Positions 1 to 50,887 of a stretch of DNA of 50,887 nucleotides are shown here, one piece after another. Under the pieces are notes generated by a model that worked only from the letters and a program-made list of their open reading frames with translations, searched no databases and had not been told where the DNA came from. Both the position numbers and the translations under genes were made by a program. The first letter of the stretch is position 1. Every line of letters begins with the position of its first letter. The DNA comes from Candidatus Gastranaerophilales bacterium (GTDB lineage: Bacteria; Cyanobacteriota; Vampirovibrionia; Gastranaerophilales; Gastranaerophilaceae): positions 1-50,887 of the forward strand of contig CALUTM010000007.1 of the NCBI GenBank assembly GCA_944323705.1. Direction: 5' to 3'.

Positions 1-60
1 CGTAAGAAAAACAATAACGGAGTGTAAAAGTTGTGAACCGCCAATAATCCAAGACAGCCT

Positions 61-115
61 CGTCGTTCCCGCCATTTAACAAAAAAATAAGTCCGCCTAG
101 CGGACTTATTTTTTT
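61..115 (+). terminator. Intrinsic terminator with upstream repeat
   Basis: A near-perfect hairpin has arms at 81-96 and 100-115, loop CTA, with an A-tract before and a T-tract after, so it can work in both directions. The 20 bases before it (61-80) match 16 of 20 bases at 1461-1480, which precede a second, similar terminator. It probably ends a transcript entering from beyond the left edge. Confidence 0.85.
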
Positions 116-224
116 GTTCTTTTGTAGTGAAATAAAGAGGTGATAACTCGCCGCAAGATAATTTAAATCTGCTCTTTTTGTAAGTCATACATTTATTTAG
201 TACAAAAACTTATATCATATATAC

Positions 225-572
225 TTATTGACCAAAGAAGTGTTGTTCTGCCATTTCGTCAACCAAGGATACTATATCAATACTCTTTAAATATACAGCT
301 CCGCGTCCTCGAACTGCAGATGCTGTGGCTTCAAGTTTCTTATATCCAAATTTAGCAACTTTAGCATTGAATACTGATATATCCAATTTACCATCATTAG
401 GCTTAGAATCCTTTGCATCCAAGCTTCTTAACCATTCTGTAGTTTCCTTTACATATGTTTTGTATTTATTGCTTTGTCTTATTTTTTCTTTGGCATCTCC
501 CTCAGTGCTTTTTCCAATTAATCCAGCTGATTTATTTATACTTGGGGAACCTTGATTGTATATTGATACCAT
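225..572 (-). CDS. Small EF-hand-like protein of unknown function
   Basis: This 115-residue protein is not a family I can name. Its ATG at 572 follows a strong Shine-Dalgarno (AAGGAGA, about 5 bases upstream), which supports it as a real gene. There is no signal peptide or membrane segment. Residues around 50-66 (DSKPNDGKLD) are rich in Asp and Asn around Gly and resemble, imperfectly, a calcium-binding EF-hand or dockerin loop. The small protein at 23026 carries a similar PDGxL stretch, so both may belong to a lineage-specific group. A CCTAT pentanucleotide repeat lies 70-100 bases upstream of the start and could affect expression. Function is unknown. Confidence 0.7.
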   Translation of the reverse strand: MVSIYNQGSPSINKSAGLIGKSTEGDAKEKIRQSNKYKTYVKETTEWLRSLDAKDSKPNDGKLDISVFNAKVAKFGYKKLEATASAVRGRGAVYLKSIDIVSLVDEMAEQHFFGQ

Positions 573-640
573 ATTTTCTCCTTATCTTTAATAAAACTCG
601 TGTATATTTTTATAAAGTTTTTTGAGAAAAGGAAATTGCT

Positions 641-670
641 CCTATCCTACCCTATCCTATCCTATCCTAT
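641..670. repeat. Pentanucleotide tandem repeat (CCTAT/C)6
   Basis: Six head-to-tail five-base units run from 641 to 670: CCTAT, one CCTAC, then four more CCTAT. The array lies in the intergenic region 70-100 bases upstream of the start at 572 (read on the minus strand) and about 80 bases before the toxin-antitoxin promoter on the other side. Such repeats can change length by slippage. Confidence 0.9.
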
Positions 671-749
671 TAGGCATTCTAACTGAATTTCAGACTAACG
701 AAATTCGAGTTTACAAAAGTTAATATTTGTACAACAAAACCACCTGCTA

Positions 750-778
750 TTGACAACATGTACTGTATACAGTACAAT
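750..778 (+). promoter_or_regulatory. Toxin-antitoxin promoter with embedded operator
   Basis: A textbook promoter is visible: TTGACA at 750-755, a 17-base spacer, and TACAAT at 773-778. An 18-base perfect palindrome (TGTACTGTATACAGTACA, 759-776) fills most of the spacer and overlaps the -10 box. That is the expected place for an autorepressor site of a toxin-antitoxin complex. The -10 ends 6 bases before the ATG at 785, so the transcript should start at or next to the start codon. Confidence 0.85.
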
Positions 779-784
779 ATAGTT

Positions 785-1111
785 ATGAATAACTATGAAA
801 TCGAATATCTGATTTTGCCAAATGGTAAGGCTCCGATTATCGAATGGTTAAATTCTTTAGACAGCATTACAAGAAAACGTATAAATCAAAGAATACTAAG
901 AATCGAAGATGGTAATTTTGGAGATTTCAAAAAATTAAATGATAATATTTCAGAATTACGATTTAACTTTGGAAAAGGTTATAGAGTTTATTATACAGAA
1001 GAAAATAATAAAATAATTTTGTTAATAAATGGTGGTGATAAATCTAAACAATCTAGAGATATCGAAAAAGCAAACGAACTTCTTGAACAATGGAGAATAA
1101 AAAATGACTAA
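785..1111 (+). CDS. higB: RelE/HigB-type (Gp49-like) toxin
   Basis: The product (108 residues from this start) matches the phage Gp49-like / HigB branch of the RelE/ParE toxin superfamily, whose members are usually ribosome-dependent mRNA interferases. The pattern is a basic helix pair (SITRKRINQRILRIEDGNFG), then ELRFNFGKGYRVYYTEENNK and a LLINGGDKSKQ strand typical of the family. An upstream in-frame ATG at 758 would fall between the -35 and -10 boxes and cannot be transcribed from that promoter, so I chose 785. The reading frame overlaps the antitoxin by 8 bases, indicating translational coupling. The message is probably leaderless. Confidence 0.88.
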   Translation: MNNYEIEYLILPNGKAPIIEWLNSLDSITRKRINQRILRIEDGNFGDFKKLNDNISELRFNFGKGYRVYYTEENNKIILLINGGDKSKQSRDIEKANELLEQWRIKND

Positions 1112-1400
1112 ATCAAAATCTTTCAATAAATACATATTAGATGATTTAAAAACAGATGACGACATTAAAGAATGGATTAATATCGGTTTTCAAGAGTTTT
1201 TACAAGATAATGACTTGAATGCTTTTGTAAAAGCTTTAGAATATGCTGTAAGGGCTAAAGATTCTATTTTAGGAATATCTAAAAAAACTGGGATATCAAG
1301 AAGTAATCTTTATGCTATTTTTAACGGAGAACAACAACCTCAATTATCAACAGCCTTAAAAATCATTAAAGAACTTGGATATACTGTTCAAGTTGCTTAA
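1104..1400 (+). CDS. higA: HigA-like antitoxin (XRE helix-turn-helix)
   Basis: This 98-residue protein resembles the COG3636-type addiction-module antidote family. The N-terminal half contains the family-like stretch ILDDLKTDDDIKEWI. The C-terminal half is a helix-turn-helix (GISKKTGISRSNLYAIFNGE). It should bind and neutralise the toxin encoded just upstream, and repress the operon at the palindrome at 759-776. A GGAG Shine-Dalgarno lies inside the end of the toxin gene, and the frames overlap by 8 bases. The toxin-first gene order is typical of higBA. Confidence 0.88.
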   Translation: MTKSKSFNKYILDDLKTDDDIKEWINIGFQEFLQDNDLNAFVKALEYAVRAKDSILGISKKTGISRSNLYAIFNGEQQPQLSTALKIIKELGYTVQVA

Positions 1401-1460
1401 ATTTACTATAGAGGGATAGATTATTTGTATACATTCGAACTAACAGTTCGAACCTAGAAG

Positions 1461-1518
1461 CGTCAGTTCCGCCATTAAACAAAAAAAATAAAGTCCGCTT
1501 GCCGGGCTTTATTTTTTT
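1461..1518 (+). terminator. Intrinsic terminator with upstream repeat (second copy)
   Basis: The hairpin (ATAAAGTCCG paired with CGGGCTTTAT, one G-U pair) is flanked by a poly-A tract (1481-1488) and a poly-T tract. It ends the toxin-antitoxin operon. The preceding 20 bases (1461-1480) match 61-80 at 16 of 20 positions, so this is a diverged copy of the module at 61-115. The two copies bracket the region from 116 to 1460. Confidence 0.8.
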
Positions 1519-1614
1519 GACAAAAGTAGTGGAGATGTTAATTTACAGACATTTCAATCGTGTACGGTTAAAATGAATATTGGCTAAAAGTGGTGGAAAA
1601 TTTAATCAAAAAAT

Positions 1615-1916
1615 ATGAATGATTTAGAACGTGAAATTACAAGTAAAGCGTATAATGACATTGAAATAATTTCGGATTATATTGCTAAAGATAACAAAAG
1701 TGCTGCAACAAAATTTGTGAGATTATTTAACAAAGTATTTAAAACTTTATGTAAACATCCTTATCTTGGGAAATCAAGAGATGATTTTACTTATTTGGAT
1801 GTTAAATTTTTATTGTGAAAAAGAATTACTTAGTTATCTATAGAATAATTGATAACAAAACCTTAAGAATATTAAGAGTTCTAACAGCTTATCAGGATAT
1901 TTGTTCAATATTGTAA
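1615..1916 (+). pseudogene. Frameshifted ParE-type toxin remnant
   Basis: The first frame gives 67 residues of ParE/RelE type (NDIEIISDYIAKDNKSAATKF, then KHPYLGKSRDDF) and stops at 1816-1818. Around 1810-1820 the homology moves to another frame, which gives NYLVIYRIIDNKTLRILRVL and then ends at a TAA at 1914-1916. That is the typical ParE C-terminal strand region. A single small indel near 1812-1822 would restore a toxin of about 100 residues. No ParD-like antitoxin lies before or after it, so this looks like an inactivated orphan. A recoding event is less likely. Confidence 0.75.
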
Positions 1917-2077
1917 TAGTCAAATTGATTGTTAAAAATAGTCATATAAACTGTTGTTTCACATTCTACTCACTTATGTTTTTATTTTTCTAATTATAAA
2001 CCTGATTAAATAATTTTGACAACAATAATATGGTTTAGTATATTTATGTAATAAGTTAAAAGATAAAGAGGTGTGGA

Positions 2078-3298
2078 TTGGCAAGCTTAAAAAAATTATT
2101 AAAACTTTGGCAAAAAAACAATTTAATTACACAAGGTCAAGCAGATAATATTTTGGAGTTTATGAAAGAACGTCAAAAAATAATGTTTTTCTCTATGCTT
2201 AAATGGCTTATGATAATAGGTACTTTTTGGCTTGTCGGAGGAATAATAGGTACAGTTATTAATGTTTTTGAACTTGATATATTTCATAAAATTTGGGAAA
2301 AAATATGCAGTATGTTTGCTTATATTAGCATGTTTATTTCTAAATATATTATGATACCATTCCACAATTTTATTATCCATCCGATATGTGTATTTGTAGA
2401 ATGTTTGTTTGGAAATAACAGATATTATTTTTATTGGGGAACTCTGGCATTAATACTCACAGGATTAATACAAGTTTGCAATTTTAAGATTAAACAAAAT
2501 AATAATATTGACAATCTAAGTCTATCAGAGGAACAAAAGAATGTGTTAAAAACTAACTGGGTAATGGAAACTTTATTTTGTATATTTCTTTCAGCCGTTT
2601 TTTGTTTGTATAATATGCTTTTAATTCCCAGTGGCAATTTTATTTCAGATTACAAAATCATTCCTATGTGGAATATTATTGGAGCAATTACTTTTGTCTT
2701 TTTTGCGTACAAACTTCAAAAAAACATATATCTTGTTTTTGGGATTTATTTTATTGCATTAAGTATTGGGATGTTTTGTGGTTATGATTTTGCGTGTTAC
2801 TGGATTGGTGTTTCCAGGCCTATTATACAAATTATTGTAGGTGTTATTTTAATTCTTATAGCTTATATAAGCCAATTGAAAATTAAATTAGAAGAAAGTA
2901 AAGATGAACATGAATCAACATATTTAATAGAAAAATTTGCAGGGACATATAATTGGGCAGGACTTTTGTTTGTATTCACGGCTTTGTGGATAGCTTCTTT
3001 TTGGGGATTCGGAGCAGAAACTTCACATTATAACATTAGCAGTGCTGAAATATGGTATGCAAATATTTTATTTATTCTAACTTCTGTTTCTGCCATGTAT
3101 TATGGTGCAAAAACCGAACAAAAAATATTTTTTAATTATGGTATAACGTTTTTTATTATTGAATCTTACACGCTTCTTATAGGAAGATTATGGAAATATC
3201 TTCCGGGCGGTATTGCATCATTATTATTAGGTCTTTTACTGATTGGTACTGCAAAATTTTTACAAAAAAATTATTTAAAAAACTTATTGAAAAAATAA
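2078..3298 (+). CDS. DUF2157-like polytopic membrane protein
   Basis: This 406-residue protein begins with a soluble segment (LLKLWQKNNLITQGQADNIL) like the N-terminus of DUF2157 proteins. About ten hydrophobic segments follow, from residue 38 to the C-terminus, so it is an integral inner-membrane protein. The start is a TTG at 2078, preceded by an AGAGGTG Shine-Dalgarno. No transport motif or catalytic residues can be seen and the role is unknown. It stands alone, in AT-rich DNA next to a gene-poor stretch. Confidence 0.72.
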   Translation: MASLKKLLKLWQKNNLITQGQADNILEFMKERQKIMFFSMLKWLMIIGTFWLVGGIIGTVINVFELDIFHKIWEKICSMFAYISMFISKYIMIPFHNFIIHPICVFVECLFGNNRYYFYWGTLALILTGLIQVCNFKIKQNNNIDNLSLSEEQKNVLKTNWVMETLFCIFLSAVFCLYNMLLIPSGNFISDYKIIPMWNIIGAITFVFFAYKLQKNIYLVFGIYFIALSIGMFCGYDFACYWIGVSRPIIQIIVGVILILIAYISQLKIKLEESKDEHESTYLIEKFAGTYNWAGLLFVFTALWIASFWGFGAETSHYNISSAEIWYANILFILTSVSAMYYGAKTEQKIFFNYGITFFIIESYTLLIGRLWKYLPGGIASLLLGLLLIGTAKFLQKNYLKNLLKK

Positions 3299-4111
3299 AC
3301 TACAGATGTGCTTTCATTTCAAACAGTTGGGCTGAAAGCCAAACTACAAACTGGACAAAACGTTGACAGGATTTAAGTATATAAACAGTAAAATGTGAAC
3401 TGCATCACTTAATTTTGTCGAGTGTTTCATAATATTTACAAATTAACATGTTATTTATCTAAAAACAAGTAGTCCATTTATTGCGGTAAATTAAAATTTA
3501 CCACAATAAAAATGTTTCGCTAATCAAAGATTACCAAAACCGACTAAAAACTAATCAATAAATTAACAAAACGCAAAAAATTGCAAATTAAATAATAATT
3601 AATTATTTACAAAAATATGTTTGTACTAATTAAAAATCAAAATGACCCTGCCCAAAATAATCAAACCTTGTGTTCTTTCACATTCACGTCTCTTACTCAT
3701 CGCACTTATCGGATTATTGCTTCACGCTACGCAGTCGTTCATTATGTTTTGCCGGAAAGCAAAACATTCATTCACTTTGCTTCGCACTACTTCGGCGTTT
3801 TGTTCGCTTTCGCTCACTTCAGCCTACGCAAAATCCGACTCGTCGTTCCAGTCATTATAAAAACTTGAATCTACTACCACACTTATTTTTGCACTTATTT
3901 ATAACTTTTAAAACAAGAGTATGCTTGCATCCTGGGTTAAGATGTAAAACTTTTGTTACAAAGTTATTTGAAAATTAGAAAATATGTATAATAAAATATG
4001 TTGATTTAAATAAATGCATTTACTTTGAATTGAACAAGTTTAGTATTAATAACTAATTTGCTTAAGATTGCAAAATTTAAAGTGCTGATTGTCGTTAAGA
4101 AGGAGGATTAA
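3299..4111. other. Gene-poor gap
   Basis: About 800 bases lie between two membrane-protein genes with no convincing gene. Several short open frames between 3617 and 3978 have no Shine-Dalgarno, no domain, and overlap one another. They fall in a patch (about 3640-3860) that is less AT-rich than its surroundings and repeat-like. An AAGGAGG Shine-Dalgarno at about 4099-4106 leads to a four-codon frame (ATG CAC ATC TAA at 4114), perhaps the stub of a lost gene. Confidence 0.6.
3640..3860. repeat. Degenerate intergenic repeat, copy A
   Basis: This patch includes TTGTTCGCTTTCGCTCAC at 3800-3817, which matches 15 of 18 bases of 17392-17409 in the other large gene-poor gap. The sequence around it is also loosely similar (a CACTT followed by CGCAC before the shared core in both). 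It is probably a member of an interspersed family of intergenic repeats. Its boundaries are estimates. Confidence 0.4.
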
Positions 4112-4483
4112 TTATGCACATCTAATTACTAATAAAATTAAAATTAAATAAAAAGCTAATGTTATCAGAAATCCGATGTATTTAAAAACTTTAAAATATT
4201 TGTTTTTTATAAAAAAATAATTAGTTATATGCTTAGTTTTTAAAGTTTCTATAAGAAATATTATAAAAGCGATTGTGGTTATTAACCAAGGAATAAGCAA
4301 AAAAATAATTAGTGGTAAGTATAATGCTATGGGATAAAGATAATAATCTTTTGGCAATTCTTTAGCAATCCATATTAAAATTGGCAAATATAACCAACCA
4401 CAAATTGTGAAAATATTAAAACTAATATAAGCGTTTGCTTTATCTAATTTTTCAAAGATTTTAATATAAGTATTATATAACAA
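4112..4483 (-). CDS. Small multipass membrane protein
   Basis: The frame encodes 123 residues with about four hydrophobic helices (around residues 20-40, 50-80 and 98-121) and no recognisable family. The likely start is a TTG at 4483 with no convincing Shine-Dalgarno, which lowers confidence. It could be the remainder of a larger gene. The hydrophobic pattern is stronger than chance frames in AT-rich DNA usually give. Confidence 0.45.
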   Translation of the reverse strand: MLYNTYIKIFEKLDKANAYISFNIFTICGWLYLPILIWIAKELPKDYYLYPIALYLPLIIFLLIPWLITTIAFIIFLIETLKTKHITNYFFIKNKYFKVFKYIGFLITLAFYLILILLVIRCA

Positions 4484-4586
4484 ATTGAAAGGATATTATT
4501 ATGGTAGATTATAAATTGTATGTCTTGCCGAGATAGTTATGGTATGATTAATTTATTCGGGAAAATGTAATAAATCGGAGGCTGAT

Positions 4587-5390
4587 ATGCCAAAATGGGA
4601 ACTCTTTGAAGAAAATTGTACCGATTATTTAAATCAGAATTTTGGTGAGTATGCAAAATTCGTTCATCAGGGCTGCTCTGATTCTACCAAATCGGATATA
4701 TTGGTAACGAGGGGTAATGATGAATTGTTTTATATTGATGCGAAGCTCTCTCCCGCACAGTGCGGGCAATTTGTTTTAATTCCCGATATGCAAAAAAGGG
4801 TTTTTGAATACAGTCCGAGGAATGTCAACAGGGTTAACTGTTACGCAGAAGAGATTATACGTTTTATGAATTCCGACTTTGAATTATATACAAATGCAGG
4901 AACCAGGGGAGAAAATATAATATTTGACAGCTCTGACAAGGTTTTTGCCGATTGGGTTATAAAAATATACAAAGATAAAAACGTAAAATTTTTTATAACA
5001 AATAATTATACGATTTTACCTGTTGAAAAATTCGGGGAATTTTTTAACGTAACGGCGAAATTTCGGATTAAAAGGAGCGGCTCTTGCAGTGTTAATCGAT
5101 ATCGGCTTGAGGATGTTAAAAAATGTATTTTAAATATGTACAAGGGAATTAATATAAATACGTCTGACGGGAAATTATATGCTGAAACTGAGACGGATAT
5201 AGACAAACAAAGATTTGTTGTCGGGGATTATGAATATATGTTTGGTTTACGCGGTGATGGCAGGTATGAAGTCCGCCAACTGTCAAATACATTCAATTCT
5301 AATGTAATATTTTCGATTGAATTGAAACATAATGTCAGCGGTTTATCCGATGAGGAATTTATTAAATGTCTGGGGCTTACGCTTAATTGA
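4587..5390 (+). CDS. hhaIR: HhaI-like type II restriction endonuclease
   Basis: This 267-residue protein aligns, from memory, along its length with R.HhaI, which cuts GCGC. Shared stretches include SDSTKSDILV near residue 31, FYIDAKLSPAQCGQFVLIP near 49-66, VKFFITNNYTILPVEKF, and LSNTFNSNVIFSIELK near the C-terminus. The PD-(D/E)xK active site is visible as D37, then D51-A-K53. A good Shine-Dalgarno (CGGAGG) precedes the ATG. The gene converges with the partner methyltransferase, ending 15 bases from it. The recognition site GCGC is predicted from homology and is supported by how rare GCGC is in this window. Confidence 0.93.
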   Translation: MPKWELFEENCTDYLNQNFGEYAKFVHQGCSDSTKSDILVTRGNDELFYIDAKLSPAQCGQFVLIPDMQKRVFEYSPRNVNRVNCYAEEIIRFMNSDFELYTNAGTRGENIIFDSSDKVFADWVIKIYKDKNVKFFITNNYTILPVEKFGEFFNVTAKFRIKRSGSCSVNRYRLEDVKKCILNMYKGININTSDGKLYAETETDIDKQRFVVGDYEYMFGLRGDGRYEVRQLSNTFNSNVIFSIELKHNVSGLSDEEFIKCLGLTLN

Positions 5391-5405
5391 AAGAGTTTAC
5401 GGGAC

Positions 5406-6404
5406 TCAAGCTCTTTTCGGTAATTGATTTTCTTCTAGGGATTTGGCGATTTGTGCAATAATAAGTTGTAAAACATCAATTACGACGGAGTTTCCGAATT
5501 GTCTGTATGCATTACTGTCCTTTTCCGCTAAAATGTATGAGTCGGGAAAGCCCATTATCCTTGCACATTCTCTCGGGTGCAGTTTTCTTGGTCTGCCGTT
5601 TATTAAATACCCCCCTGTTTTGGCAAAAACACCTCCGCCGTTGGCTGATAGGGTTATGGCAATTCCTTTGGTGCTGTAAATTCTCTCCCCCTGCCCGCCT
5701 TTATTAACAATTCCGAGCCTTATGGACTTATTGCTGTATGAATTGTCTGGGGTGTTGTTATAGTATATATCCTGCCGATTTATATACAAATCTTTCAGCA
5801 GTTTTTCATCTTTTAATAAAAAATCTTCAACATGGCGTTTCAGCATAAAAGGTTTTGGGAATGAAAAATTCTTAATTTTCATGTCTTTTCTAAAACAAAC
5901 CATATATATACGTTCTCGTTTTTGCGGGATTCCGTAATCTACTGCATTAAGGATTTTTTGGTGAAAATCATATCCCAATTCTTCCATAGTGGTTTTAACG
6001 ACGTTTAATGTTCTGCCGCGGTCGTGTGTTGCAAAATTTTTAACATTTTCCATAAATACAACTTGCGGTTGTTTGGCTTTTACAATTCTTGCCACATCAA
6101 AAAACAGTGTACCTCTGCTGTCTTCAAATCCTCTTTGCTTTCCGCTTATTGAAAAAGCTTGGCAGGGAAATCCCGCACATAAGATATTGTGTGAAGGAAT
6201 TGCGTTTTCATCAACTTTGGTTATATCGCCGTCAGGAATTTCATTAAAATTTTGGGCATAAACTTTTTGAGCATCCGCATCCCATTCGTTTGAATAAACA
6301 CATTTTGCCCCGAACGATTCCAATGCAAGCCTGAATCCTCCTATGCCTGCAAATAAATCAATAAAAGTGAAATCCTTAAGTTTTTTATCTTCAATTACTA
6401 TCAT
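5406..6404 (-). CDS. hhaIM: HhaI-like DNA (cytosine-5) methyltransferase
   Basis: This 332-residue C5-methyltransferase is very close to M.HhaI along its length. It should methylate the inner C of GCGC and protect the host from the adjacent nuclease. The SAM-binding motif is FIDLFAGIGGF (residues 14-24) and the catalytic Cys is C81 in GFPCQAFS, the same position as in M.HhaI. ENV (in VVFMENVKNF) and QRERIYM follow. The target-recognition region (about 235-270) reads GIAITLSANGGGVFAKTGGY, nearly identical to M.HhaI. The start aligns with M.HhaI residue 1. There is no Shine-Dalgarno and the leader is only about 7 bases. No C-protein controller gene is present. Confidence 0.96.
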   Translation of the reverse strand: MIVIEDKKLKDFTFIDLFAGIGGFRLALESFGAKCVYSNEWDADAQKVYAQNFNEIPDGDITKVDENAIPSHNILCAGFPCQAFSISGKQRGFEDSRGTLFFDVARIVKAKQPQVVFMENVKNFATHDRGRTLNVVKTTMEELGYDFHQKILNAVDYGIPQKRERIYMVCFRKDMKIKNFSFPKPFMLKRHVEDFLLKDEKLLKDLYINRQDIYYNNTPDNSYSNKSIRLGIVNKGGQGERIYSTKGIAITLSANGGGVFAKTGGYLINGRPRKLHPRECARIMGFPDSYILAEKDSNAYRQFGNSVVIDVLQLIIAQIAKSLEENQLPKRA

Positions 6405-6417
6405 TTTAGGCGTTTTG

Positions 6418-6445
6418 TCTATAGTGCAATTCTAACATTCTGCAA
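6418..6445 (-). promoter_or_regulatory. Putative methyltransferase promoter
   Basis: Read on the minus strand: TTGCAG (6445-6440), a 16-base spacer, then TATAGA (6423-6418). The -10 lies 13 bases before the ATG at 6404, which implies a leader of about 7 bases with no room for a Shine-Dalgarno. Confidence 0.55.
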
Positions 6446-6478
6446 TATAATTGTAAAGTTCGGGCAAACGTTCAAAGA

Positions 6479-7858
6479 TTATAGGGAGGTGCCGTTTAAC
6501 TTATACAGGTCAATTCCGCCAGCGGCTTTGTATAACCCTATTGTCGCTATTAGTGAATTGATTTTGTTTGAAACTTCTTCTTTTTTTACTGCCAAATACG
6601 CTTCTTTTGCGTATAGAACATCCAGATCGCTTGAGGCTCCGATTGTATGTTTATCCTCCATAAGGCTGTATATTTCCTCTTGCATTTTCAAACGATTCAG
6701 GGCTTCTTCGCAGTTCTCGGAAGCGGTTTTGTATTCGGCAAGGCTTGAATTTATTTCTTTAATACATTCAAGGATAGTCTTTTGATAACTGTTTAAAGCT
6801 TCTTCATACTCCAGTTTTCTGTATCTTAAAAGTGCAAGTTTACGTCCGCCGGAGAATAAGTCCAGAGAGGGTAGTATTCCGGCATTAAAGAATTGTGATG
6901 CCGAGTTGAAAAGCGTATCCAAATGGTAGGCATTCAAACCTATTTGCCCGTATATTACAAATTTGGGTAAAAATTCTCTTTTGGCAACCCTTACATCAAA
7001 TCCGATACGTTTAATGTTATCTTCTTCCTGCAAATAATCGGGTCTGTTTTCGATAATTTCCGTACCGTATTCTGTCGGGATTCCCTTTATAAGAGTTATA
7101 TTATCATATTTATTGCGTGCGATACCGTTGCTTGAATCCGCAAGATAAACTCTCAGGCTGTTTATCAGCGTTTCTTTTGTCTTAATATGTGTATTCTTTT
7201 CCTCTTTTAGTGTAGTAAGCAGTTTTTCTTCCGCAAGCAGTTCCGTTATAGGACACAGACCGATTTCGTATTTATCTTTGGTTTTTGATACAATATCTGC
7301 CTGCACTGCGATAAGTTTATCCTGAATATTCAAAAATTCGTCTGTTTTAATCAGATTAAAATAATCTGCCGCAAAGTCCGAACACAAAGCTATGTAAGTC
7401 GCACGTTCCGCTTGTTTAATAATTTCAAGTTGTTGTTTTACGCTTTTTGTCTTGAGTCTGTTAGCTCCCCATATATCTACTTCATAAGCGGCAGTTATGG
7501 GTAAAAGGTAGTTATATTGGGAATATGTGGGAATTCTCATGTTTCCGTATTGTTGATAAGGTCCTCTCAAATCTCTGGATAAATCGCCCGAGAGTGAAAG
7601 GGATGGAAGTTCATTTGCAAACTGCATTTTTACGAGCTGTTCATTTTCCTTAACTTTTAAAGCCGCATTCTTTAAATCATAATTTTTTTCGTAAACCTTT
7701 AACAGATTATCGGTCAGATTTTCGTCGTTAAATTTTTCCCACCATTCAATATTCATATATTCAATATGTTTTTCCGGCTCTGCGGGTTTGCTGCCTGCAA
7801 ATGCCGTATTGGCAAGCAGCAGGCAGGTGAACAATATATAAATACAAAATTTTTTCAT
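6479..7858 (-). CDS. TolC-type outer membrane efflux factor
   Basis: This 459-residue protein has a signal peptide (about residues 1-21, ending AFA) and a long alpha-helical body with the two-fold pattern of the TolC/NodT outer membrane factor family, including ITAAYEVDIWGANRLK and ILPSLDLFSGGRKLALLRYR. It would form the outer-membrane exit duct for the EmrA/EmrB pair encoded divergently next door. There is no lipobox, unlike many NodT/OprM proteins. AAGGAA precedes the ATG. A promoter read on the minus strand (TTGATA at 7920-7915, 17 bases, TGTAAT at 7897-7892) overlaps the inverted repeat at 7875-7910. Confidence 0.88.
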   Translation of the reverse strand: MKKFCIYILFTCLLLANTAFAGSKPAEPEKHIEYMNIEWWEKFNDENLTDNLLKVYEKNYDLKNAALKVKENEQLVKMQFANELPSLSLSGDLSRDLRGPYQQYGNMRIPTYSQYNYLLPITAAYEVDIWGANRLKTKSVKQQLEIIKQAERATYIALCSDFAADYFNLIKTDEFLNIQDKLIAVQADIVSKTKDKYEIGLCPITELLAEEKLLTTLKEEKNTHIKTKETLINSLRVYLADSSNGIARNKYDNITLIKGIPTEYGTEIIENRPDYLQEEDNIKRIGFDVRVAKREFLPKFVIYGQIGLNAYHLDTLFNSASQFFNAGILPSLDLFSGGRKLALLRYRKLEYEEALNSYQKTILECIKEINSSLAEYKTASENCEEALNRLKMQEEIYSLMEDKHTIGASSDLDVLYAKEAYLAVKKEEVSNKINSLIATIGLYKAAGGIDLYKLNGTSL

Positions 7859-7874
7859 TACACTATTCCTTAAA

Positions 7875-7910
7875 AATATTCTTGTGCTATAATTACATCA
7901 CAAGAATATT
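7875..7910. promoter_or_regulatory. Perfect inverted repeat, likely MarR operator
   Basis: Two perfect 12-base arms, AATATTCTTGTG (7875-7886) and CACAAGAATATT (7899-7910), are separated by 12 bases in the 80-base divergent spacer. The arms overlap the proposed outer-membrane-factor promoter and abut a TATAAT (7910-7915) that could be the -10 of the marR operon. This is where a MarR repressor controlling both transcripts would be expected to bind. Confidence 0.8.
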
Positions 7911-7938
7911 ATAATATCAATATGTGCGAAGGTAAAAA

Positions 7939-8397
7939 ATGTATAGAGAATTTTTAAAAGGAAGAATAGGTGCTCTGGTATTTATAACCGGTACTTTCAT
8001 ACGCGGACTGTCATCACAGACGTTTGCGGAAAAGAAATTTGTGCTTACACCTGACCAGTATGTAATATTAAACCTGCTTCTTGAAAATGAGCGAATAATG
8101 TATCAAAGACAACTTGCGGAAATTACGCTTAAGGACAGGGCAAATATTTCGAGGATTATTGAGATATTGCATAAAAAAGGGTTTATCGAAAAGATTCCCG
8201 ACTCAAACGGAAGAAAAATTTATAAACTTGTTGTAACAGAAAAGGGGAAAGCTGCAAGAGATAATATTTTACCTACGGATATTGAGTTAAGAAAGATAAT
8301 TACAAAAGATATAACGGAAGAAGAACTTGCCGTTACGTTCAGTACATTGGAAAAAATGAATATGAATATAAGAGACAAGGTTAGATTACAGATATAG
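7939..8397 (+). CDS. MarR family transcriptional regulator
   Basis: A 152-residue winged helix-turn-helix protein. The recognition region (QLAEITLKDRANISRIIEIL, about residues 56-75) and the wing (GFIEKIPDSNGRKIYKLVVTEKG) fit the MarR family, which usually repress efflux genes and release DNA on binding a phenolic or other drug-like ligand. It is first in an operon with the EmrA- and EmrB-like genes (12-base gap to the next) and diverges from the outer membrane factor. The shared spacer holds a perfect inverted repeat, so autoregulation is likely. A GAAGG Shine-Dalgarno precedes the ATG. Confidence 0.92.
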   Translation: MYREFLKGRIGALVFITGTFIRGLSSQTFAEKKFVLTPDQYVILNLLLENERIMYQRQLAEITLKDRANISRIIEILHKKGFIEKIPDSNGRKIYKLVVTEKGKAARDNILPTDIELRKIITKDITEEELAVTFSTLEKMNMNIRDKVRLQI

Positions 8398-8409
8398 AGG
8401 AGAAAAGAC

Positions 8410-9405
8410 GTGGAAGAAAAAGACGCCGAAAATATAGAGGAAAGTGAGTTTGAAGAGGTAGAGGATACACGCCCCGAATATATGAAAAAGCGGGTTATTG
8501 TGCCGTCAGTAACCGCATTAATATTTTTGATATGCGGGATTTTCTATTCCATTCATACTGTTTATTACAAATCTACTGATGATGCCTTTATAGAGGGGCA
8601 TGTAATAACTGTTGCACCGCGTGTATCGGGTCCGGTGCTTCATTTGAATATAGAAGATAATCAGGAGGTCAGGAAAGGGGACTTTTTATTGGAAATTGAC
8701 CCGAAGGATTATGAAGCGAAGTTAAAAGAAACCAAGGCAAAACTTGAAGAGGCAAAGGCTTCTCTGGTGAATTCGGAGAATCAGGTTACAAGAAGTTTAT
8801 CGGATTTGGAATTTGCCGAGGCTGATTACAGTCGATATTCAAAAATGTATGAAAAGGGTATTTCTTCAAAACAAGATTATGATGCAAGTTTGAACAAGCT
8901 TACGTCCGCACAATCAAACAGTAAATCCGCAAAAGCACGTTATGACGAGATAACGGCGTCAATTAAAAGATTGGAAGCGGAAGTCGAGCAGGAGGAATTG
9001 AATCTTTCCTATACAAAAATATACGCGGCTGCGGACGGCAGAATTACCAATCGTACGGTTGAGCAGGGCAATTATGTCCAAGTTGCCCAGCCAATGTTTG
9101 CAATAGTGCCCGAAAAAATGTGGATTGTTGCTAACTTTAAAGAGACTCAGCTTGCAAATATGAAAAAAGGGCAGCCTGTTAAAATAAAAATTGATACTTA
9201 CGGCGGTAAAAAGTTTAAAGGCGAAGTTGACAGTATTCAGCGTTCGACAGGTGCAAGGGCAAGCCTTTTTCCGCCTGAAAATGCAGTGGGAAGTTATGTA
9301 AAAATTGTACAGAGGGTTCCCGTGAAAATAGTGTTTACGGAAGATATTTCAAAGTACAATATAGTCCCCGGTATGTCTGTTGTCCCGGAGGTTAAGGTTA
9401 AATAA
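8410..9405 (+). CDS. emrA: EmrA/HlyD-type membrane fusion protein
   Basis: A 331-residue periplasmic adaptor. An acidic N-terminal tail is followed by one membrane helix (about residues 30-50), then the first half of a lipoyl domain (VAPRVSGPVLHLNIEDNQEV), a long alpha-helical hairpin (about 95-195), and the second lipoyl half (YTKIYAAADGRITNRTVEQG). It should link the DHA2 pump to the outer membrane factor. The start is GTG with an AGAGGAG Shine-Dalgarno. The stop codon shares one base with the start of the next gene (TAATG). Confidence 0.92.
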   Translation: MEEKDAENIEESEFEEVEDTRPEYMKKRVIVPSVTALIFLICGIFYSIHTVYYKSTDDAFIEGHVITVAPRVSGPVLHLNIEDNQEVRKGDFLLEIDPKDYEAKLKETKAKLEEAKASLVNSENQVTRSLSDLEFAEADYSRYSKMYEKGISSKQDYDASLNKLTSAQSNSKSAKARYDEITASIKRLEAEVEQEELNLSYTKIYAAADGRITNRTVEQGNYVQVAQPMFAIVPEKMWIVANFKETQLANMKKGQPVKIKIDTYGGKKFKGEVDSIQRSTGARASLFPPENAVGSYVKIVQRVPVKIVFTEDISKYNIVPGMSVVPEVKVK

Positions 9406-10985
9406 TGGTTGAATATAAACATAAACCCGCACCTTTGTGGCTTGTAGCATTATCAATACTATTGCCGACATCCTTTTCCTGTCTGGCAACGTCTGCTACT
9501 AATGTCGCAATTCCGCACATTTCGGGGTATTTTGGTTCAACTATTGATGAGGCAAACTGGATTATTACATCATATATGATTGCAAACGCTTGTCTGATAC
9601 TTATGTCAGGGTGGATAGAAAGCGTAATGGGAAGAAAAACCTTCTTAAAGGTTTTTATCGGCATTTTCACGCTCGGTTCTTTAATTTGTGCAATTGCTCC
9701 CAACCTTAACCTAATGGTGTTGGGGCGGCTTATTCAGGGAATTGGCGGCGGTCCAATGACTCCGGTTTCTCAGGCGGTGCTTCTTGCCTCTTTTCCTAAG
9801 GAAAAACGAAGTATAGCAATGAGTTTGTACGGAATGGCGGTAATGGTTTTTGCTATTCTGGGTCCGACATTTGGAGGGTTTATTGTTGATAATGCGGATT
9901 GGCAGTGGATTTATCTTGTAAATATTCCGGTCGGTATATTGTCGATATCCATGGTGCATGCAAATATTGAAGATTCGGAACGACATAAGGCACATGCGGA
10001 TTTTCCCGGCATGATTGCTCTTGTATTATGGCTTCTTTCAATGCAGGTGGTTTTGGATAAAGGTCAGCAGTATAATTGGTTTGATTGTGCCTGGATATCG
10101 TGGCTTGCAGGGTTCTCTGCCTGTGCATTGGCATTTTTTATTGTGTGGGAGTTTGAATATAAAAGACCTTTGATTAATTTGAGGTTATTTAAAGACAGGA
10201 ACTTTTTAGTCGGAACAATTTTGAGTGCATCGGTTAACATGCTTGTATTTTCGACGATTGTACTTGTCCCGCAGTTTCTGCAAAATATGATGGGGTATAC
10301 TGCCATACTGAGCGGATACGCTTTGGCTCCGAGAATTTTTTCCTGCGTATTTATGATGATTGCAATTAATCCGCTTATGAAAATATTTGATAACAGAGTA
10401 TTAATTGCTATCGGCTTTTTATTTTTAGGAATATCGACGTTATTTTTTGTTCAGTTAAATTTAACTGTTTCGTTTATTTATGTTGCGATTCCCCAGGTCT
10501 TGATGGGTGTGGGAGTTATCATGACATTTATTCCGATTTCTTCTCTGGTTCTTGGTACTCTTCCTAAGTCGGAATTAACCAACGGTGCAAGTTTGCATAA
10601 TTTGTGCAAGAGTGCAATGACTGCGGTTATTGCCTCTGTAGCTTCAACTCTCGTTGCAAGGCACGCACAGATGCATCAGGTGTTTTTGGTAAAAAATTTA
10701 TCGAATTTCAGCCTTATATTTCAACAAAAATTTATGTCTCTTACTCATACCTTTATGTCGAACGCGTCCAGCTCTTTTGCAAGTATAAAGACAAATTCGT
10801 ACTTGTATAAATCTCTTTTGTCTCAATCAAGATTGATGGCGTACGTTGACGTTTTTGCGATATTTGCACTTATAGCATTCTTGTTAATACCTGTTGCGTT
10901 TCTTTTTAATACAGAAAATAAACATAAATCCTGTCCTAAGCATAAGGCTATAATTTTGAGACAAATTCCGGGAGATAGAATTTAA
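9405..10985 (+). CDS. emrB: EmrB-type DHA2 multidrug efflux transporter
   Basis: A 526-residue major facilitator of the DHA2 (14-helix) family. Visible marks are the N-terminal TSATNVAIPHISGYF, motif A near GWIESVMGRKTFLK, and motif C in the fifth helix (ILGPTFGGFIVDNADWQWIY). It should export hydrophobic toxins using proton motive force, working with EmrA and the TolC-like protein. It overlaps emrA by one base and is the last gene of the marR-emrA-emrB operon. The last 25 residues are basic and cytoplasmic. Confidence 0.93.
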   Translation: MVEYKHKPAPLWLVALSILLPTSFSCLATSATNVAIPHISGYFGSTIDEANWIITSYMIANACLILMSGWIESVMGRKTFLKVFIGIFTLGSLICAIAPNLNLMVLGRLIQGIGGGPMTPVSQAVLLASFPKEKRSIAMSLYGMAVMVFAILGPTFGGFIVDNADWQWIYLVNIPVGILSISMVHANIEDSERHKAHADFPGMIALVLWLLSMQVVLDKGQQYNWFDCAWISWLAGFSACALAFFIVWEFEYKRPLINLRLFKDRNFLVGTILSASVNMLVFSTIVLVPQFLQNMMGYTAILSGYALAPRIFSCVFMMIAINPLMKIFDNRVLIAIGFLFLGISTLFFVQLNLTVSFIYVAIPQVLMGVGVIMTFIPISSLVLGTLPKSELTNGASLHNLCKSAMTAVIASVASTLVARHAQMHQVFLVKNLSNFSLIFQQKFMSLTHTFMSNASSSFASIKTNSYLYKSLLSQSRLMAYVDVFAIFALIAFLLIPVAFLFNTENKHKSCPKHKAIILRQIPGDRI

Positions 10986-11012
10986 CAAAGAGAAAAACAT
11001 CTGATTTTAAGC

Positions 11013-11636
11013 CTAAATGTTGTCATTATTCTGTTCATTTTTCTCATCCTTTTTATACATAAGCCATTCTATCAGCGGCTTTTTCTCGCCGAAAGAAAAA
11101 TTAAAACCTCTTTCAAAATCAGGGTCTGTTAAAAATTCGTAACTGACATTAAAAGCAACGGGTTCTTCTTCAACTTTGAGTTTTTCGAATTTTTCTTTTG
11201 AAACTTTCTTACCCTCATCATCCATAACATTTGAGTAATTAAGTCCTTCATAACAACAGAAAGGTACTTGAATTTTTCCGTTAATACCGTTTGTCATTAA
11301 TCCGAAGCTTCTGCATACAAGTCCCCTGTATTCGTAAACGCAGCAAACATCATCTACCAAAAAAGGACAATTATATCGGAATTTTTTCCCGGTGAACTTC
11401 CTTTTTTCCTCAATGACTTTTTGGAGATTCAAGTCAACTTTGTCCTGAACGGATTTATCCAATTGCATAAAGCCGTACAGAAGATATGCGGTCTCTATTG
11501 AAGAATAAGGAAACTGTGCATTTTTACAGCATTTTCCACACCCTTTTTTGCAAAAAATATAGGGCTTTTGGCGTGCAAAAAATTTTTTTAATTTTTCATC
11601 AATAAAATTTAAATAGGTAATATAATTTTGAATCAT
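11013..11636 (-). CDS. YkgJ-family cysteine-cluster protein
   Basis: A 207-residue protein with the cysteine pattern of the YkgJ / zinc- or iron-chelating domain family (UPF0153-like): CKKGCGKCCKN near residues 29-39, then CPFLVDDVCCVYEYRGLVCR near 90-110. Such proteins are thought to bind a metal or iron-sulphur cluster, but no function is firmly established. A lysine- and glutamate-rich tail ends it. It converges with emrB, with a 27-base gap, and has no operon partner. Its Shine-Dalgarno (AAGAAAG) is weak. Confidence 0.82.
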   Translation of the reverse strand: MIQNYITYLNFIDEKLKKFFARQKPYIFCKKGCGKCCKNAQFPYSSIETAYLLYGFMQLDKSVQDKVDLNLQKVIEEKRKFTGKKFRYNCPFLVDDVCCVYEYRGLVCRSFGLMTNGINGKIQVPFCCYEGLNYSNVMDDEGKKVSKEKFEKLKVEEEPVAFNVSYEFLTDPDFERGFNFSFGEKKPLIEWLMYKKDEKNEQNNDNI

Positions 11637-11673
11637 ATCTTTCTTTATACACTATAACATGTTTCTGTCTTTT

Positions 11674-11720
11674 AAAAAAATTATAAAAAAAACTGCTGCC
11701 GCTGTTGGCCGACAGCAGTT
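11674..11720 (-). terminator. Terminator of the flavodoxin gene
   Basis: Arms AACTGCTG (11691-11698) and CAGCAGTT (11713-11720) form a hairpin. On the minus strand it is followed by a long T-rich tract (11690-11674). It lies about 75 bases downstream of the flavodoxin stop codon. Confidence 0.8.
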
Positions 11721-11794
11721 ACAGGTTTTTATTTTAAGTATTTGCAGTAAAATTCCGTTAATTTTTCTACTGCGAATTTTTTACCGAACCTTAA

Positions 11795-12361
11795 TTAAAA
11801 TCCGACTTTTTTCAACCACTCTGATATATCTTGCTCAACACTGCTGCCGCCTTTTCCGTATACGACAAGCGGTGTAAGCACCTTAGAACCTTTTGCCAGT
11901 TTTTCCATATCTTTATCAATGGTGTAGCCGCCGCCACCTCCGTGTGTGACAAACGGGATAATGGTCTTACCTTCAAAGTTATTCTCCGCTAAAAATGTCA
12001 TAACGGGCGGTGCCATTGTATACCACCACGCGGGGGTACCTACAAATATTACGTCATAAGGTGTTACGTCTTTATTGTTTATTGGAGGATGAATTCCCTT
12101 ATCTTTTTGCTCTTTGGCAACCCCGTATGCGGTTTCGTTGTAATCTTCCGGGTAAGGGGTTACTGGAGTAATTTCAAAAATATCTCCTCCGACTTTAGAT
12201 TGGATTTTTTGAGCTATGGATTTTGTATTCCCGCTCCAAGAAAAGTACGCCACTAAGATTTTTTTGCCCATAAGACCTCCTTGATTTGATTGATTTACAG
12301 CATAGACAAATCCTGTACAAGTTATAATTATTAAACATACAGCTAACCAAAAGTTTTTCAT
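11795..12361 (-). CDS. Flavodoxin-like protein with signal-like N-terminus
   Basis: This 188-residue protein has an N-terminal hydrophobic segment (residues 4-21, ending VYA) and then a flavodoxin domain (Flavodoxin_4 type). The FMN phosphate loop is SWSGNTKS (about residues 41-48), with later GTPAWWYTMAPP and FVTHGGGGGY loops. It would carry electrons or act as an NADPH/FMN reductase. A second ATG at codon 31 (12271) has a much stronger Shine-Dalgarno (AAGGAGG), so a cytosolic short form is likely. The neighbouring aldo/keto reductase and AraC remnants suggest it was part of an aldehyde- or redox-stress locus. Confidence 0.85.
   Translation of the reverse strand: MKNFWLAVCLIIITCTGFVYAVNQSNQGGLMGKKILVAYFSWSGNTKSIAQKIQSKVGGDIFEITPVTPYPEDYNETAYGVAKEQKDKGIHPPINNKDVTPYDVIFVGTPAWWYTMAPPVMTFLAENNFEGKTIIPFVTHGGGGGYTIDKDMEKLAKGSKVLTPLVVYGKGGSSVEQDISEWLKKVGF
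12269..12282 (-). promoter_or_regulatory. Strong internal ribosome binding site
   Basis: Within the flavodoxin frame, AAGGAGG (12282-12276) lies 4 bases before an in-frame ATG (12271-12269). The codons spelling the site encode Gly-Gly-Leu just after the signal-like segment. It offers a second start that removes the export signal and begins at MGKKILVAYF, the usual N-terminus of cytosolic flavodoxins. Confidence 0.7.
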
Positions 12362-12370
12362 AAGCGTTTC

Positions 12371-12702
12371 CTATCTTGCTAAACCGATAATCATTTCTAC
12401 AGTTTCTGGATCATAGTGTGAGAAAAACAGACTATGTGCCAAATCTAAGTTCCTGATTTCATTTACTTCATTTTCTGACAATTTAAAATCAAAAATATTA
12501 AAGTTTTGTTCCATACGCTCTTTCTTCACGGATTTTGGAATTACGATAATACCTTCTTGCGTAAGGAAACGAAGTGCGGTTTGTGCAGGACTTTTTCCGT
12601 ACTTTTCTCCGATTGATACAAGAACCTCATTTTTGAACATATTGTTCTTACCTTCCGCGAACGGCCCCCAGGCCATAATTCGGGTATTATATTTTTTATA
12701 CG
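12371..12702 (-). pseudogene. Aldo/keto reductase, C-terminal remnant
   Basis: Only the last part of an aldo/keto reductase remains: SYKKYNTRIMAWGPFAEG, then GKSPAQTALRFL, IVIPKSVKKERMEQNFNIFD and the final helix. The catalytic Asp-Tyr-Lys-His half of the barrel is missing (roughly 190 of about 280 residues). Homology starts near 12702. The open frame extends to 12808, but that part is antisense to AraC-family coding sequence and is not reductase-like. The gene was truncated by the same event as its head-to-head neighbour. It ends 10 bases before the flavodoxin start, so the two were probably co-transcribed. Confidence 0.8.
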
Positions 12703-13380
12703 AAAGGTCAATATGTTGTTTCCTGTACGGATATTCCCGTCTCAAGTCGTGTTGTTGAAGCTGATATGAAAACACCTTTTGTGGTATTAATATTGGAGTT
12801 GAATTCAAATTTAATATCTAATCTTATTCTGGAGACTAAATTACCTAAGATTGAACAGACGGAAGAAAGAGCACTTGCTATTGCGGATACGGATTCTGAA
12901 CTCTTGGACGCTTTTTATCGCCTTTCACTGCTTTTGGATAAATCCGAAGCAGAGCAAAAACTCTTATCTCCAATGATAATAAAAGAAATATATTACAGAC
13001 TCTTAATCGGTCCTCTTGGCAGTCAACTGTGTGCAATAAATACCAAGGGAACAAGGTCTAATCAAATAGCAAAAGCTATTTCCATTATAAAAGACAGATA
13101 TAGTGAAAAGCTTAATATGGATGATGTTGCACGTGATGTAAATATGGCATCTTCATCTTTTTACAGAAATTTCAAAAAAGTCACTCGCGTGAGTCCGTTG
13201 CAGTATCAAAAACAGTTAAAACTGTATGAAGCACAGAGACTAATGCTTTCAGGAAATTACGACGCTTCAACCGCCTGCTATGAAGTCGGATACGAAAGCC
13301 CGACCCAGTTTAGCAGGGAATATAAAAAATTGTTTGGAAATCCGCCTAAAACAGATATCAAAAAACTGGTTTCCGTTTAA
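12703..13380 (+). pseudogene. AraC-family regulator lacking its 5' end
   Basis: The C-terminal helix-turn-helix pair is intact (LNMDDVARDVNMASSSFYRN and ACYEVGYESPTQFSREYKKL), of the type with an AraC_N ligand domain, like YqhC. Homology to that N-terminal domain continues upstream of the first usable ATG (12766), through GQYVVSCTDIPVSSRVVEAD, and stops near 12703, so about 70 residues are lost. In-frame stop codons lie just beyond. The ATG at 12766 has no Shine-Dalgarno. A short DNA-binding form could be made from it, but the gene is probably dead. Confidence 0.78.
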
Positions 13381-13392
13381 GTGTCTTTAGTA

Positions 13393-15102
13393 TTACATCT
13401 TTTCGGGTGCCGATACCGCAAGAATATCCAGTGCATTTTTGAGTGTTGTTTTTATTGCAATCATTAATGCAAGGCGTGCTTTCATTAAATCCTTATCTTC
13501 GCAAATTACGCGGTTAGAATTATAGAATGAGTGAAACTCTGCAGCAAGCTCTTGAACGTAACGGCAGATTGTGTAAACCGTTCTGTTTATGGCAGAAAGA
13601 ATAATGACAGATTTGAATTCTTCCAGTTTTAAAATTAGCGGTTTTGCAGAATCTACGGTCTTGAGAATTATGTTCTTATCAAAATTGTTTACCAAATTGT
13701 CAAGCTCTTCTGTTGTAAGCGGTGCAGGAGTTTTTTTACCCGTTTCGGGATTAATCCTTTCACTGACTGCATTTCTTAGAATTGAGCATACACGTGCGTG
13801 TGCATATTGAACATAGAAAACAGGGTTTTCGTCTGTTGACCGTTTTGCAAGCTCAATATCAAAATCCAGTGTCATATCGATATTTCGCATTTCCATCCAG
13901 TATCTGGTTGCATCAATTCCGACTTCTTCAATCAAATCATCCAGCGTAACCATGTTTTTGCGTTTACCCATTCTGACTTCTTCACCGTTGATTACCAGAT
14001 TCACCAATTGTCCGAGGAGAATTTCCAACTTGTCGGGATTGTATCCGAGTGCTTCCAGTGATGCCTTCACTCTTGCTACATAACCGTGATGGTCTGCCCC
14101 CCATATATTTATGAGTCTGTCGTAACCTCTGTTAAACTTGTCGGCGTGATAGGCAATGTCCGCGGTTAAATAAGTGTTGGAGCCGTCTGCTTTTTTTATA
14201 ACCCTGTCTTGGTCATCGCCGAATTCTGAGGACTTAAACCACATTGCACCATCCTTTTCGTACAGCATACCTTTTGCCATAAGTGCCTTAAAACTCTCTT
14301 CAACTTTGCCCGATTTATGCAATTCAAGCTCTGAATAAAAATTATCAAAATGTACTCTGAAATCTTCAAGAAGCTTCTTCTGACAATTTTCCATCTCTTT
14401 TTTTGCATAATCCGAAAGTACCTGTATATCATCCGTAGGTTCATGCTCTGATAAAAACTTTTTGGCAACCGGAATTAAGTATTCTCCGGGGTAATAATTT
14501 TTTCTTTCGATTTCATCCGTCGGGAAATCCACATCCTGACCGAGTTCTTGCTGAACTCTTATTTTTAGTGAGTTCCCGAGCTTTTGAATTTGGCTTCCCG
14601 CATCATTTATGTAAAATTCCTGATAAACTTCGTGCCCGTAGAATTTCAGGAGATTTGCAAGAGCACTGCCCATGGCAGCCCAGCGTCCGTGACCTATGTG
14701 AAAAGGTCCGGTCGGGTTGGCGGAAACGTATTCAAGCAAAATCTTTTCTTTTTCTATTTTTTCGGGACGCCCGTAGTTTTCTTTTTTTTGTAATATTTCT
14801 TCTATTGCTTCTGCTAAAAGAATATTGTCTGTCTTGAAGTTTATGAATCCGCCGATAACCGATACCGTATAATTCTTTTTGGAAAGATTTTCAACAATGG
14901 CATTTGCAATCATTGGCGGTGCAATCTTCGCTGTGCGTGCAAGCGAAGATACGTTAACCGCAAAATCTCCGAAATCGGGATTTTTTGGCTTTTCAATAAT
15001 TAAACTCCCTTTTGTGTATTCTTGAGCCTGCCCGAGCTTGTTTTCTTTTATTGCTTTTAGTATCGCTTCTTCAACTTCATTTAAGAAAAAATCTTTTAAC
15101 AT
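13393..15102 (-). CDS. argS: Arginyl-tRNA synthetase
   Basis: A full-length 569-residue class I synthetase that charges tRNA-Arg. The N-terminal additional domain (residues 1-110) is followed by the HIGH signature in SANPTGPFHIGHGRWAAMG (about 129-147). The central domain includes NIWGADHHGYVARVKASLEA, and the KMSK-equivalent loop reads VRMGKRKNMVTLDDL. The C-terminal anticodon-binding domain ends in LAVSAPEKM, as usual. GAGAGGA precedes the ATG. It is transcribed alone and converges with the AraC remnant, 12 bases apart. Confidence 0.97.
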   Translation of the reverse strand: MLKDFFLNEVEEAILKAIKENKLGQAQEYTKGSLIIEKPKNPDFGDFAVNVSSLARTAKIAPPMIANAIVENLSKKNYTVSVIGGFINFKTDNILLAEAIEEILQKKENYGRPEKIEKEKILLEYVSANPTGPFHIGHGRWAAMGSALANLLKFYGHEVYQEFYINDAGSQIQKLGNSLKIRVQQELGQDVDFPTDEIERKNYYPGEYLIPVAKKFLSEHEPTDDIQVLSDYAKKEMENCQKKLLEDFRVHFDNFYSELELHKSGKVEESFKALMAKGMLYEKDGAMWFKSSEFGDDQDRVIKKADGSNTYLTADIAYHADKFNRGYDRLINIWGADHHGYVARVKASLEALGYNPDKLEILLGQLVNLVINGEEVRMGKRKNMVTLDDLIEEVGIDATRYWMEMRNIDMTLDFDIELAKRSTDENPVFYVQYAHARVCSILRNAVSERINPETGKKTPAPLTTEELDNLVNNFDKNIILKTVDSAKPLILKLEEFKSVIILSAINRTVYTICRYVQELAAEFHSFYNSNRVICEDKDLMKARLALMIAIKTTLKNALDILAVSAPEKM

Positions 15103-15164
15103 TTTCTATCCTCTCATATTCTATTTAAGAACAAGTATAGGATAAAAAGAGGTAAATGTATATA

Positions 15165-16373
15165 TTATTCCGCAATTCCTTTTATATCTTTGTCAAGTTT
15201 TTTTAAGATATTTTCGACGGAGTCTTTCTGTAACAACGCAGATTGGACGGCAGTGTTTACGAGTGTGTTAATTTCCTTCTGGTTTCTTCTCTGCTTTAGC
15301 TGAGGTGTAATTTTTTTTATTTGTTTTGCACTTATAGAGCGTGCTTTTGATTCCAGAGAGGAATAGTCATTGTAAAAACTGTCTCCTAAGGCGGTATCGT
15401 TTGTTGCTATAACATTGGTCATTTTGGCAAGTTCAAGTTGATTTTCGGCATTTGTAAGATAGAGGCAGAAATCCAAGGCTTCTTTTTTGTGTTTTGCTCT
15501 TAGCGGGATTACAAAATTCATAACCGAAAAATCATTCTGTCCGACGGGTCCTTTAATTTGTTCCGTAACGTCTGTTTTTTCGTAAACCGAAGGGGCATTT
15601 TCTTTTATCATGGTCAGAAAATTTGCTCCGCCCTGAAAAAATACGATTTTACCCGCCATATACTGTTCAAGAGCTTCTCTTAGCGTAAAAGTGATACTTT
15701 CTTTCGGGATTAAATCTTTTTGGTATAAATCTTTATACATTTCAAATATCGGCTCAGCCTGAGTCATATCATCAGTAACGCCGTATTTGTTAAGGATTTT
15801 AACCATTGTATCATTCTCGGTTATCGTCGGAAGGTAGGAATAAGCCCCCGTATTTTGTTTGATTTTTTCTGATACGGAGCCTAATTCCCTGTAAGTTTTC
15901 GGGAGTCTTATAATGCCCGATTGTTCAAATAATTCTTTGTTGTATATTGTGATTGCACTTGTGGCATACCAGGGAATGGAGTAGAGTTTGTCATTGTATT
16001 TAAGTGCGTTTATTATTTCGGGATTAAATTCTTTTACGGCACTTTCGTCTATTTCTTCAAGGGTTCCTTTCTGAGCAAGCAGGGCGGAAAAATCGGGATT
16101 AAGATTGATTAAATCGGGAGGGTTGTCTGTCATGACTGCTGCAAGGGTTCTTTTTTCACCCTCGGAAAATGGTACGTCAATCCAGTTGATTTTTATATTC
16201 GGATGTTCTTTTTCGTAAGTGCGGATAATTCTGTACATGTAATCCGCATAATCACCCATCTGCAAAGTCCAGAATACAACCTCTCTGGAGCTTGCCTCCT
16301 GTCTTATTGAGCAAGCTGTCAGAGTCAGAATGGAAAATGTTATAACAATCAGTGTAATAAGTTTTTTCACCAA
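15165..16373 (-). CDS. ABC transporter sugar-binding lipoprotein (family 1)
   Basis: A 402-residue extracellular solute-binding protein of the MalE/UgpB type. A lipoprotein signal (MVKKLITLIVITFSILTLTAC) gives a lipid-anchored Cys21. The mature part begins VVFWTLQMGDYADYMYRIIR, and the family signature NPPDLINLNPDF is near residue 85. It should capture a sugar or sugar-phosphate for an ABC importer, but no permease or ATPase gene is in this window. The start is GTG with a strong AGGAGG Shine-Dalgarno. It lies 42 bases downstream of the exported protein at 16416. Confidence 0.9.
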   Translation of the reverse strand: MVKKLITLIVITFSILTLTACSIRQEASSREVVFWTLQMGDYADYMYRIIRTYEKEHPNIKINWIDVPFSEGEKRTLAAVMTDNPPDLINLNPDFSALLAQKGTLEEIDESAVKEFNPEIINALKYNDKLYSIPWYATSAITIYNKELFEQSGIIRLPKTYRELGSVSEKIKQNTGAYSYLPTITENDTMVKILNKYGVTDDMTQAEPIFEMYKDLYQKDLIPKESITFTLREALEQYMAGKIVFFQGGANFLTMIKENAPSVYEKTDVTEQIKGPVGQNDFSVMNFVIPLRAKHKKEALDFCLYLTNAENQLELAKMTNVIATNDTALGDSFYNDYSSLESKARSISAKQIKKITPQLKQRRNQKEINTLVNTAVQSALLQKDSVENILKKLDKDIKGIAE

Positions 16374-16415
16374 ACACCTCCTCCTCTCCGGTCCTTTGGC
16401 GATAAAATTTGAGAA

Positions 16416-16799
16416 TTAACTTTTCAAATCCGTATTTAGGTTCAAATCAATATATTTGAAAGTGTTTGTAACAATTCCGGGCGGGAAATTGTAAATATTA
16501 TTGCAGGGAGTGATTTTCAGAATGGAGTTTGAACCGTCAACACCCGCAATTGTAGCAAGGTATTTATTTCTGTTTACCGTAAAAATCACGTATCCGTTTG
16601 ATGTTTGGACTTCATCAATAAGAAAACGATTTGCGGAAAGCGATGAGAGTGTAAGATAGAATAACTTTTCTTTGTTAACTGCAAAAAGTTTGGTGCAGTT
16701 TTCAAACATAATGTTTTGGGGTTCTGTAGCAGACGGGGTTTCATTTGCAAATACAAGCGGGATAAACGCCAGGGCAAGCAGCAATAATAATTTTTTCAT
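16416..16799 (-). CDS. Small exported protein of unknown function
   Basis: A 127-residue protein with a clear signal peptide (residues 1-18, cleaved after VFA) and no family I recognise. The mature region has a strand-rich stretch (ANRFLIDEVQTSNGYVIFTV, then NKYLATIAGVDGSNSILKIT) that suggests a small beta-rich periplasmic domain. Two cysteines (in FENCTKLF and ITPCNNIY) could form a disulphide. AAGGAG precedes the ATG. It is just upstream of the sugar-binding lipoprotein on the same strand and may be co-transcribed with it. Confidence 0.75.
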   Translation of the reverse strand: MKKLLLLLALAFIPLVFANETPSATEPQNIMFENCTKLFAVNKEKLFYLTLSSLSANRFLIDEVQTSNGYVIFTVNRNKYLATIAGVDGSNSILKITPCNNIYNFPPGIVTNTFKYIDLNLNTDLKS

Positions 16800-16895
16800 A
16801 AAATCTCCTTATTTTTATTCATGTTAACATATTTTTCTCCCCGATTACTCATACATTAAAAGGATTGTTGATTTCGCAATAAAAGAGAAAGAAAA

Positions 16896-17000
16896 GGGGT
16901 AAATGAGATTTGTAGGCTTAACGTCCAATTAGTCCGCATGGTTGAAAGGGGGTAAATGAGATTTGTAGGCTTAACGTCCAATTAGTCCGCATGGTTGAAA
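16896..17000. repeat. Perfect 52-bp tandem duplication
   Basis: Bases 16896-16947 and 16949-17000 are identical, so the period is 53. Each copy starts GGGGTAAATGAGATTTGTAG and ends CCGCATGGTTGAAA. Further partial GGGGGTAAA units follow directly (17002-17028), and another GGGGGTAAA is at 17457-17465. Two units with a one-base spacer do not make a CRISPR array. Confidence 0.92.
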
Positions 17001-17033
17001 AGGGGGTAAATGGGGGTAAAGGGGTAAATATAT

Positions 17034-17193
17034 AACAGAAGAATCTTAACGGTATATTGTCTTTCAGGGAGTAAATAGGTGTAAATAAAACAGAAGAATC
17101 GAAATAGTATATCGTCTTTCAGAGGCTCGTAAGAGCCGAAGAATCTCCTTTCAAACATGCCGTCATTCAGGGGGTAAATAAAACAGAAGAATC
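17034..17193 (-). repeat. REP-like array of about 48-55 bp units
   Basis: Read on the minus strand, three to four units share GATTCTTC, a variable middle, and CTGAAAGAC or CTGAATGAC. On the plus strand the GAAGAATC element falls at 17038, 17093, 17138 and 17186. One unit carries a short perfect hairpin, GGCTC-GTAA-GAGCC (17124-17137). It looks like a family of short interspersed palindromic repeats arranged in tandem. Confidence 0.65.
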
Positions 17194-17212
17194 TCTTAAA
17201 TGTTAACTTCTT

Positions 17213-17240
17213 ATTCACTTAATCACTTAATCACTTAGTC
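17213..17240. repeat. Eight-base tandem repeat (TCACTTAA)
   Basis: Three to four imperfect copies of TCACTTAA/TCACTTAG follow each other (ACTTAATCACTTAATCACTT and so on). It is a simple repeat in the gap before the helicase gene, with no further meaning visible. Confidence 0.75.
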
Positions 17241-17391
17241 ACTTTTTAACCACTACTCAAGAATTACGAAAATTAAAGTTAATAAAAAGCTGGATTGCTT
17301 CGGACTAATCGTCCTCGCAAAGACACTTAATTTCACGTTAAGTTCGTATGTCAGCAAGGGAGGGCATACGCCCAATCACTTACGCACGCTA

Positions 17392-17409
17392 TTGTTCGCT
17401 AAAGCTCAC
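17392..17409. repeat. Degenerate intergenic repeat, copy B
   Basis: TTGTTCGCTAAAGCTCAC matches 15 of 18 bases of 3800-3817. It lies inside a possible hairpin with arms GCACGC and GCGTGC just outside it. A nearby phrase (GGATTGCTTCGGACTAATCG, about 17291-17310) resembles short repetitive elements seen in many gut bacterial genomes, from memory. Confidence 0.4.
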
Positions 17410-17623
17410 ATGCGTGCGGTTTGGATTATGAATAACGTGTTCTATTTTAAAATTGGTGGGGGTAAATGTAACAAAAAATAGGTTTTGGTAATCGAAGATT
17501 ACCAAAACATTGCACGAAGTAAAAAGTTTAACCGATTTTACTTTAAAACTCGTATATTAATAGTATTAATTTATATAAATATGTGGTATAATCAGCTTAT
17601 TATATAGGTACAATGGAGTGAGT

Positions 17624-20600
17624 ATGCTACAAGAAGCAACCAGAGCGATAAATTCTGCATTTAATAACAGTTTTATAAAGAAGCTGAGCCAGTATCTTCA
17701 CGACTGTGTGCGGGAAGAGGTAAAGAGCTCTACTTTCAGGAATCTTAAAGCGGATAAGGATAATAAGTGGATATTTTTAAAAGACCCTGATACTTTGTTT
17801 ACGCAAGGGTTGGAGTATTTGCGACTGGAAGGCTCGGATCCGAAGCTTACCGAGCTTATGATTCAATCGGAGACAAGCCAAAAGGATAAATACCTGATAT
17901 ACGGTTACATTTTTTTAACAGGCAAATCCAAAAGCGGCAAAAAAAACGAATTTCTGACGCCGCTTCTTTATGCTCCTTGCAGGTTGGAACGTAACGGTGT
18001 GAACATTAACTGTATGTTGACAGATGAATTCTTGTCTCTTAATACCGGAGCTTTAACGGCTTTGATGAAAAAGAGTGATGATGAAGACGAGACAGAACAG
18101 CTGTTGGAAGGTCTTTTGGATGTTGTGCCGTCTGTCCCGATAACGCAGGAAAAGCTTGATATATTCTTAACGACATTAAAATCAATTATTCCCGATATTG
18201 ATGTCTCATTAAATTCCGATTTGAAAATTGAAGAGGATAATGTTTCCAAGGATTTTTATAACGAAAAGATTAATTCAGAGAATATTGACGAAATAATTGA
18301 GGAAGAAGAAAACTCCAAAAAAACCTCATTAAAACTGGATAAAATAAGTCTTACGAATCAATGTGCAATAATTCTTACAAAGCGTCCGTCAGTGACGGCG
18401 GGAGTTTTGCACGAGTTAACCCAAATAGCGGAAAAACCGAGCGGGATATACCGTGAGACGGTATTGAACCTGATAAATGAAGAGTATACTCAGTCTAAAC
18501 CTACGGATACTCAGCAAAAAACGCTGGCAGACTTTTTCCCGGTAACTCCGCTTTCTTTGTCCGACGCACAGTTGAATGTAATAAAAAATGTAGAGAATGC
18601 CAAGCTTGTTTCAGTGTTTGGTCCTCCCGGTACGGGAAAATCTCAGACGATTGTGAACCTTGCGGCACATCTTATCGCGAACGGAAAAACGGTTCTGGTA
18701 GCTTCCCGTATGGATAAAGCGGTTGACGTTGTTGCGGAACGGCTGAATGAACTCGGAGCACCTTTTTTGGCTTTGAGGGCAGGGCGTCTTAATTATCAAC
18801 GGGAACTCAGCATGCAGCTTCAGGACCTTCTTGCAAATAAAGTCGATTTGGATGAAGGTGCAGAAAATTCAATATTTTGTGATGTTTCGGATATGGAAAA
18901 TCTTTTGAAGGCGATTTCCGACCTGGAAAAAAAGTCCGAAAAGATTATCAAGCTCGAAGAAGAGTGGACGAACTTAAATGAAGAGATAAAACTCGAAGAG
19001 CCGATGCATTCATCTCCGATATTTATCAAAAATGTACTTAAAGAGGACGAAATAAATCTGGTTGAAAATTCCATTAACTCTTTGAGTAACAATCTTGAAA
19101 AAGCCGGTTTTTGGGCGGGGATTAAGAATATTTCCGCAATCGGAAACCTTAAAAAAGCTTTGAAAATCAATAATTTTGAAGTAAATAACGAAAACTTATC
19201 AGCTTTGAGGACGGAGTTGGAATTTGCAAAACTCATTTGCAGAGCAAGAAAAATTGAAACAGAAATCCAAAATATCGGAAATATTCATGTTCTTTCCGAA
19301 CAGATAAGGAATATGAAAAGGAAACAAAAACGTCTTGCGGTTGATATTCTAAAAACTAAACGCAGACAAGCTCTTAAGGGGTTAATGCAAGACCCTGTAA
19401 AGAGACAACGTCTTTTTGTTCATTCAAAATCATTGGTTGAGAGAAAGAAAAACCTGCAAAATCGTCTTTTGGAAACCGAAGATTTCAGACCGCTTTTGGA
19501 GGCATTTCCCTGCTGGTGTGTGACAACCTATGCAGTTTCGGGTTCGCTTCCGATGAAGCCCGGATTGTTTGATGTTGTAATTATAGATGAGGCTTCCCAA
19601 TGCGATATTGCAAGCTGCTTTCCTATTCTTTACAGAGCGAAGAAGGCGGTCGTTGTCGGTGATGATAAGCAGCTCCCGCATCTTTCCTTCCTGGAAAAGG
19701 CAAAAGAACAATCGTTTCTTTCACAGTACGGAATTAACGACAGATATCAGCTTATGTGGCGGTTTAGAACTAATTCCATGTTTGATTTGGCAAACTATTA
19801 TTCAATGCATCCTGTGCTTTTGGATGAACATTTCAGAAGCCTGCCTCCGATTATTAATTTTTCGAACAAGGAATTTTATGGCGGCAGAATAAGGGTTATG
19901 CGTCGAAACGATAATACCAGAAAGGTGCTTGAGACAGTAGTTGTTCCCGACGGGAAGGTAGACTTTGATGCTACGCGAAATCTGCCTGAGATAGAGGCTC
20001 TTGTAAAAAGATTGCACGAAATAGTTGTGGAAGATGAGAGGAAGAATCCTGAGAAACCTGTAAGTATCGGTATTATTTCTCCGTTCCGTGCACAGGTTGA
20101 ACAGTTGAAAATCTCTGTTGCCAAGGTGCTTTCCGAACACATGATAGAAAAACATCAGATTGAAATAGGTACCGCACATACGTTTCAGGGAGATGAAAGA
20201 GACATCATCCTTATTTCCTGGGCTTATGCAAACAACAGTTTTCCGCAGAGTTTGATTTTCCTTCAAAAACCCAACCTGTTCAATGTTGCGATAACAAGGG
20301 CACGCTATCAAATGATTAACTTTATCTCCAAAAATCCGAGGGAATTGCCCGAAGGACTTTTGAGGAGTTATTTGGGGTATGTTGAAGAGTATGAAAACAG
20401 GTATGCACTAAGAAGTTCCGATGATTTTGATGAAAATATCTACAAAAACGGATTTGAAAAAGAGGTAGCTCAGGCATTTAGGGAGCTCGGGCATGAAGTA
20501 ACCTGCGGAGTGGAGATTGCGGGGCTGAGCGTTGATTTGCTTGTAGATAATAAGTTTGTTATCGAATGTGACGGTGTGGAGGATAATGTTCCTTCAAAAG

Positions 20601-20731
20601 TTTCTAATATGAAAAAGCAGGCTATTATAGAGCGTTCCGGCTTGAAGGTTTCAAGGATTTCTAAAAGAGAGTGGCAGTATTCTTCAAAAGCTTGCGTGGA
20701 TAGAGTTTTGAACAGTAACATCTCGGATTAG
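17624..20731 (+). CDS. Superfamily 1 helicase with C-terminal nuclease-like domain
   Basis: A protein of about 1,035 residues. An N-terminal region of about 300 residues has no motif I know. A Dna2/Upf1-like SF1 helicase follows: Walker A FGPPGTGKS (about 330), Walker B IIDEASQC (about 654), GDDKQLP, EHFRS, SPFRAQVEQL, TAHTFQGDERDIILIS and NVAITRAR. A coiled insertion lies between Walker A and B. The last 90 residues (LSVDLLVDNKFVIECDGVED) look like the Vsr-like REase_MTES_1575 nuclease fold. The ATG at 17624 has a GGAG site; a GTG at 17618 is possible. It probably acts in DNA repair or defence. priA follows 9 bases later, likely co-transcribed. Confidence 0.88.
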   Translation: MLQEATRAINSAFNNSFIKKLSQYLHDCVREEVKSSTFRNLKADKDNKWIFLKDPDTLFTQGLEYLRLEGSDPKLTELMIQSETSQKDKYLIYGYIFLTGKSKSGKKNEFLTPLLYAPCRLERNGVNINCMLTDEFLSLNTGALTALMKKSDDEDETEQLLEGLLDVVPSVPITQEKLDIFLTTLKSIIPDIDVSLNSDLKIEEDNVSKDFYNEKINSENIDEIIEEEENSKKTSLKLDKISLTNQCAIILTKRPSVTAGVLHELTQIAEKPSGIYRETVLNLINEEYTQSKPTDTQQKTLADFFPVTPLSLSDAQLNVIKNVENAKLVSVFGPPGTGKSQTIVNLAAHLIANGKTVLVASRMDKAVDVVAERLNELGAPFLALRAGRLNYQRELSMQLQDLLANKVDLDEGAENSIFCDVSDMENLLKAISDLEKKSEKIIKLEEEWTNLNEEIKLEEPMHSSPIFIKNVLKEDEINLVENSINSLSNNLEKAGFWAGIKNISAIGNLKKALKINNFEVNNENLSALRTELEFAKLICRARKIETEIQNIGNIHVLSEQIRNMKRKQKRLAVDILKTKRRQALKGLMQDPVKRQRLFVHSKSLVERKKNLQNRLLETEDFRPLLEAFPCWCVTTYAVSGSLPMKPGLFDVVIIDEASQCDIASCFPILYRAKKAVVVGDDKQLPHLSFLEKAKEQSFLSQYGINDRYQLMWRFRTNSMFDLANYYSMHPVLLDEHFRSLPPIINFSNKEFYGGRIRVMRRNDNTRKVLETVVVPDGKVDFDATRNLPEIEALVKRLHEIVVEDERKNPEKPVSIGIISPFRAQVEQLKISVAKVLSEHMIEKHQIEIGTAHTFQGDERDIILISWAYANNSFPQSLIFLQKPNLFNVAITRARYQMINFISKNPRELPEGLLRSYLGYVEEYENRYALRSSDDFDENIYKNGFEKEVAQAFRELGHEVTCGVEIAGLSVDLLVDNKFVIECDGVEDNVPSKVSNMKKQAIIERSGLKVSRISKREWQYSSKACVDRVLNSNISD

Positions 20732-20740
20732 GTAATCTTA

Positions 20741-22945
20741 ATGAAATATGCGTTGGTTTTAGTTAATATAAAAGGTTTGGGAGTGAAAACCTTTAGTTAT
20801 TTAATACCTGACGAAATGCGGGATGTTATACAAATCGGTCAGGCGGTTCTTGTACCTTTTGGACGTCAGGGGCTTATTAATGCTTTTGTAGTCGGGTTTT
20901 CCGATTATTTACCCGGGGATTTTAAGGCTAAGAAAATTAATCGGATTTTGGATGAAACACCTTTGTTTTCTCTCAAGTACTTAAAACTCTTAGAGTGGGT
21001 TGCGAATTATTATTGTACTGATTTTGTAACGGTTTTGAATGCCGCGTTGCCGATGAAGCTGATAGAGAAGAATGCTAAAGTGGAACTTTCGGTTTCTTTG
21101 ATTAAGGAGGCGGGAGAAGGGCTTACAAAACGCCAAAGGGAAATAATTTCGCTCTTAAAAGACAGAGGCAAGTGCTCTTTGATTGAATTTGAGGAAATTG
21201 CTAAGACTACAAGAGCGACAATGAAGAAACTTGCAGAGAGCGGTTATGTAAAAATCGAGGAAGAGTATATATACCGCAATCCGCTTTTTATATTCAAGGA
21301 TGTTGAAACTGAGCCTTTGTATGAGCTTGAGGGAGAACAAATTACTGCTTACGAGGGTATAAAGGCAAAGTTGAAATCACCAAAACCGATTTTACTCTAC
21401 GGGGTTACGGCTTCGGGAAAGACCGAAGTTTATTTCAAATTAATCAAGGATGTATTGGATTCAGGTAAAAATGTTTTATTTCTTGCACCTGAAATTGCAT
21501 TGGCATCTCAATTGACCAAGCGTCTTGCAAGAAAGTTTGGTATAAAAGATGTGGCAATTTGGCACAGCAGCATATCTGACGGAGAAAAATACGATGTATG
21601 GCAGAGACTTTACAAAAACGAAGTGAAGATACTTGCGGGAGCACGTTCGGCGGTGTTTGCTCCGCTTCAAAACATAGGTTTGATAATTATTGATGAGGAG
21701 CATGAGGGGGCTTATAAGCAAACAAATCCTGCACCGAGGTATGATGCAAGAGTAGTTGCAAGGCGTTTGGCACAGTTTCATCAGGCACCGCTTTTATTGG
21801 GTTCGGCAACTCCTGATGTTTCGACGTATTATTATGCCCTAAACAATAACAACCTGTTTGAGATGAAGCACAGATTCAGAAATTCTCCGCTTGCCGTTCC
21901 TCAGGTAATTAATATGCAGGAATACGGTAAAGCTGCTTATAGAGGAATTATATCAAAACCTCTGCAAACGGAGATAACGGAGACGCTAGAGCGGGGACAG
22001 CAGGTAATTTTGCTTATGAACAGACGCGGTTACTCGACTTATACTCAATGCAAATCCTGCGGAACCGTTATTGAATGTCCTGATTGTTCTATTCCGATGA
22101 TTTGGCATGCAAGTATTAAGAAGTTGAAGTGCCATTATTGCAGCAAAGAGATGAGTTTTCCCGATTATTGTCCTCAATGCGGAAGTGACGCTTTGTCTAC
22201 TTCGGGAGTCGGAACGCAAAAGATAGAGGTTTTGATAAAAGAACTGTATCCCGATAAAAGGGTTGAGAGAATCGACAGCGATATTTTAACCAGAAAAAAT
22301 GCCCATATCGAACTTTTAAACAAATTTCAGCGGGGTGAAATTGATATCCTTGTCGGTACACAGATGATAGCAAAAGGTTTAGATAACCCTAATGTTACTC
22401 TTGTCGGGGTATTAAGTGCGGATTCGGGTTTTAATGTCCCGGATTTTAGAGCCTCAGAAAGGGGATTCCAACTCTTGACCCAGGTTGCAGGCAGGGCAGG
22501 AAGAGGTGAGTTTAAAGGCAAAGTGCTTTTCCAAACTTACAATCCTGATTACTACGCCTTTCAGACTGCAAAGTCCCAGAATTATGAAAAATTCTTTGAA
22601 ACGGAAATAAAAGCTAGGCAGGAGTTTGATTACCCGCCGTTTAGCCAAATAATAAGGCTGATTTTATCTTCGCAAAATAATTTTAGAGCCGAAAAATCCG
22701 CGATGGAAATCGCATTAAGACTTAATACTATGACTGATAAGTTCGGATTTAGTGAATATTTGGAGACTTTGGGTCCGACACCGTGCGTAATTGAAAAGTT
22801 ACACGGTTTTTATCGTTTTCAAATATTGATTAAAAATAAACTCTCTCAAAAAGGTCACGATTTTGTCTCAAAATTTTTGGGTAAAATCACGCTCCCCAAA
22901 GATATAAAGCTTGCTATAGACGTCGATCCGTTAGATATATTGTAA
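20741..22945 (+). CDS. priA: Primosomal protein N' (PriA helicase)
   Basis: A 734-residue replication-restart helicase that reloads the replisome at stalled forks. The N-terminal DNA-binding domain (residues 1-110) is followed by the helicase core: Walker A GVTASGKTEVYF (about 220), DEEHEGAYKQ, and GSATPDVSTYY. A zinc-binding region has the paired cysteines CKSCGTVIECPDC, CHYCSKEM and CPQCGS (about 430-490). Later motifs include VGTQMIAKGLDNPNVTLVGV and QVAGRAGRGE. The length fits the family. It sits 9 bases after the helicase-nuclease gene, and its own Shine-Dalgarno is weak. Confidence 0.97.
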   Translation: MKYALVLVNIKGLGVKTFSYLIPDEMRDVIQIGQAVLVPFGRQGLINAFVVGFSDYLPGDFKAKKINRILDETPLFSLKYLKLLEWVANYYCTDFVTVLNAALPMKLIEKNAKVELSVSLIKEAGEGLTKRQREIISLLKDRGKCSLIEFEEIAKTTRATMKKLAESGYVKIEEEYIYRNPLFIFKDVETEPLYELEGEQITAYEGIKAKLKSPKPILLYGVTASGKTEVYFKLIKDVLDSGKNVLFLAPEIALASQLTKRLARKFGIKDVAIWHSSISDGEKYDVWQRLYKNEVKILAGARSAVFAPLQNIGLIIIDEEHEGAYKQTNPAPRYDARVVARRLAQFHQAPLLLGSATPDVSTYYYALNNNNLFEMKHRFRNSPLAVPQVINMQEYGKAAYRGIISKPLQTEITETLERGQQVILLMNRRGYSTYTQCKSCGTVIECPDCSIPMIWHASIKKLKCHYCSKEMSFPDYCPQCGSDALSTSGVGTQKIEVLIKELYPDKRVERIDSDILTRKNAHIELLNKFQRGEIDILVGTQMIAKGLDNPNVTLVGVLSADSGFNVPDFRASERGFQLLTQVAGRAGRGEFKGKVLFQTYNPDYYAFQTAKSQNYEKFFETEIKARQEFDYPPFSQIIRLILSSQNNFRAEKSAMEIALRLNTMTDKFGFSEYLETLGPTPCVIEKLHGFYRFQILIKNKLSQKGHDFVSKFLGKITLPKDIKLAIDVDPLDIL

Positions 22946-23025
22946 CAATTTCTTAACATATCCTAAAGTTTTTCTAAAATTTGCCGTTAATAAAATTGGT
23001 TGTACAAAATTAAGGAGTGAATATT

Positions 23026-23565
23026 ATGAGTCAAATACCCGATTACGGCAATTTAAAAATGAATATGGAAGGATTTACACGGTTTTTAAAAGACAGCGGC
23101 GTGGAATTGAATGAAACTCAGCGTGCAAACATAAACAGTATTTTTAAAGAATGTGATACAGAAAATGCAAAAGGTGAAAAGGGACCTGACGGTGAATTAA
23201 CAGGCAAAGAACGTATGACATTCCTGGATAGAGTTAAAGCTCAATGTTCAGAATTGTATCAACAGGCTACAGAATTTTTTACTGTTGTTGATGTTGTGGA
23301 AGGGTTAAAAGGTAAGGAAGAAAGCGGACAAGAATCCGATACAATCGGTAAAGAGGAATCCGATAAAGGAATTGAAAGTCACTCGGCATTTGATAGTGGG
23401 AAAATGATCGGGGCACTTGCAGCAGCACCATCGGCATCTGCACTGAATGCGGTATTGATGACAGCAATGGCGAATAAATCGATGTTAGTTCTATCAGCCG
23501 ACGGACGGGCTGTACCTTTATCAAGCCTGGAGTCAGAGAAAGAAGAAGGCGACAAAGAACAATAA
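23026..23565 (+). CDS. Acidic small protein with EF-hand-like loop
   Basis: A protein of about 179 residues with no signal peptide and no family I can name. The N-terminal third is helical, with a segment rich in Asp, Glu and Gly (FKECDTENAKGEKGPDGELT) that resembles an irregular calcium-binding loop. It is followed by a helix, a Lys/Glu/Ser-rich linker, and a small-residue helix (GALAAAPSASALNAVLMTAM). AAGGAG lies 9 bases before the ATG at 23026; a GTG 9 bases earlier is less well placed. It is monocistronic, ending at the hairpin terminator at 23596. A similar PDGxL loop is in the protein at 225-572. Confidence 0.72.
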   Translation: MSQIPDYGNLKMNMEGFTRFLKDSGVELNETQRANINSIFKECDTENAKGEKGPDGELTGKERMTFLDRVKAQCSELYQQATEFFTVVDVVEGLKGKEESGQESDTIGKEESDKGIESHSAFDSGKMIGALAAAPSASALNAVLMTAMANKSMLVLSADGRAVPLSSLESEKEEGDKEQ

Positions 23566-23595
23566 AGTCGGTAAACTTAGGCTTTGTTTTATAAG

Positions 23596-23629
23596 AAAAC
23601 ACCTCACAATTATTATTGTGAGGTGTTTT
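23596..23629. terminator. Bidirectional intrinsic terminator
   Basis: Perfect 15-base arms (23596-23610 and 23615-23629, starting AAAACACCTCACAAT) with a TATT loop stand between two convergent genes. The A- and T-rich ends let it work in both directions, for the acidic protein and for pckA. Confidence 0.92.
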
Positions 23630-23652
23630 CTTTAATTTTCTAGAATTAACTG

Positions 23653-25251
23653 TTATACGTTAGCAGTTGCTCTCGGTCCCGCATTAACTATTTCAGCAGG
23701 CATGTTCGGGTATTTAGAAGCGAAATTGTCCGCAAACATTTGAGCAAGCTTGTTAGCAGCTTCATCATAAGCATTTTTATCAGTCCACATTCCTCTTGCA
23801 TCGAGCATTTCATCAGGAACATTCGGGCAAGATGTCGGATAATCTACATTGAATACATCGTGATGTTTGAATTCGATATTATCAAATGAGCCGTTCAATG
23901 CTGCAGTTACCATAGCTCTTGTGTAGCTTAACTTCATACGTTTAGCACCTGATGCTGCAGAACCGCCTGCCCATCCTGTGTTTACAAGGTAAACTTTTGT
24001 GCCGTATTTTTCAAGCTTTTCGCCTAACATTTTTGCGTAAACAGAAGCATCCATCGGCATAAACGGTTCGCCGAATAAAGTAGAGAATGTTGGTTGCGGC
24101 TCTGTTACGCCTCTTTCCGTACCTGCAAGTTTAGAAGTAAATCCTGTTACAAAGTGATACATTGCAGCATTTTTATCCAATCTTGAGATAGGCGGTAAAA
24201 CACCGAATGCATCAGCTGTTAAGAATATAACAACCTTAGGAATGCCGCCTTTTGAAGGAATCTGTGCATTATCAATGTAATCTATAGGATAACCGACACG
24301 TGTATTTTCGGTCAAAGAGCCGTCGTTAAAGTCAAATTCACGTGTATTGGGGTCCATAACAACATTTTCTACAAGTGAGCCGAACTTGATTGCGTTGTAA
24401 ATCTCAGGCTCATGTTCTTGTGAAAGGTTTATACATTTTGCATAACATCCGCCTTCAAAATTGAATACGCCGTCAGGTGACCAGCCGTGTTCGTCGTCTC
24501 CGATTAATTTACGGTTCGGATCGGCAGACAGAGTTGTTTTTCCTGTGCCCGAAAGACCGAAGAATACTGCTGTTTCGCCTGTTTGCGGATCCATGTTTGC
24601 AGAACAGTGCATCGGAAGTACATTCATTTGTGTCATCACATAGTTCATTGTTGCGAATACTGATTTTTTGATTTCGCCTGAATATTGAGAACCGCAAATT
24701 ATGATTTCGTGAGCTTCGTAATCAATTGCAATACAAGCTTCCGAATTAACTCCGTCAACTTCAGGATCGCACTTGAATCCCGGTGCACAGAGAATTGTAT
24801 AATCAGGCTCACCGTAATTTGCCAATTCTTCTGCCGTCGGACGGATTAACAGTTGGTGGATAAACAAATTCTGGCTTGCCATTTCATTGATTACTCTGAA
24901 TTTTTGTGTGTAAGTTTTGTCTGCCCCTGCAAAACCGTCAAATATAAAGACTTCACGATTTTGTAAGTATGCTGCAATCTTACCTTTTATTGAATTAAAT
25001 CTTTCTCTGCTTATGGGCTTATTTACTTTTCCCCAAGCAATGTCATTGTGAATAGATTCTGTATCTACAATGAATTTATCCTTGGGAGAACGTCCCGTAT
25101 ATTTGCCTGTTGTAACAACCAGTGCACCTGTGTTGCTTAAAGAACCTTCACCGAGTCTCAAAGCCGCTTCCGTTAGCTGAGCAGGAGTCAGGTTTCTATA
25201 AACAGCTTTTGGTCCTATAATACCAAATTTTTCGATTCCGTATGTTTCCAT
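23653..25251 (-). CDS. pckA: ATP-dependent phosphoenolpyruvate carboxykinase
   Basis: A 532-residue PEPCK converting oxaloacetate and ATP to phosphoenolpyruvate, ADP and CO2, or the reverse in fermenters that fix CO2 to make succinate. The kinase loop is FFGLSGTGKTTLSADPNRK, followed by GDDEHGW. Early substrate-binding residues appear in TGKYTGRSPKDKFIVD (about 48-63), and LVNTGWAGG is near the C-terminus. Length and motifs are complete. AAGGAGG lies 10 bases before the ATG. It is transcribed alone. Confidence 0.97.
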   Translation of the reverse strand: METYGIEKFGIIGPKAVYRNLTPAQLTEAALRLGEGSLSNTGALVVTTGKYTGRSPKDKFIVDTESIHNDIAWGKVNKPISRERFNSIKGKIAAYLQNREVFIFDGFAGADKTYTQKFRVINEMASQNLFIHQLLIRPTAEELANYGEPDYTILCAPGFKCDPEVDGVNSEACIAIDYEAHEIIICGSQYSGEIKKSVFATMNYVMTQMNVLPMHCSANMDPQTGETAVFFGLSGTGKTTLSADPNRKLIGDDEHGWSPDGVFNFEGGCYAKCINLSQEHEPEIYNAIKFGSLVENVVMDPNTREFDFNDGSLTENTRVGYPIDYIDNAQIPSKGGIPKVVIFLTADAFGVLPPISRLDKNAAMYHFVTGFTSKLAGTERGVTEPQPTFSTLFGEPFMPMDASVYAKMLGEKLEKYGTKVYLVNTGWAGGSAASGAKRMKLSYTRAMVTAALNGSFDNIEFKHHDVFNVDYPTSCPNVPDEMLDARGMWTDKNAYDEAANKLAQMFADNFASKYPNMPAEIVNAGPRATANV

Positions 25252-25320
25252 AATCTAGCTTCCTCCTTTTTAAAGCTTTAAATATACATAACAATTGTAT
25301 TACAAACACTTATGAAAAGC

Positions 25321-25354
25321 AACAAAAAAAGCGGGTTTACCCGCTTTTTTTGTT
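25321..25354 (-). terminator. Terminator of pilT
   Basis: A perfect palindrome (AAAAAAAGCGGGT, TT loop, ACCCGCTTTTTTT) lies directly after the pilT stop codon on the minus strand. Its symmetry also makes it usable on the other strand. Confidence 0.92.
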
Positions 25355-25357
25355 GTC

Positions 25358-26428
25358 TTATGAATTTTGTAATCCGCGTTTAAATTCCTCGGGACGGCTT
25401 GACCGTGCAAGAGCATCCTCAAGGGTAATTTTCTTTCTTATATACAAATCTCTCAGAGCCATCTCCAGAGTCTGCATTCCGAAGCCGGAATTGGTCTGCA
25501 TTGTAGAATAAATCTGTGCCGCTTTTGCTTCACGTATTAAGTTTGCAATTGCGGGTATAACAAGCATAACTTCTTGTGCCATAATACGACCGCTCTTTGT
25601 TCCGTCTGACTGAAGCAGCGGTAAAAGAGTTTGTGAAAATACTGCTACAAGAGAGTTTGAAAGCTGAACCCTAACTTGTTGCTGCTGACCTTCGGGGAAT
25701 ACGTCAATGATACGGTCAATAGTTTGTGAAGCCGAAGACGTATGCAGAGTTCCGAATACCAAGTGACCTGTTTCTGCTGCGGTCAATGCTAATCTTATTG
25801 TATCCAAGTCACGCATCTCACCAACCAGTATGATATCAGGGTCTTCACGCAGTGCGGATTTCAAGGCGTTCGCAAAGCTTCTTGTATCCTGACCCAGTTC
25901 TCTCTGGTGGATAATTGAACGTTTTGACGGATGGATAAACTCTATAGGGTCTTCAATTGTTAAAATATGTTCGGAACGGGTTTCGTTGATATAGTTAATC
26001 ATTGCGGCTAATGTAGTAGATTTACCGGAACCTGTAGGACCCGTAACAAGTACCAAGCCACGAGGTTTTTCCGCAATTTTTCTTACCGTATCCGACAGCC
26101 CCAATTCTTTAAATGAGGGAACTTGAGAAGCAATTACACGGAATGCTGCTGCATAGTTACCTCTGTCCTTGTATATATTAACCCTGAAACGACTTAAACC
26201 CTGAATCCCGTATGAGAAGTCCAATTCCCAATCTTGTTCAAGTTTACGTCTTTGTTCTTTGTTTAACATCGGAAAAAGTAACAACTCAACTTCTTCCGGT
26301 TTAAGAGCCGGAACGTCCATCCTTTGCAGATTGCCGTCAATACGTACGACAGGAGGGAGCCCCGCTGATATGTGTAAGTCAGAGCCTCTTTGTTTAACAA
26401 CAACTTCCAAATATTTTTCTATAAGCAT
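25358..26428 (-). CDS. pilT: Twitching motility ATPase PilT
   Basis: A 356-residue type IV pilus retraction ATPase of the secretion-ATPase superfamily. It starts LEVVVKQRGSDLHISAGLPP as PilT does. Visible motifs are Walker A VTGPTGSGKSTT (about 129-140), the Asp box TIEDPIEFIH, Walker B REDPDIILVGEMRDLDTI, the His box TGHLVFGTLHT, and the PilT C-terminal AIRNLIRE-like stretch (AIANLIREAKAAQIYS). It implies type IV pili, but no other pilus gene is here except possibly the AMIN protein at 36161. AGAGGG precedes the ATG. Confidence 0.96.
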   Translation of the reverse strand: MLIEKYLEVVVKQRGSDLHISAGLPPVVRIDGNLQRMDVPALKPEEVELLLFPMLNKEQRRKLEQDWELDFSYGIQGLSRFRVNIYKDRGNYAAAFRVIASQVPSFKELGLSDTVRKIAEKPRGLVLVTGPTGSGKSTTLAAMINYINETRSEHILTIEDPIEFIHPSKRSIIHQRELGQDTRSFANALKSALREDPDIILVGEMRDLDTIRLALTAAETGHLVFGTLHTSSASQTIDRIIDVFPEGQQQQVRVQLSNSLVAVFSQTLLPLLQSDGTKSGRIMAQEVMLVIPAIANLIREAKAAQIYSTMQTNSGFGMQTLEMALRDLYIRKKITLEDALARSSRPEEFKRGLQNS

Positions 26429-26534
26429 TAAAAAGCCCTCTTTTTATAACTCGGGAGATTCTACCGTTTCTTTAATCTCCTTTATTGCACTCTTGTACAT
26501 CAAAACTATATCATAAAATAAATCTTTTGTAAAC

Positions 26535-27899
26535 TTATTTTAAGAGATATTCATTTATAGCTTTTGCCGCTTTTTTACCCGCTCCCATGGCATTAATTGC
26601 ATTTGATTCTCCTATAGGAGCGACATCGCCTCCGGCATAAATTGTCGGGATTGAAGTTTCTCTTGTTTCCTCATTAACAACAAAGTATCCTTTTTTATCG
26701 GTTTCAAAATCTAAGCCGTCCAGATGAGCTGATTTCTGGATGATAGGATTAGGACCCGTTCCGAGTGCTACTATAACGGTATCGATGTCAAGTTCCGTGT
26801 ATCTGCCTGTTCCGACGGGTTTGCGTCTGCCGGATTCGTCCGATTCACCAAGTTCCATAATCTCAAATTTCATTCCCGCTACATAACCATCTTTTTCAAG
26901 TATTTCAGAGGGGGCATGTAAGAACTGAAAAATAACCCCTTCCTCTTTTGCGTGCCTTATTTCTTCAAGACGTGCAGGAAGTTCTGCCTCTGTTCTGCGG
27001 TAAACGATGTACACTTTTTTGAATCCCACTCTGACTGCGGTTCTTGCTGCATCCATTGCAACGTTTCCGCCGCCGAATACCGCACCAGATTCTCCAGGCT
27101 TTAAGGTTGTCGCAGAGTTGTCTTCATTTGCGTGCATTAAATTAACTCTTGTTAAGAATTCGTTTGCCGAAAATACTCCGTTCAGATTTTCTCCGGGAAT
27201 ATGCATCATCTTGGGAAGCCCTGCTCCGGAGCATATAAATATAGCATCGTAACCGTCTTCTTTTAACTGCTTAAGAGTAACTGACTTTCCTACAATTACG
27301 TTTTTTTCAAATTTTACTCCCATATCTTTAAGAGCTTTAATTTCTCGGTCAAGCACTGTTCTGGGAAGTCTGAAAGGCGGAATTCCGTATCTTAAAACTC
27401 CGCCGAATTCGTGCAATGCTTCAAATACGGTTACCTCATGCCCTGCTTTTCTTAAGTCGCAAGCGGCGGTTATACCTGCACAGCCGGAGCCCACTATTGC
27501 CACTTTTTTGCCGCTAGGAACTATTTCGGTAGATTTGGCTTCTGTGTTGTCGCCAACATACCTTTCCAGTGCTCCAATCGCAACTGACTCTCCTTTTATG
27601 CCTAAAATACAGTTCCCTTCACATTGTCTTTCCTGAGGGCAAACCCTTCCGCATACCGAGGGAAGCATACTTGTTTCTCTTATTATATCCCCTGCCTTTT
27701 CCAAGTCGTCTTCTTTTAAAGCTTTAATAAATTCAGGTATGTTGATGTTTACGGGACAACCCTGTACGCATCTAGGGTTTTTGCAGTGTAAACATCTCGA
27801 AGCTTCTTCTTTTACCTGTTCCGCGGTAAAATTTTCTTCTACGGGAAGAAAATTGCGGCGGCGTTCATTTTTGTCTTGTTCATGTGGTCGTTGACGCAT
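26535..27899 (-). CDS. Glutamate synthase small-subunit-type NAD(P) oxidoreductase
   Basis: A 454-residue member of the GltD/GltA (homotetrameric) and NfnB/SudA family. The N-terminal iron-sulphur region has CLHCKNPRCVQGCPVNINIP (about 36-55) and VCGRVCPQERQCEGNCILG. An FAD-binding GSGCAGITAACDLRKAGH (about 137) and a second Rossmann motif GGGNVAMDAARTAVR follow. It may supply electrons for glutamate synthesis or act as an NADPH:ferredoxin transhydrogenase subunit. Neither a GltB large subunit nor NfnA lies beside it, so the exact role cannot be fixed. AAGGAGAG precedes the ATG. Confidence 0.88.
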   Translation of the reverse strand: MRQRPHEQDKNERRRNFLPVEENFTAEQVKEEASRCLHCKNPRCVQGCPVNINIPEFIKALKEDDLEKAGDIIRETSMLPSVCGRVCPQERQCEGNCILGIKGESVAIGALERYVGDNTEAKSTEIVPSGKKVAIVGSGCAGITAACDLRKAGHEVTVFEALHEFGGVLRYGIPPFRLPRTVLDREIKALKDMGVKFEKNVIVGKSVTLKQLKEDGYDAIFICSGAGLPKMMHIPGENLNGVFSANEFLTRVNLMHANEDNSATTLKPGESGAVFGGGNVAMDAARTAVRVGFKKVYIVYRRTEAELPARLEEIRHAKEEGVIFQFLHAPSEILEKDGYVAGMKFEIMELGESDESGRRKPVGTGRYTELDIDTVIVALGTGPNPIIQKSAHLDGLDFETDKKGYFVVNEETRETSIPTIYAGGDVAPIGESNAINAMGAGKKAAKAINEYLLK

Positions 27900-27950
27900 A
27901 TTAAAACTCTCCTTGCTTAACTTTTAGTATAGCAAAAAAAGATTTTATTG

Positions 27951-27956
27951 TATAAT
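27951..27956 (+). promoter_or_regulatory. Candidate -10 box for leaderless wecB
   Basis: TATAAT ends 7 bases before the wecB ATG and no Shine-Dalgarno lies between, so the message should start at or next to the ATG. No good -35 is evident. Confidence 0.5.
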
Positions 27957-27963
27957 TATTTGT

Positions 27964-29079
27964 ATGAAAAATATTGTTTTTATTTTTGGGACAAGACCGG
28001 AAATCATTAAACTTGCACCGATTATATTAGAAATGAAAAAGTTTTCCGACAAGTTTAATGTAATAATTTGTAACACAGAGCAGCAAAAAGAACTTTCTAA
28101 TCAGACGCTTGCATATTTTGGGCTTAAAGCAGATATTAATCTGGACTGTATGAGGGAGAATCAGTCTTTATCTTCGGTGCAGGCAAGAATTTTGACCTCG
28201 CTTGATAGGGTTTTTTGTGAAAATAAAATAGATGCGACAATTGTTCAGGGCGATACCATGACTGTTTTATGCGGTGCTTTGACAAGTTTTTATCATAAAG
28301 TTCCGATATTTCATGTTGAGGCAGGACTGCGTTCATACGATATTTACGAACCCTTTCCAGAGGAGGTTATGAGGCAGATGACTTCTCGTGTTGCGGATTT
28401 GCATTTTGCTCCGACTAATGTGAACAGGGAAGCTTTATTGAAAGAAAATATTGACGATAATAAAATTCATGTGGTCGGGAATACCGTTATTGATGCACTT
28501 TTTTGCTTGTCAAAAGATGTTATTGAAAGCTCTGAGAATTTTTATAAAGAAAAGAAGATTCCTATAGATGACAAACTGGTTTTAATTACCGCACACAGAA
28601 GGGAAAACCACGGACAGCGTATTGATAGGATAATTGATGCAATTTCATATCTCGCTGAAAAGTATTCCGATCATACTTTTGTTATTCCGGTTCATCCGAA
28701 TCCGAATGTAAAAGATAAAATTTACGCTCGTTTAGGCGGGTTTAAGAATATTTATCTACTGCCGCCTCTTGATTACCCGAATCTTGTTTATCTTATGAAA
28801 CATGCAAAACTTATTCTTACCGATTCGGGCGGTATACAGGAGGAAGCTCCTTCTTTTGCCTGTCCGACCTTTGTTATGCGCTATGAAACGGAAAGAAAAG
28901 AGGGGATTGAAGCGGGTGTTTCAAAGCTTGTAGGTGCCGATTATGAAAAAATTACGGCGGAAAGCGAAAAAATACTTTCCTTGCCTAAAGCCGAGACAAG
29001 ATTAACGGCTAAAAATCCTTACGGTGACGGTACGGCTTCCGTTAAAATAATAGAGACCATAAAGAGATATTTTGATTAA
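27964..29079 (+). CDS. wecB: UDP-N-acetylglucosamine 2-epimerase
   Basis: A 371-residue non-hydrolysing epimerase making UDP-ManNAc from UDP-GlcNAc for surface polysaccharide. It begins IVFIFGTRPEIIKLAPII, with VQGDTMTV (about 95-103), HVEAGLRSYDIYEPFPEE, TAHRRENHGQRI (about 209) and the UDP-binding LTDSGGIQEEAPSF (about 284). These are the conserved family stretches. It stands alone between a divergent oxidoreductase gene and an unrelated protein. The transcript is probably leaderless. Confidence 0.95.
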   Translation: MKNIVFIFGTRPEIIKLAPIILEMKKFSDKFNVIICNTEQQKELSNQTLAYFGLKADINLDCMRENQSLSSVQARILTSLDRVFCENKIDATIVQGDTMTVLCGALTSFYHKVPIFHVEAGLRSYDIYEPFPEEVMRQMTSRVADLHFAPTNVNREALLKENIDDNKIHVVGNTVIDALFCLSKDVIESSENFYKEKKIPIDDKLVLITAHRRENHGQRIDRIIDAISYLAEKYSDHTFVIPVHPNPNVKDKIYARLGGFKNIYLLPPLDYPNLVYLMKHAKLILTDSGGIQEEAPSFACPTFVMRYETERKEGIEAGVSKLVGADYEKITAESEKILSLPKAETRLTAKNPYGDGTASVKIIETIKRYFD

Positions 29080-29115
29080 GATAGCAAAATTTATTTTTAC
29101 GAATTTTATATTAGT

Positions 29116-30588
29116 ATGCTAATTAATGGTCGAAATACTAATATGAGTTTTTACGGTGTAAAATCCTTGCCATCTTTGTCAAGACCTGTAGCAGAACAGG
29201 CTGATGACATATTGCGTGCTTTAAATATGGTTTCTCCAAACATACAAAAATTGAATCAGGGAACCCATGTTTACGGTGTGAGAAAGACGTTGGAACTGCT
29301 AAAAAAAACAACGCGACTTGATACTTTTTCAAAAGAAGGAATATCTTTTAAGTTGGAGGGTAAAAAAATTAGGCTCGGCTCTCCTGATAGCAGTACGCTT
29401 ATTGTTGAAGAATTGGGAAATAAAAATCAAAAGCTTAGGGATGTGAAGATAAGATTTAACAGATTAGAAAATGCTGACGGATTTTCTTCTGGTATGTCGG
29501 ATGTGAATACTTTTTTATCAAATATATTTGAAAAACTTGATTTTGCACTGCTTCAAATAAGAAAGTTTTTCGTTAATTCCGATATTAATTCCGTAATGGA
29601 GAAGTTGGTGTCGAGAGCTTCTTTTAGAAATGAAAATGCAAAACTTGTCGATGATATCAGGACTTTGTTTGTGGAAATACAAGCGGAGATTGATTCTATA
29701 AGTAATTTAAACTCACGTTCAAGAATAAAAAACGGGTATCAGTTTGTTAAAAAAGGGGGGACTCACGGCTCAAAACAAATAGATTTTGAAAATATAGGAA
29801 CCAATAATGAAAAATTTTCGGTGAATATACTTTCGGGTAGAACAGGAGAAAAACACCTCTACATAAAAATTCAAGGTGAGAATAGTGAGCCAAAACACTT
29901 TTTTATAAATCCCAAAGGGGAGGCGTTAAAAGAGACCAATTTTAGCCGGGTTCTGAAAGTTGGTGATAAAAATGTTTATTGCTCTCAGAGAGAACTTGAT
30001 TCCCCACTTTTGGGAATACAACTTGAGACATTGAAAAATGAAATGGTTAAATATAAACAATATATTCAAGCTGCCATTCAAAGAAGAGAAATATTAAAAG
30101 AGCACATGACAACAGGGGAAATTGGGGTTATTGATGAAGAATGTCTTGATTTGATAAAGACGGTAAGGGATTTGCTTAAGGCTTGTAAAACAAGAATAAA
30201 AAACATAAAAGAGACTGACAGAAAAAAAGCTTTTAAACAAAAATATCGGATTGAAACCGTTATGAGCAGCCCGTCATTAAACTTAAAAGATATAACTCCG
30301 GCTCATGAAAGCATATATTTGAGTTTCCCCGTAATGCAGGGTGTTGAATGCTTAAAAATAATTATTTTGGGTCAAAATGATAAAATCAAAAAAAGTTTGT
30401 TTATTAACGGAGATAAAATGATAAAATTTAATGCTACCAGTCTTGGCAGGAGCAAGCGGAAGGATACTCTGACAAATTATCATTCTCAGGAGGAGATTGA
30501 TAATTCGGGGCTCAGGGAGTACCTTCTTATGGCAAAGTCAAGGTTAGAATCTGTTCCGCTTGCAAGAAAAAAGGGAAAAACAGCTTAG
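29116..30588 (+). CDS. Protein with three internal repeats, unknown function
   Basis: This 490-residue protein matches no family I know. It appears built from about three units of about 165 residues, each a helical linker followed by a strand-rich domain. The second and third domains are clearly related: KHLYIKIQGENSEPKHFFIN (246-265) against ECLKIIILGQNDKIKKSLFIN-type sequence (411-431), and SQRELDSPLLGIQLETLKNE (290-309) against SQEEIDNSGLREYLLMAKSR (457-476). The first (77-150) is more diverged. There is no signal peptide or membrane helix. A TATATT (29107-29112) is only 3 bases before the first ATG, so a start at 29143 is possible. No Shine-Dalgarno precedes either. Confidence 0.72.
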   Translation: MLINGRNTNMSFYGVKSLPSLSRPVAEQADDILRALNMVSPNIQKLNQGTHVYGVRKTLELLKKTTRLDTFSKEGISFKLEGKKIRLGSPDSSTLIVEELGNKNQKLRDVKIRFNRLENADGFSSGMSDVNTFLSNIFEKLDFALLQIRKFFVNSDINSVMEKLVSRASFRNENAKLVDDIRTLFVEIQAEIDSISNLNSRSRIKNGYQFVKKGGTHGSKQIDFENIGTNNEKFSVNILSGRTGEKHLYIKIQGENSEPKHFFINPKGEALKETNFSRVLKVGDKNVYCSQRELDSPLLGIQLETLKNEMVKYKQYIQAAIQRREILKEHMTTGEIGVIDEECLDLIKTVRDLLKACKTRIKNIKETDRKKAFKQKYRIETVMSSPSLNLKDITPAHESIYLSFPVMQGVECLKIIILGQNDKIKKSLFINGDKMIKFNATSLGRSKRKDTLTNYHSQEEIDNSGLREYLLMAKSRLESVPLARKKGKTA

Positions 30589-30686
30589 ATTTTGTGTATA
30601 CTTTTCAGGCATAATTGAGTATTTATTATAAGTATTTGCTATTTTAATAAAGCTGTTAAATAATGAAAAAAAGAGAGGACTGAACT

Positions 30687-31253
30687 ATGGAACTTGACAA
30701 ATTTTTGGATTTTATGGAAACGCAGCAAAAGGTTGAAGCGGGTACGGATGTTTTTGAGATGTTTCATAAGTTAAGTCAGGAAGCAATGAAGATTACAAAC
30801 GTTATAAACAACCAATATCACACACCCCAAGAGCTTGTTGAACTTTTTTCCAAGCTGACGGGCAGGCATGTGGATGAGAGTTTTAGATTATTCCCTCCGT
30901 TTTACACTGATTGCGGTAAAAATATAAGGTTGGGAAAAAATGTTTTTATAAACGCGTGCTGTAATTTTCAGGATCAGGGCGGTATTATAATCGGTGATAA
31001 CGTATTAATAGGTCATAAGGTAGTAATAGCAACTCTTAATCATGATATTGACCCCGAAAACAGGGCTGCAATGGTGCCCGGAAGAGTTGTAATAGGTAAT
31101 AATGTCTGGATTGGTTCAAGCGTAACTATTTTGTCGGGAGTTACAATCGGAGATGGGGCGATTGTAGGGGCAGGAAGCGTTGTTACAAAATCAATTCCCG
31201 ATAATTGTATTGTGGCAGGTAACCCCGCAAAAATAATCCGTCATATCAAATAA
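30687..31253 (+). CDS. Maa/LacA-type acetyltransferase (left-handed beta helix)
   Basis: A 188-residue CoA-dependent O-acetyltransferase of the maltose/galactoside acetyltransferase family. The N-terminal helices are followed by FYTDCGKNIRLGKNVFINAC (about 72-91) and hexapeptide repeats (IGDNVLIGHKVVI, IGNNVWIGSSVTILSGVTIG). The catalytic His lies in IATLNHDIDP, and the family ending AGNPAKIIR is present. It should acetylate a sugar or sugar-like acceptor; the substrate is not known. GAGAGG precedes the ATG. nth follows shortly after on the same strand. Confidence 0.92.
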   Translation: MELDKFLDFMETQQKVEAGTDVFEMFHKLSQEAMKITNVINNQYHTPQELVELFSKLTGRHVDESFRLFPPFYTDCGKNIRLGKNVFINACCNFQDQGGIIIGDNVLIGHKVVIATLNHDIDPENRAAMVPGRVVIGNNVWIGSSVTILSGVTIGDGAIVGAGSVVTKSIPDNCIVAGNPAKIIRHIK

Positions 31254-31266
31254 TTTTCTTTTGTTT

Positions 31267-31272
31267 TATTAT
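31267..31272 (+). promoter_or_regulatory. Candidate -10 box for leaderless nth
   Basis: TATTAT ends 6 bases before the nth ATG at 31279, with no Shine-Dalgarno. Transcription would begin at the start codon. Confidence 0.4.
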
Positions 31273-31278
31273 GTATTT

Positions 31279-31902
31279 ATGATAGACGAGGTTGTACAAA
31301 AACTTAAAGAAGCAAAACAACCTGTGAGTGATTTTGTTCACCTCATGGATACTTTTAGGGATCCTTATCTTGTTTTAATATCCTGCATATTAAGTCTGAG
31401 GACTAATGATCGAACCACTTATCCCGCGACTTTAAGAATGCTTGAACTTGCAAAGACTCCTGCGGAAATGAAGAATGTAGATGCGGACAAGCTTGCACGG
31501 GCGATTTACCCGGTCGGGTTTTACGAGAATAAGGCAAAACAAATAATTGAACTTTCAAGACAAATTGACGAAGAATTGGGCGGAAAAGTTCCCGATGAAA
31601 TTGAGGAGTTGGTTAAATTTAAGGGAGTTGGCAGGAAAACTGCCAATCTTGTTCTTGCCCGCGGGTTTAATAAGCCTGCAATCTGTGTGGATGTCCATGT
31701 ACACAGGATATTTAATCGTCTCGGATATATAAATACAAAAAATCCGGAGGAGACAGAGTTTGCCCTGAGAAAGAAGCTGCCTCAAAAGTATTGGATAGAT
31801 ATCAATACGCTTCTTGTAACTCACGGTCAAAATGTGTGTAAACCTATAAAACCTAACTGTACGGAATGTCCGATAGCGGAGTACTGTGCAAAAAATATAT
31901 AG
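31279..31902 (+). CDS. nth: Endonuclease III
   Basis: A 207-residue base-excision DNA glycosylase/AP lyase for oxidised pyrimidines. The helix-hairpin-helix LVKFKGVGRKTANL holds catalytic K120, and CVDVHVHRIFNRL holds D138. From the start at 31279 these numbers equal those of E. coli Nth, so I prefer it to an in-frame ATG six codons earlier (31261). The [4Fe-4S] ligands follow the family spacing C-x6-C-x2-C-x5-C (CKPIKPNCTECPIAEYC) at the C-terminus. Confidence 0.95.
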   Translation: MIDEVVQKLKEAKQPVSDFVHLMDTFRDPYLVLISCILSLRTNDRTTYPATLRMLELAKTPAEMKNVDADKLARAIYPVGFYENKAKQIIELSRQIDEELGGKVPDEIEELVKFKGVGRKTANLVLARGFNKPAICVDVHVHRIFNRLGYINTKNPEETEFALRKKLPQKYWIDINTLLVTHGQNVCKPIKPNCTECPIAEYCAKNI

Positions 31903-31935
31903 TGTGTTATAATTATTCTGCGAGGAGAGGTCGTA

Positions 31936-32550
31936 ATGTCAGAAGAGATAAGTTGCCCGTTTTGTGGAAATATTATTGCAAAAGATGCTTTAAGATGTGA
32001 AAAATGCGGTTCTTTATTCAAGGAACCTGAACTTCCCGATATAAAATTCAACGAACTCGGACCGTTTCTTGCAATTGATGTTCTAACTCTCGGTTTCTTT
32101 TCAACGATATGGTTTTTTATAAACGGTAAAGCCGTGAATAACTTGGTGCAGGGAGTAAAGGATAAATTAAAACTCCATTGGCTGTTTGTTCTCTTGGCAT
32201 TGAACGGCGGTTTTTATTTGTTCTTTTTCTATAAACATCCTACATACCTTATGCTTTTTGCGGTTTTGCAGTGTATCTTATATATAGCATTGACTTATAG
32301 GGTGTTGAGGATTATCCAAAAATATACGGAAGCAGTGTATGACGTTGTTGTAGAGTATAATCCTTATTATATTGTATTATTTAATATTTTTTATCTGGTA
32401 CATTTTATAGATACGTACAAAAACAGAGTACAGAATTTGCATGTGCACTTCGACTGGAAGTCTCCGCAGGGTCTTGTACTTATACTCCTTATTTTAATAA
32501 TTATATTTATACTTCGCTTTTATAATGAAATGTACTTGCTTTTTCATTAA
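31936..32550 (+). CDS. Zinc-ribbon membrane protein
   Basis: A 204-residue protein with an N-terminal zinc ribbon (CPFCGNIIAKDALRCEKCGS, residues 7-26) followed by four or five membrane helices (about 45-65, 80-100, 103-122, 140-155, 180-198). It resembles the loose group of zinc-ribbon plus DUF4234-like membrane proteins; the assignment is weak and the function unknown. GAGGAGAGG is a strong Shine-Dalgarno. It ends 4 bases inside the end of the convergent gene at 32547-32903. Confidence 0.75.
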   Translation: MSEEISCPFCGNIIAKDALRCEKCGSLFKEPELPDIKFNELGPFLAIDVLTLGFFSTIWFFINGKAVNNLVQGVKDKLKLHWLFVLLALNGGFYLFFFYKHPTYLMLFAVLQCILYIALTYRVLRIIQKYTEAVYDVVVEYNPYYIVLFNIFYLVHFIDTYKNRVQNLHVHFDWKSPQGLVLILLILIIIFILRFYNEMYLLFH

Positions 32551-32903
32551 ACGGAAAGTTCAAAGGTTGTTTTAGCGACTCTTGCATTTGCTTCATAGGC
32601 AGTTTTTGCAAGTTGGATGTTCACTGCATCCTGAACGGAATATCCGTTTTGCAAAGCAGTAACCATTGCATTATCCAAATCGTGTGCTGCCTGAACGACA
32701 TTTTCCGAGACTGTTTGGAGCAAGTCTCCGGGCAGAACATTTGAGTAATAGCCGCTTAAATCAACGCTAGTATCTTCCGGGGTAATTGAGGCAGTTTGTA
32801 ACGTGCCGTTGTCTGTTTGTTGCGGAACTCTTGCGGCAGAGTTAGCCATGCCCTCTATAAGGCCGGAGTAAACGGAAGTATCTATTGAAGAAATTGAACT
32901 CAT
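32547..32903 (-). CDS. Small protein with flagellar-rod-like C-terminus
   Basis: A 118-residue protein without a signal peptide. Its last third (NIQLAKTAYEANARVAKTTF, about residues 95-114) strongly resembles the C-terminal helix of flagellar rod and hook proteins (FlgB/FlgC/FlgE type, consensus AQRAYEANAKV). The N-terminus is Ser/Thr-rich and low in complexity. No flagellar or type III secretion gene is near it. It could be a secreted or structural small protein using the same helical packing. AGAGGT lies 8 bases before the ATG, which supports it as a gene. Confidence 0.75.
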   Translation of the reverse strand: MSSISSIDTSVYSGLIEGMANSAARVPQQTDNGTLQTASITPEDTSVDLSGYYSNVLPGDLLQTVSENVVQAAHDLDNAMVTALQNGYSVQDAVNIQLAKTAYEANARVAKTTFELSV

Positions 32904-33015
32904 GTTTCAAACCTCTAATAACAGTTTAACTCTTTTTTTCAATTTTACAAGTGGGGGATGCCGAAAAAGTCGAAAATTAGTTTACAACCCGACTGTGTTT
33001 TTTTATGTCTAAATA

Positions 33016-33885
33016 TCAAAGTAATGCTGGCTCTGCGTGTATTACAACTGATACGTTATCAAATTTGTCTTTAATCTCTGATTCAATTTGATCACAAATA
33101 TTATGACAGCAGCTTATTTTCATGTCGGGGTTAAAAAGCAATGTTATTTCAATATCCCTGTATTGCCCTGCCTTACGACCTTTTATATTTTTGTATCCTT
33201 TTATGATCGTATTCTTCTTTAAAATCTCTTCGATTTTTTCCGTATCCTCAGTGGGGATTGAGCCGTCAAGAAGATTATTCAGCGTTTCTTTGGAAATTGA
33301 AAAACCCGTTTTGAGAATTATTAGTGCGACAATTATTGCGATAACGGAGTCAAGTATTGTAAGTCCCGTAAATTTAATCAGTACAAGCCCTATTAATACT
33401 CCCAGAGAGGAAAAAATATCCGTGCTTAAATGTTCCGCATCAGCAAGTAAGGATACGGAATCGGATTTTTTTGCCACATAGAATAAATACCTGCTTACGA
33501 CGAAATTTGCAATTACCGCAAATCCCATAACGTAAATCCCTAACATGGATTCTGATTCAATATGGTAGCCCGAAATAAGTTTTGAAACCGCCTCATAAAT
33601 AATAAAAAATCCCGCAAATATAATCAAACCGCCTTCAATAAAGCCTGACATATCCTCATACTTGCCGTGTCCGAAGGGATGCTCCTTATCGGCGGGTTCT
33701 GCGGAATGAGTGACCGCAAAAAATGTAAGCAGAGAAGCTAAAAAATCCGAAAGAGAATGTATTGCCTCCGAAATAATACTTATGCTTCCGCTAATATGAC
33801 CCGCAATAATTTTGGTTATTATCACAAGCGTATTTGATGTAATTGAAAGCCCTGCCGCAAATTTTTTCTGAGCTTCAAGATTCAT
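33016..33885 (-). CDS. Cation diffusion facilitator (CDF) transporter
   Basis: A 289-residue zinc/manganese/iron exporter of the CDF family. There are six membrane helices (from about 13 to 200) and a cytoplasmic C-terminal domain ending in HNICDQIESEIKDKF. Metal-site motifs are SEAIHSLSDFLAS (helix 2) and DAEHLSTDIFSSLG (helix 5). The HPFGHGKYE loop (about residues 70-78) is typical. Its ATG follows the stop codon of kdsD with no gap, so it is translated from the same message. Which metal it exports cannot be told. Confidence 0.94.
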   Translation of the reverse strand: MNLEAQKKFAAGLSITSNTLVIITKIIAGHISGSISIISEAIHSLSDFLASLLTFFAVTHSAEPADKEHPFGHGKYEDMSGFIEGGLIIFAGFFIIYEAVSKLISGYHIESESMLGIYVMGFAVIANFVVSRYLFYVAKKSDSVSLLADAEHLSTDIFSSLGVLIGLVLIKFTGLTILDSVIAIIVALIILKTGFSISKETLNNLLDGSIPTEDTEKIEEILKKNTIIKGYKNIKGRKAGQYRDIEITLLFNPDMKISCCHNICDQIESEIKDKFDNVSVVIHAEPALL

Positions 33886-34866
33886 TTATGCAACTCCGTT
33901 ATTAAGCAAATCGTGGATATGTATTACACCTACGGGTTTGTTATTTTCAACAACAAACAGGTTGGTAATTTTTTTATCGTGCATAAGTTTCAGGGCTTCT
34001 GCTGTCATAGCGGAAGGAGCAATTGTCTTGGGGTTGCGTGTCATTAAATCAATTGCTTTTTGCTCAAGAATTTTGGATGAAAGGCATCTTCTTAAATCCC
34101 CGTCGGTGAGCATTCCAGTGAGCTCTCCTTTTGGATTAATAAACCCTACGCAGCCGAGACGTTTTGATGTCATTTCCAAAAGAACTGCCTGCATATTGGA
34201 ATTTTCATCCAAAATCGGCATTTCCTGACCCGTATGCATTAAATCGGATACACGTTTAAGTATTGAGCCGAGTTTGCCTCCGGGGTGTCTGTCATTAAAA
34301 TCTGCTTTAGAAAAACCTTTTCTCTCAATCATACCGACTGTTAAAACATCCCCAAGAACAAGGGTTGCAGTAGTGGAGTTTGTCGGAGCAAGACCCAACG
34401 GGCAAGCTTCTCCGTTATTGGGAAGTTCAAGCACAACATCTCCGGCTTTTCCCAATGAACTTTCGGGGTTTTTGGTGATTGCAATGAGCTTTATTCCGAA
34501 TCTTTTGCAGTAGTTTAGAATATCAATCAGCTCTCTTGACTCTCCGCTGTTTGATATTGCAATAACGACATCATCTTCGGTTATCATTCCCAAATCACCG
34601 TGGCTTGCTTCGGCAGGATGTACGAAAAATGAAGGGGTGCCTGTTGATGCAAGTGAAGCTGCAATCTTTTTCCCTATATGACCGGATTTTCCCATCCCCG
34701 TTATGATAATTCTGCCCTTTGAGTTTTGCATATAATCAAGAGCTTTAGTAAGGCTTTCGGAACTTACGGAGTCTTTAAGCCGACTGATGGTATCTATTTC
34801 CGAATCTATTGTTTTTATTGCAGAAATTTTATCTGATTCTTGTTGAGATTGACAGGTTGCTAACAT
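33886..34866 (-). CDS. kdsD: D-arabinose 5-phosphate isomerase (KdsD/KpsF)
   Basis: A 326-residue enzyme making arabinose 5-phosphate from ribulose 5-phosphate, the first step to Kdo for lipopolysaccharide. A SIS sugar-isomerase domain (GRIIITGMGKSGHIGKKIA, then SNSGESRELIDIL) is followed by two CBS domains from about residue 205 (MHTGQEMPILDENSNMQAVL; TDGDLRRCL; MTRNPKTIAP). The DRHPGGKLGSIL link is typical. It implies Kdo or a related sugar in the envelope. AAGGAG lies 8 bases before the ATG. Confidence 0.93.
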   Translation of the reverse strand: MLATCQSQQESDKISAIKTIDSEIDTISRLKDSVSSESLTKALDYMQNSKGRIIITGMGKSGHIGKKIAASLASTGTPSFFVHPAEASHGDLGMITEDDVVIAISNSGESRELIDILNYCKRFGIKLIAITKNPESSLGKAGDVVLELPNNGEACPLGLAPTNSTTATLVLGDVLTVGMIERKGFSKADFNDRHPGGKLGSILKRVSDLMHTGQEMPILDENSNMQAVLLEMTSKRLGCVGFINPKGELTGMLTDGDLRRCLSSKILEQKAIDLMTRNPKTIAPSAMTAEALKLMHDKKITNLFVVENNKPVGVIHIHDLLNNGVA

Positions 34867-34915
34867 ATTTCACACTCCTTTATTTAATATTATTTTACTA
34901 CAAAAATATTTGCTT

Positions 34916-34921
34916 TAATAT
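34916..34921 (+). promoter_or_regulatory. Candidate promoter for the leaderless GlcF-like gene
   Basis: TAATAT ends 6 bases before the ATG at 34928. TTTACT lies 16 bases upstream (34894-34899) as a possible -35. No Shine-Dalgarno is present. Confidence 0.45.
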
Positions 34922-34927
34922 ATTATT

Positions 34928-35977
34928 ATGAAACACTTGGCTGAGTATAAAGAAGAAATTCATTCCTGTTCAAAGTGCGGACTCTGTCAATCTGTTTGTC
35001 CGATATACAAGATTACGGGAAATGATTGCAGCGTCTCCAGAGGGCATTTTATTATGCTGAGGGGGCTTATCAAGGGTGAATTGAAAATGTCAAAAACGCT
35101 AAACAGATATCTTGATTTGTGCCTTAAATGCGGTGCGTGTTCTAAGTTCTGTCCGAGCGGGATTGATGTAGTGGATATTATTGCAGCGGCAAAAGCCGAA
35201 TATTTTAAGGCTCATCCGATTGAAAAACTGATTTCATTTTTTCAGAAAAAATTTGTGTTTGGTTTTGGGGTGGATGTTTTAAGAATTTTTGCTTCCAATA
35301 CTAAGAGTAAAAATTTTGATAAAAAAGTAATATACTTTGGCGGATGTTCCGGCAGAATAAAAGGCAATAACTCGGTGGTAAAACTCTTGAATGCGTGTGG
35401 TGTAGAAGTTTTAACTCCTGAGTTTCAATGCTGCGGGATTCCGTTTTTTGTACGTGGAGATATGAAATCCTTTGATGATTGTGCAAAGAGCTATTTGGAA
35501 ATTATGAATAAGTACGGCATAAAAGATGTCGTTACAACCTGTGCAAGCTGTGAGAAAACGATTAAGAGTTTTTCTCCCGAATTTGAGATAAAAAATATTT
35601 TTAGATATATAAAAGAGAATAATCTAAAGCTCAAGCTTAAGAAAAAAATGAAGGTAACTTTTCATAAACCCTGCAATATTGATAATTATGATGATATAAA
35701 ATGGGTTTTGGATAATACGGAAAATCTTGAATATGTTGAAATGAATGATTTTGACAAGTGCTGCGGACTTAACGGTCTGTCAAAATTCGCAGAGTACGGC
35801 ATTATGAAAAATATATTTGCAGATAAGTACAAAAATATTTTAAATAGCGGGGCTAAAACTGTTTTGACTTCCTGCCTCGGATGCGAAACGGCTCTTAAAC
35901 TCTTTTCTTTCGGTAAATATAGAGTTGAAGATTTTACCGAGTTTTTGGTTAAGAATGTTCAAAATGATGTTCTCTAA
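34928..35977 (+). CDS. GlcF-like (Fe-S)-binding CCG-domain oxidoreductase subunit
   Basis: A 349-residue protein with two [4Fe-4S] sites (CSKCGLCQSVCP, about 14-25; CLKCGACSKFCP, about 65-76) and two CCG domains (FQCCGIPFF; DKCCGLNGLS). This is the layout of glycolate oxidase subunit GlcF and the LutA/HdrD group, which pass electrons between a flavin dehydrogenase and the respiratory chain or a heterodisulphide. No FAD-linked GlcD partner lies beside it, so the substrate is unknown. It diverges from kdsD with a 61-base spacer. Confidence 0.88.
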   Translation: MKHLAEYKEEIHSCSKCGLCQSVCPIYKITGNDCSVSRGHFIMLRGLIKGELKMSKTLNRYLDLCLKCGACSKFCPSGIDVVDIIAAAKAEYFKAHPIEKLISFFQKKFVFGFGVDVLRIFASNTKSKNFDKKVIYFGGCSGRIKGNNSVVKLLNACGVEVLTPEFQCCGIPFFVRGDMKSFDDCAKSYLEIMNKYGIKDVVTTCASCEKTIKSFSPEFEIKNIFRYIKENNLKLKLKKKMKVTFHKPCNIDNYDDIKWVLDNTENLEYVEMNDFDKCCGLNGLSKFAEYGIMKNIFADKYKNILNSGAKTVLTSCLGCETALKLFSFGKYRVEDFTEFLVKNVQNDVL

Positions 35978-36051
35978 AGCTTTATAGATGCCGCGAAACT
36001 GCTCTGTAAAAAAGAAATTAAACGCCCGTTTTTTGATAAATTATTAAAATC

Positions 36052-36071
36052 CATAGACCAGATGGTCTATG
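36052..36071. promoter_or_regulatory. Perfect 9-bp palindrome, possible operator
   Basis: CATAGACCA and TGGTCTATG, separated by GA, lie in the 183-base spacer before the AMIN gene and about 60 bases upstream of its TATAAT. There is no T-tract, so an operator is more likely than a terminator. Confidence 0.5.
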
Positions 36072-36160
36072 TTAGTATATCTCAAATTTTAATCTTTTGA
36101 TTGATGGCATGGGCATGACAATCATGTACACTATAATCAAGGGAGAGAGAGTATACTATT

Positions 36161-37216
36161 ATGAAGAGAACGTTGTTGTTTTTAGGAATGTTTTTGTCAA
36201 TATTGACCGTCTCGGCGGAAGATAATGTTTTACAATCAATTGAGATTGTGCCGGTGAAGGATACGTACAATATTGTCTTGGTATCAGACAAAGCGGTTGA
36301 CGTTAAAAAGACGGTTAAAGCTTCAAATCAAATAACCTTGGATTTGAAAGATATCAGAGCTTCAAAGACATTGAATACCGTGTATAACAATGTTTCTAAT
36401 GTGGATACCGTTATGGTAGAACCCGCAGGTAACGGTATCAGTATTTTCTTCCAGGCGGAAAATGCTCAGGGTGCAAGCGTTTCTTTTGACTCATTGGCTC
36501 CGATAGTTCCGCCGAAAACCGAAAAGGAAATTAAATTAAACAGTCCTGTGGACAGTTATGCCCCTATATATCGTGAAGAATTGGCATCTGAAAGGACTTC
36601 AAACCTGTTTAACAGGCTTAAAAATTCATCTGCCGTAGCCGATATAAAAGACTCTGTGGATGAAAGTACCGTTTCTGATACCGCAAACAAAGTTTTCTCT
36701 TTTGGACTTGTAGGTCTGCTTGCTTTTGCGGTTTTGAGATTCTTTAAACGTAAAGAGCCGGATATGAAGATTGGTCTGAGCGGAAGTTTGAATGAACGCG
36801 AAATTCAAATGTATGGCGGTCAGCAGCCTATCGGAACTTCTTATATCAATGTAGAAAAACCGTTTACTACGGTTAATTACGGGCTAAATGCTTACCAGAG
36901 AGAAAACAGAAATCCTTACGAGCAGGAGGCTCCGATACATAATCAGAGATTAAGGAATTTTGTAAATCCTTCACAAAATCAAAATGTACAAACAATGAGC
37001 CAACCGATGCCCGAACGTCAGATTGCTCATACGGCAGTGCAGCAGCAGGTAAAAAAGAACACAACTCCTGTTAATACTGCACCGGTAAACCAATCAAATC
37101 CGAATATTGATAATTTGAAATTTTTGGAATCAATGACGGCTATATACGAAAAAAGCGGACGTCACGATTTGGCTCAGGGATTGAAAGCAAGTTTGAATAA
37201 AAATAACATAAGATAA
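36161..37216 (+). CDS. AMIN-domain membrane protein
   Basis: A 351-residue protein with a signal peptide (residues 1-19, VSA), an AMIN-like domain (about 24-105: LQSIEIVPVKDTYNIVLVSD and DLKDIRASKTLNTVY), a membrane helix (about 190-206) followed by FKRKE, and a Gln/Asn/Pro-rich cytoplasmic tail ending in a short helix. AMIN domains occur in PilQ and amidases and bind peptidoglycan. Together with pilT this may point to a pilus or envelope scaffold, but this is inference. TATAAT at 36132-36137 and a GGGAGAGAGAG ribosome site support the start. Confidence 0.75.
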   Translation: MKRTLLFLGMFLSILTVSAEDNVLQSIEIVPVKDTYNIVLVSDKAVDVKKTVKASNQITLDLKDIRASKTLNTVYNNVSNVDTVMVEPAGNGISIFFQAENAQGASVSFDSLAPIVPPKTEKEIKLNSPVDSYAPIYREELASERTSNLFNRLKNSSAVADIKDSVDESTVSDTANKVFSFGLVGLLAFAVLRFFKRKEPDMKIGLSGSLNEREIQMYGGQQPIGTSYINVEKPFTTVNYGLNAYQRENRNPYEQEAPIHNQRLRNFVNPSQNQNVQTMSQPMPERQIAHTAVQQQVKKNTTPVNTAPVNQSNPNIDNLKFLESMTAIYEKSGRHDLAQGLKASLNKNNIR

Positions 37217-37274
37217 TAAGGTGGTCCGTTAATTATGACGGGCTCCTTTGCGTTTCTAAATTATGTTGAATTTG

Positions 37275-37283
37275 TGGTAGAAT
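37275..37283 (+). promoter_or_regulatory. Extended -10 promoter, leaderless DUF4127 gene
   Basis: TGGTAGAAT matches the extended -10 pattern TGnTANNNT and ends 6 bases before the ATG at 37290. There is no Shine-Dalgarno. Confidence 0.55.
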
Positions 37284-37289
37284 TGTCCT

Positions 37290-38600
37290 ATGAAAATAGC
37301 TTTTGTTCCTATAGATAATCGTCCTGTGTGTTACAATCTTGCAAAGGATATTGCGGAAATTGACGGGTGTATAGAGCTTTTTATTCCTCCCCGCAAATAT
37401 TTGGGAGATTTAAGGAAAACTGCGGATATTGATAATTTGTTTTTGTGGTTGGAAAACCTGCCCGAAGTTGATGTAATGGTTATTGCTCTTGATACTCTTT
37501 GTTATGGAGGGCTTGTTCCTTCAAGACGCGGGAAAGTGACATTGGATGAATTGAAGGTACGTATTGAAAGGCTTAAGCCGATATTGGACGGGAAAAAAGT
37601 CTATGCTTTCTCAAGTATAATGCGGATTTCGAATAATAACTGTAACGAAGAAGAAAAGGAGTATTGGAAAGATTGGGGAAAGAAAATTTTTGAATACTCT
37701 TTTTCGGGCGGAACGATTAATAAAGGGATTCCCGATGAAATTTTAAGGGATTATATTGATACCAGAAAAAGAAATTTTGAAATTAACAAAATATACCTAA
37801 AATGGCAAAAAGAGGGAATTTTCGATACTTTGATTTTTTCAAAGGATGATTGTGCGGAGTGCGGATTTAATGTTGATGAGGCAAGGGAATTAGAACTTTT
37901 GGGCGGAAAAACAAAAACGGGTGCTGATGAAATCCCGCTTACGCTTCTTGCTCGTGCGATTGATAAGGATATCAAAGTTTATCCCGAATTTTCGGAGCCT
38001 GATTATACTGATTGTGTTTCCAATTATGAAGATATTTCGATAGCAAGGTCTGTTTATGCACAGCTTGAATTGTGCGGTTTTGAGATTGCCAAATCCAAAA
38101 CGGAAGCGGATATTATTCTTGTGGTTAACAATTTTATAAAACGTCAGGGTGAACATGTTATGGGTTGGGGTACGGAATCCGGCAAAGGTGACCTTGTTTT
38201 TCCGCATAAACCCTATTGCGTTGCGGACGTCAGGTTTGCAAACGGTGCAGACAATATGTTTGTAAATCGGCTTTTGGATAACATTGATTTGAAAAATTTT
38301 TACGGGTATGCGGGTTGGAATACCAGTGCCAATACTTTGGGCAGTTTGCTTGCTGCCGTAAAGGTAAAGTGGAAGGCTCAAAAATATAATAATGACGCTT
38401 TTTTGAAACTTCAAATGATAAGGTTTCTGGATGATTGGGCTTATCAGGCTAATGTAAGGGGAATGATAGAGGGACCTTGCGATATAAAAGATTTGATGAG
38501 ACCTTATGAAGATGTTCTTGCAAAGATTTTTGATTATTCAAAACCGATTAAATATTCATACCCCTGGAATAGAAAGTTTGAAATAGAAATTTCGTTTTAA
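37290..38600 (+). CDS. DUF4127 family protein
   Basis: A 436-residue cytoplasmic protein recognisable as DUF4127: it begins KIAFVPIDNRPVCYNLAKDI, with FIPPRKYLG, VIALDTLCYGGLVPSRRG (about 66-83) and SSIMRISNN (about 109-117). Related proteins are found in Firmicutes and other gut bacteria; the biochemical role is unknown. AGWNTSANTLGSLLA near residue 350 is another conserved-looking stretch. It is followed 30 bases later by trhP, which has its own promoter-like box. Confidence 0.85.
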   Translation: MKIAFVPIDNRPVCYNLAKDIAEIDGCIELFIPPRKYLGDLRKTADIDNLFLWLENLPEVDVMVIALDTLCYGGLVPSRRGKVTLDELKVRIERLKPILDGKKVYAFSSIMRISNNNCNEEEKEYWKDWGKKIFEYSFSGGTINKGIPDEILRDYIDTRKRNFEINKIYLKWQKEGIFDTLIFSKDDCAECGFNVDEARELELLGGKTKTGADEIPLTLLARAIDKDIKVYPEFSEPDYTDCVSNYEDISIARSVYAQLELCGFEIAKSKTEADIILVVNNFIKRQGEHVMGWGTESGKGDLVFPHKPYCVADVRFANGADNMFVNRLLDNIDLKNFYGYAGWNTSANTLGSLLAAVKVKWKAQKYNNDAFLKLQMIRFLDDWAYQANVRGMIEGPCDIKDLMRPYEDVLAKIFDYSKPIKYSYPWNRKFEIEISF

Positions 38601-38615
38601 AACTTGTTCGGTTTA

Positions 38616-38624
38616 TGTTAATAT
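38616..38624 (+). promoter_or_regulatory. Extended -10 promoter, leaderless trhP
   Basis: TGTTAATAT matches TGnTANNNT and ends 6 bases before the ATG at 38631. There is no Shine-Dalgarno. Confidence 0.5.
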
Positions 38625-38630
38625 CTGGTT

Positions 38631-39893
38631 ATGAATAAACCTGAGTTACTTATGCCTGCGGGCAATATTGAAAAACTGAAATATGCGATAAAATACGGGG
38701 CAGACGCCGTGTATTTGGGCGTAGTCGACTTCAGCCTTCGTGCAATGAGAAAGGGAGAGTTGATTACCCTGGATAACCTTAAGTATGCAATTGATACTGC
38801 AAGAGAAATGGGTGCAAAGGCATATCTGACTTTAAATATTTATCCCTTTAACAGTGATATAAAACTTTTGGAAAAATCAATGGACAGAATTTCGGATTCC
38901 AAGCCTGATGCGTTGATAATAAGTGATGTAGGGATTATGAGGATGGCTAAAAAATATATGCCGGATACTGATATTCACGTGAGCACACAGGCGAATATTC
39001 TGAACTATGAAGCGGTAAGGTTTTGGCAGGATATAGGAGCAACAAGGGCGATTCTTGCAAGAGAACTCCCGATAAGTGATGTTGCGGAAATTAAACAAAA
39101 GGTGCCCGACATGGAATTGGAATGCTTCATCCACGGTGCTCAATGTGTTTCGTTCTCGGGGCGTTGCCTGCTCAGTGACTATATGACAAACGGTGAACGC
39201 AAAGCAAACTCGGGTAACTGCTCACAGCCATGCAGATGGAGCTATAAACTTGTTGAAGAAACCCGCCCGGGACAATACTACGAGATAGAGGAAAACGAAA
39301 AGGGTACACATATTTTAAGCACAAAGGACTTATGCCTGGTAAAACACATGAAAGAAATGATAAACGCGGGTATTGATTCTTTTAAAGTTGAGGGAAGGAC
39401 AAAAAGCCTTTATTATGTATCTGCTGTTGCAAAAGCTTATCGTGAAGCAATTGATGCCGTCATTAAAAATCCCGATGCGGATATGGAGCCTTATTATCAG
39501 GAACTTTTAAAGGTCGGTAATCGCGGCTACACTACGGGGTTTTATCTCGGGGAAGGTTATCCCAAGGACGGATATAGCTATGATATTTCAAAAGGGCTTG
39601 CGGGAGCTGACTTTCTGTGTGAAGTCCTCGGCTTTGACGGGGAATATTACAGGATAAAAACTAAAAACAAGTTTAACAAAAATACTGATATAGAATTGAT
39701 TTCACCCACGGAAAAATTTGTTACTCAGGTATATGAAATAAAGAATATGAAGGGTGAAGAGTTGGAGCTTGCGAATACAAATGACGAATTACTGGTAAAA
39801 TTTACAAAGGCACCTAAAGAGTATGAATATGCTCTTGTAAGAACTACAGGTATAAAGGGAAATACGGCAGAACCTTGCGGTTGCGGAGATTAA
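38631..39893 (+). CDS. trhP: U32 peptidase-family tRNA hydroxylation protein (TrhP/YegQ)
   Basis: A 420-residue member of the peptidase U32 group. In the TrhP/YegQ branch these enzymes supply prephenate-dependent hydroxylation of tRNA wobble uridine (ho5U). It starts ELLMPAGNIEKLKYAIKYGA, with GADAVYLG, VSTQANILNYEAVRFWQDIG (about 114), CFIHGAQCVSFSGRCLLSDY (about 164) and CSQPCRWSY (about 199-207), whose cysteines likely hold an iron-sulphur cluster. SFKVEGRTKS is near 249. The ending PCGCGD is unusual. yqeG follows after one base. Confidence 0.9.
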   Translation: MNKPELLMPAGNIEKLKYAIKYGADAVYLGVVDFSLRAMRKGELITLDNLKYAIDTAREMGAKAYLTLNIYPFNSDIKLLEKSMDRISDSKPDALIISDVGIMRMAKKYMPDTDIHVSTQANILNYEAVRFWQDIGATRAILARELPISDVAEIKQKVPDMELECFIHGAQCVSFSGRCLLSDYMTNGERKANSGNCSQPCRWSYKLVEETRPGQYYEIEENEKGTHILSTKDLCLVKHMKEMINAGIDSFKVEGRTKSLYYVSAVAKAYREAIDAVIKNPDADMEPYYQELLKVGNRGYTTGFYLGEGYPKDGYSYDISKGLAGADFLCEVLGFDGEYYRIKTKNKFNKNTDIELISPTEKFVTQVYEIKNMKGEELELANTNDELLVKFTKAPKEYEYALVRTTGIKGNTAEPCGCGD

Positions 39894-39894
39894 A

Positions 39895-40371
39895 ATGTTT
39901 TTGAAACCTGATTATAATCTGAATAATATTTATGAAATAGATTTTTTGAAATTGAAAAATGACGGTATAAAGTGTTTAATGTTTGATTTGGACAGCACCG
40001 TTATGGTTTCTAAGTCATCTCAGTTTTTGCCTGAGACGGTTGAATGGTTTAACACCTTTTTAAAAGATTTTGAAGTCGCAATAATTTCAAATAACAAGAA
40101 TGACGATTATATCCAAAAAGCTGCCCAAATTGCACCATGTCGGGTTATAGGTCGTGCAAATAAGCCAAACCCTAAAGTTATGCGTGAATATTTGAATTCT
40201 CTGGGGATTGAGCCTTGTTATGCCGTAATGGTCGGTGATCGCCCGCTTACGGATATTTTGGCGGGAAAATTGCTCGGTTGCAGAACTATTCTCGTCGGCT
40301 CCATTAATCCGCAGGAAAATTTGCCTACAAAGTTTGTGAGAGCTCTGGAAAGAAGTACAATAAGAAGATAA
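39895..40371 (+). CDS. yqeG: YqeG-family HAD phosphatase
   Basis: A 158-residue HAD-superfamily IIIA phosphatase of the YqeG type. The nucleophile motif is FDLDSTVM (about 31-38); ISNNKND carries motif II and VGDRPLTDILAGK motif IV. The ribosome site (GGAG) sits at the end of trhP and the ATG follows its stop by one base, so the two are co-translated. The substrate is not established (phosphatidylglycerophosphate has been proposed for relatives). Confidence 0.9.
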   Translation: MFLKPDYNLNNIYEIDFLKLKNDGIKCLMFDLDSTVMVSKSSQFLPETVEWFNTFLKDFEVAIISNNKNDDYIQKAAQIAPCRVIGRANKPNPKVMREYLNSLGIEPCYAVMVGDRPLTDILAGKLLGCRTILVGSINPQENLPTKFVRALERSTIRR

Positions 40372-40377
40372 ATGCTT

Positions 40378-41466
40378 TTAGAGTTTTTCGGAATAATCTT
40401 TTATTCTGTCGAGTGCGGTGCTCAAGTTTTCTGAACAAAATCCGAGTCGGGCATAGCCCTCCATCTCAAGTGTTTCTCCGGGAAGCAGTGCTACACCTGT
40501 TGATTTAAGTAAATTACGACAAAATTCCCGAGAGGGTATGTCAAAATTGTATTTTAAAAGGACCGTAGTCCCGCCTGAAGGCAGTACACATCTAAAGGTA
40601 GAATTGTTCTCAATCCAATTTTTTAAGATGGCTGCACCGTTGCGTAAAATCGTGAAATTTCTTTGTGCAATGGCTTCTTTGTTCTCTAAAGCAACTGCGG
40701 AAAAGTAATCGTCCAGTGTGCTTATGCTTATCGTATTATATTGTCGCTGATGATTAATTTCGTTTATTAAATCTTGTCTCCCGATGACCCATCCGACACG
40801 AAGCCCCGGAAGTGAGTATGTTTTAGACATACTGCCGACGGAAATTCCCCGCTCATATATATCTGCGATTGATTTTGAATAAGCCTTTCCGATTAAATTT
40901 AGCCCTCTGTAAACCTCGTCCGATAATATCCATACATTTTTTCTTTCGGCTATTTCCACGATTTTTTCGAGCATTTCATTCGGTATGACTGCTCCCGTCG
41001 GGTTGTTGGGATTGTTAATGCAGAGAAGCTTTGTTTTGTTGGTTATAACTTTGTCCAACTCATTCAAATCAGGAAGCCAGTTGTTTTCTTCTTTTAAAAA
41101 ATAAAGCTTAACATTGCAGCCCAAAGCTTCTGGTATCGAGTAGTGTTGTTGGTAAGTTGGAACAACCGATACAACCTCGTCACCGCTTTCAAGCAGAGAT
41201 AAAAATACAAGTTGGTTTGCACCGATGGCACCGTGGGTGATTGCAATATTTTCAATTTCACAATTGGTGTACAGTGATTTTATGGCGTTTTTTAAACGAA
41301 TAGAACCTTCAATATCTCCATAGTCAAGCTTTGTATTAAATATTTCTTTTGAAAACGGTAATTCATTTATACTTAACGGAGAAATACATGTGCTTGTTAA
41401 ATCATACTCGGCTTTTGCACTGTATTTATTCATCCATTCTTCTATTTTAAAGGCAGCTATCTTCAT
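40378..41466 (-). CDS. Class I/II PLP-dependent aminotransferase
   Basis: A 362-residue fold-type I aminotransferase. Marks include THGAIGANQLVFLSLLESGD (about 74-93), CINNPNNPTGAVIP (about 149-162), and the PLP lysine in GSMSKTYSLPGLRVGW (about 209-224). RLGFCSEN near the C-terminus holds the carboxylate-binding Arg. The amino donor is not evident; the HisC/AspC-like size allows several. It converges with yqeG (6-base gap) and diverges from the serpin-like gene. It is likely leaderless, with an extended -10 just upstream. Confidence 0.9.
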   Translation of the reverse strand: MKIAAFKIEEWMNKYSAKAEYDLTSTCISPLSINELPFSKEIFNTKLDYGDIEGSIRLKNAIKSLYTNCEIENIAITHGAIGANQLVFLSLLESGDEVVSVVPTYQQHYSIPEALGCNVKLYFLKEENNWLPDLNELDKVITNKTKLLCINNPNNPTGAVIPNEMLEKIVEIAERKNVWILSDEVYRGLNLIGKAYSKSIADIYERGISVGSMSKTYSLPGLRVGWVIGRQDLINEINHQRQYNTISISTLDDYFSAVALENKEAIAQRNFTILRNGAAILKNWIENNSTFRCVLPSGGTTVLLKYNFDIPSREFCRNLLKSTGVALLPGETLEMEGYARLGFCSENLSTALDRIKDYSEKL

Positions 41467-41472
41467 AAAACC

Positions 41473-41481
41473 ATACTATCA
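41473..41481 (-). promoter_or_regulatory. Extended -10 promoter, leaderless aminotransferase
   Basis: On the minus strand TGATAGTAT matches TGnTANNNT and ends 6 bases before the ATG at 41466. No Shine-Dalgarno is present. Confidence 0.55.
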
Positions 41482-41527
41482 TAAAAGGCTTGTTTTAAGA
41501 AAATTTTCCTGATAAAATTCAAATATT

Positions 41528-42541
41528 ATGAAGAGATTGATTATTTTTTTACTTACTGTATTTTTGTTTTTGACACCCGTGTTTGCGGAAAATATTGATG
41601 TCTTGCCGACGATGCAGAGCAAGTCTGCTGTTCAGGACAGAGTTTGGGTCGGTACATTCCAAATAGTTTGGAATGATTTTATGGATAAAATAGCCTTCAC
41701 TCAGATTAAATTTCCGGCAGGGACTCCGGTAATCGTTAACGAATTAAACAAACAGACATTTACGGCAGCGGATTTGCACGAGAAATGTTATTACAGATAT
41801 GTGGGTAAGATTAAGAAAAATACCAAAAAGGTTATTTCAAAGGCTATAAAAAGAAAATTCGGTGAAAAGAGCGATTTGTTGGACAGTTTAGATTTAACTC
41901 CCGCAAAAAATCGTTTTATTGTTTATGCAATGCTGAAGAAAGATTTCCAATTTATTCATCCTTTTGATAAGCTGGGCAAATCGGCTTTCAGAGATACAGA
42001 GGCAGAATTTTTCGGTATAAACGGGGAGTCGGATAAGATACTTGATAGTGGTGTAAGAGTTCTATTCTATAACAATCCGTCAGATTTTGCGGTAGTGCTT
42101 GATACAAGCGGTGAGGACGAAGTTTATTTGTATAAAACCGCTAACACCAAAGCCTTCACCAATCTGTATTCCGACATGTTCAAAAAGAGAGATGCTTACG
42201 AGGGTGAGACAGAATTTCAAGATGCGGATGAACTTAAAGTGCCTAATTTGAAATTCTTTGAAGAAAAGTCTTTTGATGAAGTATGCGGAAAACGAATTAA
42301 AGGATCTAATCTGGTTATAGAACAGGCTATGGAAACAATCAGTTTTAATATGGATAATAAGGGCGTTCAGCTGAAGAGCGAGGCTGCTATTACGGCTATG
42401 ACAACGTCATTGCTTCCTGAAGTCGAACCGCGTTATTTCTATTTTGATGATACTTTTGTAGTGTTTATAAAAGAAAAAAATAAAAATAAACCGTATTTTG
42501 CCCTAAGGGTATACGATATTTCGAAATTTCAGGGCGAATAG
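41528..42541 (+). CDS. Exported serpin-like protein
   Basis: A 337-residue exported protein (signal peptide 1-20, VFA). The C-terminal third looks like a diverged serpin: a hinge-like KGVQLKSEAAITAMTTS, then YFYFDDTFVVFIKEKN and FALRVYDI, matching the serpin pattern of hinge, reactive-loop region, PF-x-F-x-I strand and final strand. AMLKKDFQFIHPFDKLGKSA (about 134-153) resembles the serpin strand before the breach. The serpin N-terminal helices are not recognisable, and at about 317 mature residues it is shorter than usual serpins. This is homology by eye; protease inhibition is unproven. TAAAAT (41513-41518) ends 9 bases before the ATG. Confidence 0.6.
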   Translation: MKRLIIFLLTVFLFLTPVFAENIDVLPTMQSKSAVQDRVWVGTFQIVWNDFMDKIAFTQIKFPAGTPVIVNELNKQTFTAADLHEKCYYRYVGKIKKNTKKVISKAIKRKFGEKSDLLDSLDLTPAKNRFIVYAMLKKDFQFIHPFDKLGKSAFRDTEAEFFGINGESDKILDSGVRVLFYNNPSDFAVVLDTSGEDEVYLYKTANTKAFTNLYSDMFKKRDAYEGETEFQDADELKVPNLKFFEEKSFDEVCGKRIKGSNLVIEQAMETISFNMDNKGVQLKSEAAITAMTTSLLPEVEPRYFYFDDTFVVFIKEKNKNKPYFALRVYDISKFQGE

Positions 42542-42700
42542 AGGATTCTGACGTTCCGACAATCCGTTTTTCAGAGGAATAAATGTAATTTTTTATTACG
42601 GGATTTTCTTTTTGCATGTTTCTATATTAAAATATTAATATTGAGAGGGCACTGCTCTGTTGTTTAAAAAAAGTTTAGTATGCACTTGGGATAAATTTGA

Positions 42701-44662
42701 ATGAGAAGAAGAAAAAAGTATGATTTGTATGTAGTTATTTTTTTAGCGATTTTCACAATCGGATATTTTATATACAACCATACTTCGTCTGAATCAAGAG
42801 GGGTTGAATGTTATTCTGCTGCCCTTGAGGATTACAAAGCCGCTGAATACGAAAAAGCTTATCAGGAGTTTGGCAGAGTTCCTGCCGGTTCTACATTAAA
42901 ACCTCCGGCTTTGTTCAGGCAGGCAAGGTGTGCCACAAATATGGGGAAAAAGGAGCTTGCCATAAAAAAATACAACCGTATTGTTCGTTCCGGCTCTAAA
43001 TCTTCTATAGCACCAATCAGTGAATATAACATGGCTTGTTTAATGTTTGATATTCAGGATAAAAAAGCCGCAAGACATTTTAAACGAATTATTAAAAAAT
43101 ACCCGTCCAGTGATTATGCTATCGCGTCTGAATATTATTTGGGATTATTGGATCTTTCAGATACGTCAAAAAGTAAGAAAAGGGTAGAAAAGTCTAAAGA
43201 GCGGGCACTTATTCATTTTAAAACGTATTTGGAAAAATCACCCGACGGACGTTTTGCATTGAGGGTGATTGATGAAATAAATAAACTGTCACCCAAACTT
43301 AATAATTATGACAATCTTCTGATTGCGAAAGCTTATTATGCCAACGGAGAATTTGAAAAAGCAAAAAATATTCTGAATAAAACGACTTTGGCTGAAAGTT
43401 GGTCTGATTTTGCAAAAAATGAATATAAATTGGGAAATAAGGAAAAGGGCAATTATTATGCGGAATTGGGTCTGAAAAAACATTCCGCCAATACGGCTCC
43501 TGAGGATGTATACGAAGTTGTTGACAACTATATAGCAACATTCCCTTCAAGAAAGGAAGGCATTTTAAAGTTGACGGCTTTGGGAGATGTTGCGACCGGA
43601 GGGGATTATATTGCATATCTGAATTGTAGTGAAGTCGTAGAAAACAACGTCAAGGAGGCTTGTTTCAGGACTTTGTATGAAAAATATCCTAACGGTCAAT
43701 TTTCTGCAGATTCATTGTATAACCTTTTTATAACAAAATATCTTCAAAAAAAATATTATGACGCACAGAGGCTAGGGTTTTTGCATTTAAAGAAATTCCC
43801 GAATGTTAAATCCGCACCTGCGGTTACGTATTTTATGGGGAAAATAGCTTTTAAACTCAAACATTACGAGAGTGCAAACAGTTATTATAAACAGGTTATA
43901 AGCAAGTACCCCGACTCATACTACGCTTTTAGGGCAAATTATAATTTAAATAAAGAGGACGGTTTTTTGCCGTTTTTGGAGTTGAACGAAAAGCCGATAG
44001 TTTTTCCTTACAAAAAATCTCTGGATAATAATCTTGTTGTGAAATTGGCGTATTTAAAAGATTATGACCTTGTAGAAGAGCTTTGCAAGAAGGATAAATT
44101 TATCCAAAGCTGGATAGCTTATGAAAAGGAAAACTATACGATATCAGCCGTTCTTGCACGAAATGCAATGGAAGAATTAACGGTAAAACCTCCGTTTGAG
44201 GATTTTAGATGGAGATTGGTTTATCCGACGCATTATTATGATATTGTCGATAAAGTAAAGGGTGATAATAATCCTATAGTGCTTGAGTCGATATTGAAAG
44301 AGGAAAGTCACTTTAATCCTTACGCGGCAAGTCATGTAGGTGCAAAAGGGCTTATGCAGCTTATGCCCGCAACATACGATGAAGTGGTCAAAAAACATAA
44401 TCTGCCCAAAAATCTTAATACGGAAACTGCCAATATAACAGCGGGAAGCTTGTATTATACCGGGCTGAAACGCTTACTCGGAGGTAAAGACGTATATGCA
44501 ATTACGGCATACAATGGCGGTATCGGTTCGGTTACGAATTGGTTCTCTAAACTGACATACAATGATACGGACGAATTTATTGAACAGATTCCTTATCCCG
44601 AGACAAAAAACTACGTGAAAAAAGTCTTGCGTACTTATTGGGTTTACGGAAATGTATACTAA
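42701..44662 (+). CDS. TPR-containing lytic transglycosylase (Slt70-like)
   Basis: A 653-residue envelope protein. A single N-terminal membrane helix (about 8-24) anchors it. TPR-like helical repeats occupy about 35-430, with units such as YEKAYQEFGRVP, FEKAKNILNKT and YESANSYYKQVI. The C-terminal SLT domain (about 525-640) has catalytic Glu in SILKEESHFNPYAASHVGAK, then GLMQLMPATYDE and ITAYNGGIGSVTNW. It should cleave peptidoglycan glycan strands to anhydro-muropeptides and may open space for pili or secretion machines. It ends 60 bases before lemA. Confidence 0.92.
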   Translation: MRRRKKYDLYVVIFLAIFTIGYFIYNHTSSESRGVECYSAALEDYKAAEYEKAYQEFGRVPAGSTLKPPALFRQARCATNMGKKELAIKKYNRIVRSGSKSSIAPISEYNMACLMFDIQDKKAARHFKRIIKKYPSSDYAIASEYYLGLLDLSDTSKSKKRVEKSKERALIHFKTYLEKSPDGRFALRVIDEINKLSPKLNNYDNLLIAKAYYANGEFEKAKNILNKTTLAESWSDFAKNEYKLGNKEKGNYYAELGLKKHSANTAPEDVYEVVDNYIATFPSRKEGILKLTALGDVATGGDYIAYLNCSEVVENNVKEACFRTLYEKYPNGQFSADSLYNLFITKYLQKKYYDAQRLGFLHLKKFPNVKSAPAVTYFMGKIAFKLKHYESANSYYKQVISKYPDSYYAFRANYNLNKEDGFLPFLELNEKPIVFPYKKSLDNNLVVKLAYLKDYDLVEELCKKDKFIQSWIAYEKENYTISAVLARNAMEELTVKPPFEDFRWRLVYPTHYYDIVDKVKGDNNPIVLESILKEESHFNPYAASHVGAKGLMQLMPATYDEVVKKHNLPKNLNTETANITAGSLYYTGLKRLLGGKDVYAITAYNGGIGSVTNWFSKLTYNDTDEFIEQIPYPETKNYVKKVLRTYWVYGNVY

Positions 44663-44671
44663 ATGAATGAT

Positions 44672-44704
44672 TTACTAATACATAAAATTTTGTATTATTA
44701 GTAA
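44672..44704. other. AT-rich hairpin before lemA
   Basis: TTACTAAT (44672-44679) and ATTAGTAA (44697-44704) form an 8-base stem whose end abuts a run of A and the lemA ribosome site (GAGAGG). There is no T-tract on the plus strand. It may be an operator or leader structure. Confidence 0.45.
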
Positions 44705-44722
44705 AAAAAAGAGAGGTTTATT

Positions 44723-45295
44723 ATGAGTTATGTATTAATTGTTGGAATTATAGTTTTAGTGTTTGTTTTTTGGATGTACGGTATTTACGCATCATTAATC
44801 CGAAAGAGAAATAAGGCTATGGAGGCTTTTTCCTCCATAGATGTTCAGTTAAAAAAGAGGTATGATTTAATCCCCAATATATTAACGATTGCTCAAAAAT
44901 TTATGGAGCATGAACGCGGCTTGATGGAGGAAGTAACAAAATTAAGAACTCAGGTTGCGGGAATTCCTGCTACATTTGAGAATATAGACAGAAAAATCGC
45001 ATTGGATGGCGAAATTGCCCAAAAAATGGGACAAATTATGGTTGCTGTTGAAAATTATCCGCAATTGAAATCCGATGAGACAATGGTAAATGCGATGCGG
45101 ACTTATAATGAAGTAGAGGAACATATTTCTGCCGCAAGAAGGTTTTATAACTCAGCTGCGAATGAACTTAAAAATGCAGTTGAGATTTTTCCGTCATCGT
45201 TTTTTGCCAGAATGATGAATATAAAAGCTGTTGATTTCTTTAAGGCGGAAGAGATAGAGAGACTGCCAGTCAGAGCTTCTGAATTTTTTAATTAA
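44723..45295 (+). CDS. lemA: LemA family protein
   Basis: A 190-residue protein with an N-terminal membrane helix (about 4-24) followed by the LemA helical bundle: YDLIPNILTIAQKFMEHERG (about 50-70) and TYNEVEEHISAARRFYNSAA (about 130-150). The LemA family is widespread and its role is poorly known; it is often near membrane proteins of DUF3137 type, as here. GAGAGG precedes the ATG. The next gene starts 9 bases after its stop. Confidence 0.95.
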   Translation: MSYVLIVGIIVLVFVFWMYGIYASLIRKRNKAMEAFSSIDVQLKKRYDLIPNILTIAQKFMEHERGLMEEVTKLRTQVAGIPATFENIDRKIALDGEIAQKMGQIMVAVENYPQLKSDETMVNAMRTYNEVEEHISAARRFYNSAANELKNAVEIFPSSFFARMMNIKAVDFFKAEEIERLPVRASEFFN

Positions 45296-45304
45296 GGTGT
45301 AAAA

Positions 45305-46243
45305 TTGAGCGAAGATAAAACATATCCGCAGATGCGAAGAGAGTTTCAGGAAGTTTTTTTTAACAAACTTTCTCCTGCTCTGAAACAATTTGAAGGTGAA
45401 AGAAAATTAAAACTGGTTTTGGCGTGTATATTGTCGGGTCTTTTGTCAGTATTTGCATTGTTTTTACTTATTTTTGGTGTTTTGTGGGCACCGGATACAA
45501 ACGATAAGGCGGAAACTTTAAAGTCAGTTGTGTTTGTATTTGCTCTTGCCTGGGGTGTCTGGTACTGTATCAAAAAAAATTTTGAAGGAAAAATTAAGAA
45601 AAAAATAATGGGGAGTGTCTGCAAGTGCTTTGGAAATATTGAATGGTCTGAGTGCTTGTATCAAGGCAGGGAGATATTTACGATTGCCCATTTAATTCCT
45701 TCATATACTTCAAGTGATTATGACGATATTTTTTACGGTAAGTACAAGGATGTGAACTATGAGATTATAGAAGCGGAATTTATGCGGCGTTCGGGGAAAT
45801 ATTCTACGACAGTATTTAATGGCGTTATTGTAAAACTTGATATGAATAAATCATTTAAAGGCAATACGGTAATTTACCCGAATTCGTTGATGCATTCTTC
45901 ACCCGCAACGGGTTTAGTGCATACCGAGCTTGAAGATACGGTTTTTGAAAAGAAATATGATGTTTTTACAGACGATGAGGTGGAAGCAAGATATCTTATA
46001 ACCCCTTCTTTTATGGAGCGGCTAAACAAAATGAAAATTGCGTTTTCTGCGGATAAAGTTTCTTGTGCATTTTGGGATAAATATTTACTGGTAGCACTGC
46101 ACACAAGAAAAGATTTGTTTTCTCTCTGTTCGCTTTTAAAACCTGTAAATGACGGAAAACAGTTTTTTACGATGTTTGAGGAAATTTTATCAATAATAAA
46201 GCTTATTGATTACTTTAAACTTGATGAAAAGATAGGGCTTTAA
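45305..46243 (+). CDS. DUF3137 membrane protein
   Basis: A 312-residue protein with two adjacent membrane helices (about 40-62 and 72-88) and a long soluble domain. It fits DUF3137, the usual operon partner of LemA: Galanin-like features are absent, and the C-terminal stretch VEARYLITPSFMERLNKMK with KYLLVALHTRKDLF is typical of the group. The start is TTG at 45305, with AAGGTG just upstream. Probably co-transcribed with lemA in an envelope-related pair. Function unknown. Confidence 0.85.
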   Translation: MSEDKTYPQMRREFQEVFFNKLSPALKQFEGERKLKLVLACILSGLLSVFALFLLIFGVLWAPDTNDKAETLKSVVFVFALAWGVWYCIKKNFEGKIKKKIMGSVCKCFGNIEWSECLYQGREIFTIAHLIPSYTSSDYDDIFYGKYKDVNYEIIEAEFMRRSGKYSTTVFNGVIVKLDMNKSFKGNTVIYPNSLMHSSPATGLVHTELEDTVFEKKYDVFTDDEVEARYLITPSFMERLNKMKIAFSADKVSCAFWDKYLLVALHTRKDLFSLCSLLKPVNDGKQFFTMFEEILSIIKLIDYFKLDEKIGL

Positions 46244-46296
46244 GTATTTGATAAAATTTCGACTTTTTTGTAAAATAGACTTTAAAGGAAGGATAT

Positions 46297-46905
46297 ATGC
46301 AAAAAGGTCTGTTTATAACATTTGAAGGCTCTGACGGGTGCGGAAAAACAACGCAAATTAATCTTTTGAACGAGTATTTGCGTGCAAAATGCCGACCGAC
46401 ACTTCTTACACGCGAACCCGGCTCGGGCGGATTGGGAATTAAGATAAGAGAAATTCTGCTTAATTTTGAGGGTGAGATTGCACCAAACTGCGAATCTTTT
46501 TTGTTTTTGGCAGATAGAGCACAACATGTTGAATATACAATTAAACCTGCTTTGAAAGAAGGCAAAATAGTTCTCTGTGACAGGCATACCGACTCAACTC
46601 TGGCATATCAGGGCTACGGACGTGAAGGCGATATTGAAAGAATTAAACTTTTAAATGAAATAGCGGTGAACGGATTAAAACCTGATTTGACTCTGGTATT
46701 TGATATACCTGCCGAAACTTCGCTTAAAAGGGTCGGACATGACAAAGACAGGATGGAGGCTTCCGGGTTGGAATTTTTTGACCGCGTAAGAAACGGGTAT
46801 CTGGAAATAGCAAGGTTGGAACCCGAAAGAGTTAGGGTTATTGATGCTTCGGATTCAATAGAGAATATACACAAAAAGGTCGTGGAAATAGTTGAAAGCC
46901 TATGA
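46297..46905 (+). CDS. tmk: Thymidylate kinase
   Basis: A 202-residue kinase making dTDP from dTMP. The P-loop is [16 protein letters not shown] (about 8-23), the DR(H/Y) motif is [17 protein letters not shown] (about 92-108), and the substrate pocket [14 protein letters not shown] is at about 40-53. GGAAGG precedes the ATG. The stop codon overlaps the start of prfB (ATGA), so the two are translationally coupled. Confidence 0.96.
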
Positions 46906-47966
46906 ATATACAAGAACTGGAATTAGCGGTTAAGAAAAATAAACAGGGTGTTGATTTTGAAGCTTTAAAAAAAGAATTGCAAGAAATTGAAAACAAACTT
47001 CAAACTCCCGAAGTCTGGTCCAATCAAAATTTGGCTTCCGAGTTGGGACAAAAGTCCAGAGAAATCAAAGAAACTTTGGATATGTTTGCCCGTTGGGACA
47101 GTGTTATTGAAGATGCAAAAACCGCGGCGGAGATTGGTGACAGTGAACTTATTGAAGAAAGTGAAAAGGCTCTGGATACCCTCAAGAAAGAGATTGATAA
47201 ATACGAAATTCAACGAATGCTGTCGGGTGAATATGATGAGGCGGATGCATTTCTTTCCGTAAATGCGGGAGCGGGAGGAACCGATGCACAGGATTGGGCG
47301 GAAATGCTGCTTCGCATGTATACAAGATGGGCTGAATCAAGGGGATGGAAGGTCGAACTTGTGGATAAATCCGAAGGTGAAGAGGCTGGGATTAAATCCG
47401 CAACAATAAAAATTACGGGCAAATACGCTTACGGCTATGCAAAAGCGGAAAAAGGTGTTCATCGGCTCGTGAGGATTTCTCCGTTTAATGCAAACGGCAA
47501 AAGACAAACAAGTTTTGCTTCTTGCGAAGTCTCCCCGATAATTCCCGATTATGAAAAAACGATTGTTATTCCCCCCGAGGATATTGAAATTGATACAATG
47601 CGCTCAGGCGGTGCGGGCGGGCAAAATGTTAATAAGGTAGAAACTGCGGTAAGAATTCTGCATAAACCCACGGGTATAGTAATTAAGTGCCAGCAGGAAC
47701 GCTCACAATTGCAGAATAAAGAAAATGCAATGCAAATGTTGGCATCAAAGCTCCTGGAAATCAGACAGCGTGAACATGAGAAAAAGTTAGCCGAACTTAA
47801 AGGCGAAAATTTTGATATAAATTTCGGCTCACAAATCCGCTCTTATGTGTTTCATCCGTATAAACTGGTGAAAGATCACAGAACAGGGTTTGAGAGCGGA
47901 AATGTTGATGCCGTTATGGACGGAGATTTGGACGGTTTTATTGAAGCATATTTAAAACAGGTATAG
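46902..47966 (+). CDS. prfB: Peptide chain release factor 2
   Basis: A 354-residue class I release factor for UGA and UAA. The RF2 codon-reading motif SPF is in [16 protein letters not shown], and GGQ is in [20 protein letters not shown]. The frame runs unbroken from ATG: the region where most RF2 genes have a programmed frameshift (before [16 protein letters not shown], about residue 18) reads GTT GAT TTT with no in-frame stop. The N-terminus is therefore short, as in other frameshift-less RF2 genes. ATGA overlap with tmk. Confidence 0.96.
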
Positions 47967-47970
47967 CACC

Positions 47971-49380
47971 TTAAAATCTGAAATAAATAAACGGATTGTA
48001 CGTCGAGGCTGCGATAGAAATACTTGATATAATAAACAAGATTAACAACCAAAGATTAATTATTGTCTTTAAAATTTTATTCTCTATGTTTAATATATTT
48101 CTAAAAATTGGTATTGAACACATAATTGCAACTACGAAAAGTAAAACCTCAACTCTGTCACCATAATAAATATTGTTATATAAAATATTGTCAGGATTGA
48201 TTTTCATAAAACCAAACATATTCTTCAGGTAATTAAAAGCGTATGTCATATCTTCGGCTCTGAACATAACCCATCCTATAACGAATATCAATATGCAATA
48301 AAGATGTTGTATTCCTCTGAACCATATATTGTTATGTTTTTGTTCCAGTTCTTTTAAGTTAACGGCTTTCTCAATAATAATGAATAATCCGTTCCAAGCT
48401 CCCCAAAAGAAAAAATTCCAAGCGGCACCGTGCCATATTCCCGTGAGTAAAAATACAATTCCCAGATTTCTCATAACTTTTAACTTACTGCACCTGTTGC
48501 CGCCCAGTGGGATATAAACATATTGTTTAAACCAGGTTGATAAAGATATGTGCCACCTTCTCCAAAATTCGGAGATGGACTTGGAAATATACGGATAATT
48601 AAAGTTTTCCATAAACTTGAAACCAAAAATAAGCCCCAATCCTATTGCCATGTCCGAATAACCGGAAAAATCAAAGTAGAGTTGGAAGGAGTAACTGACC
48701 GCACCGAGCCATGCTATTGCATGGGAGAAAGTATCGGGAGACTGGACGAAAATTTTGTCTGCAATTGCTCCAAAAGAATTTGCCAGTATAACTTTCTTTG
48801 ACAGACCTATAATGAATCTTTTTACCCCGAGTGATACTTTATCAAAACAAACTTCTCTATCGTCAATTTGTTCTTTAACATCGTGATATTTGACAATAGG
48901 ACCTGCTATAAGCTGAGGAAATAAACATATAAACAGTGCTAATTTATAAAAATTCTTTTGAACGGGAACTTCTTTTCTGTACACATCCACAACGTATGAT
49001 ACCGCCTGAAAAGTGTAAAAAGAAATACCTATCGGCATAACGATATCCAATGCGGAAATGTGTGAGTGAAATATATTATTAATATTTTCCAATATAAAAT
49101 TAAAGTATTTGAAATAGATTAAAAATCCGAGATTGGTAATTATTGTTATAAACAGTGTAAGCTTTTTGTATTTTGGATATTTATCAATTAGTATTGCACC
49201 ATAATAGTTAACAATTATGCTAAGGAGCATAATTGCCAGGTACTTGGGTTCACCCCAAGCGTAAAATATTATGCTGGCACCAAGCAGTATAGCGTTGTGA
49301 AGCTCTTTTTTGGCTAAAAGGTATATTGTACAAACAACAGGCAAAAAGACGTATATAAAGGTCATTGATGAAAACAGCAT
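47971..49380 (-). CDS. MBOAT-family polysaccharide O-acetyltransferase (AlgI-like)
   Basis: A 469-residue integral-membrane acyltransferase with about 11-12 helices. The MBOAT signature is in ESIS-type FWRRWHISLSTWFKQYVYIP (about 308-327), with the active His in LTGIWHGAAWNFFFWGAWNG (about 355-374). AlgI- and DltB-type partners move acetyl or alanyl groups across the membrane. Here the AlgJ/AlgX-like gene directly upstream (zero-base gap) suggests O-acetylation of an exopolysaccharide. The ribosome site GGAGGAGAG lies at the end of that gene. Confidence 0.93.
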   Translation of the reverse strand: MLFSSMTFIYVFLPVVCTIYLLAKKELHNAILLGASIIFYAWGEPKYLAIMLLSIIVNYYGAILIDKYPKYKKLTLFITIITNLGFLIYFKYFNFILENINNIFHSHISALDIVMPIGISFYTFQAVSYVVDVYRKEVPVQKNFYKLALFICLFPQLIAGPIVKYHDVKEQIDDREVCFDKVSLGVKRFIIGLSKKVILANSFGAIADKIFVQSPDTFSHAIAWLGAVSYSFQLYFDFSGYSDMAIGLGLIFGFKFMENFNYPYISKSISEFWRRWHISLSTWFKQYVYIPLGGNRCSKLKVMRNLGIVFLLTGIWHGAAWNFFFWGAWNGLFIIIEKAVNLKELEQKHNNIWFRGIQHLYCILIFVIGWVMFRAEDMTYAFNYLKNMFGFMKINPDNILYNNIYYGDRVEVLLFVVAIMCSIPIFRNILNIENKILKTIINLWLLILFIISSISIAASTYNPFIYFRF

Positions 49381-50803
49381 TTATCTCTCCTCCTTCGGGT
49401 ACATATCTAAAAGATCTTCTAATGTGCCAGAGTTACGTAAAAGTAATATTGCATCCGGTTTATCTTTTTCAATAATTTTGTAGAAGGGCTTAATTTCATA
49501 ATTATATTTCCTTTGTGGATATTTTGTTGGTTTGTGATTCGCTCGGTATCTTTCAACTTTTTGAAAACTTGTATTTAGGAAATATATTAAGCTTTCTTGG
49601 AAGGAATCTCCTATAATCATAAGTTTGTAATTATTGGATGGATTATAATGAGTATGATAATAAGGATTGTGTTTTGTGATTAAGATTACGTTGGCATATT
49701 TGTAATCATAATATGTATATTTTGTCTCTGAAATGTATTTATCATTAATTCTAAGAGTTTTCCCGGAATCCCCTTTAAAAAAATCTCTGCTTGGTCCACT
49801 TCTTACCAAATTTCTTTTGTAAATATTAAAATCTTCTATTGGTGTTATCTTTAATAATGGAAAATCTTGTGACATTATTGAAATTAGATGTTTATACAAA
49901 ACATAGTTCCCATAATCCGTTATATGATGATCAGTTTTGTAATATATAGCATCATTTTTTTCAGCTTGTCTTAGGATATCTTCAGGATAAATTATATCCA
50001 GATTGTATTTCTGTTTTGCAAACGTTTTTAATTTTAAAGTTCTGTCAGGCGGATAGATATGGCGTGTAATATTATAAAACTTATTAAATGAAATAGAAGA
50101 TGGGGGAATAAGAATATATAATTTTATTTTATGTTTTTTGCAATATTGGTTAAATTCATTTAAATTTCTACTGCAAAGTTCAATTTCATCATTTGTCATT
50201 TCTTTTAGTGCAGCATTGTAAATATTTTCAAATATGTACCCATTTTCCTTAATAAAAGTAATGTTTTTTATATTGACGGCTTTGCTGTGTATAAAAAAAG
50301 TACACTTTTGGTTTATTTCAATTATCGTTTGACGCATATTAAATCTGTCATTAAACCAATTATTAAAATCATTTCCGAAATTGTAATTAATTTTTCTGTC
50401 TTTCAAAAACAGAGGCTGCCATTTTGCGAGAACCCTGTTTTCCGCAACCTTGGTTTCTGTGTCTATGTGCGATGCAGGAATAAACAGTAATAAGAAAAAT
50501 ATTGCAAGGAACACAATATCAATCCTTGAATGTTTTTTAATCGTTTTAAAATCTGCAATATAATCAACGAGTTTGTACGCAATAAGAAATGACAGAACCG
50601 AGATAATGACAAACAGTTCAAACTCAAACCTGACGGATGCACGCAGTTTGAGCGGTTTATTGTATAAAACGGAAAAATAACTGTCTTTTGGATAAATAAT
50701 TAAAGTATTATTTTTAATTTTTAAATCGGCATTTTTAGCAACAAAGTCTTCAAGTTTGCAGTTCTTGTTTTTAAGCTGTATTTCGCTTATAGCAAGGGTT
50801 TTG
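49381..50803 (-). CDS. AlgJ/AlgX-like SGNH acetyltransferase, 5' end uncertain
   Basis: The frame gives a protein of about 475 residues after the poly-G part, with a membrane helix (about residues 82-100 of the open frame), another about 110-127, and an SGNH-like acetyltransferase domain: the DHH motif in YYKTDHHITDYGNYVLYKHL and the nucleophile in MIIGDSFQES. In alginate-type systems AlgI passes acetyl to AlgJ/AlgX for transfer to the polymer. The 5' end cannot be trusted: upstream of 50803 the reading frame enters a 17-base poly-G tract and only 67 bases remain. The N-terminal Gly/Trp-rich translation there is probably not real. Confidence 0.75.
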
Positions 50804-50820
50804 CCCCCCCCCCCCCCCCC
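50804..50820. repeat. Homopolymer tract C17
   Basis: Seventeen consecutive C (G on the coding strand of the acetyltransferase-like gene), followed by another C-rich stretch to about 50838. It is either a slippery phase-variation tract or an assembly or sequencing artefact close to the contig end. Confidence 0.9.
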
Positions 50821-50887
50821 GCCCCACCGCCACCCCCAACACAAACATAGCAAACTCAAACGTGGGCTCTATCGTTTTATTTGATCT

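Follow-up and report, generated by a model that had tools for sequence, protein, structure and literature searches.

A Gastranaerophilales protein of the serpin superfamily with a replaced, highly conserved hinge and a predicted reduced N-terminal region

The stretch of DNA analysed here (the window, 50,887 nucleotides) has its closest named contigs among MAGs of Candidatus Gastranaerophilales. It carries an open reading frame, starting with ATG and ending with TAG, for a serpin-like protein of 337 amino acids (Table 1). The gene is flanked by an aminotransferase gene on the opposite strand and, on its own strand, by a gene for a TPR-SLT lytic transglycosylase. Window positions 44723-46240 contain a LemA-family gene with a DUF3137 gene immediately after it; the two were found again downstream of the SLT gene in many relatives, with insertions between in some. 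The protein begins with a hydrophobic signal peptide that ends near ...PVFA-E, in keeping with the sequence-only reading of this locus, which had called it exported; it would be periplasmic or secreted. A loose lipobox-like pattern was matched in the signal-peptide region of 20 of 120 homologues. A lipobox-like Cys lies within the signal peptide of L149, L142, L164, L172 and L176, and some family copies may, going by this residue, be lipoproteins.

Table 1. Positions of the serpin-like gene and its features in the window (aa, amino acid positions of the encoded protein).
Feature	Position	Strand	Basis
ORF of serpin-like protein (337 aa + stop TAG)	41528..42541	+	homologues in 296/383 genomes of the order
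Predicted signal peptide, aa 1-20 (MKRLIIFLLTVFLFLTPVFA)	41528..41587	+	sequence; low pLDDT
Strand plus helix RVWVGTFQIVWNDFMDKIA, aa 38-56, motif WxGTFQLxWN	41639..41695	+	AF2, VIA, conservation; s6B-helix B by inference
Helix assigned to helix F, aa 99-111	41822..41860	+	AF2; profile alignment from here to C-terminus
Strand s3A, aa 130-142 (FIVYAMLKKDFQF)	41915..41953	+	AF2, profile alignment, conservation
Strand s5A, aa 268-275, carrying E269 (E/Q)	42329..42352	+	AF2, conservation, alignment
Hinge GVQLKSEA, aa 279-286, replacing inhibitory GTEAAAAT	42362..42385	+	alignment, conservation, dN/dS 0.014
Variable reactive-centre-loop equivalent, aa 287-302 (AITAMTTSLLPEVEPR)	42386..42433	+	pLDDT <50 at 287-299; column entropy; dN/dS 0.138
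s1C, s4B, s5B, aa 303-328 (YFYFDDTFVVFI...PYFALRV), serpin signature region	42434..42511	+	Pfam, AF2, conservation, alignment

The C-terminal part had been taken as serpin-related, and profile comparisons bear this out. The Pfam Serpin model (PF00079) aligns residues 252-330 of the window protein to profile positions 298-369 (E=2e-4; 21.2 bits, below the curated cut-off of 27 bits) and matches 32 of 45 homologues. Among the homologues, L219 (40% identical; BLASTP E=1e-76) exceeds the same cut-off with 27.5 bits and retrieves alpha-1-antitrypsin from the PDB (E=1e-3), where a phmmer search with the single window protein found no serpin. The signature [LIVMFY]-x-[LIVMFYAC]-[DNQ]-[RKHQS]-[PST]-F..., a PS00284-like pattern, occurs in 23 of 120 homologues as against 0.1% of shuffled sequences; the window protein itself has no match to it and carries Asp308 at one position. 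When aligned to the canonical serpins of the phylum, the family profile runs without gaps through 69 columns, from s5A to s5B (residues 262-330), with a Gly-to-Phe loop spacing of 31, the usual value in canonical cyanobacterial serpins. HHalign, run on an alignment free of the canonical serpin L205, gave a probability of 15% between the family and canonical serpins (P=0.0017; 0.6% for the reversed control), colinear from helix F to s5B. A value of 99.8% proved to be an artefact of L205 inside the query alignment and was discarded. Serpin-model matches in three genomes (G009, G071 and G074) were set aside as chance, the proteins lying outside the family-search set and that of G009 being dihydrolipoamide-dehydrogenase-like. 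Searches of NCBIfam, PHROGs and plasmids found no relatives of the serpin-like protein. Judged by these sequence comparisons, the C-terminal similarity to serpins exceeds chance. Most family members tested go unrecognised by current family models.

Structure prediction, which had been proposed as a check, gave no fold other than that of serpins. Template-free AF2 produced a serpin fold with both of two alignments (pLDDT 83.0 and 84.4), comprising sheets A, B and C and the surrounding helices, with the helices before helix F reduced. The top 50 Foldseek rows of the AF2 model were all serpins (E 7.6e-10 to 5.6e-8), as were all 50 VIA rows for the two models (top Z 18.9 and 19.3), in which about 250-270 residues aligned and the match spanned residues ~26 to 337. 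Given the low profile-profile probability, the serpin case leans largely on AF2, which was itself trained on serpins. On homology and predicted fold together, we assign the protein to the serpin superfamily.

Secondary structure was taken from the AF2 model and the elements were named from the known serpin order. Before helix F, the model has strands at 38-41 and 88-94 and helices at 43-56 and 68-74. After s3A, it continues with strands at 147-154 (s4C), 157-164 (s3C) and 176-183, 186-193 and 197-203 (s1B-s3B), a helix at 210-223 (hG/hH) and strands at 235-239 (s2C) and 241-248 (s6A), and it closes with strands at 303-305 (s1C), 310-316 (s4B) and 324-328 (s5B). From helix F to the end the protein counts 238 residues and alpha-1-antitrypsin about 245, so the shortening falls before helix F. 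The fold is predicted to be reduced rather than incomplete, with the sheets present and about 55 residues fewer before helix F. Of the earlier description of a serpin-like C-terminal third with an incomplete fold, the reduced N-terminus stands, while the model extends the similarity to a near-complete serpin core. The N-terminal helices had also been called unrecognisable; this holds by sequence, with an HHalign probability of 3.5% for the N-terminal part alone (query alignment still containing L205), but not by structure, since two AF2 models place this part in the serpin fold. Because the VIA rows start at serpin N-termini, residues 38-56 are preferably read as s6B-helix B, which would imply loss or reduction of helix A, helix D and the helix E/s1A stretch. 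For the N-terminal part by itself, HHalign preferred s2A-hE over s6B-hB, without significance and with the L205-containing alignment; given this disagreement with AF2 and VIA, the s6B-hB assignment is kept as putative.

A departure from inhibitory serpins lies in the hinge, which the sequence-only reading had described as less small and regular than theirs. The motif ExGTEAAAA at P17-P9 is reported for inhibitory serpins, among them most of the prokaryotic members covered (PMC8233489). The window protein has G-V-Q-L-K-S-E-A there, with Gly279 as P15, and the family consensus is G[VGA]x[LV]KSEA, whereas canonical serpins of the phylum have GTEAAAAT or near it and share the family's G-to-F spacing of 31. 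Weighted frequencies across 120 homologues reach 98% for G279, 93% for K283, 90% for S284, 97% for E285 and 96% for A286. AF2 predicts a strand at 279-284. The register of the hinge may be off by about four residues (K-SEAA-I on G-TEAA-A), in which case the hinge would look more canonical. Under usual gap costs, the gapless register was preferred to a four-residue insertion (SEAA on TEAA) in a simple profile alignment, a choice that changes under low gap costs. The shutter and breach residues of inhibitory serpins are absent as well. Taking N186, H334 and W194 of a1-antitrypsin as the reference positions, we found Tyr133 at the shutter Asn position (100% of the family), E269 at the shutter His position (E/Q in 95%) and Phe at the breach Trp position, F140 or F142, with the s3A register uncertain by one residue.

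Selection differs along the chain. Over 23 independent pairs, dN/dS was 0.051 for the mature part, 0.014 for the hinge and 0.138 for the loop, and none of the regions tested in these pairs showed positive selection. The block of highest mean column entropy, and thus the most variable of the protein, is formed by residues 291-300.

The family occurs in 296 of the 383 genomes of Gastranaerophilales (29 of 52 genera), nearly always in single copy. The class sample yielded only one match outside the order, a weak one (G649, E=9e-6); this match aside, the family is confined to Gastranaerophilales as far as searched. Five genomes of the window's genus without the gene have the SLT gene, with no remnant beside it. 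Tandem copies occur in a few genomes, three in G290 and two each in G262, G167, G323 and G061. Such tandem loci lie at G290:C19:5582-8893, G262:C6:62073-64182, G167:C1:315004-317086 and G323:C63:28187-30280, and also at L067; the loops have diverged between the copies, possibly as a lineage-specific diversification.

Gene neighbourhoods vary. In the window's genus the neighbours are the aminotransferase and SLT transglycosylase genes; in other genera, a Penicillinase_R (BlaI-like) regulator and a small unknown gene come before the family gene, and a RadA-like gene comes after it. The latter set recurs at several loci (e.g., L141:4055-8417). No partner was common to all genera compared. Across genomes, the family showed no link in co-occurrence with Peptidase_S8 or Trypsin_2. 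The window's genome has a sole Trypsin_2 (HtrA-like) match, at G000:C20:8854-9243, and no Peptidase_S8 match; the HtrA-like protein is a candidate endogenous protease. A specific role against host or microbial proteases, which had been suggested from gut bacteria that use serpins in this way, did not find support: the gene is order-wide and mostly single-copy, evolves under purifying selection, lacks a consistent neighbour and does not co-occur with the candidate proteases tested.

The function usually ascribed to bacterial serpins is protease inhibition. Canonical ones (miropin of Tannerella, siropins, thermopin and those of other cyanobacterial lineages) share with the family the fold, the strand order from helix F to s5B, Gly at P15, the G-to-F spacing of 31 and the FxxDxxF signature region. 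They differ in having a full N-terminal part, the ExGTEAAAA hinge and scores over the Pfam cut-off, whereas the family is shorter before helix F, with a GxxLKSEA hinge and altered shutter and breach residues. Ovalbumin, CBG and HSP47 are non-inhibitory animal serpins that serve as carriers, chaperones or storage proteins; like the family they combine the serpin fold with a hinge off the inhibitory consensus, but they retain the full helix set and have no close sequence relation to it. Deviations in breach and shutter are also found in the Group U serpins of Streptomyces, whose function may be non-inhibitory (PMC8233489). Those proteins are clearly alignable by BLAST and many have an inhibitory hinge (PMC8233489), neither of which holds for the family. 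The role of serpins in many prokaryotes has been called enigmatic (PMC8233489). We found no report on serpins of Gastranaerophilales or Melainabacteria in the part of the literature covered. As far as searched, what is new here is a Gastranaerophilales clade of the known serpin superfamily without the inhibitory hinge.

The reading that we favour, with moderate confidence, is that of an exported protein, derived from a serpin and kept by vertical inheritance, whose hinge probably forms a strand of sheet A already and which would not be a classical suicide inhibitor. It would descend from a full-length serpin by shrinkage of the region before helix F, and its metastability machinery would have been swapped: the hinge GTEAAAAT for G[VGA]x[LV]KSEA, and the shutter Asn/His and breach Trp for Tyr, Glu/Gln and Phe. 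As a strand of sheet A, the hinge would point V, L, S and A (at P14, P12, P10 and P8) to the core, and x, K and E (at P13, P11 and P9) to solvent. This alternation, the predicted strand at 279-284 and a nearer match to cleaved or latent serpins together suggest that the hinge already lies within the sheet. Both AF2 models are closer to cleaved, loop-inserted or latent serpins than to native ones in VIA, although AF2 may favour loop-inserted states in general; for model 2, most of the top 14 rows have titles that name a cleaved or loop-inserted serpin, and the rows after them are largely latent or peptide-complexed ones. With the hinge built in, the protein would be a stable, relaxed scaffold instead of a spring-loaded suicide inhibitor, and the variable loop at 287-302 could form an exposed, lineage-adjustable contact or cleavage site. 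The analysis shows the export signal, the homology, the predicted fold, the conservation and the pattern of selection, from which we go on to infer the relaxed state, a role in binding or as a scaffold, and that suicide inhibition has been lost; the usual mousetrap action is probably gone.

The main competitor to a relaxed scaffold is a functional inhibitory serpin whose hinge is unusual, which we regard as unlikely. A gut or periplasmic protease would cut at about T293-S294, the loop would insert as s4A and the enzyme would be trapped, the ultra-conserved hinge being retained since insertion requires it. A hinge that is conserved ahead of a loop that varies is seen in inhibitors too, the inward V/L/S/A positions are compatible with a strand, the loop is as long as in canonical cyanobacterial serpins, and the genome encodes a trypsin-like, HtrA-type protein. 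Yet P12, P11 and P9 are bulky or charged (L, K, E) where inhibitory serpins have small residues, the shutter and breach residues are replaced, and the HtrA-like protein occurs regardless of whether the serpin-like gene is present. The raised dN/dS of the loop fits an inhibitor, but it is still purifying, with no sign of positive selection. Loss of function altogether, in a decaying former serpin, has hardly any probability: about a fifth of the order's genomes are without the gene, and five near-relatives have no remnant beside the SLT gene, but the reading frame is open in the relatives listed, dN/dS is near 0.05, and nearly invariant positions persist at 25-82% identity. Also very improbable, if slightly less so than decay, is an unrelated protein whose C-terminal beta strands resemble those of serpins by chance or convergence and onto which AF2 forced a serpin model. 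It would agree with the sub-threshold Pfam score, the N-terminal third without sequence similarity and the low uncontaminated HHalign probability. It sits poorly with a homologue above the Pfam cut-off, a signature enriched among homologues, a gapless alignment with identical loop length, colinearity from hF to s5B, high pLDDT across most of the mature chain and the same fold from two alignments.

A reduced serpin with a hinge replaced yet ultra-conserved, retained by most members of a gut bacterial order and overlooked by family models, would constitute a natural experiment on the serpin fold once metastability has been given up, and its roughly 300 homologues offer a ready set for testing. 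Tentatively, and with less confidence than in the favoured reading itself, we suggest that the whole order may have remodelled a serpin as an exported scaffold locked in the relaxed state, in which the hinge would be a constitutive s4A strand and the N-terminal helices would have been dropped, leaving a gene that is widespread and single-copy and would serve a new function other than inhibition.
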